Assembly (NCBI RefSeq): GCF_018449605.1
Contig: NZ_JAAVUW010000009.1
Coordinates: 62,001 to 126,000 of the forward strand
Length of the DNA: 64,000 bases
Direction of reading: 5' to 3'
Origin: Luteibacter sp. dw_328
GTDB lineage: Bacteria; Pseudomonadota; Gammaproteobacteria; Xanthomonadales; Rhodanobacteraceae
Shown in pieces: positions 1 through 64,000 of the stretch (position 1 is its first letter; each line of letters opens with the position of its first letter). The notes beneath the pieces were generated by a model. It saw nothing but the letters and a program-made list of their open reading frames with translations. It was not told where the DNA came from and searched no databases. Made by a program: the position numbers and the translations under genes.

Positions 1-774
1 ATGGGCATGACCCTGGGTTCCCATCTCACCCCGCTGTCGCGCAGCCACATCGAACAGGCTGACGTGATCTTTGCCGGGCTCTCCGACAACATCGTCGAGC
101 AGTGGCTCCAGCGCATGAACGCCGACGTGCGTAGCCTGCAGCCCTATTACAAGGAAGGTAAGTCGCGCCGGAAGACCTACGAGGAATGGGTCGACCTGAT
201 GATGACCGAAGTCCGCGCGGGCAAGCGCGTCTGCGGCGTCTTCTATGGCCACCCGGGCATCTTCGCCTGGTCGCCGCACAAGGTCATCGAAGTCGCCCGT
301 GCCGAAGGCTTCCAGGCTCACATGGAACCGGGCATCTCCGCCGAAGACTGCCTCTACGCCGACCTGGGTATCGACCCGGGCACCGTCGGCTGCCAGCACT
401 TCGAAGCCGGCCAGATTCTTTTCTATGAACGCCGCATCGATCCCAGCGGTTATCTCGTCCTGTGGCAGGTCGGCCTGGTCGGCGATCGTTCGCTCGCCCG
501 CTTCACCACCAGCGGCGCCTACCGCCAGGTGCTGGTCGACGTGCTGAGCAAGGACTACCCGCTGGATCACGAGATCATTCTGTACCGCGCGGTCACCCTG
601 CCGATCCAGAAGCCGCGCATCCGCCGCATCGCCCTGCGCGACCTGCCGTTTGTGGACGTGCCGACCGAAGAGACGGTGATCCTGCCGCCGGCCGCCACGC
701 TCAAGCCCAACCACGAAATCCGCGAGCGCCTGGCTGCGCTGGACAAGCTGGAAAAAGAAGCATCCGTGGCATAA
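1..774 (+). CDS. Split-borosin peptide backbone N-methyltransferase (SonM-like), 5' end cut by window
   Basis: Tetrapyrrole-methylase-fold SAM enzyme predicted to methylate backbone amides of a precursor peptide supplied in trans. From memory it matches Shewanella SonM along its length: PLSRSHIEQADVIF (11-24), YGHPGIF (82-88), MEPGISAED (108-116), ADLGIDPG (120-127), LWQ and YPLDHE, then LPIQKPRI. The residues that act in catalysis in OphMA/SonM appear as Y50, R56 and Y60 in QPYYKEGKSRRKTY. The visible ATG at base 1 aligns inside the N-terminal GxG SAM-binding motif, so the true start lies about 8 codons upstream, outside the window. The C-terminus ends after the fold with no leader or core fused to it, unlike fungal OphMA, so the substrate must be a separate peptide. 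Seven candidates follow directly. Confidence in the family is high; activity is inferred. Confidence 0.93.
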   Translation: MGMTLGSHLTPLSRSHIEQADVIFAGLSDNIVEQWLQRMNADVRSLQPYYKEGKSRRKTYEEWVDLMMTEVRAGKRVCGVFYGHPGIFAWSPHKVIEVARAEGFQAHMEPGISAEDCLYADLGIDPGTVGCQHFEAGQILFYERRIDPSGYLVLWQVGLVGDRSLARFTTSGAYRQVLVDVLSKDYPLDHEIILYRAVTLPIQKPRIRRIALRDLPFVDVPTEETVILPPAATLKPNHEIRERLAALDKLEKEASVA

Positions 775-821
775 GCCACTCATTCAACTACCACATCAAC
801 AACCGCAGGAAGGGGAAGGTC

Positions 822-1055
822 ATGCTGGACACGATTGATATGTTGGAAGCCATCGGCAGCGATGCGTCGTTGCGCTATGCGTCGACGGTGGAACTTACGA
901 CTGTGCTCGAGCAGGCCAAGGCCTCTGATGCACTGACGGCGGCCGCGATCACCGGTGATGCCTCTCATTTGGCGCAGGAATTTGGTAGCCGGAGAATGTA
1001 CGACCCTCAGGCTACGCAGAGTTTCTTCTCTGCGGATCAAACTCCGTTCTCCTGA
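822..1055 (+). CDS. Borosin precursor peptide 1
   Basis: 77 aa. The ATG follows GCAGGAAGGGGAAGG, 47 nt after the methyltransferase stop. An upstream in-frame extension of 120 residues overlaps the methyltransferase and is rejected because that frame is non-coding there and the other copies begin at this ATG. Residues 1-55 form the predicted helical leader (borosin-binding domain), which resembles SonA: ITGDASHL here against MTGDMEKL there. The core is residues 56-77, containing PQATQSFFSADQTPFS. By alignment with SonA (QSYLVIS), the hydrophobic residues after Q-S are the likeliest N-methylation sites. It is one of three nearly identical copies and the only one with the longer DQTPFS end. Confidence 0.88.
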   Translation: MLDTIDMLEAIGSDASLRYASTVELTTVLEQAKASDALTAAAITGDASHLAQEFGSRRMYDPQATQSFFSADQTPFS

Positions 1056-1075
1056 CGGACTAGCTTCGCAGGTAA

Positions 1076-1100
1076 CGACCTTGGTGTGACGCCAAGGTCG
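1076..1100 (+). promoter_or_regulatory. Hairpin between precursors 1 and 2
   Basis: A perfect 9-bp inverted repeat, CGACCTTGG and CCAAGGTCG, with a 7-nt loop. It lies 20 nt after the stop of precursor 1 and 39 nt before the start of precursor 2. No T-run follows, so it is not a classical intrinsic terminator. It could be an mRNA 3'-end stabiliser or processing site that sets precursor stoichiometry. Function is inferred from position only. Confidence 0.5.
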
Positions 1101-1139
1101 GCACTTAGCCAAATCGACAAGCGCAGGAGACCCAAGGTC

Positions 1140-1364
1140 ATGCTGGACACGATTGAAATGTTGGAAGCCATCGGCAGCGACGCCTCGTTGCGTTATGCGT
1201 CGACGGTAGAGCTCACTCACGTTCTCGAGCGCGCTCAGGCCACCGGCGCCCTGACGGCCGCCGTGGCATCCGGCGATGTTTCTCACCTGGCTCCCGAATT
1301 CGGCCATGCGAAGAATTTTGCGCCTCAGGCCACTCAGACGTTCCTTTCGTCCGACCTGGAGTGA
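1140..1364 (+). CDS. Borosin precursor peptide 2
   Basis: 74 aa. The start is the ATG at 1140, which aligns with the other copies. A GTG further upstream would add 18 unconserved residues. The leader at 1-55 is nearly identical to copies 1 and 3 for the first 26 residues. The variable core begins after APEFG and contains PQATQTFLSSDLE (62-74). APEFG replaces the usual AREFG. The ribosome binding site is GCAGGAGA about 14 nt upstream, a longer spacing than in the neighbours, so expression may differ. Confidence 0.88.
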   Translation: MLDTIEMLEAIGSDASLRYASTVELTHVLERAQATGALTAAVASGDVSHLAPEFGHAKNFAPQATQTFLSSDLE

Positions 1365-1462
1365 TTCCTCTGCTCAATAAGTAAGCAGCACGCGACCATC
1401 CAGGTTGAGCCGGATCGTCATCATCGCTTTACCGAACCCACAACCACAGGAAGGGCAAGGAC

Positions 1463-1687
1463 ATGCTGGACACGATTGAAATGCTGGAAGCCATCGGCAG
1501 CGACGCCTCGTTGCGCTATGCGTCGACGGTGGAACTTACGAATTTGCTTGACCAGGGTCAGGCAACGACGGCCCTTACGGCAGCTGTTATGTCGGGCGAT
1601 GCCTCCCACCTGGCACGGGAGTTCGGTGACATGACGAACTTCGTGCCTCAAGCCACGCAGAGCTTCGTTTCGTCGGATCTCAACTAA
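1463..1687 (+). CDS. Borosin precursor peptide 3
   Basis: 74 aa with the same layout: leader 1-55 ending AREFG, then DMTNFV and PQATQSFVSSDLN (62-74). It starts at an ATG preceded by CCACAGGAAGGGCAAGG. Its DNA in the first 25 codons is almost the same as copies 1 and 2, while the region after GD-A-S-H-L differs, as expected for precursors whose core diversifies under a fixed leader. The core differs from copy 2 at only a few hydrophobic and terminal positions, so the pair could give closely related products. Confidence 0.88.
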   Translation: MLDTIEMLEAIGSDASLRYASTVELTNLLDQGQATTALTAAVMSGDASHLAREFGDMTNFVPQATQSFVSSDLN

Positions 1688-1738
1688 GACGTCTACGCAG
1701 ACGATATTGTCTCTTTAGGCGGCCCCAAGCGGGTCACC

Positions 1739-1767
1739 CGGTCGACGAGCGAGTCCAATGTCGACCG
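1739..1767 (+). promoter_or_regulatory. Hairpin between precursors 3 and 4
   Basis: A perfect 8-bp inverted repeat, CGGTCGAC and GTCGACCG, with a 13-nt loop. It sits 30 nt before the start of precursor 4. There is no T-run. As with the hairpin after precursor 1, it may affect mRNA processing or the ratio of precursors; it could also be chance in GC-rich DNA. Confidence 0.35.
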
Positions 1768-1797
1768 TCTACGCGATAACCACAGGAAGGGAACTGT

Positions 1798-2007
1798 ATG
1801 ACGGACACACTAGATATGCTGGAAGCTATCGGAAGCGATGCCTCACTGCGTTACGCGTCCATGACAAACCTGGCGAGCGTGCTGGACAGAGCTGACGTTT
1901 CTGAAGCTCTCGCGGCAGCGGTCGCATCTGGGGACTCCTCCCACTTGGCCCGAGAATTCGGCCACAGGCAGATGTTTCTACCTCAGGTCATACAGAGCTT
2001 TTCCTAG
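1798..2007 (+). CDS. Borosin precursor peptide 4
   Basis: 69 aa. The ATG follows CCACAGGAAGGGAACTGT. The leader keeps DMLEAIGSDASLRYAS but is more diverged in the middle (MTNLASVLDRADVSEAL) than copies 1-3. The tail after AREFG is HRQMFL then PQVIQSFS, ending eight residues after the PQ motif starts. The shorter tail ends exactly where copies 1-3 carry extra residues after F-x-S, so those extra residues may be a removable follower. Confidence 0.87.
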   Translation: MTDTLDMLEAIGSDASLRYASMTNLASVLDRADVSEALAAAVASGDSSHLAREFGHRQMFLPQVIQSFS

Positions 2008-2087
2008 TTGATCCAGACCTGTCCCACCCTTCACGACGAGTTACCGCTGGCACACAGTTAGAAACGACACCCAAAAGGGGAATAAAG

Positions 2088-2294
2088 ATGGACACGATTG
2101 AAATACTGGAAGCCATTGGCAGTGATGCCGGCCTGCGCTACGCGTCGACCGAAGAACTCACGAATCTGCTTGAATCGGTGCAGGCCACCGACGCCCTCAC
2201 CGCGGCCATCGCATCTGATGATACGTCACTGTTAGCACGAGAATTCGGTAACAACACAATGTTATTGCCACAGATCGTCCAAACTTATTCCTAG
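2088..2294 (+). CDS. Borosin precursor peptide 5
   Basis: 68 aa, one residue shorter at the N-terminus (MDTIEILEAIGSDAGLRYAS). The ATG follows AAAAGGGGAATAAAG. The leader has SDDTSLLAREFG instead of SGDSSHLAREFG. The tail is NNTMLL then PQIVQTYS, ending at the same point as copy 4, with Y in place of F. The conserved leader length and fixed PQ-x-x-Q spacing support a functional precursor rather than a decaying copy. Confidence 0.87.
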   Translation: MDTIEILEAIGSDAGLRYASTEELTNLLESVQATDALTAAIASDDTSLLAREFGNNTMLLPQIVQTYS

Positions 2295-2373
2295 TCGAAG
2301 ACAATCTGGTCGTGTCGGTCTGTGAGAGGATTCACCGTCATGCGGGTTGACAACGACCACCGGTAGAGGACGA

Positions 2374-2595
2374 ATGATGGACACGATTCAGATGCTCGAA
2401 GCGATTGGCGGTGACGCCTCGCTACGTCATGCACCATCGAACGAACTCAGCACGGCCCTTCGACGAGCGAGTGCGTCCCCAGCACTGACCTCCGCCGTTG
2501 CTACTGGCGACAGCTCCCGATTACTGGCAGAGCTTGGGCATAAGCCTATGTGGGCACCTCAAGTTGGACAGTTCTTCTCCGATCTAGAGCTCTGA
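2374..2595 (+). CDS. Borosin precursor peptide 6
   Basis: 73 aa from the first of two adjacent ATGs (2374 and 2377). The first aligns with the M of MLDTI; the second has the better spacing from AGAGGA. An upstream TTG would add nine unconserved residues. The leader is the most diverged of the set (IGGDASLRHAPSNELSTALRRAS) and has ELG instead of EFG. The tail is HKPMWA then PQVGQFFSDLEL, the only tail with tryptophan before the PQ motif. Confidence 0.85.
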   Translation: MMDTIQMLEAIGGDASLRHAPSNELSTALRRASASPALTSAVATGDSSRLLAELGHKPMWAPQVGQFFSDLEL

Positions 2596-2778
2596 GGAAG
2601 TCCACCGGACGCCAAGCGTGCCATCGCGACCTGGAACACAGTCCACCGGGAGCAGCATACCGCTCCAAGTGGACTGCGAAGAATCTGAGGAGTGGCAGGA
2701 TGCCTCGACAGGACGCCTCAAGAAACGGCGGCAGCTGCCGTTACCATGCCTTATACAATCACGCAAACAGGGGACTAC

Positions 2779-3081
2779 ATGTCAGACACCATTGAACTGC
2801 TTGAGGCCATTGGCCGCGATGCATCTCTACGACACGCCTCGTCGGAGCAGTTGGCAAACGCTCTCCATCATTCGCAGGCCTCCGACGCCCTGACGGCTGC
2901 GGCAGCCTCAGGGGACAGCTCACTCCTCGCAAGAGAGTTCGGTCAGAGCCCCAACTATCTGCCTCAGGCCATTCAGACCCCGGGCCATGAGGAAGACGAG
3001 ACCGATCAAGACGACGACAAGTCAGACGTCCCCTCGACGCCCGATGACGGGAAATCGCCGACCGAAAAGCCGAACAAGTAA
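2779..3081 (+). CDS. Borosin precursor peptide 7 with long acidic tail
   Basis: 100 aa from the ATG at 2779, which follows ACAGGGGACTAC. The leader is typical (MSDTIELLEAIGRDASLRHAS ... AREFG), then QSPNYL and PQAIQ at 62-66. After this it departs from the family: residues 67-100 are a hydrophilic, Asp/Glu/Pro-rich tail in place of the short hydrophobic end. It may be a precursor with a long follower, a decoy or regulatory copy, or a product of 3' replacement. It is separated from copy 6 by 183 nt, in which I see no further precursor, and its stop is 2 nt from the next gene, so translation is probably coupled to the GGDEF protein. Confidence 0.82.
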   Translation: MSDTIELLEAIGRDASLRHASSEQLANALHHSQASDALTAAAASGDSSLLAREFGQSPNYLPQAIQTPGHEEDETDQDDDKSDVPSTPDDGKSPTEKPNK

Positions 3082-3083
3082 AG

Positions 3084-4856
3084 ATGGCCTGGCTGCCAAG
3101 CCGCCTCGTGTCACGGGCTGTAGGAACGGCCCTGACACTTTGCGTGCTTGTGCAGCCCTCTATCGCTGCAGATTTGGGCGATCATGCTGCGTTTCTCGAC
3201 GTGACCGAAAGGCTACGCGCGAAGGACCACCCGCAGTTTGTTGAGCGACTTTCACAGATTCGACAGGACGCCGCCAACCTTACCAATACCGAGAAATGGC
3301 ATTTGCGTTATCTCGAAGCGTGGGAAGCGATGTTTGAGGGCGGTTACGCAAAATCAGAAGAGCAGCTTAACGAAGTCATCAAACGCTCTGGCGATCCCGT
3401 CCTCGCGACAAAAGCGTCGGCCCTCCTCTTAAGCAACCTGGCATTCAATCGACGCTACGAAGAAGCGTTCGCATTGGCCAATCGGCTGGCAACCACTTTG
3501 CCTTCGGTGACGGATCCGTTAGCCCGATCGATGCTTCTGACGAATCTCTCGCAGATGATGAATTTTGCGGGCCAGACCGATCTCGCTCTCAAATATGCGG
3601 ACATGATCGAAAGCGATTCCCCAACAGGCGAGGCGGCGTGCCAAGCCGTTTGGCTTAAAGCCGCGACCCTCTACAGCGGAAGTCGCCTGAAGTCATCCAG
3701 CCCTGAGCTCACGCGAGCCGTGGATACGTGCGTCGCTGCGCGGGAAACAGTGATCACGAACAGTGCGCTCCTCCTAATGGGAAGCTTATTCCTAAAGGAA
3801 AGCCAACCACTGAAGGCAATGTCGCTTTTGGATCGAATCGATCCAAGCATACGTATTAACCATTATTTTCCTCACGTGGAATTGGCGCACCTGGAACGCG
3901 CTCAGGCCTATGCCCAACTTGGAAACGATGTCGAAGCAAAGAAGGCTGCGCTATCCGTCGTAGCGATGAATAAGCCAGACGACATAAGCGATTGGCTAAA
4001 GGATGCTTACGAAGTTCTTTACCGTGCTGAGAAGCGCCAAGGCAACGCGCTAGCCGCTCTTTTGAGCTATGAACACTTTGTGGCGCAGGACAAGGGCTAT
4101 CTCAACGACATTAGTGTCAGGAGCCTCGCCTACGAAGTGACCCAGCAGCACGAGATGGTGGAGAATCTCGCAACGGAGAGCCTAAGCAAGCAGAACAGAA
4201 TTCTTCGCTTGCAGCAGGCGCTCGACGCCGGCGCAGTCGCAACGAGCCGACTCTATATCGCGCTTCTTACGGTGGTCCTTGCATCTATCGGCCTGTTGCT
4301 TTTCCGCGTAAAACGCTCGCAACTCCGCTTCAAACGAATGTCCTCCCTGGACGGCCTAACCGGCATCCTCAACCACCAGCATTTCATGAGCGAGGCCGAA
4401 CGCGTTCTTCGCATCCAGGAGAAGAAACTCGGCAGCGCCTGCCTGATCTCCATCGACCTCGATCACTTCAAGCAAGTCAACGACACACATGGCCACGCCA
4501 TGGGCGACGTCGTGCTCAAGCGCACTGTAGCGATCCTCAAGCAATTCCTGCGCCCGATCGACCTGTTCGGTCGCCTCGGTGGCGAAGAGTTCGCCATTCT
4601 CCTCGTCGGCTGTTCAAGCAGCCAGGCAGTGGCGACAGCCGACCGTCTGCGCGTCGCCATCGAAGCGACACCGGTCGAAGACGACGGGCGCATCGTGTCG
4701 CTGTCGGCCAGCGTAGGCGTCGCCTCGACGGATCGATGCGGTTACGAACTACAGCGCCTCTGTCGTGAAGCCGATGCCGCGCTCTACCGTGCGAAACGCG
4801 CCGGCCGTAATCGCGTCATCGCCGACTCCGAGAACGACACCGCTACGGCGGCCTGA
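3084..4856 (+). CDS. Membrane diguanylate cyclase with periplasmic helical-repeat sensor domain
   Basis: 590 aa. An N-terminal hydrophobic stretch (about 10-28) acts as signal peptide or anchor. A helical, TPR-like region covers about 30-385, followed by a membrane segment at about 389-409 (LYIALLTVVLASIGLLLF) and a cytoplasmic GGDEF domain. The active-site loop is GGEEF near residue 498, and RPID lies five residues before it, the position of the inhibitory I-site, so the cyclase is probably active and product-inhibited. It would make c-di-GMP in response to an unknown periplasmic signal. It starts 2 nt after precursor 7, so it appears to be the last gene of the borosin operon. Its 5' two-thirds look lower in GC than its 3' end: hand-counted 60-nt lines at 3421 and 3841 give 53% and 47%, against 60% at 4561. 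Confidence 0.9.
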   Translation: MAWLPSRLVSRAVGTALTLCVLVQPSIAADLGDHAAFLDVTERLRAKDHPQFVERLSQIRQDAANLTNTEKWHLRYLEAWEAMFEGGYAKSEEQLNEVIKRSGDPVLATKASALLLSNLAFNRRYEEAFALANRLATTLPSVTDPLARSMLLTNLSQMMNFAGQTDLALKYADMIESDSPTGEAACQAVWLKAATLYSGSRLKSSSPELTRAVDTCVAARETVITNSALLLMGSLFLKESQPLKAMSLLDRIDPSIRINHYFPHVELAHLERAQAYAQLGNDVEAKKAALSVVAMNKPDDISDWLKDAYEVLYRAEKRQGNALAALLSYEHFVAQDKGYLNDISVRSLAYEVTQQHEMVENLATESLSKQNRILRLQQALDAGAVATSRLYIALLTVVLASIGLLLFRVKRSQLRFKRMSSLDGLTGILNHQHFMSEAERVLRIQEKKLGSACLISIDLDHFKQVNDTHGHAMGDVVLKRTVAILKQFLRPIDLFGRLGGEEFAILLVGCSSSQAVATADRLRVAIEATPVEDDGRIVSLSASVGVASTDRCGYELQRLCREADAALYRAKRAGRNRVIADSENDTATAA

Positions 4857-4862
4857 GTCGCG

Positions 4863-6548
4863 CTAGAGCTTGCTGTGCTCCACCTGGCGCTCGCGTTGCA
4901 TCAAGGTCCACTCCGCATGTTCCGTCAACGCCGCATCGCCCAGCGACAGCAGGATCGCACGCTGTTGCGCGGGGTCCTGGGTGCGGTCGAGTGCGGCCCG
5001 CGCGCTGGCGAAGATGCGTTGCATGAAGCGGTACTGACGAATCAGCTCGCGGTCGGCTTTGCGATAGGAATAGGCCTCGCGCACGGCGGCGATGATCGAC
5101 AGCACGGCCATGATGGTGACCAGGACCACCTTGGCTTCCTCGCCCAGTTTCAGGGCGAAGGCGGCGAGGAATACGCTGATGGTAATGCCGCCCCACAGAC
5201 TCACGCGCCCGATGGTTTCCGTCATGTGGTGCACACCACTGCGTTCGGCACTCTTGCGCTCGTAGTAGTAGAGCTGCCCCGATGTTCCGGATTCGCCCAC
5301 CCATTCGGCGATGACAGCGGCGAGATCCTCGTTGGTCGGGACATCCGGATGGGTCGACGGGTGGAGGCTGGCGGCGCGCATCACATTGCGTATCCAGCCG
5401 AGCTCGATGTTCTGCTTCTGCAGGAAGTTGTCGTGCGCGAACTCGTGGTCCGCACTCGCGACGATGCCCGCACGGCGCCAGCAGGACTGGATACGCAGGC
5501 CTTCCGCCAGCGCGCGATAGTCGAGGTACTTTCGATGCCAGCCGTGGCGATGCGCGAGGATGGCGACAGCGCCGCCCGTGGCAAACATGACGAGGAACAG
5601 GTAGATCAGGAAGTTGTTTCCCGGCAGGTGCGCGTAGAAGGTAAAGGCGATACCCATGAGACCGGCCAGCGTATAGGTGAGGCGCATGGCCATGATGACG
5701 CGACGGCGGAAGTGCACCGCCAGCCAGTCGGCGGCGTGAAACAGCTGGTCGATCTCGGCCGTCGAGCCAGTGGGTGCGCCTGCCATCTCGCGCGGTGCAT
5801 CATCGATCGCCGCTGCGTGACGGGCGCACTCGTCGTTGAATTCCGCCATGCGCGAGAACATCAGCCGGAAGTCGTCCGGCAGCTTTGTCTGGAACGCCAT
5901 GTTCTCTGCGCTGCGCCAGCCTGCCTGCAGCGGTTGGAGGCCCGACGCCGGTCCCTCGTCGTCGCGCGAGCAGACGATGTGATACAGCAGGCTTTCGTCG
6001 CTTCCCGTGAGCACGTGACGCGAATGCGCGTGTCGCAGCACCAGGCCCGGCGGTGTGCCGGTGAGGTGGTAATGCACGATCTGTGCGGTGCCACCGAGCC
6101 CGGCGGCTCCGTTGCCGTCCCAGATGGTGAGCAGCACGTGGCAGTGACTGGCGATGTAGACCCCCGCCTTGGCGTACTGACGGTCGCGCGCGGCGCCGCG
6201 GGATCCGATCACGTGATGAGGCTGTGCCATCAGACGGGGAAGGAGCACCACCTCGGCATGGCTACACAGGACGTCGAAGTTGGCGCGGACAGCCGGCGTC
6301 GAGAAGTCGTCGACGTAGAGCGCAGGAGGTAGAGGCAGCGGGGCAATCAAGCGTGCGCCGCAAGACAGGGCCTCCTCGGCGATCAACTGGTCACCTCCCT
6401 CGGCCAGCGCCGAAAGCACCACCAGCGGCAGTTCGGGAAATTCCTCGCGTACCTGGGTAAAGAAGGCACGCACGCGCTGCCGGATCGGCTCGAGTTCGTC
6501 GGCGGGGATGTCGCGGTGGCCCGTAACGCCGATGACCAGTGGGGTCAT
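4863..6548 (-). CDS. SLOG-like nucleotide-binding protein with SLATT-type membrane segments
   Basis: 561 aa from the ATG at 6548. An upstream ATG at 6650 would add 34 low-complexity residues and neither start has a clear ribosome site. The N-terminus is a Rossmann-like SLOG/DprA-type fold (VIGVTGHRD; LSALAEGGDQLIAEEAL). Two hydrophobic hairpins follow, one in the middle (from LTYTLAGLMGIAFTFY to LVMFATGGAVAILA) and one near the C-terminus (from WGGITISVFLAAFAL to VVLVTIMAVLSIIAA), each followed by a Y-R-rich helix, as in SLATT domains. SLOG proteins are thought to sense or process nucleotides, and SLATT domains to be membrane effectors in conflict systems; both are family-level predictions. 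It shares a transcript with the 49-aa gene and the TIR gene upstream, and ends 6 nt from the convergent GGDEF gene. Confidence 0.72.
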   Translation of the reverse strand: MTPLVIGVTGHRDIPADELEPIRQRVRAFFTQVREEFPELPLVVLSALAEGGDQLIAEEALSCGARLIAPLPLPPALYVDDFSTPAVRANFDVLCSHAEVVLLPRLMAQPHHVIGSRGAARDRQYAKAGVYIASHCHVLLTIWDGNGAAGLGGTAQIVHYHLTGTPPGLVLRHAHSRHVLTGSDESLLYHIVCSRDDEGPASGLQPLQAGWRSAENMAFQTKLPDDFRLMFSRMAEFNDECARHAAAIDDAPREMAGAPTGSTAEIDQLFHAADWLAVHFRRRVIMAMRLTYTLAGLMGIAFTFYAHLPGNNFLIYLFLVMFATGGAVAILAHRHGWHRKYLDYRALAEGLRIQSCWRRAGIVASADHEFAHDNFLQKQNIELGWIRNVMRAASLHPSTHPDVPTNEDLAAVIAEWVGESGTSGQLYYYERKSAERSGVHHMTETIGRVSLWGGITISVFLAAFALKLGEEAKVVLVTIMAVLSIIAAVREAYSYRKADRELIRQYRFMQRIFASARAALDRTQDPAQQRAILLSLGDAALTEHAEWTLMQRERQVEHSKL

Positions 6549-6654
6549 GGCGGATTTTGCGTGTACATGCTCCCCAGGCGGCGACCGTCGCCGGTCACCA
6601 CCGAAGGAACCGATCGGGTCCCTGCCGCCTGGATCGGTGTGCTGTCGCATGGGC

Positions 6655-6804
6655 TCAGGTGTTCTTGATGCCCGGGTTAGTGGTCACCCTGGACGGGCCG
6701 CCTCCCCGCTCTTCGTCGGCGTCGTGCTCGCGCGAGGTCTCGGTCTCTTCGTCGAGGGGGTCGTTCGGTTCGTCCTGGTCTTGCGGGTTGCCAAGCTTGG
6801 ACAT
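6655..6804 (-). CDS. Small acidic protein (49 aa) between TIR and SLOG genes
   Basis: 49 aa, starting MSKLGNPQDQDEPNDPLDEE and ending NPGIKNT, very rich in D, E, N and P and without hydrophobic segments. The ATG follows CAACGGGAGTACGTC (GGGAG, spacing 6), a good ribosome site. It lies 42 nt after the TIR gene, and its stop is 4 nt before the alternative upstream ATG of the SLOG gene. I recognise no domain. Being disordered and acidic it could be an inhibitor or chaperone for one of its partners, but that is only suggested by position. Confidence 0.6.
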   Translation of the reverse strand: MSKLGNPQDQDEPNDPLDEETETSREHDADEERGGGPSRVTTNPGIKNT

Positions 6805-6846
6805 GACGTACTCCCGTTGAGTGCATGGTGATGTGGGACGGCCCTG

Positions 6847-9036
6847 TTACTCCTTCTCTTGCGGTGGCCCGCCGCCGGTGGCCACGAGTAGTTCGTGTTG
6901 GAACGCCTGGTTGACCGGGTAGTCGATGTGCTCGCGCCGGAGTACGCGCAATAGCCCTGCGTCGCGGTACCCGCTGGCCCAGAGGCGTTGAATGACGGGT
7001 GTGGCATCCGGCCTGCGCGTCAGTGCCAGCAAGGTTTCGGCGCGAAGCGCCTGCAGGCGCGGATCACCCTGGCCACTCTTCGCTGCCTGCACCCTGTCCA
7101 ACGCTTCCGTACGGAGTTGCCGGGCAGCCAGCGTGTCCGTGGTCACGGCTGCGAGCGAGAGTCGTGCGGCGACACCCGCCAGTAGCGTCGAACGGTCGTC
7201 AGGCAGTTTTGCCATCAGCGGATCGAGGGCACGCAATGCCATCGCTGCGTGGTCGCGCGCGTCATCTTGCTGCCCGGCGTCACCCAGTTGCGCCGCGTGC
7301 TCCAGCTGGGCTTCGGCGTATTCACGCTGCCACGCGGCGTTATCGGGGTCACGCCGAGTCAGCTCGGCATAGATTGAGAGCGCCTTTGAGGTAAGCGCGT
7401 TGGCGGCGGGAAGATCGCCCGTGAGGCGACGAAGGCGCGCCAGCTGCGTCGCATACAACGCCGCGTGATCCTGGAAGTCGGTATTGCTCGGGTCGAGCGC
7501 ACCCAGTTGCGTCGCCATATCCACCGCTTGCTGCAAACGCACCATCCCCGCGGCCACATCGCCGGTGAGCGCCTGTGTGCGTCCGAGGATGGCGTGGACG
7601 GTGAGCAGGTTGTCGCGGCGGCTCATGTTCTTCGGATCCGAGGCCGAGAGCCCGGACTGGATGCGCTCGTCCGCGCCGTACTGGGCAACGGCCTCGGCGA
7701 GGTCACCGCGCATGAGGGCGAGTTTGCCGAGGTTGTTGTAGGCGGAGCCGAGATACTCGAGCCAGTCGGGGTTATGCGGCTGGCCCGTCACAAGATCCTG
7801 CATCTGGGCGAGCATGTGCCGATACTGGGTGGCGGCCTGGTCCAGCTCGCCACGCGCTTCCATAACGTGGCCGATATTGTTGTCGAGCGTGGCCCGCTGG
7901 AAGGCCAGCTGTGTCTTTCCCGGCGCATGCACGGCGGCCCGCTGCAACGTGGCCTGGGCGCTGGCGAAGCTTCGCTGGGCGTCATCGAGCTTGCCCTGTC
8001 GCCACTGCGTCATGCCGATGTAGGCCCAGACATCGGCGAGCGCCAGCTGCCGGTCGACGTTCGTCGGCGCGGCGTCGCCCAGACGCGTGGCCACGGCAAG
8101 CGCAGCCCGGTACGAGGTCATGGCGGCGGCCAGTTGGCCCTGGTCGAGACGTACGCTGCCGATCTTCTCCAGTGCCGAGGCACGCTGCTCCAGGGCCCGC
8201 TCGGTCACTTCGTCGAGCGGCTGGGCCTGGAAATACTTCATGGCCTGGTTGTCGACGGCTTCCATGATGTCCAGGCGCGATACCTGGGCCAGCTTGTCGT
8301 TGAGGTCGCCGAGCATGAAGCTGACCAGGTCCTCCGCTTCTTTCTGGCGACGTTCGGCGACATGGCTGGCGACCACCGCCGCATGCCGCGAGATGAAGGC
8401 GCTGATCGCCAGGCCCGTGGTCACGGCCATCACAACGAGGGCGACGGCGGCGAGGATCGTGACGCGGCGCATGCGTCGGTGCATCTCGCGTTGCTTAAGG
8501 TCGTCGAAGCCGAGGCAGAGCATGCCGGCGACGAGTTTGATGAGGGCGTTGAGCTTGCCGTCGCTACCCTGACGCACATCTGCCGCGATGGGCTCGATGG
8601 GCGCGCCATCCAGTCGATGGCGCAACGCCGGGACCAAGCATTCCTCGGCTTCGCGTCCCGGCAGGTCACTGGCGTTCGGTTCGCCGGCGACGATAAGACA
8701 GAAGATCCGCTCGTCGCGGCCGAGGCGCTTGAACGAGAGCACTTCCTCGTTGACCCAGCGCGAGGAAGCTGCGTGCGGCGAGCAGATCACCAGCAGGCAT
8801 TCCGATTGCGCGAGTGCGGCGTTGACCGTGCGGCCGAGGTCGCCGGCACTGGCCAGTTCGTCGCGGTCACGGAACACAGGCGTAAGGCGTCGCGGGATGA
8901 CACCTGCCGCCGTGAGCTGGCCGACGAGATGGTCCGGTATGGCGTAGGTTTCCAGGGCGCGGTGCAACCACGCCGCCCAGGGGGTGTCCTGGTGGCTGTA
9001 GCTGATGAAGGCGCGGTACCGGTAGTCCGGTCCCAT
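6847..9036 (-). CDS. TIR domain - transmembrane - TPR protein
   Basis: 729 aa from the ATG at 9036, which follows CGAAGGTTTC; a GTG at 9105 would add 23 residues. The TIR domain spans residues 1 to about 150 (YRAFISYSHQD; SECLLVICSPHAASSRWVNEEV). The Glu in SRWVNEEV is at the position of the catalytic Glu of NAD-cleaving TIRs. One membrane segment follows at about 195-215 (VTILAAVALVVMAVTTGLAI), then a region with DLVSFMLGDLNDKL, commonly seen after this TIR-membrane unit, and then tetratricopeptide-like helical repeats to the C-terminus. Bacterial TIR proteins of this kind are linked to signalling or NAD+ depletion in immunity. It heads a three-gene minus-strand unit with the acidic and SLOG genes. 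Confidence 0.82.
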   Translation of the reverse strand: MGPDYRYRAFISYSHQDTPWAAWLHRALETYAIPDHLVGQLTAAGVIPRRLTPVFRDRDELASAGDLGRTVNAALAQSECLLVICSPHAASSRWVNEEVLSFKRLGRDERIFCLIVAGEPNASDLPGREAEECLVPALRHRLDGAPIEPIAADVRQGSDGKLNALIKLVAGMLCLGFDDLKQREMHRRMRRVTILAAVALVVMAVTTGLAISAFISRHAAVVASHVAERRQKEAEDLVSFMLGDLNDKLAQVSRLDIMEAVDNQAMKYFQAQPLDEVTERALEQRASALEKIGSVRLDQGQLAAAMTSYRAALAVATRLGDAAPTNVDRQLALADVWAYIGMTQWRQGKLDDAQRSFASAQATLQRAAVHAPGKTQLAFQRATLDNNIGHVMEARGELDQAATQYRHMLAQMQDLVTGQPHNPDWLEYLGSAYNNLGKLALMRGDLAEAVAQYGADERIQSGLSASDPKNMSRRDNLLTVHAILGRTQALTGDVAAGMVRLQQAVDMATQLGALDPSNTDFQDHAALYATQLARLRRLTGDLPAANALTSKALSIYAELTRRDPDNAAWQREYAEAQLEHAAQLGDAGQQDDARDHAAMALRALDPLMAKLPDDRSTLLAGVAARLSLAAVTTDTLAARQLRTEALDRVQAAKSGQGDPRLQALRAETLLALTRRPDATPVIQRLWASGYRDAGLLRVLRREHIDYPVNQAFQHELLVATGGGPPQEKE

Positions 9037-9120
9037 GAAACCTTCGGTCGACACGCGCAGTACCCCGCAGGTCGGAAGCAGCCTCCCCCAGCGGCCCGAA
9101 AACACACGCTAGCACCGAAG

Positions 9121-9136
9121 TGTGACGTAGCGCACA
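9121..9136 (-). promoter_or_regulatory. CRP/Clp-like site upstream of the TIR gene
   Basis: TGTGACGTAGCGCACA matches TGTGA-N6-TCACA at 9 of 10 arm positions. It lies 85 nt upstream of the TIR start and 167 nt upstream of the divergent efflux operon, so it could serve either. In xanthomonads such sites are bound by Clp, a c-di-GMP-responsive CRP homologue. The match is real; binding is not shown. Confidence 0.4.
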
Positions 9137-9302
9137 TTTTCACGTCGACTGAACAACCCGGACCGTCTCCCTGCTTCCACGCCTTCGTCACGCAGCACCC
9201 TTCGCCAAAAGCCGGCCGAACCCTGCTAGCCGGCCCCCCATGGCCGTCTGACACTCAGGTTGCCGTTGCACCCTCGCGACGGGGCGGAGTGGGGAACGCA
9301 AC

Positions 9303-10433
9303 ATGGTTGGCATACGTCTCATCTTTCCGGTGGCCTGCGCCCTGGTTCTCGCCGCCTGCAGCGGACACGGCGCGGCACCCGCTGCCGGCCCGGCGGAGGT
9401 CGACGCGGCCGTGGTGGTCTACAAGCCGATCACCGACTGGCAGAGCTACTCCGGCCGCCTGCAGGCGATCGATCACGTGGACATCCGGGCCCTGGTCCCG
9501 GGCACCATCATGGCCGTCTATTTCAAGGACGGGCAGATGGTCAAGAAGGGCGACCCGCTCTTCCTGATCGATCCCCGCACGTATACGGCCGCGGTGGACC
9601 GCGCCTCCGCGCAACTCGCCGCGGCGCACGCCCATGAGAAGTTCACCTCGGCCGATTCCCAGCGAGCGCAAAAGCTCCTGCAAGGCAACGCGATCTCCAA
9701 ACGCGACTTCGACGACCGCTCCAATGCCGCCCTCGTCGCCACCGCCGACGTCAAGGCGGCCGAGGCCGCCCTCGAGGATGCCAAGGTCAACCTCGGTTAC
9801 ACGAGAATCTTCGCGCCGGTCGATGGGCGCATGTCGCGTGCGGAACAGACCGTCGGCAATATCGTCGCGGCGGGCTTCAGCTCGCCACCGCTGACCACCC
9901 TGGTCTCGGTCAATCCCATCTACGCCGGCTTCGACGTGGATGAGCAGACCTACCTCAAATACCTCAGCCGGGCGGGCGACCACGATGTCGCGGTGCGCCT
10001 CGGGCTTGCCAACGAGACGGGCTTCTCGCGCACGGGCAAGATCTCCTCCGTCGACAACCAGCTCAACAGCACCACGGGCACCATCCGTGTACGTGCCTCC
10101 TTCGATAACGCCGATGGCGTGCTGCTTCCGGGCATGTTCGCCCGCGTCGCCGTGGGCGGTGGCGCGGCGCATCCGGCCGTCCTGATCGACGACCGCGCGA
10201 TCTCCACGGACCAGGCGAAGAAGTTCGTGCTGGTACTCGACGACAAGGACCACGCGCAGTACCGGGAGATTTTCCCTGGCCTGATGGTGGATGGCCTGCG
10301 CGTGGTCGATTCAGGCCTCAAACCGGGAGAGAAGATCGTGGTGAACGGCCTGCAACGCGTGCATCCGGGCGATCCGGTACACGCCAAGGTCGTTCCCATG
10401 GCGGGCGAAGATGCCGTGGCGAGTAGCCCCTGA
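9303..10433 (+). CDS. RND efflux periplasmic adaptor lipoprotein (MexE-type)
   Basis: 376 aa. The N-terminal signal with lipobox LAAC at 16-19 predicts a lipoprotein of the inner membrane. The usual adaptor order is visible: barrel-sandwich half with GTIMAVYFKDGQMVKKGDPL (62-81), alpha-hairpin about 95-165, second lipoyl half with YTRIFAPVDGRMSR, then beta-barrel and membrane-proximal parts. It links the inner-membrane pump to the outer-membrane channel. The ATG follows a GGGGA. Its stop overlaps the start of the pump gene (TGATG). No local regulator gene accompanies the operon. Confidence 0.93.
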   Translation: MVGIRLIFPVACALVLAACSGHGAAPAAGPAEVDAAVVVYKPITDWQSYSGRLQAIDHVDIRALVPGTIMAVYFKDGQMVKKGDPLFLIDPRTYTAAVDRASAQLAAAHAHEKFTSADSQRAQKLLQGNAISKRDFDDRSNAALVATADVKAAEAALEDAKVNLGYTRIFAPVDGRMSRAEQTVGNIVAAGFSSPPLTTLVSVNPIYAGFDVDEQTYLKYLSRAGDHDVAVRLGLANETGFSRTGKISSVDNQLNSTTGTIRVRASFDNADGVLLPGMFARVAVGGGAAHPAVLIDDRAISTDQAKKFVLVLDDKDHAQYREIFPGLMVDGLRVVDSGLKPGEKIVVNGLQRVHPGDPVHAKVVPMAGEDAVASSP

Positions 10434-13400
10434 TGAATATCTCCCGCTTCTTCATCGACCGGCCCATCTTTGCCGGGGTGCTCTCGACGCTGATCCTCCT
10501 GGCCGGCGTGATCGCCATGTTCCAGCTGCCCATTTCCGAGTACCCGGAAGTGGTGCCGCCCTCCGTCGTGGTCTATGCCTCGTACCCGGGCGCCAACCCT
10601 AAGGTCATTGCCGACACGGTCGCCGCGCCGCTGGAAGAGCAGATCAACGGCGTGGAAGGCATGCTCTACATGCAGTCCCAGGCCAGCAGCGACGGCAACA
10701 TGGCGCTGACGGTCACCTTCCGCCTGGGTATCGATCCGGACAAGGCCCAGCAGTTGGTGCAGAACCGTGTGTCGCAGGCACTCCCTCGCCTGCCGCCGGA
10801 TGTGCAGTTGCTCGGCGTCACCACCATCAAGTCGTCACCCACGCTGACCCTCGTGGTCCACCTGATTTCACCCGACGCCCGCTACGACCAGACCTATCTG
10901 CGCAACTACGCCCTGATCAACGTGAAAGAGCGCCTGGAACGCCTCAATGGCATTGGCCAGGTGGTGCTCAAGGGATCGGGTGACTACGCCATGCGCATAT
11001 GGCTGGACCCGAAGAAGCTGGCGGAACGTAGCCTCACGGCGTCGGATGTCGTGGCCGCTATCCGGGAACAGAACGTGCAGGTCGCCGCCGGTGTCATCGG
11101 CGGGTCGCCCATGGCCGGTGCGGTGCCTTTGCAATTGAGCATCAATGCCAAGGGCCGTCTGCAGAGTGAGCAGGAGTTCGGTGACATCGTGCTCAAGAGT
11201 ACGAACGGCGCACTGACCCATATCCGCGATGTGGCCCGCGTCGAACTGGGCGCGGCGGAATTCGGCTCGCGTGCGTTGCTCGATAACAAGCAGGCCGTGG
11301 CAATGTGGATCTTCCAGCTGCCGGGTGCGAACTCGTTGCAGCTGTCCGAAGATGTTCGCACGGCGATGAAGGACCTGCAGAAAGACATGCCGCCGGGCGT
11401 CGAATACAGCATCGTCTACGACCCGACCACGTTCGTCCGCTCCAGCATCGAGGCCGTGATTCATACGCTGATCGAGGCGATCTGCCTTGTGGTGCTCGTG
11501 GTGATCCTGTTCCTGCAGACCTGGCGCGCGTCGCTCATTCCCCTGCTTGCGGTGCCGGTGTCGATCATCGGCACGTTCTCCCTCTTGTTGTTACTGGGCT
11601 ACTCGATCAACGCTTTGTCCTTGTTCGGCATGGTCCTGGCGATCGGTATCGTGGTCGACGACGCCATCGTGGTCGTGGAGAACGTCGAACGAAACATCGA
11701 GTCGGGGCTGTCTGCGCGAGAGGCCACTTACCAGGCCATGAGCGAGGTGAGTGGACCGATCATCGCCATCGCGCTGACGCTCGTCGCCGTGTTCGTGCCG
11801 CTTGCCTTCATGTCCGGGCTCACCGGGCAGTTCTACAAGCAGTTCGCCATGACGATCGCCATCTCGACGGTGATCTCGGCCTTCAACTCGCTGACACTTT
11901 CACCGGCACTGGCCGCCCTGCTGCTGAAGGGCCATGACGAACCGAAGGACTGGCTCGCCCGCGTGATGGATCGCGGACTGGGCGGATTCTTCCGCGTCTT
12001 CAACAAGGGATTCCATCGCGCGTCGGAAGGGTACGGTCATGGCGTGACCCGGGTCATCGCACACAAGGGCAGCATGCTCATTCTCTACGTGGTGCTGCTT
12101 GCCGGCGCGGTGATGATGGGACGAATCGTGCCGGGTGGCTTCGTGCCTGCGCAGGACAAGGAATACATCATCGCCATCGCGCAGTTACCCAATGGCGCCT
12201 CGCTGGATCGGTCGGAGGTCATCACCCGGGAGATGGGCGAGATCGGCATGAAGCAGCCGGGCGTGGACCACGCGGTGCAGCACCCGGGCCTGTCGATCAA
12301 CGGCTTCGTGAACTCGTCCAGTTCGGTCGTGATGTTCCTCGCCCTCAAACCATTTGCGGATCGCCACGGCACGGGCGAGTCGGCGGGCGCGATCGCTGCG
12401 GCATTGAACCAGAAGTACGCGGCTATCAAGGGCGCCTACATCGCCGTGTTCCCACCACCGCCGGTGCTCGGTCTGGGCACGCTGGGTGGCTTCAAGTTCC
12501 AGATCGAGGACCGGGGTGCGCAGGGCTATACGGCGCTCAACGATGCGGTAAAAGCCTTCCTGGCAAAAGCGGCAAAGGCACCGGAGCTCGGCCCCACGTT
12601 CACCAACTATCAGATCGACGTGCCGCAGCTTAAGGTAGACCTGGATCGCGACAACGCCAAGCAGCTCGGGGTGGCGGTCACCGATGTGTTCAACACCATG
12701 CAGGTGTTCCTCGGCTCGCAGTACGTCAACGACTTCAACCGCTTCGGTCGCGTATTCCAGGTGCGCGTGCAGGCCGACGCGCCGTTCCGCGCCCACCCCT
12801 CCGATATCGGCCTGCTGAAAACACGCAATGCGGACGGCGAGATGATTCCCCTGGCGTCGCTGGTGAAGGTCTCGACCACGTTCGGTCCGGAATCCGTAGT
12901 GCGTTACAACGGCTATACCGCGGCCGACATCAACGGCGGCCCTGCTCCGGGGTACTCGTCCGGACAGGCGCAGGCCGCCGTTGAGCGCGTGGCGGCCGAC
13001 ACGCTGCCGCGCGGCTTCAAGCTCGAGTGGACCGACCTTACCTACCAGCAGATCATCGCCGGCAATGCCTCGCTGGTCGTCTTCCCGGTCAGCCTGCTGC
13101 TGGTCTACCTCACGCTGGCCGCGCTCTATGAAAGCCTGACGCTGCCGCTGGCGGTGATCCTGATCGTGCCCATGAGCCTGCTCTGCGCGCTGATCGGCGT
13201 GTGGCTGGATCGCGGCGACAACAACATCTTCACCCAGGTGGGCCTGATGGTGCTGGTGGGCCTGGCGTCGAAGAACGCGATCCTGATCGTGGAGTTCGCC
13301 CGGGAGCTGGAGATACAGGGCCGTTCCATCGTCGACGCAGCTATCGAAGCGAGCCGACTGCGTCTGCGACCGATCCTGATGACATCGATCGCTTTCATCA

Positions 13401-13633
13401 TGGGTGTGCTGCCGCTGGTGCTTTCCTCCGGCGCGGGCTCGGAGATGCGGCACGCCATGGGCATTGCGGTGTTCTTCGGCATGCTTGGCGTCACCTTGTT
13501 CGGCCTGATGCTGACGCCGGTGTTCTACGTGATCCTGCGCCATCTCTCGGGCGGCCATCGTCTCGAGGACAAGCACGGCAAGAACGGGCGCGTCATCGGC
13601 ATCGAAGACGCCGGTCCGGGGAGTCCGACATGA
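10433..13633 (+). CDS. RND efflux pump, HAE1 family (MexF-type)
   Basis: 1066 aa, normal length. It begins MNISRFFIDRPIFAGVLSTL, the typical first membrane helix. Two large periplasmic loops and twelve membrane helices are expected. Helix 4 holds the proton-relay aspartates in AIGIVVDDAIVVVENVERN, and helix 10-12 motifs (GLASKNAILIVEFA) are intact. It should export hydrophobic or amphiphilic compounds using proton flow. It is coupled to the adaptor gene upstream (1-nt overlap) and the channel gene downstream (ATGA overlap), giving a complete pump operon. Substrate cannot be told from sequence; MexF relatives often handle chloramphenicol and quinolones. Confidence 0.95.
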   Translation: MNISRFFIDRPIFAGVLSTLILLAGVIAMFQLPISEYPEVVPPSVVVYASYPGANPKVIADTVAAPLEEQINGVEGMLYMQSQASSDGNMALTVTFRLGIDPDKAQQLVQNRVSQALPRLPPDVQLLGVTTIKSSPTLTLVVHLISPDARYDQTYLRNYALINVKERLERLNGIGQVVLKGSGDYAMRIWLDPKKLAERSLTASDVVAAIREQNVQVAAGVIGGSPMAGAVPLQLSINAKGRLQSEQEFGDIVLKSTNGALTHIRDVARVELGAAEFGSRALLDNKQAVAMWIFQLPGANSLQLSEDVRTAMKDLQKDMPPGVEYSIVYDPTTFVRSSIEAVIHTLIEAICLVVLVVILFLQTWRASLIPLLAVPVSIIGTFSLLLLLGYSINALSLFGMVLAIGIVVDDAIVVVENVERNIESGLSAREATYQAMSEVSGPIIAIALTLVAVFVPLAFMSGLTGQFYKQFAMTIAISTVISAFNSLTLSPALAALLLKGHDEPKDWLARVMDRGLGGFFRVFNKGFHRASEGYGHGVTRVIAHKGSMLILYVVLLAGAVMMGRIVPGGFVPAQDKEYIIAIAQLPNGASLDRSEVITREMGEIGMKQPGVDHAVQHPGLSINGFVNSSSSVVMFLALKPFADRHGTGESAGAIAAALNQKYAAIKGAYIAVFPPPPVLGLGTLGGFKFQIEDRGAQGYTALNDAVKAFLAKAAKAPELGPTFTNYQIDVPQLKVDLDRDNAKQLGVAVTDVFNTMQVFLGSQYVNDFNRFGRVFQVRVQADAPFRAHPSDIGLLKTRNADGEMIPLASLVKVSTTFGPESVVRYNGYTAADINGGPAPGYSSGQAQAAVERVAADTLPRGFKLEWTDLTYQQIIAGNASLVVFPVSLLLVYLTLAALYESLTLPLAVILIVPMSLLCALIGVWLDRGDNNIFTQVGLMVLVGLASKNAILIVEFARELEIQGRSIVDAAIEASRLRLRPILMTSIAFIMGVLPLVLSSGAGSEMRHAMGIAVFFGMLGVTLFGLMLTPVFYVILRHLSGGHRLEDKHGKNGRVIGIEDAGPGSPT

Positions 13634-15105
13634 AAACCCTGCCCACGTTCGTCTGTTGGGGTCTACTGCTGGCTGGCCTGAGCGGCTGCTCCCTGGCTCC
13701 GAAGTACAGCGTGCCGCTGGCGGCGGAGTCGCAGGCATTCAAGGAAACCCTCAGCCCCGCCGACGCCGGCACCTGGCAGACCGCCGTACCCGCCGAAGAT
13801 GCCGCACGCGGGGAGTGGTGGAAGGTGTTCAACGACAGCCAGCTCAACGACCTCGAAGGCCAGGCACTGGCGGCGAACCAGAACCTCGCTGCGGCCGCGG
13901 CGCGCGTGCAGGAAGCGCGTGCCATCGAGGGCGTGACCGGTGCGGCGCGCTTTCCCAGCCTGTCCGCCGGCTTCGGTCCATCGCGCCAGCAGAACGCGCC
14001 GGACTCGCTCGGTGTGCCGCCCGGCGGCCCGCGCCCCGACGCGCAGACGGTATGGCGCGCGCAGGCCAACATCTCGTATGAAGTCGACCTGTTCGGCCGC
14101 GTCGCTTCCTCAGTGCATGCAGCCCACGCGGATACACAACAGAGCGAGGCCTTGTTCCGTTCCGTGCAGCTGGCCCTACAAGCGGATGTGGCCCAGAACT
14201 ATTTCAACCTGCGCGAAACCGATGCGGAACTGGCCGTGTATCACCGCGCCGTCGAGCTGCGTAACGAGGCGCTCACCTTCGTTCAGCATCGTGCGGAGGC
14301 CGGCGAGGTGAGCGATCTGGAACTTGCGCAAGCGAAGGCGGAACTCGCCTCCGCGACCTCGGACGCGATGACCGTGGAGCGGCAGCGTGCGGCGTCGGAG
14401 CACGCATTGGCCGTCCTGCTGGGTAAGGCGCCTTCCGAATTCTCGGTCGCGCCGCGGCCGCTCGAACCGGTGGTGATCCATATCCCTCCCGGCATGCCGT
14501 CGTCGCTTCTCGAACGGCGCCCTGATATCGCCGCCGCGGAACGGGCGATGGCCGCGGAGAACGCCCGCATCGGTGTCGCCCGCGCGGCCTATTTTCCTTC
14601 CATTGTGCTGACCGGTACCGGGGGTTACGAGTCGTCCGCCTTCAGCGATCTGTTCAAGTGGTCGAGCCGCAGCTTCCTGCTCGGTCCACTGGTCGGCACA
14701 GCCGCCAACCTGCCGATCTTCGACGGCGGCGTGCGCAAGGGCAACCTGGCCAATGCGAAGGCGCGCTACGAGGAGGACGTGGCGAAATATCGTCAACAGG
14801 TGCTGGTGGCCTTCCAGGAAGTGGAAGACAACCTCGCCAACCTTCGCATTCTGGAAAACCAGACGCGCGTGCAGGGTGACGAGGTCGCCGCCTCGACGCG
14901 GGCGGCGGAACTGTCGAAGACACAGTATGAAGACGGCTCCGTGGCCTATCTCAACGTGATCGATACGGAGCGCGTGGTGCTTCAGGCGCGCCTCACTGCC
15001 GTGCGTCTGCGTGGCACCCAGGCGACATCAACAGTCAACCTGATTCGCGCGCTGGGTGGCGGTTGGGGCGACGCGCCGACAACCGCATCGCCCGCGACGG
15101 AATGA
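13630..15105 (+). CDS. Outer-membrane efflux channel lipoprotein (OprM/NodT family)
   Basis: 491 aa from the ATG at 13630, which overlaps the pump stop codon (ATGA). A longer in-frame extension runs back through the pump gene and is not real. The signal peptide ends in a lipobox (LSGC). The family features are present: SLAPKY after the Cys, two OEP repeats with long coiled helices, and the LLERRPDIAAAERAMAAENA motif in the middle. It forms the trimeric channel that completes the tripartite pump. Confidence 0.94.
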   Translation: MKTLPTFVCWGLLLAGLSGCSLAPKYSVPLAAESQAFKETLSPADAGTWQTAVPAEDAARGEWWKVFNDSQLNDLEGQALAANQNLAAAAARVQEARAIEGVTGAARFPSLSAGFGPSRQQNAPDSLGVPPGGPRPDAQTVWRAQANISYEVDLFGRVASSVHAAHADTQQSEALFRSVQLALQADVAQNYFNLRETDAELAVYHRAVELRNEALTFVQHRAEAGEVSDLELAQAKAELASATSDAMTVERQRAASEHALAVLLGKAPSEFSVAPRPLEPVVIHIPPGMPSSLLERRPDIAAAERAMAAENARIGVARAAYFPSIVLTGTGGYESSAFSDLFKWSSRSFLLGPLVGTAANLPIFDGGVRKGNLANAKARYEEDVAKYRQQVLVAFQEVEDNLANLRILENQTRVQGDEVAASTRAAELSKTQYEDGSVAYLNVIDTERVVLQARLTAVRLRGTQATSTVNLIRALGGGWGDAPTTASPATE

Positions 15106-15144
15106 TGCGACGCGGCAATGCCGATACCCCGATGATGTCCGTCC

Positions 15145-15150
15145 TATAAT
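15145..15150 (+). promoter_or_regulatory. Consensus -10 box upstream of the 152-aa gene
   Basis: A perfect TATAAT lies 30 nt before the start of the following gene and is followed by CAGGAG as ribosome site. No good -35 box is seen at 17-nt spacing. It suggests that the following gene has its own promoter and is not part of the pump operon. Confidence 0.45.
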
Positions 15151-15179
15151 CAACGCATCCGCTTCAGGAGACCGCCACC

Positions 15180-15638
15180 ATGGCTGCAACGACGTTGGGT
15201 GCGATGCTTCGCGTCACTGAGAGATGCGCGAAAGCCGACTGCCTGCGCGACCTCGAGCAACAGGCGAACCTGCAGGGTCCCTCCGCCGAAAAAGACCTTC
15301 GCCTGGTCCAGGAGTTTCTCGACACGGCGAAGACCCAGTTCACCACGCGCATCCTCGCCGGTACGGAGGTAAAACCTATCCAGCTGGGTGCGGGCCAGAA
15401 CACCACGGTCGCGCTGATCCTGCAGACGTTCCGCTGGGCGCCGGATTACGACATCCGCAATCCTTTGCACCCGTACAACGCCGCGTGGAAACCCTTCGTG
15501 ACCTGGTGCGAGGAGAACGACCTCGAGCCGGTTCTTCGCAAGTACCACGACGCCAAGGGCAAGGAACACTGGTACACCCTCAGCGTGCGCTCCGCGCCGG
15601 AACGCGCGGCGGATCACGTCGCGGCCGCTGGTACCTGA
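15180..15638 (+). CDS. Conserved-looking soluble protein of unknown function
   Basis: 152 aa, no signal peptide or membrane segment. The ATG is preceded by AGGAG (spacing 9) and a consensus -10 box. I do not recognise a family. Visible features are two cysteines near the N-terminus (CAKADC), a helical first half, and an aromatic-rich second half with FRWAPDYDIRNP, HPYNAAWKPFVTWCEEND and HWYTLSVRS. The codon use fits the neighbourhood, so it is probably a real gene. It stands alone between the efflux operon and a membrane-protein gene. Confidence 0.75.
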   Translation: MAATTLGAMLRVTERCAKADCLRDLEQQANLQGPSAEKDLRLVQEFLDTAKTQFTTRILAGTEVKPIQLGAGQNTTVALILQTFRWAPDYDIRNPLHPYNAAWKPFVTWCEENDLEPVLRKYHDAKGKEHWYTLSVRSAPERAADHVAAAGT

Positions 15639-15751
15639 CGAGCGACCTTTCGTTTCCGACAAAACCGTGGCATTCGAGAAGGCAGCCGGGCGGACGGCGG
15701 CCACCATAAGCTGCGCGGCAAACCGTCGACGTCTTAAGGGGAGCACCATCG

Positions 15752-16519
15752 ATGTACGCGATCGTCGTCTCGCTTGCCGTACTGGTGCTGGCGTGCGGAA
15801 GCCTCATCCTGGGTGGCTGGATCGCCCGGCGCATGCCGGAAGATCACCTCGTCTACGAAGCACAGAAAGCCGCCCAGTTCGGCATCAGCATGATGGCCAC
15901 GCTGACCGCCCTGGTCCTCGGTTTCATGGTCACCTCGGCGCGTGCCACCTTCGACCGCGCCAATGACGACATCGTCGGCGTGTCCACGTCGATCCTCCTT
16001 CTCGATCGCGCGCTCTCCGGCTACGGCCCGGAGACGGTGCAGATCCGTACGGACCTCCGTGCGTTCCTGGCTCATGCCACGGAGCGGGTCGCGCCCGATG
16101 GTGAGATGCAGAAGGTGGTGTTCCGCCTGCCGCATACCAGCCTCAGCCTGATCACCCAGCTGCAGGCTTCCATCCTCAACCTGAAACCGGATTCAGACGC
16201 GAAGCGTTGGTTTCAGCGGCGTGCGCTCGACATTACCGCCGACCTCGGCAAGCAACGCATCCTGACCTCCGAGCACGAACGCTCGTCCGAACCCACGTTC
16301 CTGCTCGTCGTGGTCACGGCGTGGATCGTGCTGATCTTCATCGGCATGGGTACGTTCGCCATGCACAACGCGTCCGTTCGCCTCGTGTTGTTCTGCGCTG
16401 CGCTGGCGTTCTCCGGCTCGATCTTCCTGATCATGGAGCTGGAGGCACCGTATACCGGCGTTCTGCGCGTATCCGGCGAACCCCTGCTCCAGGCCGCCAC
16501 GGAGCTTGCCCTGCCATGA
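15752..16519 (+). CDS. DUF4239-like (bestrophin-like) membrane protein
   Basis: 255 aa with four predicted membrane segments: about 4-25, 46-66, 188-207 and 212-232, and a cytoplasmic helical region between the two pairs. This topology, with TLTALVLGFMVTSAR in the second helix and MELEAPYTG after the last, resembles DUF4239 proteins, which are remotely related to bestrophin-type channels. Function is unknown. Its last codons overlap the start of the next gene (ATGA), suggesting co-translation with the lysozyme-inhibitor-like protein. Confidence 0.75.
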   Translation: MYAIVVSLAVLVLACGSLILGGWIARRMPEDHLVYEAQKAAQFGISMMATLTALVLGFMVTSARATFDRANDDIVGVSTSILLLDRALSGYGPETVQIRTDLRAFLAHATERVAPDGEMQKVVFRLPHTSLSLITQLQASILNLKPDSDAKRWFQRRALDITADLGKQRILTSEHERSSEPTFLLVVVTAWIVLIFIGMGTFAMHNASVRLVLFCAALAFSGSIFLIMELEAPYTGVLRVSGEPLLQAATELALP

Positions 16520-16860
16520 AAGCCCTCCTGTCCGCCGCCTTCCTGCTTGTCGCCACCGGCGCCGCGTCGGATTCGCTCATGGTTCCGCAGGTGACATTCA
16601 GTCCGCCCGTGGTCGCCACCTACCACTGCGCCACTGGCAAGCCGTTCACCGTGACCTATTGGAACGGCGATAACGGACAGAGCTTCGCCCTGATGCCGAT
16701 CGCCGGCAAACCGAGGTTACTGGTCGACACGATGGCCGCCGATGGCGTGCGTTATGCCGCCGGGTCGATCGTGTGGTGGACCAAGGGCCGCGAAGGGAAT
16801 CTCTACGATGCCCGCGTGGATCCGGACAAGCCCACGGTCGCAGGCTGCAGCTCGCGCTAA
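16516..16860 (+). CDS. MliC/PliC-type lysozyme inhibitor domain protein
   Basis: 114 aa. Cleavable signal peptide (MKALLSAAFLLVATGAASDS) without a lipobox cysteine, so it is probably periplasmic and soluble. The domain shows YHCATGKPFTVTYWN, then FALMPI and WWTKGREGNLYD, matching MliC-family inhibitors of C-type lysozyme. It would protect peptidoglycan against host or competitor lysozyme. It starts inside the last codons of the upstream membrane gene. A longer in-frame extension back to 16207 is a shadow. Confidence 0.82.
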   Translation: MKALLSAAFLLVATGAASDSLMVPQVTFSPPVVATYHCATGKPFTVTYWNGDNGQSFALMPIAGKPRLLVDTMAADGVRYAAGSIVWWTKGREGNLYDARVDPDKPTVAGCSSR

Positions 16861-16869
16861 GCCAAGCCC

Positions 16870-16953
16870 GTAGAAGCCCAAGCCCGTAGAAGCCCAAGCC
16901 CCGTAGAAGCCCAAGCCCCGTAGAAGCCCAAGCCCCGCAGGAGCCCAACCCCC
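16870..16953. repeat. Short tandem repeat of 16-17 bp units
   Basis: Four near-perfect copies of GTAGAAGCCCAAGCCC(C) at 16870, 16886, 16903 and 16920, plus one degenerate copy at 16937 (GCAGGAGCCCAACCCCC). The unit begins like the head of the local REP family (GTAGGAGCC), and an intact REP-type hairpin follows directly. It lies just after the stop of the lysozyme-inhibitor gene and probably arose by slippage of a REP end. Confidence 0.85.
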
Positions 16954-16954
16954 T

Positions 16955-16977
16955 GTGGGAGCCGCTTCAGCGGCGAA
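16955..16977. repeat. REP-like palindromic element
   Basis: GTGGGAGCCGCTTCAGCGGC followed by GAA, with a perfect GCCGCT-TC-AGCGGC hairpin at 16961-16974. This is the general form of extragenic palindromes in pseudomonads and xanthomonads. It lies 60 nt before the LysR gene and ends the short tandem repeat tract. Confidence 0.75.
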
Positions 16978-17036
16978 GCTTTACTCTTGCGCAAAAAGCC
17001 ACGTATAAGCGAACCAGCCTTTCGCGAAAATCAACG

Positions 17037-17939
17037 ATGAACATCACCCTCGACGAGATCCAGAACTTCATCGCGGTCGTCGATACCGGCTCCATCACCA
17101 AGGCGGCGCAGCAACTGGACCAGACCGTATCGGCGGCAAGCCGAACGCTCGGCCGGCTGGAAGAGAAGCTTCAAACCACCCTGCTCCGTCGCACCACGCG
17201 GCGCATCGAACTGACCGACGAAGGTGAGGCCTTTCTCGAACGCGCGCGCGATATCGTCGCTGCGGTCGAGAACGCCGAAGAGCAGATGGCGACGCGTCGC
17301 AGCCGTCCGGCCGGCCGACTGCGCATCGACGCCGCGTCACCCTTCATGCTGCACGTCGTGGTGCCCCTGATCGCCGGCTATCGCGAACGCTTTCCCGATG
17401 TCGACCTCGAACTGCACAGCAACGAGGGCTATATCGACCTGCTCGAACGCCGTACCGACGTGGCGCTACGCATCGGCCGGCTCAAGGATTCCACGCTGCA
17501 CGCGCGCCCTATCGGCAGCAGCCGTATTCGCTGCCTGGCCAGCCCCGCGTACCTCGAAGCACGCGGCACGCCACGCAAGGTGTCCGAACTGGCGAAGCAT
17601 TCGCTGCTCGGCTTCACCGAACCCGACACCTTGAATGACTGGCCGCTGCTGGACGAGAAAAAGCAGCCGGTACACATCAGGCCGACTATCAGCTCGTCCA
17701 GCGGGGAAACGCTGCGCCAGCTCGCGCTCGAAGGCAACGGCATCGTTTGCCTTTCCGACTTCATGACGCGCGAGGATCGCGACTCAGGGCGTTTGGTGCA
17801 GGTGCTGCCCAAGCACACCATCGAGTATCGCCAGCCGATCAACGCGGTGTATTACCGCAACACGGCGATCTCGGCGCGCATCGCCTCACTGGTGACGTAT
17901 CTCGTCGAGGCGATCGGCGAGAACGGCTTCGATCACTGA
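17037..17939 (+). CDS. LysR-family transcriptional regulator
   Basis: 300 aa. The N-terminal winged helix-turn-helix is clear (LDEIQNFIAVVDTGSITKAAQQLDQTVSAASRTLGRLEEKL), followed by the linker helix and a substrate-binding domain of periplasmic-binding type. Effector and targets are unknown. There is no divergent partner, since a repeat tract lies upstream. Its 3' end overlaps the convergent AraC gene by 7 nt. Confidence 0.9.
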   Translation: MNITLDEIQNFIAVVDTGSITKAAQQLDQTVSAASRTLGRLEEKLQTTLLRRTTRRIELTDEGEAFLERARDIVAAVENAEEQMATRRSRPAGRLRIDAASPFMLHVVVPLIAGYRERFPDVDLELHSNEGYIDLLERRTDVALRIGRLKDSTLHARPIGSSRIRCLASPAYLEARGTPRKVSELAKHSLLGFTEPDTLNDWPLLDEKKQPVHIRPTISSSSGETLRQLALEGNGIVCLSDFMTREDRDSGRLVQVLPKHTIEYRQPINAVYYRNTAISARIASLVTYLVEAIGENGFDH

Positions 17940-18841
17940 CGCCTTCGTGCCGTGGGCGAGCGGCCCATGACGCGCTTGAACGCGTGGCTGAAGGCGCTTT
18001 CCGAGGCATAGCCCAGCGACTCGGCCAGTTTCGCCAACGGCACGCGACCTTCGGCCAACGTCCGCTGCGCAAGTCGCATGCGCCATTCCGTGAGGTAACG
18101 CATTGGCGCGATGCCTGCGACCTTATTGAAGTACGCGGCGAAGGCGGCGCGCGACATGGACGCTGCCGCCGCGAGTTCGTTGAGTGTCCAGGCGCGCGAC
18201 GGATCGGCATGCATCAGCCGCAACACCGGTGCCAGGCGCGGATCGTTCAACGCACGAAGCCATCCCGGTGGCATGCCCTCGGTTGTCGCCATATAGACGC
18301 GCAGGATGTGCACGAACATCAGCTGGATCAGCTGCGCGGACGCGGCGCTTCGTCCGGGTCGATCGCCTTCGCGCTCGTGCAGAAGTTGCCCGAGAAGCCA
18401 GCGGATCGGCTCGGCCTCCGCCGAGTCGCCGCGCAGGTGTACGAAGGGACGGAGCACATCGCGCAGCAGGCGTTCGCTCTCTTCGCCCAGTTCGACCATA
18501 CCCCCGATCATAAAGAAGTCGTCACCCAGCCCTACCTGTGTCACCGCATCGCTGCTGTCGCCGCGAATGTCGGCGAGCCAGACGGGCGGGACGTCCCGGG
18601 CGCTGCACAACCTTGCACGCAGCGGCGCGATGCGTAAAAGCACGTCGCCCTGCACGAGCTGCAGCGGTGCCGTGTCGTCCTCACTCACATGCCAGCAGCT
18701 GCCGCGAACCACGCCCCAGAACTTGATCCGGTCCGAACCGGGGAAGGCCACGGCCCAGTCGCCGCCACCGACGAGGCCACCCGCGACCACCGCACGGGCG
18801 TCGAGCAGCTGGAGCAGGTCGGAGAGAGGATCGACGGTCAT
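17933..18841 (-). CDS. AraC-family regulator with N-terminal cupin-type domain
   Basis: 302 aa from the ATG at 18841 (MTVDPLSDLL), the usual start for this subgroup. ATGs at 18859 and 18880 are in frame and cannot be excluded, as none has a strong ribosome site. Residues about 1-180 form the cupin-like ligand domain, and the C-terminal 100 residues hold two helix-turn-helix motifs (WTLNELAAAASMSRAAFAAYF; KLAESLGYASESAFSHAFKRVMGRSP). It is divergent from the SDR gene at 18937, which it probably controls. Confidence 0.88.
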   Translation of the reverse strand: MTVDPLSDLLQLLDARAVVAGGLVGGGDWAVAFPGSDRIKFWGVVRGSCWHVSEDDTAPLQLVQGDVLLRIAPLRARLCSARDVPPVWLADIRGDSSDAVTQVGLGDDFFMIGGMVELGEESERLLRDVLRPFVHLRGDSAEAEPIRWLLGQLLHEREGDRPGRSAASAQLIQLMFVHILRVYMATTEGMPPGWLRALNDPRLAPVLRLMHADPSRAWTLNELAAAASMSRAAFAAYFNKVAGIAPMRYLTEWRMRLAQRTLAEGRVPLAKLAESLGYASESAFSHAFKRVMGRSPTARRRQ

Positions 18842-18860
18842 GCGTGGATTTTCACGCATG
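18839..18860. promoter_or_regulatory. Palindrome over the AraC start codon
   Basis: CATGCGTG and CACGCATG flank GATTTT, a perfect 8-bp inverted repeat with a 6-nt centre. The AUG chosen for the AraC gene is in the 3' arm of the mRNA hairpin. It could be an autoregulatory operator for the divergent AraC/SDR promoter or an RNA structure limiting initiation. Confidence 0.4.
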
Positions 18861-18936
18861 AATGGTGGACCCACAAGCATTCATCGTCTCGCCTCTCGCG
18901 ACTACGCTGGGTGCATCCCCCACCGAGACCCTGACC

Positions 18937-19767
18937 ATGACCCGACGTAACTGGCTTATCACCGGCGCCAACAGCGGCTTCGGCCGCCTCATGACCGAAC
19001 AGCTGCTGGCACGAGGCGACACGGTGGCCTGCACCGTGCGCGACGTGACCAGCATGAATGACCTGAAGGCGCAGCACGGCGATGCGCTGCGGGTACACCG
19101 CCTGGACCTGACCGACTTCGCCGCGATTCGGCCCACGGTGGATGCAGCCTTCGCCGCACTGGGGCGAATCGATGTTGTCGTCAGCAACGCGGGATACGGC
19201 CTGCTGGGCGCTGCCGAGGAAGCAACCGACGACCAGGTGCTGCACCAGCTGCAGACGAACCTGACCGGTTCAATCCAGCTCATTCGCAGCGCACTCCCGC
19301 ACCTGCGCAAGCAACAGGGCGGTCGCATTCTCCAGCTCTCCACCGTCGGTGGCCAGGCCACCTTCCCCGGCGGCTCGATGTATCACGCGGGCAAGTGGGG
19401 CATCGAAGGCTTCGTGGATGCCGTGGCGCAGGAAGTGGCTGTCTTCAACATCGGTTGCACGCTGGTCGAGCCCGGCGGCGCACGAACCAACTTCCGCTAC
19501 GGAAGCTCGCGCGTCGGACCGAAGATCGCCGCTTATGACGCATCGCCGTCGCGACACGTCAATCGCATGCTCGAGGAAGGCACGGCCGTGGCCATCGGCG
19601 ATCCTGCAAAGATGGTCGAATGCATGATTGCCTCCGTCGATCAGAACCCCGCACCGAAGCGCCTTGCCCTGGGTTCGGACGCTTACACGGTGATGCATAA
19701 GCAGCTCACCGAGCGCCTTGCCGCACTCGAAGCGCAGCGCGACCTCGCCTACTCGACGGACGGCTGA
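18937..19767 (+). CDS. SDR-family NAD(P)-dependent oxidoreductase
   Basis: 276 aa from the ATG at 18937; an upstream in-frame extension lacks conservation. Classical SDR: TGANSGFG cofactor motif (TGxxxGxG), NAGYG, catalytic Ser in LQLSTVGG, and YHAGK as the YxxxK pair. Substrate unknown. It is divergent from an AraC regulator with a 95-bp shared intergenic region and ends 1 nt from the convergent L,D-transpeptidase gene. Confidence 0.9.
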   Translation: MTRRNWLITGANSGFGRLMTEQLLARGDTVACTVRDVTSMNDLKAQHGDALRVHRLDLTDFAAIRPTVDAAFAALGRIDVVVSNAGYGLLGAAEEATDDQVLHQLQTNLTGSIQLIRSALPHLRKQQGGRILQLSTVGGQATFPGGSMYHAGKWGIEGFVDAVAQEVAVFNIGCTLVEPGGARTNFRYGSSRVGPKIAAYDASPSRHVNRMLEEGTAVAIGDPAKMVECMIASVDQNPAPKRLALGSDAYTVMHKQLTERLAALEAQRDLAYSTDG

Positions 19768-19768
19768 C

Positions 19769-20806
19769 TCAAACGCCCGGCGGGTTCGAATCGATCACCT
19801 GCACCTTGCCACCCGTAGTTTCCGGCTGCACGCTTTCGTCCGTGGCCAGCAGCACGGAGCCCGGCGCCAGCAGAGGCACGATCTTCTCCATGAACTCGCG
19901 TGGCACGGAGACGCGGTCGACCAGCGCTTCATCGACCACCTTGCCCGCTTCGTCGCCGTGGCCAGGAATGCCAATGGTGATCCAGTTCGGCATATGCAGC
20001 CCGGCGCGCTCCGGCGCGTCGGGCATATAGCCGGAAGCGACGATGAAGGCGTGCGTGCCGATCAGCGGATCCTTCACTTCGACACGGCTACGGCCGATCT
20101 CGATACCGTTGCGGAAGACGATGACGCGGCTGTCGGCCACGCTGAGTACCATCGAGATGGGACCGATGGGCGAAGCGTCCGGATTCCAACGGTACGGCAC
20201 ACCATCGGCCAGCGGTTCCAGTGGCAGGTCGCTGCCGTTGCGTGGGTCGATAGGGATCACCGCGCTGGGGTGAACCACGGTGACCGGCGCTGTACCCGCC
20301 TCAGCGACGACCACCGTCATGCCCATGTTGGTCGCATCGAACAGCAGCCGCGCAAACTCGGTGGGCATGTGCACGCAGCCGTGCGATTCCGGGTAGCCAG
20401 GGAGGCCGCCCGCATGCAGCGCCACGCCGTCCCAGGTCAGGCGCTCCTGGTAGGGCATCGGTGCGTCGTCGTATTTCTTGGAGTGGTGGTCCTTGTCCTT
20501 CTGCAGGATGGTGAACACACCGGTGGGCGTTTCGTGACCCTTCTTGCCCGTGCTGACCGTGCTCACCCCGATGAGGATGCCGTTGCGGTACGCGTAGGCA
20601 CGCTGCTCGGTGATGCTCACGATCACCGCCATCGGGCCGGGCGAGGCACCCCGCCCACCCCATATCCACTGCCCCGGCTTGAGGTCGCCCGGACGGGTAT
20701 CGGCGGGGCTGGACTGCCTGGCGCCCCAGACCGGAATGGGATTGGCGGCGAACGACGCCGTGGTGAGCGACACGAGCAGTACGACGGCGGCGGCAACGCG
20801 TTTCAT
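19769..20806 (-). CDS. L,D-transpeptidase (YkuD family), exported
   Basis: 345 aa with a cleavable signal peptide (VAAAVVLLVSLTTASFAA). The YkuD catalytic motif appears as HAGGLPGYPESHGCVHMP, with Cys as nucleophile and the conserved His and Ser. A second YkuD-like stretch in the C-terminal half (VLSVADSRVIVFRNGIEIGRSRV, with TAHAFI-like THAFIV) lacks the SHGCVH motif, so the protein looks like a duplicated YkuD with one active copy. It would form 3-3 peptidoglycan crosslinks or attach proteins to the wall. Confidence 0.88.
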   Translation of the reverse strand: MKRVAAAVVLLVSLTTASFAANPIPVWGARQSSPADTRPGDLKPGQWIWGGRGASPGPMAVIVSITEQRAYAYRNGILIGVSTVSTGKKGHETPTGVFTILQKDKDHHSKKYDDAPMPYQERLTWDGVALHAGGLPGYPESHGCVHMPTEFARLLFDATNMGMTVVVAEAGTAPVTVVHPSAVIPIDPRNGSDLPLEPLADGVPYRWNPDASPIGPISMVLSVADSRVIVFRNGIEIGRSRVEVKDPLIGTHAFIVASGYMPDAPERAGLHMPNWITIGIPGHGDEAGKVVDEALVDRVSVPREFMEKIVPLLAPGSVLLATDESVQPETTGGKVQVIDSNPPGV

Positions 20807-20884
20807 CCGGATCTCCGAGGTTCCCCTTCGCGCAGAGCGTAAACCGAGTGTGGCCGAACGCGCGAGTATGGTTTTTTGCGCATC

Positions 20885-22099
20885 CTACGGAGCGGGAAGC
20901 TCCTGCGCTTGCATGTCCTCGCCTCCCGGCGTTCGCCGATGGCCAGCCTCGCCGGTGAGGATGCTCAGCATCGGCCCGCGCGCGCCGGGCATCTTGCCCA
21001 ACGGGCCGAACAGCACGTCGCGACACCAACCCAGCGCCGTGCGATCCGACTGGAACAGCGGCGTCAGCCAGCGGCTCATGCGCTGGTAGATGCGCACGTG
21101 GCCATGGCGATGGCGCCGGTAGATATCGAGGGCACGATCGAGGTCGTCGTGCTCGCCCAGCGCGTCGGCCAGCGCAGCCGCGTCCAGCAGGGCCATGTTC
21201 ACGCCCTGCCCCAACTGGGGGCTCATGGCGTGCGCGGCGTCTCCGATGACGACGAGACGATCGTGATGCGGCCGGCGCAGCACCACGTCGCGATAGCGCG
21301 CACGGTTGAGCTGCTCGGAATGCTCCAGATGCGCCAGATGCGGTGCGAGCTCGGGCCAGATGCCGGCGACGGTGGACTTCATCGCCGCGACAGCGAGGTC
21401 GTCGAAGCTATCGACCTGCTCACCCGGCAGGCTGAAATAGAACGTCACCCACCGACCGTCATGGCCTGGACGCGTGCCGACCGGCAGCATGCCGATCATG
21501 GCGCGGGTGCCCGCATAACGTTGCAGCAGGTGGGTGGGCGTGGCCCAGTCGTCGATGCGCAGCAGGCACCACACGGCGCCCCACGGATAGAGCGATTCGC
21601 GGCTGACCTGGCTCTCGCAACGAGCGCGCAGCACCGAGTGCGCCCCGTCGGCTGCAATGGTCAGGTCGAAGGGGCCATGCGGCGTGCCATCGTTGTCGAC
21701 GACACAGCGCGTCGCTGCGTCGTAGCCGGCGATGAAAACGCCCGTGCGCACCTGCGCTGCCTCGTGGTGCGCCTCGCGCAGCAGCTCGAAGAGCGCGCCT
21801 CGCGTCATGCCCAGGCCGAAGCAGCCGGCGCGGCGGTCACGGTAACGCATGGCCATGACCGGACGGCCCCGTGGCGTGGCGCCGTGCAACTCGTCGATGC
21901 GTTGGCCCAGCGCCATGGCGCGGCCGGCCAGACCCAGGCGGTCCAGCACGGCGATGCCGGTGGGTTGCAGCAGGAAACCCGCGCCAACCGGTCCCAGCGC
22001 TGGGCTTTTCTCGAAAACGGTAACGTCGTGTCCCTGCGCGGACAGCAGGATGGCACTTGCCTGCCCTGCGGTTCCGTAGCCTACGATGGCAACTTTCAT
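20885..22099 (-). CDS. FAD-dependent monooxygenase (PHBH/UbiH fold)
   Basis: 404 aa from the ATG at 22099, which has a near-ideal ribosome site (AAGGAGGA). A 200-residue in-frame extension upstream is antisense to the GST gene and is rejected. FAD-binding GxGxxG-type motif VAIVGYGTAGQASAILLS at the N-terminus, the DG motif in IAADGAHSVLR, and the GD motif in VIGDAAHAMSPQLGQGVNMA. It should hydroxylate an aromatic or similar substrate using NAD(P)H. It is divergent from the truncated GST gene. Confidence 0.9.
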   Translation of the reverse strand: MKVAIVGYGTAGQASAILLSAQGHDVTVFEKSPALGPVGAGFLLQPTGIAVLDRLGLAGRAMALGQRIDELHGATPRGRPVMAMRYRDRRAGCFGLGMTRGALFELLREAHHEAAQVRTGVFIAGYDAATRCVVDNDGTPHGPFDLTIAADGAHSVLRARCESQVSRESLYPWGAVWCLLRIDDWATPTHLLQRYAGTRAMIGMLPVGTRPGHDGRWVTFYFSLPGEQVDSFDDLAVAAMKSTVAGIWPELAPHLAHLEHSEQLNRARYRDVVLRRPHHDRLVVIGDAAHAMSPQLGQGVNMALLDAAALADALGEHDDLDRALDIYRRHRHGHVRIYQRMSRWLTPLFQSDRTALGWCRDVLFGPLGKMPGARGPMLSILTGEAGHRRTPGGEDMQAQELPAP

Positions 22100-22231
22100 C
22101 CGTGGTCCTCCTTGATACCGGAGGATAGCAAGACCGATCCAGCGGCGATGCCCGCCGCGTGTCGAAATGCCCGCTTCCCGTTCGACGTGAAGAAGAACCC
22201 TGCCTTCACGTCCCCGACCGAGGTGCATGCG

Positions 22232-22750
22232 ATGCCCCTGAAGCTCTACGCCCACGCCTTTTCGTCGTACTGCCAGAAAGCCCTCGTGTCCCTCTACGAG
22301 AACGGCACGCCGTTCGAGTGGAAGATGCTTTCGCCGGAGCAGCCCGAGGTTTACGCGGAGTTCGCCGATCTTTGGCCGCTGCGCCGCTTTCCGATCCTGG
22401 TCGACGGCAAGCGCACGGTCACCGAGGCGAGCACCATCGTCGAGTACCTCGACCTCTATCACCCGGGTCCTGCGCCGATGCTGCCGGAGGACCGCAAGGC
22501 CGCACTGGAGGTGCGCGCCATGGACCGGTTCTTCGACAACTACATTTCGACGCCGCAGCAGCGCATCGTGTTCGACGTGCTGCGCCCCGGCGGCCAGCGC
22601 GACCCCTGCGGCGTCACCGATTGCCGGCAGATGCTGGACACGGCCTATGCATGGCTGGACAAGGTCATGGCCGACCGGGAGTGGGTGGGCGGCGGGCACT
22701 GTTTCCCCTTGGCGTACCTGACCGCGACTGATTCCGGAGAATGCTCATGA
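22232..22750 (+). CDS. Glutathione S-transferase family protein, truncated C-terminus
   Basis: 172 aa, against roughly 200-230 for usual relatives. The ATG at 22232 is preceded by GAGGTG. The N-terminal thioredoxin-like GST domain is intact (LYAHAFSSYCQKALVSLYENG; RRFPILVDG; EASTIVEYLD), with an S-x-x-C-x-K site like omega or beta classes. The C-terminal helical domain starts normally but stops in the region corresponding to WVxGxxFxLADxA (here WVGGGHCFPLAYLTATDSG), so the final helices are missing. Its stop overlaps the start of the next gene (ATGA), so a deletion may have joined the two. It may be non-functional or a minimal variant. Confidence 0.75.
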   Translation: MPLKLYAHAFSSYCQKALVSLYENGTPFEWKMLSPEQPEVYAEFADLWPLRRFPILVDGKRTVTEASTIVEYLDLYHPGPAPMLPEDRKAALEVRAMDRFFDNYISTPQQRIVFDVLRPGGQRDPCGVTDCRQMLDTAYAWLDKVMADREWVGGGHCFPLAYLTATDSGECS

Positions 22751-23454
22751 GCACCCAACCGCTCACGCCCGCCAGCGAACTGGCGAGCCGCAACACCGTC
22801 CGCATGCCGAACGAAAGCGACGAGTACCGCAGTGCGCGTAACGCACTGCTTGCCGAAGAGATCGAATTGCGTCGGCACATCGAGCGTGTCGCAGCCATGC
22901 GCCGCGCACTGCCGCCAGGTGGTGAGGTGCGTGGCGATTACCGGTTTGAAGGCATCAACGGTCCGGTCGACCTCGCCGGACTGTTCGGCGACAAGCAGAC
23001 CCTGGTCGTTTACAGCTACATGTTCGGCCCGGAACGCGAGCGCCCCTGCCCCATGTGCACTTCGTTGCTGAGCGCGTGGGACGGCGAAGCCCGCGACATG
23101 GAGCAGAACGTGGCGCTGGCAGTGGTGGCGCGTTCGCCGCTATCGAAGCTACTGGCCTTCAAGAAGGAACGTGGTTGGCAGCATCTGAAGCTGTACACGG
23201 ACCTCAACGGCAGCTTCAGTCGCAACTATCACGCCATCGGCAAGGATGGCGGCGATATACCGGCGTTCAACGTATTCACCCGCCGCGACGGCACGATCCG
23301 CTTGTTCTGGGCCGGGGAAATGGGCGGTGACTCGGCGGATCCCGGCGAAGACCCGCGCGGCGCACCGGACCTCATGCCCCTGTGGACGGTGCTGGATTCG
23401 ACGCCGGAGGGGCGGCGACCCACGTGGTATCCGAGCCTTGACTACACCGGCTGA
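22747..23454 (+). CDS. DUF899 thioredoxin-like protein
   Basis: 235 aa from the ATG at 22747, 6 nt after GGAGA; an ATG at 22741 has no spacing from it. The sequence fits DUF899 (VVYSYMFGPERERPCPMCTSLLSAWDGE; LYTDLNGSFSRNYHAI; FNVFTRRDGTIRLFWAGEM). These proteins have a thioredoxin-like fold and a CPMC-type motif, here CPMC at 104-107. The biochemical role is unknown, possibly redox. Translation is coupled to the truncated GST gene. Confidence 0.88.
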   Translation: MSTQPLTPASELASRNTVRMPNESDEYRSARNALLAEEIELRRHIERVAAMRRALPPGGEVRGDYRFEGINGPVDLAGLFGDKQTLVVYSYMFGPERERPCPMCTSLLSAWDGEARDMEQNVALAVVARSPLSKLLAFKKERGWQHLKLYTDLNGSFSRNYHAIGKDGGDIPAFNVFTRRDGTIRLFWAGEMGGDSADPGEDPRGAPDLMPLWTVLDSTPEGRRPTWYPSLDYTG

Positions 23455-23508
23455 AAAAACAGGAAGTCCATTCTGGACAATCCGTATAAAGGCCCCGATG
23501 ATCGGCGC

Positions 23509-24126
23509 ATGGTCGATTACCTTGCCCCCTACGTCCCCGTCGCCGACGCGATAGCCACCGTGTTCAAGCCGCATGCCGAGGTGGTGATCCACGACCTCGG
23601 CAGCGGGACGATCCGTCATATCGCCAATCGGATGTCGCCGCGGAAGGTTGGCGACGATTCGCTGGCCGAGTTGGAAGACCTTGGCGCGCTGGACGAGGCG
23701 GTGATCGGCCCTTACCCCAAGAGGAACGCGGACGGCCGGTCGTTGAAATCGATCACGGCCGTGTTGCGCGATGGCCGTCGCAAACCCATCGGCCTGCTCT
23801 GCATCAATGTGGACGTGAGCATGTTCGAGGCGATGCAGGCCATGTCAAAGGACTTCCTGCGCTTTGCCGAGTCAGCGCCGCGTCCCGCAGCACTGTTCCG
23901 CAATGACTGGCGCGAGGAGGTCAATGACATCGTCGGCCAGTTCCTCAGTGACCGGGGTACGACGCTAACCGGCATGGGTATCGTCGACCGCGAGGCCCTC
24001 GTTACGCTGCTCGAGGAACGGGGCCTGTTCGATGTTCGCCACGCAGCAACGTACATCACACAGTTGCTCGGCCTTTCGCGCGCGACCTTGTACAAGACAC
24101 TCAAGGCCGTGCGCGAGGCGATATAG
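23509..24126 (+). CDS. YheO/DauR-type transcriptional regulator
   Basis: 205 aa. The N-terminal YheO-like PAS domain is visible (LAPYVPVADAIATVFKPHAEVVIHDL and IGLLCINVDVSMF), and a C-terminal helix-turn-helix of the DauR type (DVRHAATYITQLLGLSRATLYKTLK). Relatives control amino-acid catabolism. Its target is not apparent. It begins 54 nt after the DUF899 gene and ends 3 nt from the convergent chemoreceptor gene. Confidence 0.85.
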   Translation: MVDYLAPYVPVADAIATVFKPHAEVVIHDLGSGTIRHIANRMSPRKVGDDSLAELEDLGALDEAVIGPYPKRNADGRSLKSITAVLRDGRRKPIGLLCINVDVSMFEAMQAMSKDFLRFAESAPRPAALFRNDWREEVNDIVGQFLSDRGTTLTGMGIVDREALVTLLEERGLFDVRHAATYITQLLGLSRATLYKTLKAVREAI

Positions 24127-24129
24127 CCC

Positions 24130-25701
24130 TCAGGCTGCCTCATCCTCCAACACGAAGTAAGCCACCTCCTGTCGCAGGATCTCCGCGCTTTCGCGCATGG
24201 CGCGGCTGGCTGCGGCGGCTTGCTCCACGAGCACCGCGTTCTCGCGAGTGGTTTCATCGATGCCGTGGATGGCGCCGTTAACGCGGGCAATGCCGTCATT
24301 CTGGCTCCGTGTCGCGTCCATGACCGAGCCGACCAGGCCGGACAACTCGTTCACACGCTCGCCGATGCCGGTGAGCACGGCACCCGCGCGGTCGACGGAA
24401 TCCACGCCGGCCTGGACGGCTTCGTCGCTCTCGGCGATCAGGCTGCGGATGTCACGTGCCGCAGCGGCGCAGCGTTTAGCCAGGTCACGCACTTCCGAGG
24501 CGACCACCGCGAAGCCGCGACCGTGCTCACCCGCGCGTGCGGCTTCAACGGCCGCGTTCAGTGCGAGCAGGTTGGTCTGGAAGGCGAACTGGTCGACCAC
24601 GTCGAGCACTTCGGTCATGCGTTCGGTACTGCGACGAATCTCGCGCATGTTGCCGATGGCGTCCATCGCCACGCGGTGGCCTTCGTCGGTCATGGAGCGC
24701 GTCTGCGCTACGGCGCTATGCGCGGCCTTGGCATGGCTGAGTCCGCCGGCCACCGCGCTGGCCATGTCGTTCATCGATGCCGAGGTGGAACGCAGGTGCC
24801 CTGACTGGGTGCGCGTACGGTCGTTCAACGCATCGTTACCACGCTCGATACCGCTGGCCGCCTGGGCCACGTGGTCGGCGCGATCGCGCACCTGCACCAC
24901 GACGTTGCCGAGCTGGGTATCCATGGCCGCCAACGACGACAGGAGACTACCGATCTCGTCGCCGCGTCCCACGTCGATGCGGGCGCCCAGCGTGCCGCGC
25001 GCAATGGCGGCTGCGACCCCGGATGCCTGGCGAAGCCGACGGCCCAGCGAACGGATGATCGCGAGGTCCACGACGCTGGCCAGGAGCAAGGCGATACCGA
25101 GCAGGATCGCCGAGGTGATGCCACCGCGACGGATGTCCTCATGCTGCGCCTGGGCCTCGGCCTTGCCGCCATCCAGCGCCAGCGCGAACAGATTGGAGAA
25201 GTCGCTCTTGAGCGGACCCACGGCGGACTGCACATCGTTTGACAGCTGCAGTTGTGCGAGATCGTACTGCTCCGCCTTGAGCAGCTCGATCACGTCGTCC
25301 ACGGCCTTGTCCGCCGCCTTTCGGTGCTCGGCAGCGAGTGCCACTCCCTTGCTCTGCGCCTTGCCCAGGCCGCTGGCTACCAGCGACTTCCATTGCTTGT
25401 CGATGTCGTGGCGATCGCTGCCGATGGCGGTGACCGCATCATCGACCGAGGACGGCAGGCGGGTGAGCGTCGCATGCACGAGGGCGTCGAGCAGATCGTT
25501 GTAATCGTTCTGGATGCGGCCGACGTCGGCCACAGGCGCAAGCGTCTCGTCGACGACGGATTGCAACCGCTGGTCGGCGGTGCGTAGCTGCAAGCCACCG
25601 ACGATCCATAGGGCGAGAAGGAGAAGGATGGTGCCAGCCATGCGCATCAACAAACGGGCGCGGAGCGTCAGCACAGGCAACGGGATTCGGGGAAATCGCA
25701 T
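24130..25701 (-). CDS. Methyl-accepting chemotaxis protein
   Basis: 523 aa. Two membrane segments, about 15-38 and 190-212, enclose a roughly 150-residue periplasmic four-helix-bundle ligand domain. A HAMP domain follows and then the cytoplasmic coiled coil. The highly conserved tip is present (VDQFAFQTNLLALNAAVEAA, then GRGFAVVASEVRDLAKR), so it should contact CheA and CheW. There is no C-terminal pentapeptide for CheR tethering. A sigma-28-like promoter lies just upstream. No che or flagellar genes are in the window. Confidence 0.93.
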   Translation of the reverse strand: MRFPRIPLPVLTLRARLLMRMAGTILLLLALWIVGGLQLRTADQRLQSVVDETLAPVADVGRIQNDYNDLLDALVHATLTRLPSSVDDAVTAIGSDRHDIDKQWKSLVASGLGKAQSKGVALAAEHRKAADKAVDDVIELLKAEQYDLAQLQLSNDVQSAVGPLKSDFSNLFALALDGGKAEAQAQHEDIRRGGITSAILLGIALLLASVVDLAIIRSLGRRLRQASGVAAAIARGTLGARIDVGRGDEIGSLLSSLAAMDTQLGNVVVQVRDRADHVAQAASGIERGNDALNDRTRTQSGHLRSTSASMNDMASAVAGGLSHAKAAHSAVAQTRSMTDEGHRVAMDAIGNMREIRRSTERMTEVLDVVDQFAFQTNLLALNAAVEAARAGEHGRGFAVVASEVRDLAKRCAAAARDIRSLIAESDEAVQAGVDSVDRAGAVLTGIGERVNELSGLVGSVMDATRSQNDGIARVNGAIHGIDETTRENAVLVEQAAAASRAMRESAEILRQEVAYFVLEDEAA

Positions 25702-25729
25702 GGCGTACTCGGGGGACGGGGATGCCTCC

Positions 25730-25756
25730 CTGTCGGCCGCCTGTTCGCCAACTTTA
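25730..25756 (-). promoter_or_regulatory. Sigma-28 (FliA)-like promoter of the chemoreceptor gene
   Basis: On the minus strand TAAAGTTG, an 11-nt spacer, then GCCGACAG, against the FliA consensus TAAAGTTT-N11-GCCGATAA: 13 of 16 positions with exact spacing. The -10 element ends about 29 nt before the ATG at 25701. FliA promoters commonly drive chemoreceptor genes, which fits this gene. Confidence 0.7.
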
Positions 25757-25806
25757 GCGTTATTTTTTGCAGGTTATGCTTTTATTTCAGTGGCTTGAAT
25801 ATCTCG

Positions 25807-27612
25807 TTACACGCCAACAGGAAGCTGCGCTTCGTAGGTCACCATGTGTAACCCGGTGCCCGTGTTTTTAGCCACGCGCTTCGCCGACGCCGCGAGACTC
25901 GCCACGGTCTCCGGGTCGACCGGATAGGCATCGACGAAGCACGCCACGCCGACCGCCACCGTGGTGACCGGAAAGAACCGCTGATGCCCGTGGCGATCCT
26001 CGCTGTCGATGCCTCCGCGCACGCGATCGGCCTCATCGAAGAGGTTGCCGCTCATCGCATTGAACCGCAGGCGCATGCCTTCGCAACGTGCGACCCAATC
26101 GTCACCCTGGAAGATGACGAGGAAATCGTCTCCACCGATGTGCCCGACGAAGTCGGCGTCCTGGCGAAGGTCGCCCGTGAGTGTGCTGGCGAGGAGGCGG
26201 ATCATCTCGTCGCCGCGAAAGTAACCGTACTGGTCGTTGAAGGGTTTGAAGTTGTCGAGGTCGAAGTACGCAGCGGCGAACGGACGGCCTGTCTGCAATA
26301 GACGCACGATATGTTCGGTGACCGGCAGGTTGCCCGGGAGAAAGGTCAGCGGATTGGCATAGCGTGCGGCTTCCACGCGAATTTCGGTCACACGGCGCAC
26401 CAGCGCTTCGCCGGTGCCCAGCCCGAGATAGCGCCCGTGCGAGGTAATGATGAAGCCGTCGCTCAGGTATCGCTGGTCTTCACCGCGCAGGATATCGGCC
26501 ATGCTTTGCAACGACATCTCTTCGTCGCAGAGCAGTGGCTCCGGATGCATGAAGGTTGTGCATGGCTTGCGCCCGAACAGCTCGCGCGCGAACGGCTGCG
26601 CCATGCGCTCGGTGAACGTGCGCCGGTTGACGATGCCGACGGGCAGTCCGTCCTCGACGACCGCGACGGCATGCAAACGCGGATGGGCCGCGAACAGATC
26701 CACCACGTCTTCGTTTGATTGCGTCGGCGAAACACACGGTGCATCGATCAGCATGTGGCCGGCGGTGAACGGCCGTGCCGAGACCGGACCGCGCGGCCGC
26801 GGTGGCACCGGCACGTGGGTGACGGACAGCGCAGCGATAACGTTCGCGGGTGCCTCGATGGTCGACCCGGCGGACGGCCGTGCTATCAGGAAGCCCTGCG
26901 CATAGGGAATGCCGAGCTCACGAAGCATGAGAAGGTCCGCTTCTTCCTCGACACCTTCACCCACCAGCTCCGCGCCCAGCGTTTCAGCCACCGAGATCAG
27001 GGCACGCACAATGGCGAGGCGCTCGACGCTGTGCGCCAGGCCGTTGATGAGGTAGCGGTCGATCTTGACGATTTCCGGATGCACCTCGTTCCACATCTCG
27101 AAGTTCGAATGCCCGTTACCGAAGTCATCCAGCGCGACGCGAATGCCGCGTGCGCGCAGGAAGCCGAGCGCGTGGGCCAGCCTCGCCGGGTTATCGACGA
27201 TGTCGCGTTCGGTGATTTCGATCGTTACCCTGCCCAGGTCGAAGCCCGGAATGGAGAGTGCTTCGAGCACGTCCTCGGCACGTACGCCGTCCTGCATGAT
27301 TGCCTGGGCACTGAGATTCACGAGCAGGCGACCGGTGAGCGCACGCGCCGCAAAGCTCGTGGCGACGCAATGCGCCGCCGCGAGCTCGAACTCGCCGAGG
27401 CGCCCGCGCGCGCGCGCAAGGTCAAGCAGGTCCGGCGGGGTGAGGTTGAAGTGAGGCAAGGACGAACGAATCAGCCCTTCGTGCGCTACCACTTCACCCG
27501 TATCCACACGAATCACCGGCTGGAAAACCGCCGTCAGCGAGTCTCCCGCCAGGGCCTGCTCGATCAGCGACGGTTCGCGACCGCCGGTAGGGGTGTTCAT
27601 AGGCATCGTCAT
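25807..27612 (-). CDS. EAL - CBS-like - GGDEF c-di-GMP protein
   Basis: 601 aa. The EAL domain comes first (about 15-255): FQPVIRV, EGL in place of EAL, NLSAQ, IEITE, DDFGNGHSNF, KIDR and GEGVEEE. The set of metal and catalytic residues looks complete, so phosphodiesterase activity is likely. A CBS-like region follows (from FAAHPRLHAVAVVEDGLPVGIVNR). The C-terminal GGDEF domain has GGDDF and FDLDNFKPFNDQYG. The inhibitory-site Arg is absent (QDAD at the RxxD position). It may make, break or sense c-di-GMP. A sigma-28-like promoter precedes it, tying it to motility. The start is the first of three close ATGs. Confidence 0.88.
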   Translation of the reverse strand: MTMPMNTPTGGREPSLIEQALAGDSLTAVFQPVIRVDTGEVVAHEGLIRSSLPHFNLTPPDLLDLARARGRLGEFELAAAHCVATSFAARALTGRLLVNLSAQAIMQDGVRAEDVLEALSIPGFDLGRVTIEITERDIVDNPARLAHALGFLRARGIRVALDDFGNGHSNFEMWNEVHPEIVKIDRYLINGLAHSVERLAIVRALISVAETLGAELVGEGVEEEADLLMLRELGIPYAQGFLIARPSAGSTIEAPANVIAALSVTHVPVPPRPRGPVSARPFTAGHMLIDAPCVSPTQSNEDVVDLFAAHPRLHAVAVVEDGLPVGIVNRRTFTERMAQPFARELFGRKPCTTFMHPEPLLCDEEMSLQSMADILRGEDQRYLSDGFIITSHGRYLGLGTGEALVRRVTEIRVEAARYANPLTFLPGNLPVTEHIVRLLQTGRPFAAAYFDLDNFKPFNDQYGYFRGDEMIRLLASTLTGDLRQDADFVGHIGGDDFLVIFQGDDWVARCEGMRLRFNAMSGNLFDEADRVRGGIDSEDRHGHQRFFPVTTVAVGVACFVDAYPVDPETVASLAASAKRVAKNTGTGLHMVTYEAQLPVGV

Positions 27613-27636
27613 CGGAGGGCCGGGGAACTGCGAGGG

Positions 27637-27663
27637 GTAACGGCCGAGCGCGGCAATACTTTA
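27637..27663 (-). promoter_or_regulatory. Sigma-28 (FliA)-like promoter of the EAL-GGDEF gene
   Basis: Minus strand TAAAGTAT, 11-nt spacer, GCCGTTAC: 13 of 16 matches to TAAAGTTT-N11-GCCGATAA with exact spacing. The -10 element ends 25 nt before the ATG at 27612. It is the second such site in 2 kb, each in front of a motility-related gene, which raises confidence in both. Confidence 0.65.
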
Positions 27664-27735
27664 GAAAAACCGTTTGCAATCAGTTATTTCGCTTTTATTA
27701 CAAGCGACGTTACGCATCGTCGTCCGCCGCGGCAA

Positions 27736-28344
27736 TCAGGCGCCGACGAGCACCTGGCTGTCGACGTTCCAGCGGTCGACCACATAGGCCCCACTAGCGA
27801 CGGTAAGCGGGGTGTACGCGCAGTTGCCATGGCGATAGCTCGCGTAGTCGCCGCCGTCGCGCAGTGCGCCGAGGAGCGCCGTCAGGCAATGACCATGCGT
27901 GATGACGGCGACGCGGCGATAAGGCAGCACATGGAGGGCCTCGAGGGCCGGCAGTGCGCGTTGTGCGACATCGCGCAACGATTCGCTGCCGCCGGCGGCA
28001 GCGAGCGGATCGTGACCGCGAACCACCTCCGCCCATTGCGCGTTCTCAACGAGCGCCTCCGCGACGAAACGGCCTTCGAGTTCACCAAAGGCGCGCTCAA
28101 CGAAGCGTTCGTCGACGCTGACTTCGCAGCCGATGATCTCCGCAACGACTTCGGCGGTATGCAATGCGCGACCGAGTGTCGACGAGACGATGTGCTCAAT
28201 GCCCTGTGCGGCGAGGGTGCGACCCAGAGCCTGCGCCTGCTCGATGCCTGCGGCGGTGAGTGGACTATCGGCCCGCCCTTGCGCGCGGCCCGCGATATTC
28301 CATTCCGTCTCACCGTGGCGGGCGAGGATCACATGTTCGAGCAT
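27736..28344 (-). CDS. Histidine phosphatase family protein (phosphoglycerate-mutase-like)
   Basis: 202 aa from the ATG at 28344 (MLEHVILARHGETEWN). An in-frame ATG at 28380 would add 12 residues, and neither has a clear ribosome site. The RHGE catalytic motif with the phospho-accepting His is at 9-12, the acid-base Glu probably in ERAFGELEGR, and the second His in VITHGHCL. Substrate unknown: relatives include cobalamin and sugar-phosphate phosphatases. It lies close downstream of the zinc-finger gene and is probably co-transcribed with it. Confidence 0.88.
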   Translation of the reverse strand: MLEHVILARHGETEWNIAGRAQGRADSPLTAAGIEQAQALGRTLAAQGIEHIVSSTLGRALHTAEVVAEIIGCEVSVDERFVERAFGELEGRFVAEALVENAQWAEVVRGHDPLAAAGGSESLRDVAQRALPALEALHVLPYRRVAVITHGHCLTALLGALRDGGDYASYRHGNCAYTPLTVASGAYVVDRWNVDSQVLVGA

Positions 28345-28392
28345 CGCGCGGGTCGTCCGTGCAGGTGTGGGGAACGGCATAGTCTAGAGGTT

Positions 28393-28659
28393 TCAGCGCA
28401 GCTGGCTGTCTTTGCTGCCGCGGCGGTTGTAGCCGCTGAAACTGGCGTCATCGCGATCGGCCTGTTCCTGGCAGGCGACACACAGCCGCACGCCGGGCAC
28501 CGCCTTGCGGCGTGCTTCGGGAATGGGCTTGTCGCATTCCTCGCAACGCTCGAGGCTCGGCCCCTTCGGTAGGTGGCTGCGCGCTCGCTTCACCGCGTCC
28601 TCGATGGTCGCGTCGATCTGGTCCTGCACGGCGGTATCGCCCGCCCATCCGGTTGCCAT
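28393..28659 (-). CDS. DksA/TraR-type C4 zinc-finger protein (YbiI-like)
   Basis: 88 aa. A helical N-terminal half is followed by CEEC and CVAC, a four-cysteine zinc finger of the DksA/TraR family (CEECDKPIPEARRKAVPG). It lacks the long coiled-coil tip of DksA itself and matches short YbiI-type relatives. It may bind RNA polymerase, but this is uncertain for the short forms. Confidence 0.88.
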   Translation of the reverse strand: MATGWAGDTAVQDQIDATIEDAVKRARSHLPKGPSLERCEECDKPIPEARRKAVPGVRLCVACQEQADRDDASFSGYNRRGSKDSQLR

Positions 28660-28733
28660 GGGTCACCTCCCGGCGGCTAGCCTCAGAGTACCGATATGGT
28701 GGCAAGCCGTTGGTTTCAAAGGGCGTGAGGCGA

Positions 28734-29627
28734 TCAGCCGGGATGGGCCCGCGCGAAGTCGACGAACGCCTTGAGCACGGCAGGCATCTGGCGCCGGCCC
28801 GGGTGGTAGAGGAACAGGCCAGGGTGGTACTGGCACCAGTCTTCGAGGACGCGAACCAGACGTCCCGACGCCATGTCCTCTTCAACGGCTTTCTCGAAGA
28901 CGAAGGCGAGACCGGCACCGTCCAGCGCGGCCTGCACACACAGGCTCATCTCACGCAGGATCAGGGGTCCGTCGACATGAATCTCAAGCTCGATACCACC
29001 CCGCTCGAAATCCCAGTGATACATCGCGCCGCTGGGAAAGCGCTGTCGAATGCACGGCATCCCCCGCAAGTCCTGTGGCGTGATCGGCTTGCCGTGCTTC
29101 GCGAACACCTCGGGAGTCGCCACGACCGCCGAGCGCATGCGCGGCACAAGAGGCACGGCGATCATGTCGCCTTCGATACGTTCGCCGAAGCGGACGCCGA
29201 CATCGAAGCCTTCGGATACGACGTCGATCAGCGCGTCGTCGCTGACGATTTCCACCTCGACGTCCGGATGAGTGGCAATGAAGCGGGTGACCAGAGGCAT
29301 GACTGCCAGCCGCGCGGCGATGAGACCGACGCTGATGCGCAACTTCCCGGCGACGCGCCCCTGGGAGGCGTTGAGGTCGTCCAGTGCATCGTCGATGTCG
29401 CGGAACGCAGGACCGATCCTGCCGGCAAGGCGCTCCCCGGCCTCGGTGAGCGCGACGCTACGCGTGGTGCGGTTGAGCAGGCGCACGCCGAGGCGCTCCT
29501 CGATGCCACGAATGGTGTGACTCAGTGCCGAAGGCGACACGCCGAGGTCCGTGGCGGCGCGGCTGAAGCTCAGCTGCCGGGCCACGGCGAGAAAGCTCAT
29601 GAGGTCAGCCGGCTTGATGCCACGCAT
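28734..29627 (-). CDS. LysR-family transcriptional regulator
   Basis: 297 aa. The helix-turn-helix is clear (ADLMSFLAVARQLSFSRAATDLGVSPSALSHTIRGIEERLGV), followed by a LysR substrate domain with VALTEAGERL at the linker. It is divergent from the SDR gene at 29736 with a 108-bp intergenic region, the standard layout for a LysR regulator and its target. Confidence 0.92.
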   Translation of the reverse strand: MRGIKPADLMSFLAVARQLSFSRAATDLGVSPSALSHTIRGIEERLGVRLLNRTTRSVALTEAGERLAGRIGPAFRDIDDALDDLNASQGRVAGKLRISVGLIAARLAVMPLVTRFIATHPDVEVEIVSDDALIDVVSEGFDVGVRFGERIEGDMIAVPLVPRMRSAVVATPEVFAKHGKPITPQDLRGMPCIRQRFPSGAMYHWDFERGGIELEIHVDGPLILREMSLCVQAALDGAGLAFVFEKAVEEDMASGRLVRVLEDWCQYHPGLFLYHPGRRQMPAVLKAFVDFARAHPG

Positions 29628-29642
29628 TACTGAATTCCTCTC

Positions 29643-29671
29643 ATAAACCCATGCGATTCTTTTGGGATTAT
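29643..29671. promoter_or_regulatory. Imperfect inverted repeat in the LysR/SDR intergenic region
   Basis: ATAAACCC and GGGATTAT, 7 of 8 pairs, separated by 13 nt, lying 16 nt upstream of the LysR start and 65 nt upstream of the SDR start. Position and symmetry suit a LysR operator, but the match to a T-N11-A site is not exact. Confidence 0.3.
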
Positions 29672-29735
29672 CACATGAAAGCCGCCGGTCCAGACTTCTC
29701 CCACGCAGTCACCCCACCCGCTAGGAGAAGTCATC

Positions 29736-30560
29736 ATGCGTACCTGGTTCGTTACCGGCGCCGGCCGTGGTTTTGGCGCCCTCATCGTCGAAGAAGCCCT
29801 TTCCCGCGGTGACAACGTGGTCGCCACGACCCGCGATCCCTCCGAGCTGATCAGCCGCTACGCCGGCCAGTCGCGCCTGCTTGCCCTGCCTCTGGATGTC
29901 ACCGACGAAAGCCAGGCTCACGCGGCCGCCGCCGAGGCCGTGCGCCGCTTCGGTCGCATCGACGTGCTGGTCAACAACGCCGGCTATGGCCTTCTCTCGG
30001 CCGTCGAAGAGGCCAGCGCCGAGGAAATCGTCAACCAGTACCGCACCAACGTGTTCGGCGTACTCGCCGTGACCCGCGCCGTGCTCCCGCATATGCGCCG
30101 CCAGCGCTCAGGTCACGTGATGAACATCTCGTCGATCGGCGGCTACAGCGCCTACCAGGGCTGGGGCGTCTACGGCTCGACCAAATTCGCCATCGAAGGC
30201 ATCACCGAGGCCATGGCCATGGAACTGAAGCCGCTGGGGATTCACGCCACCGTTGTCGAGCCCGGATTCTTCCGTACGGACTTCCTTGACGAGCGTTCAC
30301 TGCATCGTTCGGCCAACGTCATCGACGATTACGACGAGACCGTTGGTGCGATGCGCCGCCTCGCGACCGACGTCAATCATGCACAGCCGGGCAACCCGGC
30401 GATGCTGGCCAAGGCGCTGATGGTGTTAGCGGATGCGGAACATCCGCCGGTGCGACTGCCGCTGGGTAGCGACACGGTGGCGCGTATCGAGGCGAAGAAC
30501 CGCTCCGTCGCGGAAGAGTTGGCGCAGTGGCGTGAGCTGGCTTTGTCGACGGATTTTTGA
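29736..30560 (+). CDS. SDR-family NAD(P)-dependent oxidoreductase
   Basis: 274 aa. TGAGRGFG cofactor motif, NNAGYG, Ser in NISSIGG, and YGSTK as the YxxxK catalytic pair. The ATG has AGGAGAAG as ribosome site. It is similar in layout to the SDR at 18937 and, like it, divergent from a regulator. Substrate unknown. A paired REP element follows its stop. Confidence 0.92.
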   Translation: MRTWFVTGAGRGFGALIVEEALSRGDNVVATTRDPSELISRYAGQSRLLALPLDVTDESQAHAAAAEAVRRFGRIDVLVNNAGYGLLSAVEEASAEEIVNQYRTNVFGVLAVTRAVLPHMRRQRSGHVMNISSIGGYSAYQGWGVYGSTKFAIEGITEAMAMELKPLGIHATVVEPGFFRTDFLDERSLHRSANVIDDYDETVGAMRRLATDVNHAQPGNPAMLAKALMVLADAEHPPVRLPLGSDTVARIEAKNRSVAEELAQWRELALSTDF

Positions 30561-30580
30561 GGGGGCTTTGCTAGCACCCT

Positions 30581-30645
30581 TCGCCGATGAATCGGCTCCT
30601 ACCAGGCAGAGCCGACCTGCTCGGCAGGAGCCGATTCATCGGCGA
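30581..30645. repeat. Paired inverted REP element
   Basis: Two perfect reverse-complement arms of 20 nt, at 30581-30600 (TCGCCGATGAATCGGCTCCT) and 30626-30645, separated by 25 nt. It lies between two convergent genes and can form a long stem, so it may act as a bidirectional terminator. It is the same family as the pair at 37196. Confidence 0.88.
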
Positions 30646-30681
30646 TCCAGGCGCCCGCCGGCGCGCGCGGTCCCTGTCACC

Positions 30682-32151
30682 TCACCCGCGCGGTTCATCG
30701 TAAATGCCGAACTCGGTAATACCTGGCTGCTGCCCGGTCACACTCAACCTCACCCGGCTGCCCGTCGTCCGAGGCACCTCATGGAACTGGTAGTGCGAGG
30801 GCTTCTCACCCGACACCAGCGCGATCCACGCACCATCGCGCTCCACTTCAACTTTGTAGCTGGCGATGCGACTCGTCTCGCCGTATCCCTCCGCGCCCAC
30901 CGCTTCGACGATGCACAACGTATTGAATGCCACCGGCTGCTCGAAACGCACTTCGATCCAGGCGTCGGTCTTGCCGCGGTCGGCCAGCCAGTAGCTGCGG
31001 AAGTTGTCGTCAAATGCCTGGTCGGGGCCGACGGCCTCATCGCTGGCACTGGCCCAGGCGGGCTTGCCGGCGGCGAGATCCGGCGTGGTGATCGTCACCG
31101 AGCGGCCGATCTTCGGCGCCGGACCCGTGTTTTTCCACAACTGGCCGATCTCGGCGAGGCGGGCCACCGCGTTGTCGTCGAAGCGGCCATCGCGGTTGGG
31201 CGCGACGTTGAGGATGAGGTTGCAGTGGTTGTCGTTGAACGGGACAAGCCACTCGTCGACGATGGTCTTCGCCGAAGCGAGTTCCGAGGTCGGATACGCC
31301 TTCTTCCAGAACCAGTCGCTCTGCAATGTCGTGCCCGATTGTGAGGGAACGGGGCTGTTCGGCGGAATCTTCTGGCCCGCGTGCTGTTCGTACTGCTTGA
31401 TGTCCGTGTAGTAGAGGGCCGTACCCGGGTAGCTGCCCGCGTTGTGGTCGGTGACCAGGCAATCGGGCTGTAGCGTTTTCACCAGATCGTAGATGTCACG
31501 GTAAGGCAGCTCGGCGTAGGAAATGCGCGACCACGATGCGTTCCAGCCATCGAGGATGAGCGCCGTGAGCGGGCCGTACTGGGTAAGGATCTCGGTGAGC
31601 TGCGCCTTGATCAGCGCGATCTTCTCCGGCGTCACCGTGCGTGCGCGGATATCGGCACGCAGGTCGAGGATGGAAAAGTATAGGCAAACCTTGAGGCCCG
31701 CCTTGCGGAAGGAGTCCACGTAGCGGCGCACCACGTCATGCGGGTACGACGACTGCATGACGTTGGCACTGCCGGTTTTCGTCGGCCACAGGCAGAAGCC
31801 GTCGTGATGCTTGGTGGTGAAGCACGCGTAGCCCATGTTCGCCGACTTCGCCGCCCGCGCCCACTGGTCGGTGTCGAGGTGCTTCGGATCGAACAGTTTG
31901 GGCGACAGCGCGGGGTCGCCCCATTCGCGCTCCTCGAACGTGGCCATGTTCAAGTGGATGAACATGCCGAAGCGCAGGTCGAGGAAGGCCTGCTGCAGCA
32001 TCTGCATCCGTTGCGGATCCACGGCGACATGCTTGCCTGCCGTCGTGGCGATCGCTCCTGCCGAGGCTGCGTCGGCCCGCGATGCGGACCACGATCCACT
32101 TCCGAAGACACTGGCCACGGCCAGTGCCTTGGCGAACTCACGTCGATTCAA
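30682..32151 (-). CDS. GH29 alpha-L-fucosidase, Tat-exported
   Basis: 489 aa. The N-terminus MNRREFAKALAVASVFG is a twin-arginine signal. The GH29 catalytic domain shows FGMFIHLNMATFEEREWGDP and the hallmark TTKHHDGFCLWPT. The Asp in ALILDGWNASWS is the likely nucleophile. The last roughly 130 residues resemble an F5/8-type C (galactose-binding-like) domain. It should release fucose from glycans outside the cytoplasm. No fucose transport or catabolic genes are nearby. Confidence 0.9.
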   Translation of the reverse strand: MNRREFAKALAVASVFGSGSWSASRADAASAGAIATTAGKHVAVDPQRMQMLQQAFLDLRFGMFIHLNMATFEEREWGDPALSPKLFDPKHLDTDQWARAAKSANMGYACFTTKHHDGFCLWPTKTGSANVMQSSYPHDVVRRYVDSFRKAGLKVCLYFSILDLRADIRARTVTPEKIALIKAQLTEILTQYGPLTALILDGWNASWSRISYAELPYRDIYDLVKTLQPDCLVTDHNAGSYPGTALYYTDIKQYEQHAGQKIPPNSPVPSQSGTTLQSDWFWKKAYPTSELASAKTIVDEWLVPFNDNHCNLILNVAPNRDGRFDDNAVARLAEIGQLWKNTGPAPKIGRSVTITTPDLAAGKPAWASASDEAVGPDQAFDDNFRSYWLADRGKTDAWIEVRFEQPVAFNTLCIVEAVGAEGYGETSRIASYKVEVERDGAWIALVSGEKPSHYQFHEVPRTTGSRVRLSVTGQQPGITEFGIYDEPRG

Positions 32152-32233
32152 CGGCCGCGCTCCACATGGGATGACGACCGACTTTCGCTGCCAGCGTCGC
32201 GCCTGTCAAACGGTAGCGACGCGTTCCGTGAAC

Positions 32234-33007
<774 letters not shown>

Positions 33008-33073
33008 TGCCCCGCCCCTGTTTCCGCGTGATGAATCACCGCGCGGCCATCATACAGAGCCACGACTACCCCG

Positions 33074-33955
33074 TCAGAGGGTGTCGAAATGCGCTGGCGA
33101 TCCGCCGTGGAAGTGTTCGACGAGCATGTTCACGAAGGCCGACACCTTGCCGGACACGTGACGCTGCGGCGGATACAGCGCCCACACTTCGATGGAGCGG
33201 CCGTCCACCTCGCCCCACGATGCCAGCGTGCCGGCGGCGATGTCGTTGCGAATGAGTGAGGCCGGCATCATGGCCGCACCGGCACCTTCACGCACCGCGT
33301 CATACACCAGGGCCATGGAGGAAAGACGGACCACCTCGTGCGGCAGCACCGTCTTCGTCCGGCCTTCGGTGCCCAGCCGCCATGCCGACAGTTGACTGCC
33401 GCCGAGCACGATCGCCGGAAAGGAGCCGCCGTCGGCAGGTTCGGCAAGCGATGGCGCCGCGGCAACCACGAGCCGGTCGCGAAGAAAGCATCGGCCAGCG
33501 AGCTCGGTCGAAGGCGCGGGGTTTGCACGAATCACGACATCGAAGCCCTCCTTGAGCGGATCGACGAAGCGGTCGTCCACCACCACCTCGAGGTGCACGG
33601 CCGGAAAGTTCATGGCGAAACGGGCGGCGAGACGTCCCAGGCCCCGGTGCGCGAAGAGCACCGGGGCGCTGACGCGAAGCGCGCCCTGCGGGGCGCCCGC
33701 GCGGGCGACCAGTCCCTCGGCCACGTCCTCGATGCGGCCGAGCATCGCGTGGGCCTCGGCGTGCAGGGTCGCGCCTTCCTCGGTCAGCCGGAACGGGCGA
33801 GCGCCGCGCTCGATCAGGCGTACGCCGAGTGCGTCCTCGAGTTCACGGACATGCCGCGAGAGCGTGGCCTTGGGGCGCGCCGTGGCGCGGCTGGCCGCTC
33901 CGAAGCCGCGGTGAAGCGCGACGGCATCGAAATCCGCGAGAGCGAGGAGGTCCAT
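33074..33955 (-). CDS. LysR-family transcriptional regulator
   Basis: 293 aa. Helix-turn-helix at the N-terminus (FDAVALHRGFGAASRATARPKATLSRHVRELEDAL) and a LysR substrate domain. It is divergent from the NmrA-like gene at 34058 with a 102-bp gap. In that gap GATGAGAC (33968-33975) and GTCTCATC (34028-34035) form a wide perfect inverted repeat, possibly two operator halves. Confidence 0.9.
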   Translation of the reverse strand: MDLLALADFDAVALHRGFGAASRATARPKATLSRHVRELEDALGVRLIERGARPFRLTEEGATLHAEAHAMLGRIEDVAEGLVARAGAPQGALRVSAPVLFAHRGLGRLAARFAMNFPAVHLEVVVDDRFVDPLKEGFDVVIRANPAPSTELAGRCFLRDRLVVAAAPSLAEPADGGSFPAIVLGGSQLSAWRLGTEGRTKTVLPHEVVRLSSMALVYDAVREGAGAAMMPASLIRNDIAAGTLASWGEVDGRSIEVWALYPPQRHVSGKVSAFVNMLVEHFHGGSPAHFDTL

Positions 33956-34057
33956 GGTCGTTCCACCGATGAGACGAGGTGTCCCGATTCTGCGGCTTTC
34001 GTCCCCCCGATGGAACGCCCAATCTAGGTCTCATCCACTCACGCAAGGCCATCGATC

Positions 34058-34936
34058 ATGAGCATTCTCGTTACTGGCGCCACAGGCAACATCGGCTCCG
34101 CCGTCACCGCGCGACTGGCCGAAGCAGGCGCCGATGTGCGCGCCCTCACCCGCAGCCCGGACACGCTGAAGGCACCCAAGGGCGTTCGCGCCGTGGGCGG
34201 CGACCTCACCGACATCCCCTCGGTGCGCGCCGCACTCGAGGGCGTCGATACCCTCTTCCTGCTCAATGCCGTCACCGCCGATGAACTGACGCAAGGCCTG
34301 GCGACCCTGGGACTCGCCCGTGATGCCGGCATCCGCCGCATCGTCTACCTCTCGGTCCTCAATGGCGACCGCTTCGCCGACGTACCGCACTTCGCCGGCA
34401 AGTACACGATCGAGCGCGCCATCGAGCAGTACGACCTGCCGGTGACGGTGCTGCGCCCGTCCTACTTCATGCAGAACGATGCGAGCCTGCAGGTGCCACT
34501 CACCGAGCATGGCGTCTATCCGATGGCGCTAGGTCAGGTCGGCGTGTCGATGGTGGACATCCGCGATATCGCGGATATCGCCGCCGCGGCCTTGCTGCGT
34601 CGTGAGCGGTCGCCGGGGGCACTGCCGCGCGAGGTCATCGAACTGGCGGGACCGGATGCACTCACCGGTGAGTCGGCTGCACGCATCTGGAGCGACACGC
34701 TGGGCCGTCCCGTCGCTTATGGTGGCGACGATCTCGATGCCGCCGAGGCGGCGATCGCCCGCAACGCACCGTCGTGGGCCGCGTACGACCTGCGCCTGAT
34801 GCTCGCCCGCTTCCAATCCGAAGGCATGCTGGCCAAAGCCTCCGCCACGGATATCATGACCTCGCTGCTCGGCCGCGCACCGCGGAACTACCGCGACTTC
34901 GCACGCGAGACCGCGGCCGCCTGGAAGCAGGCGTAA
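34058..34936 (+). CDS. NmrA-like NAD(P)-binding protein
   Basis: 292 aa. Rossmann fold with VTGATGNIG at the N-terminus, the atypical-SDR pattern seen in NmrA, QOR2 and related proteins. There is no YxxxK at the classical place, as expected for this subgroup. Roles range from quinone reduction to redox sensing. It is divergent from a LysR regulator that probably controls it. Confidence 0.9.
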   Translation: MSILVTGATGNIGSAVTARLAEAGADVRALTRSPDTLKAPKGVRAVGGDLTDIPSVRAALEGVDTLFLLNAVTADELTQGLATLGLARDAGIRRIVYLSVLNGDRFADVPHFAGKYTIERAIEQYDLPVTVLRPSYFMQNDASLQVPLTEHGVYPMALGQVGVSMVDIRDIADIAAAALLRRERSPGALPREVIELAGPDALTGESAARIWSDTLGRPVAYGGDDLDAAEAAIARNAPSWAAYDLRLMLARFQSEGMLAKASATDIMTSLLGRAPRNYRDFARETAAAWKQA

Positions 34937-34946
34937 CGCGAACGGC

Positions 34947-35423
34947 TCAGGCCGCCGCCTTCATCGCCGCGATGTCGATCTTCTTCATCTGCATGAGGGC
35001 GGCGACCGAGCCGGGGCTCTGCACCAGCGCCTCGATGTCGTCCGGCACGATCTGCCAGGACAGGCCGTACTTGTCCTTGAGCCAGCCGCAGGCCTGGGCG
35101 CTCGGATCGCCGCCGGCAGAAAGCTTGCTCCAGTAATGGTCGATCTCGGCCTGGTCGTGGCAGCGCACGACCAGCGACAACGCTTCGTTGAACGTGAAAT
35201 GCGGCCCGCCGTTGAGCGCCGTGACCTGCTGGCCGTCCAGCTCGAAGGCCGCCGTCATGACCGAATCCACCGCTCGACCGGAGGCCTCGGACGACTCTTT
35301 CGTGTATCGGGTGATGCTCGTAACCCGTGAATTAGGGAAGATCGAGACATAGTAGTTCGCGGCTTCCTCGGCCTGGGTATCGAACCAGAGGAAGGGCGTG
35401 ATGCGCTGGAAGCTGCCTGACAT
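34947..35423 (-). CDS. VOC-superfamily protein (PhnB-like)
   Basis: 158 aa with the motif PFLWFDTQAEEAANYYVSIFPNSRV at the N-terminus and CGWLKDKYGLSWQIVPDDI later, matching the PhnB-like group once annotated as 3-demethylubiquinone methyltransferase. The fold is of glyoxalase type. Substrate is unknown. It ends 10 nt from the convergent NmrA-like gene. Confidence 0.9.
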   Translation of the reverse strand: MSGSFQRITPFLWFDTQAEEAANYYVSIFPNSRVTSITRYTKESSEASGRAVDSVMTAAFELDGQQVTALNGGPHFTFNEALSLVVRCHDQAEIDHYWSKLSAGGDPSAQACGWLKDKYGLSWQIVPDDIEALVQSPGSVAALMQMKKIDIAAMKAAA

Positions 35424-35462
35424 GGTGACCTCCTTCGTTGGGACGATCGGGCAGGCCCGGTG

Positions 35463-35597
35463 TCAGTCAGCCTGCTCGGCCTTGTGCTGCGGGTCGCCCG
35501 AGCCGGTATTGACCGGCTCGACCGGCTTGGGACCCTCGGCGTGGCCGGGATCGCCGGATCCGGTGGTCGGTTCGTCGTAGGGGTCGCGCTCTTTCAT
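35463..35597 (-). CDS. Small hydrophilic protein with internal repeat (44 aa)
   Basis: 44 aa, start MKERDPYDEPTTGSGDPGHA. The segment TGSGDPGHAE recurs as TGSGDPQHKAE, giving two repeats joined by a Pro-rich linker. The ATG follows GGAG with short spacing. No membrane segment or known domain. It is 39 nt downstream of the VOC gene on the same strand. It is below usual length limits and easily overlooked. Function unknown. Confidence 0.55.
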   Translation of the reverse strand: MKERDPYDEPTTGSGDPGHAEGPKPVEPVNTGSGDPQHKAEQAD

Positions 35598-35690
35598 GAG
35601 GGGCTCCGCATTCCGAACGCCTAGCAGACCACCACCGCCGTCAAAGCAACGTTCAAGGCGGCGGGCTCATGGTCGCGCTACGCTGTGGCG

Positions 35691-37196
35691 ATGACGCCTC
35701 CCGAAAGCGAAGCCGCACGACGTTGGACCCTGGTCGCCGCGGTCGTCGGCTCGGGAATGGCCTTCGTCGACGGCACGATCGTCAACGTCGCCCTGCCGGC
35801 CATTCAGCGGGCCATGAATGCGACGACGGCGGATGCCCAGTGGGTGATGGAAAGTTATGCGCTGCTGCTCTCGGCCCTGTTGCTGGTCGGAGGCGTGCTT
35901 GGAGACCACTACGGAAGGCGCCGGGTCTTCATCATCGGTGCGGTGGTTTTCACCCTCGCGTCGCTGGGCTGCGCCGCGTCCGAAAGCATGACGTGGTTAA
36001 TCGGCATGCGCGCGCTGCAAGGCTTTGGCGCCGCCTTGCTCATTCCGGGCAGCCTCTCGCTGATCACCTCGGCCTTTCCGAAAGAGCGTCGCGGCGCCGC
36101 CATCGGCACATGGTCGGCATTCAGTGGCATCACGGCAGCGATCGGACCCGTGCTAGGCGGCTTCCTCGTCGAGCATGTGTCCTGGCATTGGGCCTTTCTG
36201 GTGAATCTGCCTTTGGGCATCGTGCTCATCGCGATCTGCTACTGGCGGGTACCGGAAAGCAAGGGGGTCGATGCCGGTCACATCGACATCGTGGGCGCCG
36301 TGCTCGCGACGATCGGGCTGGCCGGCGTCATCTACGCGCTCATCGAAGCGCCGCTGCACGGTTGGGTCTCGCCTGCCGTACTGACGTCCGCCGTCGTCGG
36401 CGTCGCGGGACTGGCGATCTTCGTCGTGGTGGAGATGCGCATCGCCGCGCCCATGCTGCCCCTGGGCCTCTTTCGTGATCGCGACTTCGCCGGCGCGAAC
36501 GTGCTCACCCTGCTGCTCTATGCCTCGCTCGGCGGCAGCCTGTTCTTTGTTCCGCTCAACCTCATCCAGGTACAGGGCTACGGCGCGACCGGGGCGGGTG
36601 CCTCCCTGCTGCCCTTCATCGTGATCATGTTCGCGCTGTCGCGATGGACCGGTCGGCTGGTCGACGTGGTCGGTGCGCGCCTCCCATTGATCGTCGGGCC
36701 GACCCTTGCCGGCGCGGGCTTTGCGCTCTATGCGTTGCCCGGCGTAGGCGGTTCTTACTGGACCACCTTTTTTCCGGCCGCATGCGTGCTGGGTCTCGGC
36801 ATGAGCATCACCATCGCGCCGCTGACGACCACGGTGATGAATGCTCTGAGTCCGGACCTTGCCGGCACGGCGTCGGGGGTGAATAACGCGGTGTCGCGCG
36901 TAGCTGGCCTGCTGGCCATCGCGGTGTTCGGCATCGTGCTGACGCAGGGCTTCGACGCGGCACTGCGGGAAGGCCTTGCTTCGGGCATACCCGCGGACGT
37001 GGTGCAGAGCGTGATGGCGCAAAAGGCGAAGCTGGCCGGCATCGAGGTGACGAACGAGGCAGCGCGGCACGCTATCGATGGGGCGTTCGTCGCGGGGTTC
37101 CGGCGCGTGATGTTGCTTTCGGCGGGGCTGGCGGTGCTATCGGCCATCGCGGCCGGGTTGATGATCCGACCCTCCCCAAAACCAAAATCCATGTAG
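35691..37196 (+). CDS. MFS exporter, DHA2 (EmrB/QacA) family
   Basis: 501 aa from the ATG at 35691; a GTG two codons upstream is possible. Fourteen membrane helices are expected. The DHA2 motifs appear in helix 1 (MAFVDGTIVNVALPAIQ), loop 2-3 (GDHYGRRR) and helix 5 (GPVLGGFLVEHVSWHWAFLVNLP). It should export drugs or metabolites with proton antiport. There is no EmrA-type adaptor next to it. Its TAG stop codon is the first TAG of a REP element. Confidence 0.92.
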   Translation: MTPPESEAARRWTLVAAVVGSGMAFVDGTIVNVALPAIQRAMNATTADAQWVMESYALLLSALLLVGGVLGDHYGRRRVFIIGAVVFTLASLGCAASESMTWLIGMRALQGFGAALLIPGSLSLITSAFPKERRGAAIGTWSAFSGITAAIGPVLGGFLVEHVSWHWAFLVNLPLGIVLIAICYWRVPESKGVDAGHIDIVGAVLATIGLAGVIYALIEAPLHGWVSPAVLTSAVVGVAGLAIFVVVEMRIAAPMLPLGLFRDRDFAGANVLTLLLYASLGGSLFFVPLNLIQVQGYGATGAGASLLPFIVIMFALSRWTGRLVDVVGARLPLIVGPTLAGAGFALYALPGVGGSYWTTFFPAACVLGLGMSITIAPLTTTVMNALSPDLAGTASGVNNAVSRVAGLLAIAVFGIVLTQGFDAALREGLASGIPADVVQSVMAQKAKLAGIEVTNEAARHAIDGAFVAGFRRVMLLSAGLAVLSAIAAGLMIRPSPKPKSM

Positions 37197-37270
37197 GAGC
37201 CGATTCATCGGCGAATGGGTACTCGCGGCACCCTGGCCCGCTGCCGCGGGATCGCCGATGAATCGGCTCC
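37196..37270. repeat. Paired inverted REP element after the MFS gene
   Basis: Two perfect 19-nt inverted arms, 37196-37214 (GGAGCCGATTCATCGGCGA) and 37252-37270, with a 37-nt centre that is itself GC-rich and partly palindromic. It lies between convergent genes. The preceding GTA joins the element to give GTAGGAGCC, and the TAG in it ends the MFS gene. Confidence 0.88.
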
Positions 37271-37295
37271 CACGAAAGCGGGACGACGATCTCGA

Positions 37296-38975
37296 TCAGA
37301 AGCCTTTCTGAATCTGCACCCAGGCGCGTGTGTCGTGAGTCTCGCCGGCCAGCGCTGGACGCACGCCGATCGGATGCGAAACATCGGCGCTCAACGACCA
37401 CTGGTCGTCGCCCTGCCAACGCATGCCCAGGCCGACGTCCTGCATGTGGGCGCTGTTCGTACCCGGTGCGAAGCGATCCTTGTAGAGGTTCACGCGGCCG
37501 GCATCGGCGAAGGCCAGCGCCGTCCAGCTGCCGGGAAGACCCAAGTGCAGGCTGCGACGGAACTCGAGGTTGACCATCTGCCCCTGGGAGCCGGCCAGCA
37601 CGCCGGTGTCGTAACCGCGGACGTTGTTGGCGCCGCCCAGATAGAACTGCTCGGCCGTGTCGAGATTCTTGTTCGCCCACTGGCCCTGGAAACCAAGGTA
37701 GATCGCATTGTTCTCCGACAGCTGCTGCAGGCGCGCCACCGAGACGGTGTACTTCAGGTAGTGGCCCCGGGTCTGCGCACTGATCGCATCGATGAACTGC
37801 GCGAAGGCGTCATCGAAACCGAGCAGGCCGTAGGTCGCGGCGACATTGAAGTTGGTCACGCCGTGTGCATCGCGCTGGTCGCCGGCCAGCGTCGCGGTCC
37901 AGCCGTAGGTGTGACGCAACGTGCGCACGCCAACGATGTCGATCGAATCGTTGAGATGGCGGCGGTCGTAACCGAGCTGGCCGTAGAGGTTGCCGTCGGT
38001 GGAGCGGATGATCGGCTGGCTGACGAACAGGCTGGCAACCTGTGCCGTGCCATGCGCGTCGAGCACGCGCAGGTCGCCCTTGAGCTTGTAGTCGAGCGAG
38101 GAGACGGAAGCGCCGACCACCGTACCTTCGCCGTTGAGGAGATAGCGATAGCCGAGGCGGCCGTAGTTCATGTTCGAGCCCGCCGAGAGCGCCGTCGCAT
38201 CGAGCAGGTCGCCCTGGTGCAACAGGCCGTTGACGTTGAACGTGCCCGTCAGCCGCGCGCGGCCGGTGTACTGGTTGCCGTAGTCGTCGAGCGCGACCAA
38301 GCCCGTATAGCGCGGACGGTCGTCCGTGCGTACGGCAAGGTCCGAGGTACCCGGCTCATCGCCCGGGCGAAGCGCCGAGGTTTCCATCACGCCCGGAATA
38401 TCACCCAGCAGGAGCAAGCTGCGATCGAAGCCGTGCGAGGTGATCGGCGCGCCGCTCGTGAGCGGATCCAGCGTCGCCTTCAGGGGGCCGTCGTGCGTGG
38501 CGCTGTGATTCTCGAGCACCACCTTGCCCAGGCGCGCTTCCTGCACGGCGATGCGTACCGTACCGCCGCTGAGCGTCTGCGCGGGCACGTAAGCCAGGGT
38601 CAGCGGGTAACCCTTGGCCCGGTACTCGGCGGTGATCCGGTCGGCGAGCGCATTGAGCTCGCGCAGCGTGATGTCCCTGCCCTCGCCGGACGCGACCAGT
38701 GCGTGCAGGGTCTCGACGGGAATCAGCGTCGCACCCGTGATCTGGATGGTCGTGACGTGAAATGGCGCGCTGTCGCCCTGGTCGGCCGCGGCCTGCGGTA
38801 CGACCTTGAGCCCCGTGTCGTCAGCCTTCTTCGGCTGCGGCGCCACCGGCACCTGGCGAAGCAGGTCACCGCTCTGCGGCGGGCGCACCTGTGCCGTGGC
38901 CGTGGCGGTCAGTGCAAGGAGGATGCATGCGCCAAGAAGGTTTGCGGCGCGCTTGGGAAGATTTGCCATGGTCAT
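37296..38975 (-). CDS. TpsB outer-membrane transporter (ShlB/FhaC/HecB family)
   Basis: 559 aa (557 from the second Met). Signal peptide to about 28 (ACILLALTATATAQ), a Pro-rich linker, a POTRA region (FHVTTIQITGATLIPVETL; RITAEYRAKGYPLTLAYVPAQ) and a C-terminal 16-strand barrel ending in a Phe (IQKGF). The barrel includes the VRGYD-type motif (NVRGYDTGVLAG). It secretes the adhesin encoded 52 nt upstream on the same strand. It ends close to a paired REP element. Confidence 0.94.
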   Translation of the reverse strand: MTMANLPKRAANLLGACILLALTATATAQVRPPQSGDLLRQVPVAPQPKKADDTGLKVVPQAAADQGDSAPFHVTTIQITGATLIPVETLHALVASGEGRDITLRELNALADRITAEYRAKGYPLTLAYVPAQTLSGGTVRIAVQEARLGKVVLENHSATHDGPLKATLDPLTSGAPITSHGFDRSLLLLGDIPGVMETSALRPGDEPGTSDLAVRTDDRPRYTGLVALDDYGNQYTGRARLTGTFNVNGLLHQGDLLDATALSAGSNMNYGRLGYRYLLNGEGTVVGASVSSLDYKLKGDLRVLDAHGTAQVASLFVSQPIIRSTDGNLYGQLGYDRRHLNDSIDIVGVRTLRHTYGWTATLAGDQRDAHGVTNFNVAATYGLLGFDDAFAQFIDAISAQTRGHYLKYTVSVARLQQLSENNAIYLGFQGQWANKNLDTAEQFYLGGANNVRGYDTGVLAGSQGQMVNLEFRRSLHLGLPGSWTALAFADAGRVNLYKDRFAPGTNSAHMQDVGLGMRWQGDDQWSLSADVSHPIGVRPALAGETHDTRAWVQIQKGF

Positions 38976-39027
38976 CAGGAAGCCGATACGAAAGAGTGAA
39001 TGAGGTCATGCGCGACGGTGCGATGCG

Positions 39028-42000
39028 TCACTGCATCGCGTCCGCCGGGAGCCGCACGCCGCCATCGACGACCTGCAAGGAGAGGCCGGGCACGAAGTCC
39101 GCGCGCTGGATGTTCTTCTCGATCGGCTGGCGGGTCTTCTTGTGGTTACCCGAGAACGGGCCGACGGTCACGTTCGAGGCGACACCGTAAGGCGTCGCGA
39201 TGACGTCCGGGCCCAGCACCGCGTCGAGCTGCGTCAACGCGATGGCCGATGCACCCTGCGACGAGCTCTGGTTGATGTTGGCGGTGGTCTGCGCCGAGGT
39301 GTTGAACGCGTAGTTACCGGCATCGGCGCCCGTGGCATAGATGCCATCGACCGAGACGGCCTTGCCGCGGCCCACCGCCGGGTCGCCAAACAGCGCAGTC
39401 GCTGCGCCGAAGGCGATCACGTCGCCAGGAAGGATGCCGTTGCTCGACAGCGTGGCGCGATCCGTCGTGTTGCCGTCGAAGAACTTGTCCGTGCCCTGTG
39501 CGTCGACGATGACCGGGCGCTTGGTGATGCTGGCCGTGGTGGTGGGATTGACGACGAGGGTGTAGTTGCCCGCATCGCCACCGGCGATCGTGCCGTCGAC
39601 GTTCACCGTCTTGCCATTGGCCGCATTCTTGTCGCTGAAGGTGCCATGGGTCGCGAGGCTCACCTGGTCCCCGCCGAGCACGCCGTTGAGCACACCGTGC
39701 GTCGCGGCGCCCGTATTGCCGTCGTAGACCTTGTCGTCCGCCGTGATGCCGGCGCTTATGCCCAACGGCGTCACCGTCGCGATATGGTTTCCGCCGACGA
39801 GGGTGTAGTTGGAAGCGAGACCCGCACCGTCGTCGTTCAGCGCCAGCGAGCCGAGACCCGCCAACGGACGATTCGTCGCCACGTTCTTGCTGGCCAGCAC
39901 GCCCTGGCCGCTGAGAATCAGGCTCTCGCCGGCCACACCGGCGATCACGCCCGCGCTGCCGAACATGCCGGACGAGGCCACCGTACCGCCGTCGTAGACA
40001 CGCGTGCCATCGAGGTTCAGCACGACCTTGTACACGTCGGCTGTCGTGGTGGCATTGGTGGTCAAAGTGTAGTTGCCCGCATCCGCGCCGGTGAGTACGC
40101 CAGCCACGTTCACCGTCTTTCCGTTACCGGCGTTCTTGTCCGCGAAGCTGCCACTGCTGCTCACGCCGAGCTGGTCACCGCCGATCACGCCGGCCAGCGT
40201 GCCGCTGGTCTGCGCACCGGTGTTTCCGTCGTAGGTCTTGCTACCCGCGACGATGCTGCCGACGATCGCCAGCGGCGTGATGTTGGCAGTGGTCTGCGCG
40301 ACGTTGTTGAAGGTGTAGTTGCCGGCATCGGTGCCGCTGCCGACGATACCGCCGACCGTGACGGTCTTGCCGTTGGCGACGTTCTTGTCGCTGAAGGTCG
40401 CCGGATTGCCGGTGAAGTTCACCATATCGGTACCGAGGATGCCGGTACTACCGAGCGTTGCCACCGCCGAATTATTGCCGTCGTAAACCTTGTTGCTCGC
40501 GCTGGCACCGACCACGATGTTCAACGGGGTGATGTTCGCCGTCGTCTGCGCCGCGGTGTTGAACAGGTAGTTTCCTGCGTCGGCGCCCGAGGCGGTGATG
40601 CCGTTGACGTCGACCTGCTTGCCGTTCGCCACGTTCTTGTCGACGAAGTTGGCCGAACCCGCGGCGAAGTCCACCGTGTCTCCCGTCAGCACGCCGCTGC
40701 TGCCTACCTGGGCGTTGGCGGTCGTGTTGGCATCGTAGACCTTGTTGTCGGCGGTGGCGCCGACGACGATGGTCAGCGGCGTGATGTTGGCGGTGGTCGT
40801 CGCGGTGTTGACGAAGGTGTAGTTCCCCGCGTCGGCGCCGCTGGCCACGATATGGTTCTCGGTGACCGTCTTGCCATTGGCGACGTTCTTGTCGCTGAAG
40901 GTGGCCGGGTCACCGCTGAATACGACCGTATCGGTACCCAGGACGCCTGCGCTAACCAGGGTTGTGACGGCCGTCGTCGTGCCGTCGTAGATCTTGTCCT
41001 GCGCCGTGAGATCGAGCGTGATCGCCAGCGGTGTGATGTTGGCCAGGGCCTGCGCAACGGTGTTGAACACGTAGTTGCCGGCGTCCGTGCCGGTCGCCGT
41101 GATGCCGTTGACGGTGACGGTCTTGCCGTTGGCGACGTTCTTGTCGCTGAAGGTGGCCGGATTGCCGGTGAAGTTCACCGTATCGGTGCCAAGAATGCCG
41201 CTGCTGGCCAGGGTGGCCACGGCGGCGTCGTTCCCGTTGTAGACCTTATTGTCGGCGGTGGCACCCACGACGATCGTCCGTGGGGTGACATCGGCCGTCG
41301 TCGTGGCATTGGCCGTGAAGGTGTAGTTACCGGCATCGCCGCCGGAAAGCGCACCGTTTACGGTAACGGTCTTGCCGGTACCGACATTCTTGGTATCGAA
41401 CAGGCCGGATGTATTGAAGGCGACGACATCGCTGCCAATGACGCCGGTGAGCACGCCATGAGTGGTCGCTGCGGTGGTGGCGTCGTAGATCTTGCCATCG
41501 GCCGTGATCGCGCCGGTGATCGCCAGCGGCGTGATGTCCAGCGTGGACGTGCCGATCACGTAGTTGCTGGCCAGGGAGCCGGCGAGGTCGCCCAGGGCCA
41601 TGTCGCCTACCCCGTTGAAGGCTTTGTTCACCCCGACATTCTTGTTGGCAACGTTGGAGTTGCCGCTGAGCGTGAGCGTCTCACCGTTCGTGCCGTTGAC
41701 CACGCCACTGCCGAACAGTAGCGAGCTGACATCGGTCTGGCCGTTGTACACGCGGCTGCTGTGCAGGTTGATCACGAAGGGCGTGATGTTCGCCGTGGCG
41801 GTGGTCGTGGTGTTCTGCAGATCGTAGTTACCCGCGTCACCGCCGCTTACGGAGATACCACCGACGTTGATCGTCTTGCCGTTACCCACGTTCTTGTCGG
41901 TGAACGCGACGGACGTGTCGCCAAGGGTGATGTTGTCACCGGCGATCGCATTGCTGGTCAGCTTGAGGCCAGGGTCGCTGGTCGTACCGTCGTACACCTT

Positions 42001-45000
42001 GTCCTTACCCTGCGCGCCCACCGTCAGGGCGAACTTGGCGATATCGGCCAACGCGGTCCCGTTGGTGAAGGTGTAGTTGCCGGCGTCGCTCCCGGCGATA
42101 TTCATGTTGCCGGTGACGGTCTTGCCGATGCCGACGTTCTTGTTGTCGAACGTACCGACGGTCGGATTCGTCAGCGAGACATGGTCGCCCGCGATCAGGC
42201 CACTCGTCAGCGAGCCGTTGGCCAGGACGAGTGCCGCGTTGGCCAGCGTGGCGGCTCTTGTGCCGTCATAGGTCTTGTCGTTGGCGTCAAACGTGGAGGT
42301 CAGCGCGCGAGGCGTGATGGTGATCTTGTCCGTACCGCCTGCCAGCGTGTAGTTGCTGGAAAGGCCCCCGTTTCCGCCGTCGGCAATATTGAGCGTGCCG
42401 AGGGTGAAGATCTTGTTGTTCCCAACGTTCTTGTCGGTCACGCCGATTCCCGTGAGGGTCAGCGTCTCGCCCGCGAAACCCGTCGACAGCACGCCGCCGG
42501 AGGAAAACAGGCTGGCATCGGCGTCGGTCGCGCCGTCGTAGATGCGCGTCCCGCTCAGGTTGATGACGAACGGCGTGATGTTCGCCGTGGTCGTCACCGT
42601 GGTGTTGTCCACCACGTAGTTGCCGCCATCGGTGCCGCCGCTGGTGACACCGGTTACCGTCACGGTCTTGTTGTTGCCGACGTTCTTGTCGCCGAACGTG
42701 GCCGGGTTGAAGCCGAACGCGACGGTGTCGCCGGCAATCACGCCGCCGCTGTGTACCGTGGCACCCGGATCGGCCGTGGTCGCGTCGTACTGCTTGTCCT
42801 TGCCCGTCGCCGTGACCGTGATGTGCAGCGGGTCGATCGACGCCGTCGTCGTGCCCTGGGTGAAGGTGTAGTTACCGGCGTCATCGCCGGTGATCGACAT
42901 GTCACCCGTCACCGTCTTGCCCGTACCGGCGTTCTTGTCCGAGAAATGCGCGGCGGTCGGATTGTTCAGCGTGACGAGATCGCCACCGACCAGGCCATCG
43001 AGCGTGGCCGGACCGTTCAGTGTCGCGGCATTGTTGGCGTCATAGGTCTTGTCATGGGCGAGGAAGTCGGCGGTCAGTGCCCTCGGGGTGATCGTCACCC
43101 AGTCGATACCGCCGACCAGTGTGTAGTTGCTGGCCAGGCCGCCGTTACTCCCATTGGCGAGTGCGAGGCTGCCCATGGCGAAGAACGACTTCTCGTCACC
43201 CACGTTCTTGTCGACCAGCGTACCGCTCCCCGTGACGCCGAGGGTCTCGCCGTTCACACCTTGCAGGACGCCGAACAGCGAGCTGTTAGCCGTCGCGGTG
43301 CCGTCGTACACGCGCGTGCCGGTAAGGTCGATGACCTTCGACTGGATCACGCCATTGTTGCCCGCGCCCGTGGTCGGCAGGATGTAGTTGGAAAGATCGG
43401 TCCCCGCGTTGGCGACGAAGTCGGAGGTCACCAGGGTGGATGCGACGCCCAGGCCGGTGCCGACATTCTTCGTGACGTAGTTGGCGGTAGCCGATTGCGG
43501 GATGGAAGCGCCCTGCGTGCCCACGAAGCCCTGCAGGTCGTAATCGGTCGCAATCAGCGTGGCCGAATCGGTGCCGTCGTAGACCTTGGTCGGGCTGCCG
43601 GTGATGACCGCGGTCAGCTGCTTGGGGTTGATCGTCGCGGTCAGGCCGGTCGGCTGCTGCAAGTGATAGTTGCCGGCGCTGCCGCCGTTCAGGGTAAACC
43701 CGCCGACCGTGACGCCCAGGTTGTTACCGGCGTTGGACGTGCCGAACTGGCCCGATGCGCTGCCTCCGTCGAAGCCCACGGTGTCACCGGCAAAAATGCC
43801 GTCCAGCGCCGCGTTGCCCGCGATCGTAAGCGTCGCACTGGCATTGCCGTCGTACGTCTTGTCGTTTGCCGTCACACCGCCGAGCGTGAGCGTGGCGCGG
43901 GTGATGTTGGCGATCAGGCCGGCGACCGGCTGCAGGATATAGTTCGCCGCCTCGCTGCCGGTGATACCGAAGCCGGCCGCGGTGACCGTCAGGCCATTGC
44001 CCACATTGCTCTGGCTGAAGCTGCCGGTCACACCGGACAGGTTCAGCGCGACCCTGGAGGCGTTACCGGCGTCGGTATCTACCAGACCGGCGAGGCCCGC
44101 CCTTGTCAGGTTGAGCGTGTCGGCCGCGGTCGTGTCGTAGGTCTTGTTCGTCGCGAACACGCCGGTGACGAAAAGCGGCGCGCGGTTGATCGTGCCCGTG
44201 CCGGTGGCGACCAGATCGACGTTGTAGTTGGAAAGCAGCGTGCCGTTGCCGAGGACATAATTACCCGGCGTCAGCGTTGCGCTGATGGTACGGCCGTTGA
44301 GCGCGCTCGCATTGGCGCTGTCGTAGCTGGCGGTCGCGCTGGGATTGATCGTGCCGCTCTCGCCCGAGACCCAGCCACCGACACTGAAGTTGCCCGAGGC
44401 CAGGGCGGCATCGATGCTTCCGTTATAGGTCTTGGTCGGATTGCCGACGATCGATACCGTCAACTGTGCCGGCGTGATGTTGCCGATGCCCAGGACCGGT
44501 GTGTTGATGGCGTAGTTCGAGAGGTTGGTGCTGCCACCGGGCGTCAGATCGGCCGTGGAGAGCTCGGCCGATAGCGGAAGGTCCGTGCCCACGTTCTTCT
44601 GGCCGAAGGTGCCATTGATCGTGTGCGATACCACGCCACTGTCGCTACCGACCCACCCGCTCAGAGTGAAGTTGGCCGGCAGCAAGCCGATGTTGAAGTT
44701 GCCGTCGTAGACCTTGCTCGCGTTGACAATGCCGACATTGAGCACGGTGAAGGCACCGGTCAGCGGCGCCGGCGTGATCGAACCCGAGCCCAGGTAACTG
44801 GTCGGCAGGATGTAGTTGCCCAGCAGCGTGCCGCTACCGGCCGTAAAGTCTGCGCCGGGAAGTACTCCCGCGGTGGCACCGCGCGCGCCTGCGTTCGGAT
44901 TGTCGTACTGGCCCGGCACCGTGCCGCTGAAGCTGGCAGTGATGCTCTGGCCCGACAGCAGGCCAAGCACCTGCAGGTTCGACGCCGTCAGGGCGGCGTT

Positions 45001-48000
45001 GGTGTTGCCGTCATACACCTTGGTCGGGTTACCGACGATCTGGCCGGTCAACTGCAGCGGATTGATCACGCCCAGGCCGAGGCCGGTCACGGTCCGCGCA
45101 AACGTGTAGTTGGACATCGAGGTGCCACCGACCGGCACGAAGTCCGACGGCTGCAGGGTGGCGGTGACATCGATGCCATTGCCGGCATTGGCGGTGGCAT
45201 AGGTGGCCGAACTCTGGCCCACCGTGCCGCCCTGCCCGGAGACAAACCCGCTGATGGAGAAGTTGCCGCCACCCAGCGTGACGGCATTCGTGCCGTCGTA
45301 GGTCTTGGTCGGATTGCCGGTCATGACGATGGTCAGCAGCTGCGGCGTGATGCTGGCCGTCAGCACGGGCGCGGCCAGCATGTAGTTGCCAGCGGCCGTT
45401 CCCGCTAGCGAGAAACCGCTGGCAGTCACGGCAAGGCCGCTGCCGACGTCGGTCTGGCCGAACGTGGCGGTGGCGCCGGCCGTGTTGAGCGTCACATTGT
45501 CGCTGCCCACCGTGCCATCCAGCGTGGCGGCACCCGTGTTCAGCGTGGCGGCTTTGGTGTTGTCGTAGATCTTGTCGTAGGCGGTGACCTGGTCGATGGT
45601 CAGCGTCTTGGGTGTGATATTCGCGCTCAGCCCGGTCGGCGCCTGCAGCACGTAGTTGCTCGCTTTGTCACCGGTCAACGCATAACCGCCGACTGTCACG
45701 CCGATACCATTGGCGACGTTGGGTCCGGCGAAGTTGCCGAAGATGCCGGTGGTGTCGAGCTCCACATGGCCACTGTCCGGCTGGATCACACCGAACAGCT
45801 TGGCGCCGCCGAGAAGGATCATGTCGCTCGTCGTGCCGTCGTAGATCTTGTTACTGGCCAGCAAACCGCTGATCAACAGCGGCGCCCGGTTGATCGTGCC
45901 CATGCCGGTGGCGACGGTCGGCAGGATGTAGTTCGCCAGATTGGTGCCCCCGTTGGCGGTGAAGTTGGTCACCGAGAACGTCGCGTTGAGCGCCACGCTG
46001 CCCGCGTCGGAGCCGGCATAGGCGATCGAGCTGGGCTGCTTCACGGTGACGCCTTGCCCACCGACGAAGCCGTCGACCTGGTAGTTGCCTGAGCCGAGCG
46101 TGGCCGTGGTGGTGCCGTCGTAGGTCTTGGTCGGATTGCCGATGATCTGCGCGGTCAGCGGCGCAGGCGTGATACGGCCGACCTTCGCGCTGACGACCGA
46201 ACCGCCCAGGGCGTAGCCGTACACGGCGATTGCGCCCGTGCTGTCGGTGATGCTGAAGTTGCCGATCGCGCCCGGCGAGGTCACCGAGATGTTCGATGCC
46301 GCGTTGACCGTCGCGTACGTGCCGCCGGTGGCCTTGGTGATCTTGTTGCCGTCGACCAGGCCGGTGCTGGTGAAGTTCGCACCCGAGAAGCTGGCGGCGT
46401 TCGTGTTGTCGTAGACCTTGGTCACCGTGCCGGTCAGGCCCGTGATGGTGAGCGACGGCGCCAGCTTGTAGAGGAAGCCGTTACCGTTGCCCAGCGGGGA
46501 GGCGCCCGCATTGGCCGCGTACTGGATGAATTGTGGGGCGAGTCCGCCGCGCGTATCCAGCGACGGGTCCGAGGAGTAGACGAGCCACTTGCCCGAGGTC
46601 GAACTCAGCGCCGCGGCGCCGGCGTTGTTGATGAAGTTGTTCGCCGCGGTCAGCGTCACGCCGGTGCCTCCGGCGATCGTGCCGCCGCCGGCAAGCGTGA
46701 TGTTACCGCCGGTACCGCCCGTGCCGTTGGCCTTCAGTACGACGCCACCCGCACCGGAAATCGCCGCGTTGACGTTAATGCCACGGTACGCGTCGAGCGT
46801 GAGCGTCGTGGCCGCGTTGTTCCATGAGATGGCCGAGTTGACGTTGATGTCGCCGACCCCGGAAGCGTTCTGGATGCCGTCGCCGCCGGCACTGTTGGCC
46901 GATGTCGTCTCGGTGACGTTGGAACCCCCGTTGAGCGCCGCCGAGATGGTCGCCGCCGCCGTCGCGTCGATGGTCAGGTCATACGGGTCGACAAGCCATG
47001 TGCCGGCCTTGCCTTGGGGTGCGCTGGCATTGATCGATGCCACACCGATATGCGCGAAGGCCGCCGAGGTTTCGATGCTGCCGCCGTTGCCGCCGTTCGG
47101 TGCGCTCGCATCGAGCGTCCCTTCGACATTCACGTGACCGGCCTGCATGCCACCGAGCAGCACGATCTGGCCGTTGTGGTTTTCCACCGTCTGCGCACGG
47201 ACGACGCCGGTGTTGTTGACCGTGCTGGCCAGCAAGGAATCCGCCGCGCCCGCCGTCATGAACACACGGCCGCCATCGGCCTGCACCAGCTGGCGGTTCT
47301 CGACGAGGTTATCCAGCGTGCTGCGGTCCACCTGCAGGTGAAGCAGCTGGCTGCCGTCGAACGTCAGCGTGACCGCACTGCCGCCGCCCATGGCGACCGT
47401 GCCGAGTTGCGCACTGATCGTGCCCTGGTTGGATACCGTGTTGCCGAGCAACGCGACATAGCCGCCGTTGGCCGCGCGGATCGAACCCTTGTTGACGATG
47501 CTGCCTTTGCCGTTACCGCTGAAGCTGCGTGAGTTCGACGAAAGCGAGTCGTCGGAGGTGTCGAGTGTGGATGCCACCAGGCCACCCACGTTCACCTGCG
47601 AGCCCTGGCCGAACAGCACGCCGTTCGGATTGATCAGCCACACCTGGCCGTTGGCGTTGAGATGACCGTAGATCTCCGACGCGCTGTTGCCGAGGATCCG
47701 GTTGACCGCGATCGCATCCCTGCCCGGCTGCACGAAGTTCACGGTCTCGTTGGGCGCGATGTCGAAGGTCTGCCAGTTCAGCGAGAGGTGCTGGCTGTTC
47801 TGGTTGATCGTGGTGATCGCACCGTTCTGGTTGATCGCACCGCTGCCGGAAACGACCTGCCCGCCGGTCTGGCCGGCATGGACGGTGCCAGCGGCGCCGA
47901 GCGCCATTGCGATGCTGGCGGCGATCGAGGCGGCGCGAAGGCCCTTCGACGCCGAAGCGGACCGCGCCGCGGGACGGCTGTTGCGAGCAAGTTCGCTGGC

Positions 48001-48054
48001 AGCGACCCACTGCGAAGTGGCGGCGTTCCAGCACAGACGGTAGATACGATTCAT
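39028..48054 (-). CDS. TpsA giant secreted adhesin with YDG/MBG repeats
   Basis: 3008 aa from the ATG at 48054, which starts an extended signal peptide of ESPR type (MNRIYRLCWNAATSQWVAA) and follows GAAGGT. A 44-residue extension upstream is rejected. The secretion domain (about 60-300) has the family motifs NWQTFDIAPNETVNF, ILGNSASEIYGHLNANGQVW and INPNGVLFGQGSQVNVGG. From about residue 500 to 2900 I count about 27 repeats of some 80-100 aa marked by K-x-YDG-(N/T), of the YDG and MBG families. The C-terminal 80 residues are non-repetitive. It is exported by the TpsB encoded downstream and probably acts in attachment or biofilm. Long frames on the other strand are artefacts of the repeats. 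Confidence 0.94.
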   Translation of the reverse strand: MNRIYRLCWNAATSQWVAASELARNSRPAARSASASKGLRAASIAASIAMALGAAGTVHAGQTGGQVVSGSGAINQNGAITTINQNSQHLSLNWQTFDIAPNETVNFVQPGRDAIAVNRILGNSASEIYGHLNANGQVWLINPNGVLFGQGSQVNVGGLVASTLDTSDDSLSSNSRSFSGNGKGSIVNKGSIRAANGGYVALLGNTVSNQGTISAQLGTVAMGGGSAVTLTFDGSQLLHLQVDRSTLDNLVENRQLVQADGGRVFMTAGAADSLLASTVNNTGVVRAQTVENHNGQIVLLGGMQAGHVNVEGTLDASAPNGGNGGSIETSAAFAHIGVASINASAPQGKAGTWLVDPYDLTIDATAAATISAALNGGSNVTETTSANSAGGDGIQNASGVGDINVNSAISWNNAATTLTLDAYRGINVNAAISGAGGVVLKANGTGGTGGNITLAGGGTIAGGTGVTLTAANNFINNAGAAALSSTSGKWLVYSSDPSLDTRGGLAPQFIQYAANAGASPLGNGNGFLYKLAPSLTITGLTGTVTKVYDNTNAASFSGANFTSTGLVDGNKITKATGGTYATVNAASNISVTSPGAIGNFSITDSTGAIAVYGYALGGSVVSAKVGRITPAPLTAQIIGNPTKTYDGTTTATLGSGNYQVDGFVGGQGVTVKQPSSIAYAGSDAGSVALNATFSVTNFTANGGTNLANYILPTVATGMGTINRAPLLISGLLASNKIYDGTTSDMILLGGAKLFGVIQPDSGHVELDTTGIFGNFAGPNVANGIGVTVGGYALTGDKASNYVLQAPTGLSANITPKTLTIDQVTAYDKIYDNTKAATLNTGAATLDGTVGSDNVTLNTAGATATFGQTDVGSGLAVTASGFSLAGTAAGNYMLAAPVLTASITPQLLTIVMTGNPTKTYDGTNAVTLGGGNFSISGFVSGQGGTVGQSSATYATANAGNGIDVTATLQPSDFVPVGGTSMSNYTFARTVTGLGLGVINPLQLTGQIVGNPTKVYDGNTNAALTASNLQVLGLLSGQSITASFSGTVPGQYDNPNAGARGATAGVLPGADFTAGSGTLLGNYILPTSYLGSGSITPAPLTGAFTVLNVGIVNASKVYDGNFNIGLLPANFTLSGWVGSDSGVVSHTINGTFGQKNVGTDLPLSAELSTADLTPGGSTNLSNYAINTPVLGIGNITPAQLTVSIVGNPTKTYNGSIDAALASGNFSVGGWVSGESGTINPSATASYDSANASALNGRTISATLTPGNYVLGNGTLLSNYNVDLVATGTGTINRAPLFVTGVFATNKTYDTTAADTLNLTRAGLAGLVDTDAGNASRVALNLSGVTGSFSQSNVGNGLTVTAAGFGITGSEAANYILQPVAGLIANITRATLTLGGVTANDKTYDGNASATLTIAGNAALDGIFAGDTVGFDGGSASGQFGTSNAGNNLGVTVGGFTLNGGSAGNYHLQQPTGLTATINPKQLTAVITGSPTKVYDGTDSATLIATDYDLQGFVGTQGASIPQSATANYVTKNVGTGLGVASTLVTSDFVANAGTDLSNYILPTTGAGNNGVIQSKVIDLTGTRVYDGTATANSSLFGVLQGVNGETLGVTGSGTLVDKNVGDEKSFFAMGSLALANGSNGGLASNYTLVGGIDWVTITPRALTADFLAHDKTYDANNAATLNGPATLDGLVGGDLVTLNNPTAAHFSDKNAGTGKTVTGDMSITGDDAGNYTFTQGTTTASIDPLHITVTATGKDKQYDATTADPGATVHSGGVIAGDTVAFGFNPATFGDKNVGNNKTVTVTGVTSGGTDGGNYVVDNTTVTTTANITPFVINLSGTRIYDGATDADASLFSSGGVLSTGFAGETLTLTGIGVTDKNVGNNKIFTLGTLNIADGGNGGLSSNYTLAGGTDKITITPRALTSTFDANDKTYDGTRAATLANAALVLANGSLTSGLIAGDHVSLTNPTVGTFDNKNVGIGKTVTGNMNIAGSDAGNYTFTNGTALADIAKFALTVGAQGKDKVYDGTTSDPGLKLTSNAIAGDNITLGDTSVAFTDKNVGNGKTINVGGISVSGGDAGNYDLQNTTTTATANITPFVINLHSSRVYNGQTDVSSLLFGSGVVNGTNGETLTLSGNSNVANKNVGVNKAFNGVGDMALGDLAGSLASNYVIGTSTLDITPLAITGAITADGKIYDATTAATTHGVLTGVIGSDVVAFNTSGLFDTKNVGTGKTVTVNGALSGGDAGNYTFTANATTTADVTPRTIVVGATADNKVYNGNDAAVATLASSGILGTDTVNFTGNPATFSDKNVANGKTVTVNGITATGTDAGNYVFNTVAQALANITPLAITLDLTAQDKIYDGTTTAVTTLVSAGVLGTDTVVFSGDPATFSDKNVANGKTVTENHIVASGADAGNYTFVNTATTTANITPLTIVVGATADNKVYDANTTANAQVGSSGVLTGDTVDFAAGSANFVDKNVANGKQVDVNGITASGADAGNYLFNTAAQTTANITPLNIVVGASASNKVYDGNNSAVATLGSTGILGTDMVNFTGNPATFSDKNVANGKTVTVGGIVGSGTDAGNYTFNNVAQTTANITPLAIVGSIVAGSKTYDGNTGAQTSGTLAGVIGGDQLGVSSSGSFADKNAGNGKTVNVAGVLTGADAGNYTLTTNATTTADVYKVVLNLDGTRVYDGGTVASSGMFGSAGVIAGVAGESLILSGQGVLASKNVATNRPLAGLGSLALNDDGAGLASNYTLVGGNHIATVTPLGISAGITADDKVYDGNTGAATHGVLNGVLGGDQVSLATHGTFSDKNAANGKTVNVDGTIAGGDAGNYTLVVNPTTTASITKRPVIVDAQGTDKFFDGNTTDRATLSSNGILPGDVIAFGAATALFGDPAVGRGKAVSVDGIYATGADAGNYAFNTSAQTTANINQSSSQGASAIALTQLDAVLGPDVIATPYGVASNVTVGPFSGNHKKTRQPIEKNIQRADFVPGLSLQVVDGGVRLPADAMQ

Positions 48055-48196
48055 TCGAGCAACCTTCGGTCGTGAGCGCGTGCGATAAGCAGAGGCGTAC
48101 CCAGCGTCAGCCGAGTCGAGATGGTTGCTATAGGGCCCCCCTGCGGGCCGCGCCGTGCCGTTTCGACACATGCGCGTTTGCGGCATGCTAGCCGAT

Positions 48197-48218
48197 AAGT
48201 GTGATGTGCATCACATTT
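48197..48218 (-). promoter_or_regulatory. CRP/Clp binding site upstream of the tpsA-tpsB operon
   Basis: The core TGTGATGTGCATCACA has perfect TGTGAT and ATCACA arms, and the 22-nt site matches the E. coli CRP consensus at 18 of 22 positions. It lies about 143 nt upstream of the adhesin start. In xanthomonads Clp binds such sites and releases DNA when bound to c-di-GMP, so the adhesin may be under c-di-GMP control. Confidence 0.7.
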
Positions 48219-48288
48219 AAGTTGTGAAGATGGTCGCGTTCTTCATGTATTTACCCGGGTGTAATGGGTGGCCAGTGACCGATCTGGC

Positions 48289-49194
48289 TCAGTGCGGGGA
48301 CGCGAGCTCGACGCAGAAGTCGACGAAGGCCCGCACCTTGGGCGGCGAGTTTTTCCGCGAGGGGTAGAAGGCGTACAAGGGAAAACGCTCCTCTGCCCAG
48401 TCCGGAAAGAGCTCCACCAGACGACCATCGGCCAGGGCGTCCTGCACGCTCACCGCGAGCACCTGCGCGATACCCGCGCCGGCAATGCACACGGCGAACA
48501 TGATTCCCGAGTCGGTGACCAGCAGGGGGCCGGTCGTTTCGACGGGCACGACCTTGCCCTTCCGGTGGAACTCCCATTCAAACGGACGCCGCGTGACCGG
48601 GTCGCGGAACTGGATGCAGCGGTGGTTCACGAGATCCTTCGGTGCCGCCGGCCGGCCATGCACGGCCAGGTAGGCCGGCGCCGCGACCGTGAGCACCCGG
48701 GTTTCGAGCAGCTTGCGGCCGATCAGCGACGACGAGGGCGGGACGCCAAAACGGACGGCCACATCGATACCCTCGGCGACGAGGTCGCCAAGCTCGTCGC
48801 GAGTGACGATCTCCAGCTCCAGGGCCGGATGGCGGGCCAGGAAGGCGGCGAGCTGCGGCGCGATGACCTGGCGAGCGAACATCGCGTCCAGGCTGACCCG
48901 GAGCCGGCCACGCACCGCTTGCGAGTCGCCGGCGGCGGCGAGGGCCGCGTCCTCGATGCCCGACAGCAACGGTCCCACCTGCGCATACAGACGCTCGCCT
49001 TCATCGGTCAGGGTCACCGAACGGGTGGTCCGGTGAAGCACGCGCACGCCCAGCCGCTCTTCCAGCCGACTGATCGCGCGACTCACCCCCGAGGGGGAAA
49101 GCCCGAGGGCGTCGGCCGCACGCGCAAAGTTGCCCGTCTCGACGACGGAGACGAGAACGCTGAGGTTGCCGAGCAGGCGGCCATCGGAGGACAT
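48289..49194 (-). CDS. LysR-family transcriptional regulator
   Basis: 301 aa. N-terminal helix-turn-helix (VLVSVVETGNFARAADALGLSPSGVSRAISRLEERLGVRVLHRTTR) and LysR substrate domain. It is divergent from the SDR at 49304 (109-bp gap) with a palindrome just before its start. It is upstream of the adhesin operon on the same strand, but the 234-bp gap with a CRP site suggests separate control. Confidence 0.92.
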   Translation of the reverse strand: MSSDGRLLGNLSVLVSVVETGNFARAADALGLSPSGVSRAISRLEERLGVRVLHRTTRSVTLTDEGERLYAQVGPLLSGIEDAALAAAGDSQAVRGRLRVSLDAMFARQVIAPQLAAFLARHPALELEIVTRDELGDLVAEGIDVAVRFGVPPSSSLIGRKLLETRVLTVAAPAYLAVHGRPAAPKDLVNHRCIQFRDPVTRRPFEWEFHRKGKVVPVETTGPLLVTDSGIMFAVCIAGAGIAQVLAVSVQDALADGRLVELFPDWAEERFPLYAFYPSRKNSPPKVRAFVDFCVELASPH

Positions 49195-49205
49195 AAGGGG
49201 ACGAC

Positions 49206-49224
49206 TCGTGATCGTGAGTCACGA
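49206..49224. promoter_or_regulatory. Palindrome upstream of the LysR gene
   Basis: TCGTGA and TCACGA flank 7 nt, and a nested GACTC/GAGTC pair overlaps it. It lies 12 nt before the LysR start, a usual place for an autoregulatory LysR site. Confidence 0.4.
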
Positions 49225-49303
49225 AAGATCTGCCTCGGCGCATATTCCGTCAATAGATCGCGGCGTCTAAGCTGTCCATCATCCCTTCCCCGGAGTCTCC
49301 CCC

Positions 49304-50008
49304 ATGAACGCCTCACACGCACGTATCGCTCTTATCCTCGGCGCGAGCCGCGGCCTGGGGCTCGCCCTGGTCGAGGAATACCTGCGCCGGGACTGGCATG
49401 TCGTCGCGACCGTTCGTGGCGACACCCCGGCCGCGCTAGCCGACCTCGTTACCGCGTCGGATGGCCGCCTTCGCGTCGAGCACGCCGATATTGCGCGTGG
49501 CAGCGACATCGATGCGCTGCGCCGCACGCTGGACGGGACGGCCTTCGACCTGGTTTTCGTCAATGCCGGCGTGATGACCCAGGCGCGCGACGCGAACGGC
49601 GCCAACATTTCCGACGAGGAGTTCGCCCATGTGATGGCGACGAACGTGCTCGGTCCAATGCGCGTGCTCGAGGCGTTCGAATCCCTGGTGCCTCGTTCGG
49701 GCACGCTGGGCGTGATGTCGTCCGGGCTGGGCAGCATCGAGAACAACGTGGACGGCGCCTGGACGGTGTATCGCGCCAGCAAGTCGGCCCTGAACCAGAT
49801 GCTGCGCAGCTTCGCCAATGCCCGCAAGGGCGACCCGCGGGCGGTGCTTGCCATCGCGCCCGGTTGGGTGCGTACGGACATGGGCGGCGCCGATGCGGCG
49901 TTGTCGATCGAGGAAAGCATTCCGCGCGTGGTCGACGTGATCGAGGCACACCGCGGCAAGGCCGGCGCGCATTACGTCAACTACCAGGGCCAGACCCTGC
50001 CCTGGTAA
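49304..50008 (+). CDS. SDR-family oxidoreductase (short, C-factor-like)
   Basis: 234 aa. Cofactor motif GASRGLG, NAGVM, Ser in MSSGLGS, and YRASK as the catalytic pair. The short length and MSSGLGSIENN region resemble the C-factor/CsgA-like SDR group. Divergent from a LysR regulator. It ends 4 nt from the convergent copB stop. Confidence 0.9.
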   Translation: MNASHARIALILGASRGLGLALVEEYLRRDWHVVATVRGDTPAALADLVTASDGRLRVEHADIARGSDIDALRRTLDGTAFDLVFVNAGVMTQARDANGANISDEEFAHVMATNVLGPMRVLEAFESLVPRSGTLGVMSSGLGSIENNVDGAWTVYRASKSALNQMLRSFANARKGDPRAVLAIAPGWVRTDMGGADAALSIEESIPRVVDVIEAHRGKAGAHYVNYQGQTLPW

Positions 50009-50012
50009 GGGC

Positions 50013-50867
50013 TCAGAGCCAGATACGGATGCCTGCCACCCAGCGACGGTCGGTGATACGACGACCGTCGTTGCGCGCCAGGTCGGCGGTGCCGCTGGTG
50101 AGATGTTCCCAGGACACGCCAACGTAAGGCGCGATAGTGCGGCGGATTTCGTAGCGCAGGCGTAAACCGCCTTCAACGCTCGACACGCCCGAGCGAAGCT
50201 GCCGCTGCTCATCGTCCTTGCCGTACGCGTTCACTTCAATCTCGGGCTGGAGAATCAGGCGCTGGGTAAACAGCAGCTCGTATTCCGCGCGCACGCGTGC
50301 GGCGGTACGACCGCCCTCCCCCGCATACGCTGTCGCTTCCAACTCGAACCAGTACGGTGCGAGACCCTGTACGCCGAACGCGGCCCAGTTTCGTTTCGGA
50401 CCTTCGCCGACATCGCGCCGCACGCCCAACTGGGTGTCCCAGAACGTCGCCACCGCGTGGCTCCAGAACAACTCGGCATCGCCGTCGCGCAAGCGGCGCC
50501 CTTCGCGATCACCCTCGCTACGAAACCAGAGCTTGTCACTGTCGTTGCCGTACCAGCCCTCGGCTTCCCAGGACTGGCCGTGACCTCCCTGCCCCGCGAA
50601 TGACTCCAGGCGATCGAGCAACAGCATGCCAACGGGGGCGGTGTCGTCCATGTCGTCCATGTCGTTCATGGCCATGCCGTGCATGCTGCTGGACGGCACA
50701 CCGTCGGACCAGTCGGGGCTGCGCGCGTCGGCGGGCGCCTTGCCACCCTGCATCGGTCCCATCGTCATGCCGGACATGGGTGCCATGTCGTGCATGCCTT
50801 GCGCATCCTGCGCCATCACCGATGCCATCGCACCCATCGTTGACAGGGCAAAGACGAAGCGCTTCAC
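50013..50867 (-). CDS. copB: Copper resistance outer-membrane protein B
   Basis: 284 aa from a GTG that overlaps the copA stop (GTGA). An upstream in-frame extension runs through copA and is not real. Signal peptide (FVFALSTMGAMASVMAQ), then a Met- and His-rich stretch (MHDMAPMSGMTMGPMQGG; MHGMAMNDMDDMDD) typical of copper binding, then the CopB beta-barrel with SWEAEGWYGNDSDKLWFRSEG. It works with CopA in periplasmic copper tolerance. Confidence 0.93.
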   Translation of the reverse strand: MKRFVFALSTMGAMASVMAQDAQGMHDMAPMSGMTMGPMQGGKAPADARSPDWSDGVPSSSMHGMAMNDMDDMDDTAPVGMLLLDRLESFAGQGGHGQSWEAEGWYGNDSDKLWFRSEGDREGRRLRDGDAELFWSHAVATFWDTQLGVRRDVGEGPKRNWAAFGVQGLAPYWFELEATAYAGEGGRTAARVRAEYELLFTQRLILQPEIEVNAYGKDDEQRQLRSGVSSVEGGLRLRYEIRRTIAPYVGVSWEHLTSGTADLARNDGRRITDRRWVAGIRIWL

Positions 50868-52552
50868 GACACCACCACTTCGCGGAACATGCCCGCTTCC
50901 ATGTGATACAGCATGTGGCAATGGAAGGCCCACCGCCCCGGATTGTCGGCGTTCACCGCATAAGTCACCTGCTGGGCGGGCTGCACGTTGACCGTGTGCT
51001 TGCGCACCTGGAAATCGCCATCGGGCGATTCGACCTCGCTCCACATGCCGTGCAGGTGGATCGGATGGTTCATCATGGTGTCGTTGACCAGACGCACGCG
51101 CAGGCGCTCGCCGCGACGAAAATGCACGGGCGTCGCCGCGGAATACTTCACCCCGTCGAACGACCACGCGAAGCGCTCCATGTTGCCGGTGAGGTGAAGC
51201 TCGATCGTTCGTCCGGGCTCGCGCGTGTCGAGCGCACCGCCGACGGTGTGAAGGTCGGCATAGGTGAGTACGCGGTGGCTGCGCTCGCGAAGCCCCACAC
51301 CCGGATCGTCGAGGTTGGTTCGCGGCATGTCGACGTGCATGTCCGTGCCCGGACCGTATTCGGTGCTTGCGTGATTGGCCATCACCATCGTGCCGCCGGC
51401 ATCGCTGTCCTCACCCATCGAGCCCATCATGTCGCGCATGGCCAGACGCGGCCGTGGATCGAGTGCCGGCACATCGGCCCGCATGCCTTCGCGCGGCGCA
51501 AGCGTGGCGAGCGCGAAACCGGAGCGGTCGATCGACTGGGCGAAAATCGTGTACGCCTTGTCTTCGCGCGGCTCGACGATGACATCGTAGGTTTCCGCCG
51601 CCGCCAGACGCAGCTCGTCCACCCCTACCGGCTCCACGTCCTGGCCATCGGCGGCCACGACGCTCAGGCGCAGTCCGGGGATGCGCAGGTCGAAGATCGA
51701 ATTGGACGAGCCGTTGATCAAGCGCAGGCGCACCCGTTCGCCGGGCTTGAACAGGCCGGTCCAGTTGCCCGCCGGCGCGGTGCCATTGACCAGATAGGTG
51801 TACGTCGCGCCCGAGACGTCAGCGAGGTCGCTGGGATTCATCCGCATACGATTCCACATGCGACGCATCGCGATAGCGTCGCCGAAGCCCTTCGCACGCG
51901 CGTCGCGCAGGAAATCGGCAACGGTGGGCTGACCATAGTTGTAGAAGTCGCTTCGCGAGCGAAGCCGGGCGTAGACGCGCTCGGGGTCTTCGTCGGTCCA
52001 GTCGCTGATGAGGATGACGTGCTCACGATCCGCAGCCTGTCGCTCACCGTCCTTCGGCGCGATGACGATCGCGCCATAAAGACCACTCTGCTCCTGGAAA
52101 CGACTATGCGCGTGATACCAGTACGTGCCTGATTGCCTGACCGGAAACCGATAGGTGAATTCGGTCCGCGCCGGTATGCCGTCGAAGCTCAGGCCCGGCA
52201 CGCCGTCCTGGTCGAACGGAACCACCAGACCGTGCCAGTGAATCGACGAGACGGTGTCGAGCTGGTTGCGCACGCGCAAGGTGATGGACTGGCCCTCTCG
52301 CCAGCGCAGGGTCGGACCAGGCACGCCACCGTTCACCGTGACGGCGGTGCGGGCGCGACCGGTAAAGTCGACGGCGGCCTGACGAATGTCGAGCGTCATG
52401 TCGGGGCCGGCCAGCTCGCCCGCATGCCGCATCGGCTCTGTCGCGGACGCCGGACGCACGACGCCGAATCCGAGCCCGACACCGGCAACCGCCAGCCCCT
52501 GAACGAAACGGCGGCGCGGTAGATGGATCGTCGGTTCGCCGTGGTCGCGCAT
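50864..52552 (-). CDS. copA: Copper resistance multicopper oxidase
   Basis: 562 aa from the ATG at 52552 (MRDHGEPTIHLPRRRFVQG), a Tat signal. An extension to 52618 lacks it at the N-terminus. All four copper-ligand motifs are present: HWHG, WYHAHSRFQEQ, HPIHLHG and HCHMLYHMEAGM. Domain order is cupredoxin 3-1-2 as in CopA and PcoA. It oxidises Cu(I) or other substrates in the periplasm. copB follows in an overlapping operon. No copRS two-component system or copCD lies next to it. Confidence 0.94.
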   Translation of the reverse strand: MRDHGEPTIHLPRRRFVQGLAVAGVGLGFGVVRPASATEPMRHAGELAGPDMTLDIRQAAVDFTGRARTAVTVNGGVPGPTLRWREGQSITLRVRNQLDTVSSIHWHGLVVPFDQDGVPGLSFDGIPARTEFTYRFPVRQSGTYWYHAHSRFQEQSGLYGAIVIAPKDGERQAADREHVILISDWTDEDPERVYARLRSRSDFYNYGQPTVADFLRDARAKGFGDAIAMRRMWNRMRMNPSDLADVSGATYTYLVNGTAPAGNWTGLFKPGERVRLRLINGSSNSIFDLRIPGLRLSVVAADGQDVEPVGVDELRLAAAETYDVIVEPREDKAYTIFAQSIDRSGFALATLAPREGMRADVPALDPRPRLAMRDMMGSMGEDSDAGGTMVMANHASTEYGPGTDMHVDMPRTNLDDPGVGLRERSHRVLTYADLHTVGGALDTREPGRTIELHLTGNMERFAWSFDGVKYSAATPVHFRRGERLRVRLVNDTMMNHPIHLHGMWSEVESPDGDFQVRKHTVNVQPAQQVTYAVNADNPGRWAFHCHMLYHMEAGMFREVVVS

Positions 52553-52641
52553 ATCGTTTTCCGGGCCCGCAACGCTGAGAAGAAGCCGAGCGTAGCGACC
52601 ATCGTCGGTGGGCGACAACTCTGGAGGAGGCTCCGTGCGGC

Positions 52642-53583
52642 CTATCGGTAGCTCACGTTGACCACGATGGAGGCATTGGCCTCGCCGGGCGCCACCGTCT
52701 GACCGACGCGGCGATAGCGGGCGCGAAAGCCGTAGCTGCGTCCTTCGCGCACCGCTGGCAGGACAAGCGGTGACGGGCTATTGGGTATGACCTGTGCGTC
52801 GGGTTCGTCGCTACGCAACTCCACCGCGACACCCGTGGCGGGATGGACACCTGTGACCTTGAAGAGCGAGCTGTCCTGGTCGTCCGCAAGAGCGCTGAAG
52901 CTCATGAGTATCTGGGTGGCGTTCCTGCAACCTGTCGAGACCAGCGCCTGCGTTACCCAGGGGCTACTACCCGCCACGAGCAGATCGCGACCGTCGACCT
53001 TGTTCAGGGCGAAGGTCAGTCGGGGTGTGACGAAGGCACACGTGGGCCGCTCGGGTTCGATCTGCGTGTTGGCGAGGTCCACCCAGACCTGGGCGTGATC
53101 GTCATAGCCGCCGCGCGCCAGCGTTCCCGGGGTCAGCAGGCCGCCGACATCGACCGCGTCCGTCTTGATGAGCTGCACGCGGTAGTGCGTGTTGGCGAGG
53201 GTCGCGTCGAAGATGAAAGGGATGGACGCACGCTCCGGGACGAGCCGTTCACCGTGGTTACCGTTGTCGAAATAGGTGCGGATGCCGATGCCGGGCAGGT
53301 TGGTCTGGTAAATACCGTCGCCGCGCGCGCTGGGCGTAGTGAAGAGGCCGAGACTCGAGGTGCGCGTCGGGTAGAGGCATTTGAATTTGGACGAGGTCCA
53401 TGCCGGCGTGAGCTTTTCCGCAAGCACCGTCCCCACGGGCGCGTCGACAGGCACACGAACCGTGCCGAAGGAGAGCATCTGTGCGGCACCCTGGGAAGGA
53501 TAGCCAAGACACCCTGCATGGGCCGGCGCGGCAAACGACAGGATAAGCAGGCAGGCAAGGCGGACGACGTAGCGGCTGGGCAT
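52642..53583 (-). CDS. Fimbrial adhesin-like protein, orphan
   Basis: 313 aa from the ATG at 53583; an 87-residue extension upstream overlaps the divergent region and is rejected. Cleavable signal peptide (LACLLILSFAAPAHA). The N-terminal lectin-like domain holds cysteines at GCLGYPS and FKCLYPT. The C-terminal pilin domain runs from CAFVTPRLTF to the end (ASIVVNVSYR), which has the aromatic penultimate residue of chaperone-usher subunits. It looks like a tip adhesin. No chaperone or usher gene is in the window, so it depends on a system encoded elsewhere or is a remnant. Confidence 0.75.
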   Translation of the reverse strand: MPSRYVVRLACLLILSFAAPAHAGCLGYPSQGAAQMLSFGTVRVPVDAPVGTVLAEKLTPAWTSSKFKCLYPTRTSSLGLFTTPSARGDGIYQTNLPGIGIRTYFDNGNHGERLVPERASIPFIFDATLANTHYRVQLIKTDAVDVGGLLTPGTLARGGYDDHAQVWVDLANTQIEPERPTCAFVTPRLTFALNKVDGRDLLVAGSSPWVTQALVSTGCRNATQILMSFSALADDQDSSLFKVTGVHPATGVAVELRSDEPDAQVIPNSPSPLVLPAVREGRSYGFRARYRRVGQTVAPGEANASIVVNVSYR

Positions 53584-53723
53584 GACGGTGGCTTCGAGGG
53601 GGGGGCTGCGTCGAGTCTGCTGGCGGCGCCACACGGTGCCCATCGGAGGATTCTGAAAAGGCGCCGTCAGCGCACCACCAGAGATGCACGGCTTATTCAC
53701 CGTATCCCGCCAATGATCGCGCC

Positions 53724-56237
53724 ATGAGCCTGCAGGAATATCGCCGCAAGCGGAACTTCGCCAAAACACGCGAGCCCTCGCCCGAGGGCTCCTCGCGCGG
53801 AAAAGGGCGGGCGATCTTCGTTGTCCAGCTTCACCATGCGTCACGTCGGCATTTCGACTTCCGGCTGCAGGTTGGCGATGTCTTGCGAAGCTGGGCCGTG
53901 CCCAAGGGACCGAGCTTCGACCCGAAGGTAAAAAGGCTCGCGGTGGAAGTCGAAGACCATCCCGTGTCCTACGCCGATTTCGAGGGCGATATCGACGAGG
54001 GCTACGGCAAGGGCCATGTCGACACGTTCGACCGCGGCGTGTGGTCCACCAGCGGCGACGCCGAGGCGCAGCTGCGTAAAGGTCATCTCACCTTCGAACT
54101 GTTCGGCGAACGGCTGAAAGGGAGCTGGCACCTGGTGCGCAGCGGAAAGAAGGAGCGCCAGCCCTCATGGTTCCTGATCAAGGCGAACGACGCTTACGTG
54201 AGCGATGTCGAAGCCGATGATCTGCTCGACGCGACGATGCGCGAGAGCACTCATCGTGCGACGAAGAAGGCCCCGGCCAAGGTCGTTGCGAAGAAGGCCC
54301 CGAAGAGCCGTCGTGTACCGACGGCCACCCTGACCCGGGCCGCAGGCGCGCTCGACGGCGCGCGCAAGGCGAAAGCGACGACCGCGTTCTTCGCACCCCA
54401 GCTCGCGCGTCTGCGCGAGGCACCTCCGCAAGGCGACGCATGGCTTCACGAGGTGAAATGGGACGGCTATCGCATCCTCGCCGGCGTAGCCGGAGGCAAG
54501 GTGGCGCTGTGGTCACGCAACGCCCTGTCCTGGAACGATCGGCTGCCGGAAATCGTTGCCGCCATCGAAGGACTCGGGCTGGAGAGCGCGCGCCTCGACG
54601 GCGAACTCATCGCGCTCGATGCGCAAGGCCGCAGCGATTTCAACGCACTGCAACGCACACTGTCCGGCGAAATGCAGGCGCCGCTGGCATATATGCTTTT
54701 CGATATGCCATACCTGCAGGGCTACGATCTCAGCAAGGTCGTGCTCACCGAACGCAAGGCCTTGCTCGAAAGGTTGCTTTCGCATGCACCCCATCTGCTG
54801 TCCTACAGCGCACACAACCTCGGCGACGGCGACCGGGCGTTCGCCATGGCGATGGAGCAGAAGCTCGAAGGGATCATCTCCAAGCGCGCCGATGGTGGCT
54901 ATCGCAGCGGACGCAACGACGACTGGCTGAAGATCAAACGGTTGGAAAGTGACGAGTTCGCCGTCGTCGGCTACACGCCGGCAAAGGGTTCGCGGCTGAC
55001 CTTCGGCTCGCTGCTCCTGGCCCGGCCCGACGCCGACGGGGGCTGGACGTATGTCGGACGCGTCGGTACGGGCTTTACCGATGAGATGTTGCGCGAGCTT
55101 GGCAAGACGCTCGCCAAGGGTGGATCGACAAAGCCCACCGTGCGTATCGACGCCATCGACCCGACGCTGCGTGGCGCGCTCTGGGTACCGCCGACGGCGG
55201 TCGCGGAGGTCTATTACCGCGGCATCGGCAACAAATCCCTGCTACGCCAGCCCAGCCTCAAGGCACTGCGCGTGGACAAGGCGCCCGCCGACCTGCGCGA
55301 TTCCGACCGCAGGCCGACGACGAAACGAGTGGCAAAACGTCCCGCCGTCGACAGCGCCGTCTCGATGGTCATTACGCATCCCGATCGCGTCGTGTTCCCC
55401 GACGACGGCATCACCAAACAGCAGGTCGTCGATTACTACCGTGCCGTGATGCCATGGCTCCTGCCGGCGATCGCCGACCGGCCCACCTCGACGATTCGCT
55501 GTCCCGGAGGCATCGGCTCGCCGTGTTTCTTTCAGAAGCACGTGATGGCCGGCCTCGAACACGTCGGCACGGCGAAGCTGAAGGAGGAGACCGGCGCCCA
55601 GGCGGTGTACCTGTATCCCAAGGACGAGGCCGGGGTGATCGAACTGGTCCAGTTCGGCGCGGTGGAGTTCCATCCCTGGGGCTCGCACATCGGATCGCCG
55701 GACATCGCCGACCGCGTCGTCTTCGACCTCGACCCGGGCGAGGATGTCGAGTGGCGTCGCGTCATCGCAGCGGCGCGCATGGTCCGTGGTTTTCTCGAGG
55801 AACTCGGACTGGTCTCGTTCGTGCGGACCACCGGCGGCAAGGGACTGCATGTGGTCGTGCCACTGAATCCGGGGGCGGATTGGGCAACGGTGAAGGGCTT
55901 CGCCCGCGGCTTTGCCGAAGCGCTGGCTCAGCTGCATCCGCTGGAGTTCGTCGCCACGGCGAGCAAGCGCTTCCGGCGCGGCCGGATCTACCTGGACTAC
56001 CTGCGTAACGGCCGGGGCGCGACGGCGGTGGCGTCCTATTCGCTACGGTCGCGGCCAGGTGCCCCGGTGGCCGTGCCGCTGCGCTGGGACGAACTGGGAA
56101 GACTCAAATCCGGCAGTGCCTTCGACCTGGCGACGGTGCCGAAGCGGCTCGCGCGCCTGAAAAAGGATCCCTGGGAGGGCATCGACGAGATCACGCAGGA
56201 CCTGGCAGCGGTCGACGAGGTGCTCGCGGCACGCTGA
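53724..56237 (+). CDS. ligD: DNA ligase D (phosphoesterase-ligase-polymerase)
   Basis: 837 aa, usual length. Domain order is 3'-phosphoesterase (about 20-170; VVQLHHASRRHFDFRLQVGD), a Lys-Ala-Pro-rich linker, ATP-dependent ligase with EVKWDGYRI (KxDG, Lys as the AMP acceptor, near residue 243), and polymerase/primase (from about 545) with FDLDPGEDVEW and RTTGGKGLHVVVPL. It repairs double-strand breaks by end joining, usually with Ku. No ku gene is in the window. Confidence 0.96.
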   Translation: MSLQEYRRKRNFAKTREPSPEGSSRGKGRAIFVVQLHHASRRHFDFRLQVGDVLRSWAVPKGPSFDPKVKRLAVEVEDHPVSYADFEGDIDEGYGKGHVDTFDRGVWSTSGDAEAQLRKGHLTFELFGERLKGSWHLVRSGKKERQPSWFLIKANDAYVSDVEADDLLDATMRESTHRATKKAPAKVVAKKAPKSRRVPTATLTRAAGALDGARKAKATTAFFAPQLARLREAPPQGDAWLHEVKWDGYRILAGVAGGKVALWSRNALSWNDRLPEIVAAIEGLGLESARLDGELIALDAQGRSDFNALQRTLSGEMQAPLAYMLFDMPYLQGYDLSKVVLTERKALLERLLSHAPHLLSYSAHNLGDGDRAFAMAMEQKLEGIISKRADGGYRSGRNDDWLKIKRLESDEFAVVGYTPAKGSRLTFGSLLLARPDADGGWTYVGRVGTGFTDEMLRELGKTLAKGGSTKPTVRIDAIDPTLRGALWVPPTAVAEVYYRGIGNKSLLRQPSLKALRVDKAPADLRDSDRRPTTKRVAKRPAVDSAVSMVITHPDRVVFPDDGITKQQVVDYYRAVMPWLLPAIADRPTSTIRCPGGIGSPCFFQKHVMAGLEHVGTAKLKEETGAQAVYLYPKDEAGVIELVQFGAVEFHPWGSHIGSPDIADRVVFDLDPGEDVEWRRVIAAARMVRGFLEELGLVSFVRTTGGKGLHVVVPLNPGADWATVKGFARGFAEALAQLHPLEFVATASKRFRRGRIYLDYLRNGRGATAVASYSLRSRPGAPVAVPLRWDELGRLKSGSAFDLATVPKRLARLKKDPWEGIDEITQDLAAVDEVLAAR

Positions 56238-56284
56238 AGGGACGATCCAAGTAAACTGCCGGTTCATTCTTCCGTGACGACCCT

Positions 56285-57175
56285 ATGTTCGTTTCGCTCC
56301 CCCGATTCCTGCGCATCCCCCTCGCCTGCGTGCTGCTGTTCGTCAGCACCGTGCTGCATGTCGGGCCGCTCCTGCTGCTGACGGCGGTCCGTCTGGTCAT
56401 CCCGCTGCGCTCGATGCGCGATGCCTTTGCCCCCGTCCTGGTGCATATCGCCGAGAGCTGGCTGAGCGTCAATGCCTGGCTGTTCGGCGCCTTCACGCGC
56501 ACACAGTGGCAGGTGGAGGGCCTGGAGGGGTTGAGCACACGTGAGAATTATCTTGTGGTGTGCAACCACCAGAGTTGGGTGGATATCCCCGCGCTGCAAA
56601 AAATCTTCAACCGGCGCATTCCCTTCATGCGCTTCTTCCTGAAGAGTCAGCTGATCTGGGTGCCGCTGCTGGGCCCAGCCTGGTGGGCGCTGGACTTCCC
56701 CTTCATGAAGCGTCATTCGAAGCAGGAACTGGACGCCAGGCCGGAGCTGCGCGGCAAGGACCGCGAGGCAACGCGCCGCGCCTGCGAGAAGTTCAGCCAT
56801 GTGCCGGTCTCGGTCATGAACTTCACCGAGGGCACCCGCTTCACCAAGGCCAAGCACGATGCGCAGCAGTCGCCCTATACGCACCTGCTGCGACCCAAGG
56901 CCGGCGGCGTCGCCTTCGTGGTCGACGCCATGGGTGACGCGATCCGCCAGATGCTCGATGTCACCATTGTCTACCCGGCGGGGCCGGGCACGATGATGGA
57001 TCTGATCGCCGGCCGCATCCGCGACATTCGCATCCACGTGCGACGCCTGTCCATCGATCCGTCGATGCGCGGCGACTACGAGAACGACGCGGTGTACCGC
57101 GAACGCTTCCAGAACTGGGTGAACCAGCTCTGGGCGGAGAAGGATGCGCGAATCACGGCGATGCTCAGCCGCTAG
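56285..57175 (+). CDS. Lysophospholipid acyltransferase (PlsC/YihG-like)
   Basis: 296 aa. One or two N-terminal hydrophobic segments (IPLACVLLFVSTVLHVGPLLLL). The acyltransferase motifs are NHQSWVDIP (HX4D) and FTEGTRF (EGTR). It belongs to the YihG-like group that acylates lysophosphatidate. It follows ligD by 47 nt on the same strand and converges on the beta-lactamase gene. Confidence 0.9.
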   Translation: MFVSLPRFLRIPLACVLLFVSTVLHVGPLLLLTAVRLVIPLRSMRDAFAPVLVHIAESWLSVNAWLFGAFTRTQWQVEGLEGLSTRENYLVVCNHQSWVDIPALQKIFNRRIPFMRFFLKSQLIWVPLLGPAWWALDFPFMKRHSKQELDARPELRGKDREATRRACEKFSHVPVSVMNFTEGTRFTKAKHDAQQSPYTHLLRPKAGGVAFVVDAMGDAIRQMLDVTIVYPAGPGTMMDLIAGRIRDIRIHVRRLSIDPSMRGDYENDAVYRERFQNWVNQLWAEKDARITAMLSR

Positions 57176-57196
57176 TTCGGGCCCGCTGCCGTGGGA

Positions 57197-57217
57197 TCGC
57201 CATTGAATCGGCTCCTA
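57197..57217. repeat. Single REP element overlapping the beta-lactamase stop
   Basis: Read on the minus strand it is TAGGAGCCGATTCAATGGCG, one base different in the centre from the local REP. Its TAG at 57217-57215 is the stop codon of the metallo-beta-lactamase gene. Confidence 0.75.
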
Positions 57218-58039
57218 CGGGGTTGAGGTTTCCTTGGTGAGGACGTCGTCGAGTCGTTTACGGCCGGCATCCGCGTAGGTCTTGCAGGTTTCGCCTTCGC
57301 CCTGTTCGGGGTGTGGCGTGATCAGTACATCGCAGGGCAGCGCGGCGACGCGATCGAACGTCTTGCGGTAGTCGGCGACATACACCGGGTGGTCGCTGAA
57401 GCGATAGCCATGTGCCGAGAAGGCATACAGGCTGTCGGCGAACGCGATGTTCTTGCACGACGTGCCTTCGCATGACTGCCACGTCCATGCCGTGCCGCCA
57501 GGGGTATGGCCCGGGGTGATGTGCGCCGTAAGGGTCAGCTGTCCCACGTGCACCACCGTACCGTCGACGATGTCGCCGATCGCATCGACTTTCGGATACG
57601 CCTTGTCGCTCGGGTTGTACTGCGGGTCCTCCGGATAGCGGCCACCCAGACGCATGGCTTCGGCGCCCTTCGCGGTTGCCCTCACGGACGCTTTGCTGTC
57701 CTTTGCCAGCTGGGCAATGCCTCCCGCATGGTCGATGTGCGCATGCGTATTCAGGATCATCTTGATGTCTTCGACGCGAAAACCGAGCTTGCGGATATTC
57801 GCTTCGATGAGTCCGGCGTTGCCCGGCAATGTCCCGTCGATCAGCACATGACCCTGGGGCGACGTGATCAGGACCGACGACAGTCCCTTGGTGCCGACGA
57901 AGTACGTGTTCCCGTAGATCACGTGGGGTGGCACGGGCTGTGTCCACGTCGGATTGGCGCCGATCGTCACGGGCGCGGCATCGTGTGCGACGACGGGCAG
58001 GGCGATGCAACAGGCGAGGGCGAGCAGGGTACGGCGCAT
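57215..58039 (-). CDS. Subclass B3 metallo-beta-lactamase
   Basis: 274 aa with signal peptide (MRRTLLALACCIALPVVA). Zinc ligands: HAHIDH (HxHxDH), the His in PGHTPGGTAWTW and the His in TPHPEQ, the pattern of subclass B3 enzymes such as L1. Local matches to B3 also include GLSSVLITSPQGHVLIDG. It is predicted to hydrolyse beta-lactams in the periplasm, possibly including carbapenems, but B3 relatives also include lactonases and other hydrolases. No ampR-type regulator is adjacent. The stop codon lies in a REP element. Confidence 0.85.
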   Translation of the reverse strand: MRRTLLALACCIALPVVAHDAAPVTIGANPTWTQPVPPHVIYGNTYFVGTKGLSSVLITSPQGHVLIDGTLPGNAGLIEANIRKLGFRVEDIKMILNTHAHIDHAGGIAQLAKDSKASVRATAKGAEAMRLGGRYPEDPQYNPSDKAYPKVDAIGDIVDGTVVHVGQLTLTAHITPGHTPGGTAWTWQSCEGTSCKNIAFADSLYAFSAHGYRFSDHPVYVADYRKTFDRVAALPCDVLITPHPEQGEGETCKTYADAGRKRLDDVLTKETSTP

Positions 58040-58123
58040 AACGGTCTTTCCCGTTGGAAGGCGGGAAGCAGGATAGGCGGGCGGGTAGGGCGTTGAGGTG
58101 TCGGGTTGAGGGCGACGGTGTGG

Positions 58124-59227
58124 CTAGCGAGCGTTCGGCGATGAATCGGCGCCTGCGGCAGAGCGTCGCCGGCGGGCACGCCAGAAGAGGAAGCCGGTGA
58201 TGAGCAGGAACAGGGGCAGCGTGCCGGTCAGGCAGGCCACGATGCGCCAGAGCAGGCCGCCCACCGCCGCCGAATGGATCGGGAACAGGGCGTTGGCCAG
58301 ACGCAGGCCCGGACCGAGTCGCGTCGCGTCATCGCCACCGATGACGCGCGCGGCCACCGGATCCATCCACAACGAACTACGGCCGTCCTTGTTCCATTCG
58401 CCGGGCCGGCGAACGCGCAGGACAAGCGTGCCGCTGTCCTTCTGCGGAAGCATCAGCCGCGTGATCTCGGCGTCCGGCGCGGCGGCCTGTGCCGCGGCCA
58501 GCACGGCCGGCCAGTCGATGTTGCCGTGCGCGGGCGGCAGCTTCGGTGGCTTCGCCGGCGGCGCTTCGCTGAAGGCCGACGCGAGGCCGTTACGTACCGC
58601 GCCGCGATACGCCATCGTCGTGCCGGTGCCGATCATGACGATGAGCAAGGGCAGGGCGGCCACGCCGACGAAGCGGTGAAAACTCGCCCAGCGCAGCACC
58701 GGCGGGTGGGTATGTGGCTTGAGGTGCCTCAGCGCGCGTCGACGGCCGGGCCAGTAAAGCCACACGCCGGAGAACAGCATGAAGAGACCGGTGCAGGCGA
58801 CGACGCCCAGGATGGTCTCGCCCACTTCGCCGCTCAGCAGATGCGTATGCCAGTCCATCAGCAGCAGCATCACGTCGCCGGTCTTCTCGCGGCGCAATAG
58901 CAACTCGCCCGTGGTCGCATCGAAATAGCTACGGCCGCCGGCACGCGACTGCGCTTCCCATACCGGCAGTTCGTCGTCCGGGAGGGAAAGGCCGCGCAAG
59001 CCCTTGCCGTCCGGCGAGGCCAGCAGGGTTGCCAGCGAGCGCCCTTGCGTCGCCAGGTCCGGCAGGGGTCGCGAGGTGAGCTGAGGATGCCCGGCGGCGA
59101 ATAACGGGTCCTCCCACAGCAGGATGCTGCCGGAGAGGGTGACCAGCGCCAGCACGAGGCCGAGGCTGAGGCCGAGCCACAGGTGCATCGTTTTCAGTGT
59201 GGAACGGAAACGGCGCGCGTGCGGCAT
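58124..59227 (-). CDS. PepSY-domain membrane protein, probably iron-regulated
   Basis: 367 aa. Four membrane segments in the PepSY_TM pattern: MHLWLGLSLGLVLALVTLSGSI near the start, TILGVVACTGLFMLFSGVWLYWPG, the FVGVAALPLLIVMIGTG helix and one at the end. The two PepSY regions lie between. Such proteins often accompany siderophore uptake and may reduce ferric siderophores. A Fur-like box stands 41 nt upstream. The last eight codons (AGADSSPN and following) are encoded by a REP element read in frame. Confidence 0.88.
   Translation of the reverse strand: MPHARRFRSTLKTMHLWLGLSLGLVLALVTLSGSILLWEDPLFAAGHPQLTSRPLPDLATQGRSLATLLASPDGKGLRGLSLPDDELPVWEAQSRAGGRSYFDATTGELLLRREKTGDVMLLLMDWHTHLLSGEVGETILGVVACTGLFMLFSGVWLYWPGRRRALRHLKPHTHPPVLRWASFHRFVGVAALPLLIVMIGTGTTMAYRGAVRNGLASAFSEAPPAKPPKLPPAHGNIDWPAVLAAAQAAAPDAEITRLMLPQKDSGTLVLRVRRPGEWNKDGRSSLWMDPVAARVIGGDDATRLGPGLRLANALFPIHSAAVGGLLWRIVACLTGTLPLFLLITGFLFWRARRRRSAAGADSSPNAR
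58135..58154. repeat. REP element inside the 3' end of the PepSY gene
   Basis: TCGGCGATGAATCGGCGCCT differs by two bases from the REP at 30581. It is in the coding frame and supplies residues near the C-terminus of the PepSY protein, which then ends at a TAG 11 nt further on. Confidence 0.75.
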
Positions 59228-59267
59228 GAAGACGGCCTTGCGGGAAGCGAAAGGCCGTCATCGTAGG

Positions 59268-59282
59268 TGCGAATGATTATCA
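59268..59282 (-). promoter_or_regulatory. Fur-box-like site upstream of the PepSY gene
   Basis: Minus strand TGATAATCATTCGCA matches the 7-1-7 Fur pattern TGATAAT-N-ATTATCA at 12 of 14 positions, with the left arm perfect. It lies 41 nt upstream of the start. The predicted product is of a type often induced under iron limitation. Confidence 0.6.
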
Positions 59283-59299
59283 GATCAATTACTGATTTC

Positions 59300-59941
59300 T
59301 TACGACGGCCAGTGATTGTGCAGAATGCACTGCGTGAAGTCGGTGCGCTGGAAGCCGGGCTGCTTATAAGCCATGACGTCCGCTTTCACGTTGCCGAAGG
59401 TGGTTTCCGGCTTGTTGCGCACGCCATTGTAGAAGGCGTCGATGATGCCCTCCTTGAAGGCACCGCCCCGTGGGTGGACCTGCGCCACGGTCTCGCGGTC
59501 GCTGGTGGCCACGTTCTCGAAGCCAAGGCCGAGCACGTCCATTTCGACACCGGCGGTCAACAACGCGATTTCAGGCTTCATGTGCTGCGGCACGCCGGGC
59601 GTGGTGTGCAGCGCGATGGAAGCCCACACGATGTCGATCTGCGCCTCGTCGATGCCCTTCGAGCGCAGGAAATCACGCGCTACGTTGGCGCCGTCGACTT
59701 CGAAGCGCTCGGTCTTGCTGGAGTAGGCAGGCACCAGGCCCATGTCATGGAACATGGCGCCGGCGTAGAGCAGCTCGGGATCGAAGGCCAGGCCCTTGGC
59801 CTTGCCGGTGAGGGCGCCGAACAGGAAGACGCGGCGCGAGTGGTGGTACAGCAGATCGCTTTCCGTATCACGGACCAGATCGGTGATCTCGCGGGCGAGG
59901 GCGCTGTCGGGAAGGGCGATACCGGCAATGGTGGTGGACAT
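59300..59941 (-). CDS. HD-domain phosphohydrolase-like protein (cyanamide-hydratase-like)
   Basis: 213 aa from the ATG at 59941, about 10 nt after GAGG; a longer in-frame extension crosses the divergent regulator and is rejected. HD-domain metal motif: H in LLYHHSRRVFLFGAL, HD in AMFHDMGLVPAY, later SIALHTTPG and a distal Asp. The pattern resembles Ddi2-type cyanamide hydratases and related HD hydrolases. It is divergent from the GlxA-type regulator at 60026 (84-bp gap). Confidence 0.85.
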   Translation of the reverse strand: MSTTIAGIALPDSALAREITDLVRDTESDLLYHHSRRVFLFGALTGKAKGLAFDPELLYAGAMFHDMGLVPAYSSKTERFEVDGANVARDFLRSKGIDEAQIDIVWASIALHTTPGVPQHMKPEIALLTAGVEMDVLGLGFENVATSDRETVAQVHPRGGAFKEGIIDAFYNGVRNKPETTFGNVKADVMAYKQPGFQRTDFTQCILHNHWPS

Positions 59942-60025
59942 GGCGTTGGGCCTCATGCGGTGGGTAGAGCTATTTGACGCCCTGACCCTCCCGTCTTCAT
60001 TTGACGCGCGGTAGCAATTTCTGCC

Positions 60026-61018
60026 ATGTTGTGCCCCATGCAGTCGCCGCCTCCCCTCACGATCGTCATCGTCGCCCCACCCGGGGTGCAGATGCTCGAC
60101 GTTTCCGGGCCCGCCGACGTGTTCGCCGAGGCCAACCGGCAGGCGCGGCGCGAGGTGTATCGGGTGCTCACCGTCGGCACGGCCCCGCTGGCGGTCACGG
60201 CGTCGTCCGGCATGCGTTTCCTGCCGGATCGAAGCACGCTCGAGAACCTCGACCGTATCGATACCCTGCTCGTTGCGGGGTCGCCCGACCTGTCCCGTGC
60301 CGCCACCGATTACAGCCTGCTCGACTGGCTGCGCCGGCACGCGGCCGTGTCCCGCCGGTATGGCTCGATTTGCAGCGGCGCCCTGCTCTTCGCCCAGACG
60401 GGCCTGCTGGACGGCCGGCGCGTCACCACTCACTGGAAGGTGGCTGGCCTGCTCGCCGAGCGGCATCCGTCCTTACGCGTGGAGGCGGATGCCTTTGTCG
60501 TCCGCGATGGCCCGGTATGCACGGCGGCAGGCGTCACCGCCGGCATGGACCTGGCCATCGCCCTGGTCGAGGAAGACCTCGATCGCGACATCGCGATGGC
60601 CGTGGCCGCCGAGCTGGTGGTGTTCTACCGACGCCCGGGCGGGCAACTGCAGTTCAGCCGCCACGGCGAGGCGGCACCCGCCGGCCGCGGTGCATTGCAG
60701 GAATTGCAGCGTTACGTGGCCACGCATCCCGCCGAAGAACACTCCGTGACCGCCATGGCCCAACGTGTTGGCATGAGTCCGCGCCACTTCGCACGGATAT
60801 TCCGCCACGAGGTCGGCATGACGCCGGCGGAGTTCGTCGAGACGATGCGCGTGGAAGCCGCACGGCGCCTGCTCGAAGAAGGCCACGAAACACCCAAGCG
60901 CGTCGCGTCGCGCTGCGGCTATGCCGACCCCAACGGTCTGCGGCGCGCCTTCATGCGCCGTGTCGGCGTCACGCCCGCCGAGTACCGCAAACGGCACGCG
61001 CACGCCCACACGCCATAA
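60026..61018 (+). CDS. GlxA-family regulator (DJ-1/PfpI plus AraC helix-turn-helix)
   Basis: 330 aa. N-terminal DJ-1/PfpI-like domain (LTIVIVAPPGVQMLDVSGPADVF; SICSGALLFAQTGLLDGRRVTTHW, with Cys in the nucleophile-elbow position) and C-terminal AraC domain (SVTAMAQRVGMSPRHFARIFRHEVGMTP; KRVASRCGYADPNGLRRAFMRRVGVTPAEYR). It probably controls the divergent HD-domain gene. Ligand unknown. Confidence 0.92.
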   Translation: MLCPMQSPPPLTIVIVAPPGVQMLDVSGPADVFAEANRQARREVYRVLTVGTAPLAVTASSGMRFLPDRSTLENLDRIDTLLVAGSPDLSRAATDYSLLDWLRRHAAVSRRYGSICSGALLFAQTGLLDGRRVTTHWKVAGLLAERHPSLRVEADAFVVRDGPVCTAAGVTAGMDLAIALVEEDLDRDIAMAVAAELVVFYRRPGGQLQFSRHGEAAPAGRGALQELQRYVATHPAEEHSVTAMAQRVGMSPRHFARIFRHEVGMTPAEFVETMRVEAARRLLEEGHETPKRVASRCGYADPNGLRRAFMRRVGVTPAEYRKRHAHAHTP

Positions 61019-61020
61019 CT

Positions 61021-61641
61021 TCAGAGTTCGATGATGCCCCGGCGCAGCGCGATGGCCACCGCGTGCGTGCGGTCGTTCGCGGCCAACTTGGACAGGATGC
61101 TTTTCATGTGAGCCTTGACCGTCTCCTCGGCGATACCCAGCGCCAACGCGACGTTACGGTTGGCTTCGCCCATGGCGACATGGGTGAGTACTTCGGTTTC
61201 GCGGGGGGTCAGTTCGTCGTCGTTTGCGTGGCCTGCCATTTCGTGCGCTATCTCCTCGGGTATGCGGCGCTTGCCGTCCATGATTTGTCGAATGGTGCTG
61301 AGCATTTCCTTACGCAGTTCGCTCTTGAGCAGATAACCCTGGGCGCCTGCGCGGAAGGCACGTAGTGCCTGTACGTCGCCGCGGTAGGTGGTCAGGACCA
61401 GGATGCGTGCATCCGGGAATTCGCTGCGAATCGCTTCGATCGCGGCAATACCGCCGATGCCCGGCATCTGCAGGTCCATCAGGGTGAGGTCCGGGCGATG
61501 CCGGCGATAATGGTCGATCGCCTCCTCGCCCGTGCTCGCCTCCGCAACCAGTTCCAGCTCGTCCTGACCTTCAATGACGGCGGCGATGCCCTCGCGTAGC
61601 AGGGGATGGTCGTCGACGGTCATGATACGGATGGACGGCAT
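61021..61641 (-). CDS. NarL/LuxR-type response regulator, orphan
   Basis: 206 aa from the ATG at 61641; a 420-residue extension upstream is antisense to the DUF72 gene and is rejected. Receiver domain with DD at 10-11, phospho-acceptor Asp in LTLMDLQMPG, and the Lys in YLLKSE. LuxR helix-turn-helix in LTPRETEVLTHVAMGEANRNVALALGIAEETVKAHMKSIL. No histidine kinase gene is adjacent in the window. Confidence 0.93.
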   Translation of the reverse strand: MPSIRIMTVDDHPLLREGIAAVIEGQDELELVAEASTGEEAIDHYRRHRPDLTLMDLQMPGIGGIAAIEAIRSEFPDARILVLTTYRGDVQALRAFRAGAQGYLLKSELRKEMLSTIRQIMDGKRRIPEEIAHEMAGHANDDELTPRETEVLTHVAMGEANRNVALALGIAEETVKAHMKSILSKLAANDRTHAVAIALRRGIIEL

Positions 61642-61692
61642 GGGCGCAGTATAACGACACCGCCTCCACTCCGACCTTGCGAGCATCGACCG

Positions 61693-62526
61693 ATGATGGC
61701 GACCCGGCGCGACAGCAAGAAAACCCTCACTCCCGGACACATCCGCACCGGCATGGGTGGCTGGGTGTTCGCGCCCTGGCGTGGCGTGTTCTATCCGGAC
61801 GACCTGGTGCAGAAGCGTGAGCTGGAATACGCCAGCCGGCAGGTCACGGCCATCGAGATCAACGGCACCTATTACCGTGCGCCCGACGCGGCGACGTACC
61901 GCAAATGGGCGGCGGACACACCGGAAGGCTTCGTCTTCTCGGTCAAGGCACCGCGCCATATCGTGCAGACGAAGCAACTGGCGACCGCGGGCGAACGTAT
62001 CGACCGTTTCGTCGAGGGCGCCAGCGCGCTCGGCGACCGTCTCGGACCGATCCTGTGGCAGTTCCTGGCCACCCGCTCCTTCGACCCGGACGACATGGCG
62101 GCCTTTCTCGACCTGTTGCCCGAGAAGGCCGGCGGCATCGCCCTGCGGCACGCCGTGGAAGTGCGCAACGAGAGTTTCATGGATGAGCGCTGGCTCGAAC
62201 TGGCACGGGCGCGCGGCGTAGCCACCGTGTTCACCGACTCGGCGGAACATCCCTCCTTCGCGGATCTCACCGGGCCCTTCGTCTATGCGCGGCTGATGCG
62301 CAGCCGGGCTTCCGAAAAAACCGGCTATCCGGCGAAGGAGCTGAAGGCCTGGGCGAAGCACTCCACCACCTGGGCTTCCGGCGGCGATCCCCTCGACCTG
62401 CCCCACGTCGGCGACGCTCTGGCCAACGGCGCGCCCCGGGATGTCTTCGTCTATTTCATCTCGGCGGCCAAGGAACGCAATCCGTCGGCCGCCGTAGCGC
62501 TCGGCAAGCTCGCCGACAACGCGTAA
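61693..62526 (+). CDS. DUF72 (YecE-like) protein
   Basis: 277 aa from the ATG at 61693 (a second ATG follows). Typical DUF72 TIM-barrel features: TGMGGWVFAPWRGVFYP, YASRQVTAIEINGTYYR, FSVKAPRHIVQTKQL, AVEVRNESFMD. Function unknown. It is divergent from the response-regulator gene (51-bp gap) and is followed 27 nt later by the DUF6348 gene, probably in one operon. Confidence 0.92.
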   Translation: MMATRRDSKKTLTPGHIRTGMGGWVFAPWRGVFYPDDLVQKRELEYASRQVTAIEINGTYYRAPDAATYRKWAADTPEGFVFSVKAPRHIVQTKQLATAGERIDRFVEGASALGDRLGPILWQFLATRSFDPDDMAAFLDLLPEKAGGIALRHAVEVRNESFMDERWLELARARGVATVFTDSAEHPSFADLTGPFVYARLMRSRASEKTGYPAKELKAWAKHSTTWASGGDPLDLPHVGDALANGAPRDVFVYFISAAKERNPSAAVALGKLADNA

Positions 62527-62553
62527 TCTCCTCTTTTTCATAATGGACGACCC

Positions 62554-63201
62554 ATGGACCGTCTCATCCAGAACACCCTCATCGACCTTTTCGCCGAGCA
62601 TGGCGTGGAACTCGAGCCCGACGAAGACTGGCTGCTCACCGAAGGCGATGACTACCCCGCCTTGCGCGGCATCTGGCACGAAGGCAAGGAAGGCGGGATG
62701 GGTCGCCTCGACCTGGATATCGTGCTCGACGAGGAGCGCACCATTGAGGAGAGCTTCGGCGGCATCGGCACCGGCAAGGCCGGCTGTCGCGACGCGCTGG
62801 ACAGCTTTGCGCGCAACGATTTCCACGTGGTGTTGGCCGCGTGCTGGCACGCGGTGAACAAGGAAAAGCTTGCCGTGCACGAACTCACCGCCGGCGTGCA
62901 TCGTTTCACCGCCTACATCGGTGATTTCACGCTGCGAGGTGAGAAGGACGCCCCGATGGAGATTCCCGAGGACGGCCTCTCCGCCCTCGAAGCCGCGATT
63001 TCCACGGCGCCGCTAACCAACGACGTGCACTGGATCCGCGTGTTCTACGGCAATGTCGGCGACGGCAAGACCCAGGTCGAAGTGTTGCTCGACAACGAGC
63101 CCTGGGCCGCCGGGCACAAGGCCGTCGCGTCGGTGGAGTGGCCGCAGCACGATCGCTACTACAGCATGCGTAACTTCATCGCGCTGGTGCCGGTGGACTG
63201 A
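62554..63201 (+). CDS. DUF6348-like protein
   Basis: 215 aa, no signal peptide or membrane segment. Features: LALDL-type strand (MGRLDLDIVLDEERTIEESFGGIG), DALDSFARNDFHVVLAACW and HWIRVFYGNVGDGKTQVEVLLDNEPW. I believe it belongs to DUF6348, but from memory only. Function unknown. Same strand and close to the DUF72 gene. Confidence 0.75.
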   Translation: MDRLIQNTLIDLFAEHGVELEPDEDWLLTEGDDYPALRGIWHEGKEGGMGRLDLDIVLDEERTIEESFGGIGTGKAGCRDALDSFARNDFHVVLAACWHAVNKEKLAVHELTAGVHRFTAYIGDFTLRGEKDAPMEIPEDGLSALEAAISTAPLTNDVHWIRVFYGNVGDGKTQVEVLLDNEPWAAGHKAVASVEWPQHDRYYSMRNFIALVPVD

Positions 63202-63213
63202 GGCAACCGGGCC

Positions 63214-63924
63214 TCAGGCGATCGAGCCTCCACCATCGACGACGATCGTGGAGCCGGTCGTGAATGGCGTCGCCGCGGCATAGAGGATCGCGTTGGCAAT
63301 GTCCTCGGGCTCGCCCGCACGCTTCGCCGGGAGCTTCTCGGCCACGGCGGCGAACATCGCCTCGCGCTTGTCCTCATCCATGCCACTCCACAGGGGCGTG
63401 CGGATCATGCCGGGCGACACGGCGTTGACGCGGACCGGCGAGAACTCCAGGGCCATGCCGCGCACCAGGCTTTCCAGCGCGGCATTGATCGCGCCCTGCA
63501 GCACGGACGTGGCGCTCGGGCGCACCGAGAGAAATCCCGAGACGATCGTCAGTGAGCCACCCTCCCTGATACGCGCGGCGCGGGCGACGCGATAGGCGCC
63601 CCAGAACTTGCTCTCCATGGCCTTGTGCGCGTCTTCCAGCGAGAGCTGGCGAATGGGGCCGCTGGGCGTTTTCGCGGCCGAGACGACCACATGGTTCCAT
63701 GTGTGCCCGGACAGGAAGGCCTCGACGGCTTGCGCGTCACCGGTGTCGAGCACCTCGGACCGCGCGTCGCCGCCGAGTTCCTTCAGCGCAGCCTCGAGCT
63801 TGTCGCTGGAACGCGAAGCGATCGTGACGCGCGCTCCGGCGGTGGCGAAGGCTTTCGCGGTGGCCAGGCCGATACCGGAGCTACCGCCGACCACAAGGAC
63901 ATCCTGATTCGTGAAAGAGAACAT
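63214..63924 (-). CDS. SDR-fold protein lacking the YxxxK catalytic pair
   Basis: 236 aa. The cofactor motif is intact (VVGGSSGIGLATA) and the Ser in IVSG is kept. The usual Y-x-x-x-K is replaced by Q143-G-A-I-N147 in VLQGAINAALESL, while the surrounding AALESL and the later VNAVSPGMIRTP are normal. It may be a cofactor-binding regulator or scaffold, or use a different mechanism. It converges on the DUF6348 gene, and a palindrome is found upstream. Confidence 0.88.
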   Translation of the reverse strand: MFSFTNQDVLVVGGSSGIGLATAKAFATAGARVTIASRSSDKLEAALKELGGDARSEVLDTGDAQAVEAFLSGHTWNHVVVSAAKTPSGPIRQLSLEDAHKAMESKFWGAYRVARAARIREGGSLTIVSGFLSVRPSATSVLQGAINAALESLVRGMALEFSPVRVNAVSPGMIRTPLWSGMDEDKREAMFAAVAEKLPAKRAGEPEDIANAILYAAATPFTTGSTIVVDGGGSIA

Positions 63925-63953
63925 GGTGAGCCTCTACAAGCGGGAAGAAGGTG

Positions 63954-63968
63954 GGATCACTATGATCC
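63954..63968. promoter_or_regulatory. Palindrome upstream of the SDR-fold gene
   Basis: GGATCA-CTA-TGATCC, a perfect 6-3-6 palindrome, 30 nt upstream of the SDR start. It may be an operator for a regulator encoded beyond the window. No gene can be called in 63925-64000. Confidence 0.4.
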
Positions 63969-64000
63969 TTGCCCAGGAGCCGACAAAGGCTTGTGAGGCT

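What the first reader, a model, noticed from the sequence alone, without database searches (positions are those of the whole stretch)
1..3081. Split borosin locus with seven tandem precursor genes
A SonM-like backbone N-methyltransferase is followed by seven small genes with a gap-free 61-residue leader and variable tails around PQ-x-x-Q. Borosin loci known to me carry one or a few precursors; a seven-member family beside one methyltransferase implies a library of N-methylated peptides made by one enzyme. The methyltransferase match is strong and leader similarity to SonA (SGD-x-S-x-L against MTGDMEKL; Q-S-aromatic core) supports the link.
Basis: partly seen in the sequence, partly recalled or inferred. 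Interest (0 to 1): 0.95.

Follow-up and report, generated by a model that had tools for sequence, protein, structure and literature searches.

The report
Borosin peptide array with c-di-GMP partner
A bacterium of the Luteibacter group carries one enzyme expected to N-methylate peptide backbones, seven small peptide genes for it to act on, and, directly behind them, a membrane protein expected to make the messenger c-di-GMP; this peptide-sensor pairing recurs so often in related species, sometimes without the enzyme nearby, that the peptides may be signals for that sensor.

Summary
Window 1-774 (likely gene start 63 nt upstream) encodes a SonM-like borosin alpha-N-methyltransferase: 115 of 243 aligned residues identical to SonM, four of four tested active-site residues kept. 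Seven open precursor genes follow (822-3081), gap-free through residue 67. Leader homology to SonA is remote but supported.

Seven is exceptional: of 107 distinct methyltransferase loci, 82 have one detected precursor downstream; only the window (7) and the orthologous locus of a sister species (12, one truncated) exceed three.

Two bases after the last precursor starts a signal-like/TPR-like/transmembrane/GGDEF protein. A homologue lies downstream in 92 of 107 loci. In the genus, 49 of 52 precursor groups have it, 38 have a methyltransferase nearby; 14 are precursor+cyclase pairs without one nearby.

Cores are not hypervariable: P62, Q63, Q66 are fixed and dN is below dS. A dosage or narrow-variant array fits better than an open library.

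Best reading: a split borosin operon whose N-methylated peptides act with a c-di-GMP-making sensor. Methylation, processing, export and sensing are inferred. A published borosin figure legend already names a GGDEF domain, so that link is not wholly new.

The parts
1..774 (+). Split-borosin alpha-N-methyltransferase (TP_methylase superfamily); the first 21 codons lie upstream of the window
   Evidence: SonM (PDB 8t1s/7ltc) E 1.6e-71; PF00590 E 1e-16; Y58, R67, Y71, Y93 of SonM conserved, 115/243 identity
822..1055 (+). Precursor 1 (77 aa), end ...SRRMYDPQATQSFFSADQTPFS; PQATQ codons 1005-1019
   Evidence: paralogue of the family, gap-free; leader HMM (this gene is in its seed)
1140..1364 (+). 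Precursor 2 (74 aa), end ...HAKNFAPQATQTFLSSDLE
   Evidence: AlphaFold2 model with five helices, pLDDT 77
1463..1687 (+). Precursor 3 (74 aa), end ...DMTNFVPQATQSFVSSDLN
1798..2007 (+). Precursor 4 (69 aa), end ...HRQMFLPQVIQSFS
2088..2294 (+). Precursor 5 (68 aa), end ...NNTMLLPQIVQTYS
2377..2595 (+). Precursor 6 (72 aa; 73 if ATG 2374), end ...HKPMWAPQVGQFFSDLEL; groups with precursor 1 of the two sister loci
   Evidence: tree (w6+o1 93, with x01 99)
2779..3081 (+). Precursor 7 (100 aa), ...QSPNYLPQAIQTPGHEEDE with long acidic tail, as in many single-precursor relatives
3084..4856 (+). Signal-like segment (13-31), TPR-like sensor, TM (about 388-410), GGDEF diguanylate cyclase (GGEEF, RxxD site RPID); starts 2 nt after precursor 7
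   Evidence: PF00990 E 5e-41, TPR_14 E 0.0011 below its cut-off; motif and hydropathy; homologue downstream in 92 of 107 loci

Best explanation
This is a type IV-like split borosin operon. The SonM-like enzyme binds the five-helix N-terminal domain (borosin binding domain, BBD) of each of seven precursors and N-methylates backbone amides at or next to the PQxxQ segment (residues 63 and 65 correspond to SonA L63 and I65). The array arose by duplication from an ancestral locus with one or two precursors and is kept under purifying selection, so it raises dose and supplies a few close variants rather than an open library. The TPR-TM-GGDEF protein encoded directly behind it is the functional partner: the processed N-methylated peptides reach its periplasmic sensor part and set its diguanylate cyclase activity. 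Shown: gene content, homology, catalytic residues, predicted fold, gene order, linkage counts. Inferred: co-transcription, methylation and its sites, proteolytic release, passage to the periplasm, binding to the sensor, effect on c-di-GMP. I put the enzyme/precursor part near 0.93 and the ligand-for-cyclase part near 0.45.
For: SonM homology with active-site residues. A leader profile of 73 rows without any SonA-like member has SonA constructs as its top 7 of 20 PDB hits, E 0.003-0.007. Precursor model with five helices; its only 4 Foldseek hits are SonA chains, though weak, E 3-8. Joined enzyme+precursor model of the sister locus: mean pLDDT 91, pTM 0.84, most of the BBD at 89-93, matching SonM (TMt 0.94) and OphMA/dbOphMA chains (TMq 0.76-0.80 over 359-400 columns). 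GGDEF homologue within 6 kb downstream in 92 of 107 loci; in 88 of the 92 its open frame begins within 300 nt of the preceding precursor or enzyme. Of 84 GGDEF frames directly behind a precursor, 59 have an ATG 0-20 nt after the precursor stop. In the genus, 49 of 52 precursor groups have the sensor-GGDEF downstream against 38 of 52 with an MT nearby; all 14 groups without MT nearby lie 142-236 nt from a sensor match. 31 of the 33 closest sensor homologues sit beside an MT. Leader distances keep a partial correlation with sensor distances given MT (0.37, permutation p 0.001). GGEEF in 117 of 119 GGDEF-family ORFs of at least 450 aa. Precedent: a TPR domain represses a GGDEF cyclase and an operon partner relieves it (RcbAB, PMC12282931, abstract and section 8).
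Against: No methylation, cleavage or c-di-GMP datum exists for this locus in anything I read. No transporter or protease gene was noticed between enzyme and cyclase (not searched for genome-wide), and precursors show no signal-like N-terminus by eye, so how a peptide reaches a periplasmic sensor is unexplained. In the same genome the C11 locus has MT and three precursors but no GGDEF; 15 of 107 loci have no cyclase downstream. 11 of 66 sensor homologues have neither precursor nor MT nearby. Six of seven other-family class loci (L105-L111) lack the GGDEF; only L106 has it. The RxxD site is kept in 81 of 119. The 17-sequence window-type profile and a single precursor do not reach SonA. Linkage and co-divergence can partly reflect shared inheritance of one operon. 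The TPR match of the window protein itself is below Pfam's cut-off.
Confidence: 0.6

Rival explanations
1. Combinatorial library: one promiscuous methyltransferase makes seven different secreted bioactive peptides; the cyclase is only a regulator that shares the operon.
For: Seven different cores in seven genes; residues 56-61, 64, 65 and 67 onward vary. Split-borosin enzymes are described as tolerant of core changes (SahM, passage of PMC11285071).
Against: P62, Q63, Q66 fixed and core dN about 0.44 of dS (ratio of medians); the sister array repeats two cores exactly; no export or immunity gene was noticed (not searched for); precursor groups in the genus keep the cyclase nearby more often than the enzyme (49 against 38 of 52).
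Confidence: 0.25
2. Dosage array: the copies simply raise precursor output of one ancestral peptide; variation is drift under weak constraint.
For: Sister array contains a 313-bp tandem unit (3.5 copies, 90% matches), near-identical copies and one 5'-truncated remnant; a third relative has only two copies.
Against: Window copies have diverged enough that no tandem repeat is detected, yet all seven are open with strong leader constraint; a short kind and a long-tail kind persist in all three sister loci.
Confidence: 0.3
3. Precursors act unmodified as protein partners of the cyclase, and the methyltransferase is a secondary regulator; the BBD itself is the signal.
For: 14 of 52 precursor groups in the genus have a cyclase but no methyltransferase within the searched distance.
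Against: All 23 genomes of the genus carry at least one methyltransferase, so modification in trans is possible; the sensor part is predicted, by hydropathy only, on the other side of the membrane from a cytosolic BBD.
Confidence: 0.15

Closest known systems
SonM/SonA split borosin (type IV) of Shewanella oneidensis, PMC8429565
   Same: Discrete TP_methylase-type enzyme with Y58/R67/Y71/Y93; separate precursor with five-helix N-terminal domain and C-terminal core; gap-free leader alignment
   Different: Seven precursors instead of one; PQxxQ at the aligned core position; a TPR-GGDEF gene directly behind. 'cyclase' and 'operon' do not occur in that paper's main text.
Borosin architectures with a GGDEF domain (Figure 1 legend of PMC11395268)
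   Same: The legend lists a GGDEF-sequence-containing domain among borosin architectures, so GGDEF with borosins is already noted in print
   Different: The figure is not held, so which type and whether fused or neighbouring could not be seen; arrays and enzyme-less precursor+cyclase pairs are not mentioned in the passages I saw.
RcbAB TPR/GGDEF pair of Vibrio vulnificus, PMC12282931
   Same: TPR domain in front of a GGDEF cyclase, output controlled by a protein from the same operon (abstract and section 8)
   Different: The partner there is a TPR protein; no RiPP precursor or methyltransferase appears in the parts read.
Prochlorosin-type arrays (ProcM lanthipeptides; recalled, plus a search listing)
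   Same: One modifying enzyme, several precursors with conserved leader (recalled)
   Different: Prochlorosin cores are hypervariable (recalled); here three core positions are invariant and a cyclase gene follows directly.

Membership tests
Split borosin (type IV) | Separately encoded alpha-N-methyltransferase of the OphMA/SonM family | tested here: met
   E 1.6e-71 to SonM, 3e-46 to 7e-43 to dbOphMA/MroMA/OphMA chains; enzyme ORF ends before the first precursor
Split borosin (type IV) | Conserved active-site residues Y58, R67, Y71, Y93 (SonM numbering) | tested here: met
   4 of 4 kept
Split borosin (type IV) | Adjacent precursor with N-terminal five-helix BBD | tested here: met
   SonA top hits E 0.003-0.007 with 73 sequences; five helices predicted; 17-sequence profile and single sequence negative; Foldseek hits SonA only, but at E 3-8
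Split borosin (type IV) | Backbone N-methylation of the core by the enzyme | not testable with these tools
   needs co-expression and LC-MS/MS
Combinatorial RiPP array (prochlorosin-like) | One enzyme with many intact precursors sharing a leader | tested here: met
   7 open of 7 in window, 11 of 12 in the sister locus
Combinatorial RiPP array (prochlorosin-like) | Hypervariable core | tested here: not met
   P62, Q63, Q66 invariant; dN below dS; cores repeated in the sister locus
TPR-sensor diguanylate cyclase | GGDEF domain with intact motif behind a membrane segment | tested here: met
   PF00990 E 5e-41; GGEEF; TM 388-410 by hydropathy
TPR-sensor diguanylate cyclase | TPR repeats in the sensor part | tested here: inconclusive
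   Window protein: TPR_14 E 0.0011, below Pfam's cut-off; above a cut-off in homologues L030 (TPR_2) and L106 (TPR_12); no TPR match in L025
TPR-sensor diguanylate cyclase | c-di-GMP synthesis regulated by a ligand | not testable with these tools
   needs assay

The most novel reading that the evidence does not exclude
Backbone-N-methylated borosin peptides are ligands of a family of periplasmic TPR-GGDEF sensors: a RiPP-to-c-di-GMP signalling system in which precursor+receptor cassettes, some without their own methyltransferase, are scattered through the genome and served in trans by one enzyme, and the seven- and twelve-gene arrays tune or diversify the signal at one receptor.
Probability: 0.4. 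Interest if true: 0.9.

Novelty: new variant of a known kind. Interest (0 to 1): 0.74.

Why it matters
What bacterial split borosins do for their producers is, as far as I know, little understood. Here the neighbourhood gives a testable function: the peptides go with a c-di-GMP-making sensor, and in this genus that sensor is a more constant neighbour of precursors (49 of 52 groups) than the methylating enzyme (38 of 52). If true it would join RiPP chemistry to c-di-GMP signalling and provide natural sets of seven and up to twelve substrates for one peptide N-methyltransferase.

Tried and rejected
Alternatives set aside: (1) ordinary corrin/porphyrin methylase: Pfam names only the superfamily and NCBIfam hits are far below cut-off, whereas SonM matches at E 1.6e-71. 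(2) Chance ORFs: rejected by leader conservation and dN/dS. (3) Phage origin: no PHROGs match at E 0.01 for the enzyme and two of the seven precursors, the three proteins tested. (4) Open library: see rivals.

Did not help or went against: single-precursor PDB search and 17-sequence profile do not reach SonA. A first mixed alignment A2 misplaced precursor-only rows onto the enzyme and was dropped. Tandem Repeats Finder finds nothing in the window array. VIA-align was not available. In one search the sequence o2 was registered wrongly, which adds spurious entropy of about 0.29 to otherwise invariant columns; the dN/dS sets 'window7' and 'L059' do not include it. dS could not be computed for many pairs there (for example 13 of 21 usable for residues 3-21, 12 of 21 for 57-67). 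The paralogue tree has low support at most inner nodes and is used only for the grouping of the sixth window gene and the recent sister-locus duplicates.

Rows dropped before counts: 9 duplicate MT places of 116; L020, a near copy of L019, stays in the 107, and in L082 one cyclase is counted for two enzymes. L078 counts as 'no cyclase downstream' although a cyclase lies between its precursor and its enzyme. One search left out L020, loci with more than one MT and loci without precursor or long sensor ORF, leaving 79. One search left out the truncated sister gene. Of 25 sensor homologues without an MT nearby, 20 were fetched; the whole-genome leader search covers the rest.

Literature searches. 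'borosin'+'GGDEF' gave one paper, 'borosin'+'c-di-GMP' none, 'Luteibacter'+'borosin' none. Seen: PMC8429565 outline, abstract, sections 6, 7, 9 and passages; PMC11395268 outline, abstract, introduction, legends and passages; PMC11285071 passages; PMC12282931 outline, abstract, section 8. Imani 2022, Cho 2022 and Lee 2024 are not held, so priority for multi-precursor loci or the GGDEF link cannot be excluded.
Full report
What is there. ORF 1-774 is the 3' part of a methyltransferase gene; the likely start is 63 nt upstream, giving 278 aa. It matches SonM (PDB 8t1s, 7ltc) at E 1.6e-71 and fungal borosin enzymes (dbOphMA, MroMA, OphMA) at 3e-46 to 7e-43. 115 of 243 aligned residues are identical to SonM, and Y58, R67, Y71 and Y93, the residues mutated in PMC8429565 (section 9), are all present.

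Seven precursor genes follow on the same strand, separated by 47-183 nt. They align without gaps through residue 67. Residues 3-21 are nearly constant. P62, Q63 and Q66 are constant in the seven; residues 56-61, 64, 65 and 67 onward vary. Median pairwise dN is 0.10 against dS 1.2 for residues 3-21, and 0.49 against 1.1 for residues 57-67 (NG86; dS usable for 13 and 12 of 21 pairs). So the genes look kept by selection, the core less strictly than the leader but still with dN below dS. Six precursors end shortly after the core; the seventh has a long acidic tail like many single precursors of relatives.

Is the leader a borosin binding domain? A profile of 73 family leaders, with no SonA-like member, hits 20 PDB sequences at E up to 10; the top seven are all SonA constructs (E 0.003-0.007), six of them aligned from profile position 1 to 60-62. 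With three divergent rows more, among them a SonA-like precursor from another gammaproteobacterial locus, E falls to 2e-6. The 17-sequence window-type profile and a single precursor do not reach SonA, so the relation is remote. AlphaFold2 gives precursor 2 five helices (2-13, 15-19, 22-31, 36-44, 47-54; mean pLDDT 77); the SonA leader is described as a five-helix bundle, residues 1-53 (section 7 of PMC8429565). Foldseek finds four PDB matches, all SonA chains, with poor E-values of 3-8. A chain of the sister locus's enzyme and its first precursor, joined by reading the stop as a residue, gives mean pLDDT 91 and pTM 0.84, precursor residues 301-350 of the chain at 89-93 and the end with the core at 45-63 (no inter-domain error was reported). 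Among the 50 rows shown it matches SonM at TMt 0.94 and OphMA/dbOphMA chains at TMq 0.76-0.80 over 359-400 columns, MroMA at 0.67-0.77 over 314-368. The enzyme part alone (255 of 362 residues) could give about 0.70, so the precursor domain probably lies roughly where the fused clasp of OphMA lies (inference; rmsd about 6 A). Extending the gap-free alignment by a few residues puts SonA's methylated L63 and I65 at window residues 63 and 65, inside PQxxQ.

How unusual is seven? In 107 distinct methyltransferase loci (116 places, 9 duplicates dropped; genus genomes, named relatives, 40 further family stretches and eight loci from a class sample), the number of detected downstream precursors is 0 in 16, 1 in 82, 2 in 6, 3 in 1, 7 in 1 (window) and 12 in 1. 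The twelve are in the orthologous locus of a sister species (enzyme 95% identical; shared flanking families). One of them is a 5'-truncated remnant, and two cores are each encoded twice. A 313-bp unit is repeated there 3.5 times at 90% matches, so that array grew recently by tandem duplication; no tandem repeat is detected in the window's array, which I take as older. The same locus in Luteibacter sp. OK325 has two precursors. In a tree of paralogues the window's sixth gene groups with the first genes of both sister loci (93/99); the last genes of the three loci all have the long tail (most other nodes weak). Counts miss divergent precursors: in five of the 16 zero-count loci (L022, L025, L028-L030) a small ORF with an acidic end lies between enzyme and cyclase.

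The missed partner. Two bases after the seventh precursor starts a 590-aa protein with a signal-like segment, a weakly recognised TPR region, one transmembrane segment and a GGDEF domain with GGEEF and an RxxD motif. A neighbour analysis with no family chosen beforehand found this family in 56 of 64 loci, the same number in which its ORF filter recovered the methyltransferase family. In the final count a homologue lies within 6 kb downstream on the same strand in 92 of 107 loci (88 of 102 with at least 2.5 kb of downstream sequence), in varied flanking contexts; in 88 of the 92 its open frame begins within 300 nt of the preceding precursor or enzyme. Of 84 such frames directly behind a precursor, 59 have an ATG 0-20 nt after the precursor stop (median 11 for the 65 with an ATG at -10 to +30); 14 have only GTG/TTG in that range, 5 neither. 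The genome has 28 GGDEF matches, two of them pieces of one frame, so chance adjacency is small per locus. The link reaches beyond the order (Alteromonas L030; L106 from another family), but six of seven other-family loci of the class sample (L105-L111) lack it.

Reciprocal test. In the 23 genomes of the genus, the sensor region alone finds 66 homologues. 41 lie beside a methyltransferase, including 31 of the 33 with E below 1e-60; 36 of 41 methyltransferases have one nearby. I fetched 20 of the other 25 and found a borosin-type precursor in front of 14, with no methyltransferase in the 7-kb stretch. A whole-genome leader search gives 80 precursors in 52 groups: 35 with both enzyme and cyclase, 14 with cyclase only, 3 with enzyme only. 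So the cyclase accompanies 49 of 52 precursor groups and the enzyme 38 of 52. All 23 genomes have an enzyme somewhere, so orphan precursors could be modified in trans. Across 79 loci with one enzyme, a precursor and a long sensor ORF, leader distances correlate with enzyme (0.85) and sensor (0.84) distances, and each partial correlation persists (0.40 and 0.37, p 0.001, 999 permutations), as expected if the precursor fits both, though shared descent contributes. Of 119 GGDEF-family ORFs of at least 450 aa, 117 have GGEEF, 117 a hydrophobic segment before it, 112 an N-terminal hydrophobic segment and 81 the RxxD site.

Mechanism. Established here: a split-borosin enzyme with its catalytic residues, seven constrained precursors with a SonA-like leader, and a closely linked membrane cyclase. 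Inferred: enzyme docks the helix domain, methylates at 63/65, an unknown protease frees the core, the peptide reaches the periplasm (no exporter was noticed; backbone N-methylation can aid membrane permeability, as PMC8429565's abstract says), binds the sensor part and sets c-di-GMP output. RcbAB of Vibrio vulnificus shows that a TPR domain can hold a GGDEF cyclase down and an operon partner can release it (PMC12282931, abstract and section 8).

Against this reading. The C11 locus of the same genome has enzyme and three precursors but no cyclase; in the related locus L078 a cyclase lies between precursor and enzyme. Eleven of 66 sensors have neither precursor nor enzyme nearby. The precursors show no signal-like N-terminus while the sensor part is predicted periplasmic. 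I saw no experimental datum for this locus.

Novelty. Split borosins are known; a GGDEF domain is named in the legend of a borosin architecture figure in PMC11395268, so that link is not wholly new. I found no held paper with borosin and c-di-GMP or borosin and Luteibacter, but the main genome-mining papers are not held. The array size, its graded states (2, 7, 12) in close relatives, and the enzyme-less precursor+cyclase pairs look new to me, hence 'new variant of a known kind'.

Noticed in passing
L005:7135-10323: A TonB-dependent receptor (PF00593, PF07715) lies downstream of the C11-type borosin locus; the same gene family sits there in L074 and L078, and in L078 the order is precursor, cyclase, enzyme, receptor. 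Possible peptide uptake partner.
   Followed up: partly
L152-L171: TPR-GGDEF genes without a nearby methyltransferase; 14 of the 20 fetched have an orphan borosin-type precursor in front.
   Followed up: yes
L059:3342-3563 (- strand, tenth gene): Precursor remnant that has lost its N-terminal leader part, evidence of gene turnover in the array.
   Followed up: partly
L020: A contig labelled Candidatus Eremiobacteraeota carries a precursor identical to that of Rhodanobacter L019; perhaps a mis-binned contig.
   Followed up: no
L082, L009, L120: Loci with two methyltransferase genes, each followed by its own precursor.
   Followed up: no
L006:4954-7002 (- strand): Third borosin locus of the same genome with three divergent precursors, one with repeated ALMxPxS-like units in its tail.
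   Followed up: no
window:4863-6650 (-): 595-aa ORF with no Pfam match at E 0.001 next to the cyclase gene.
   Followed up: partly
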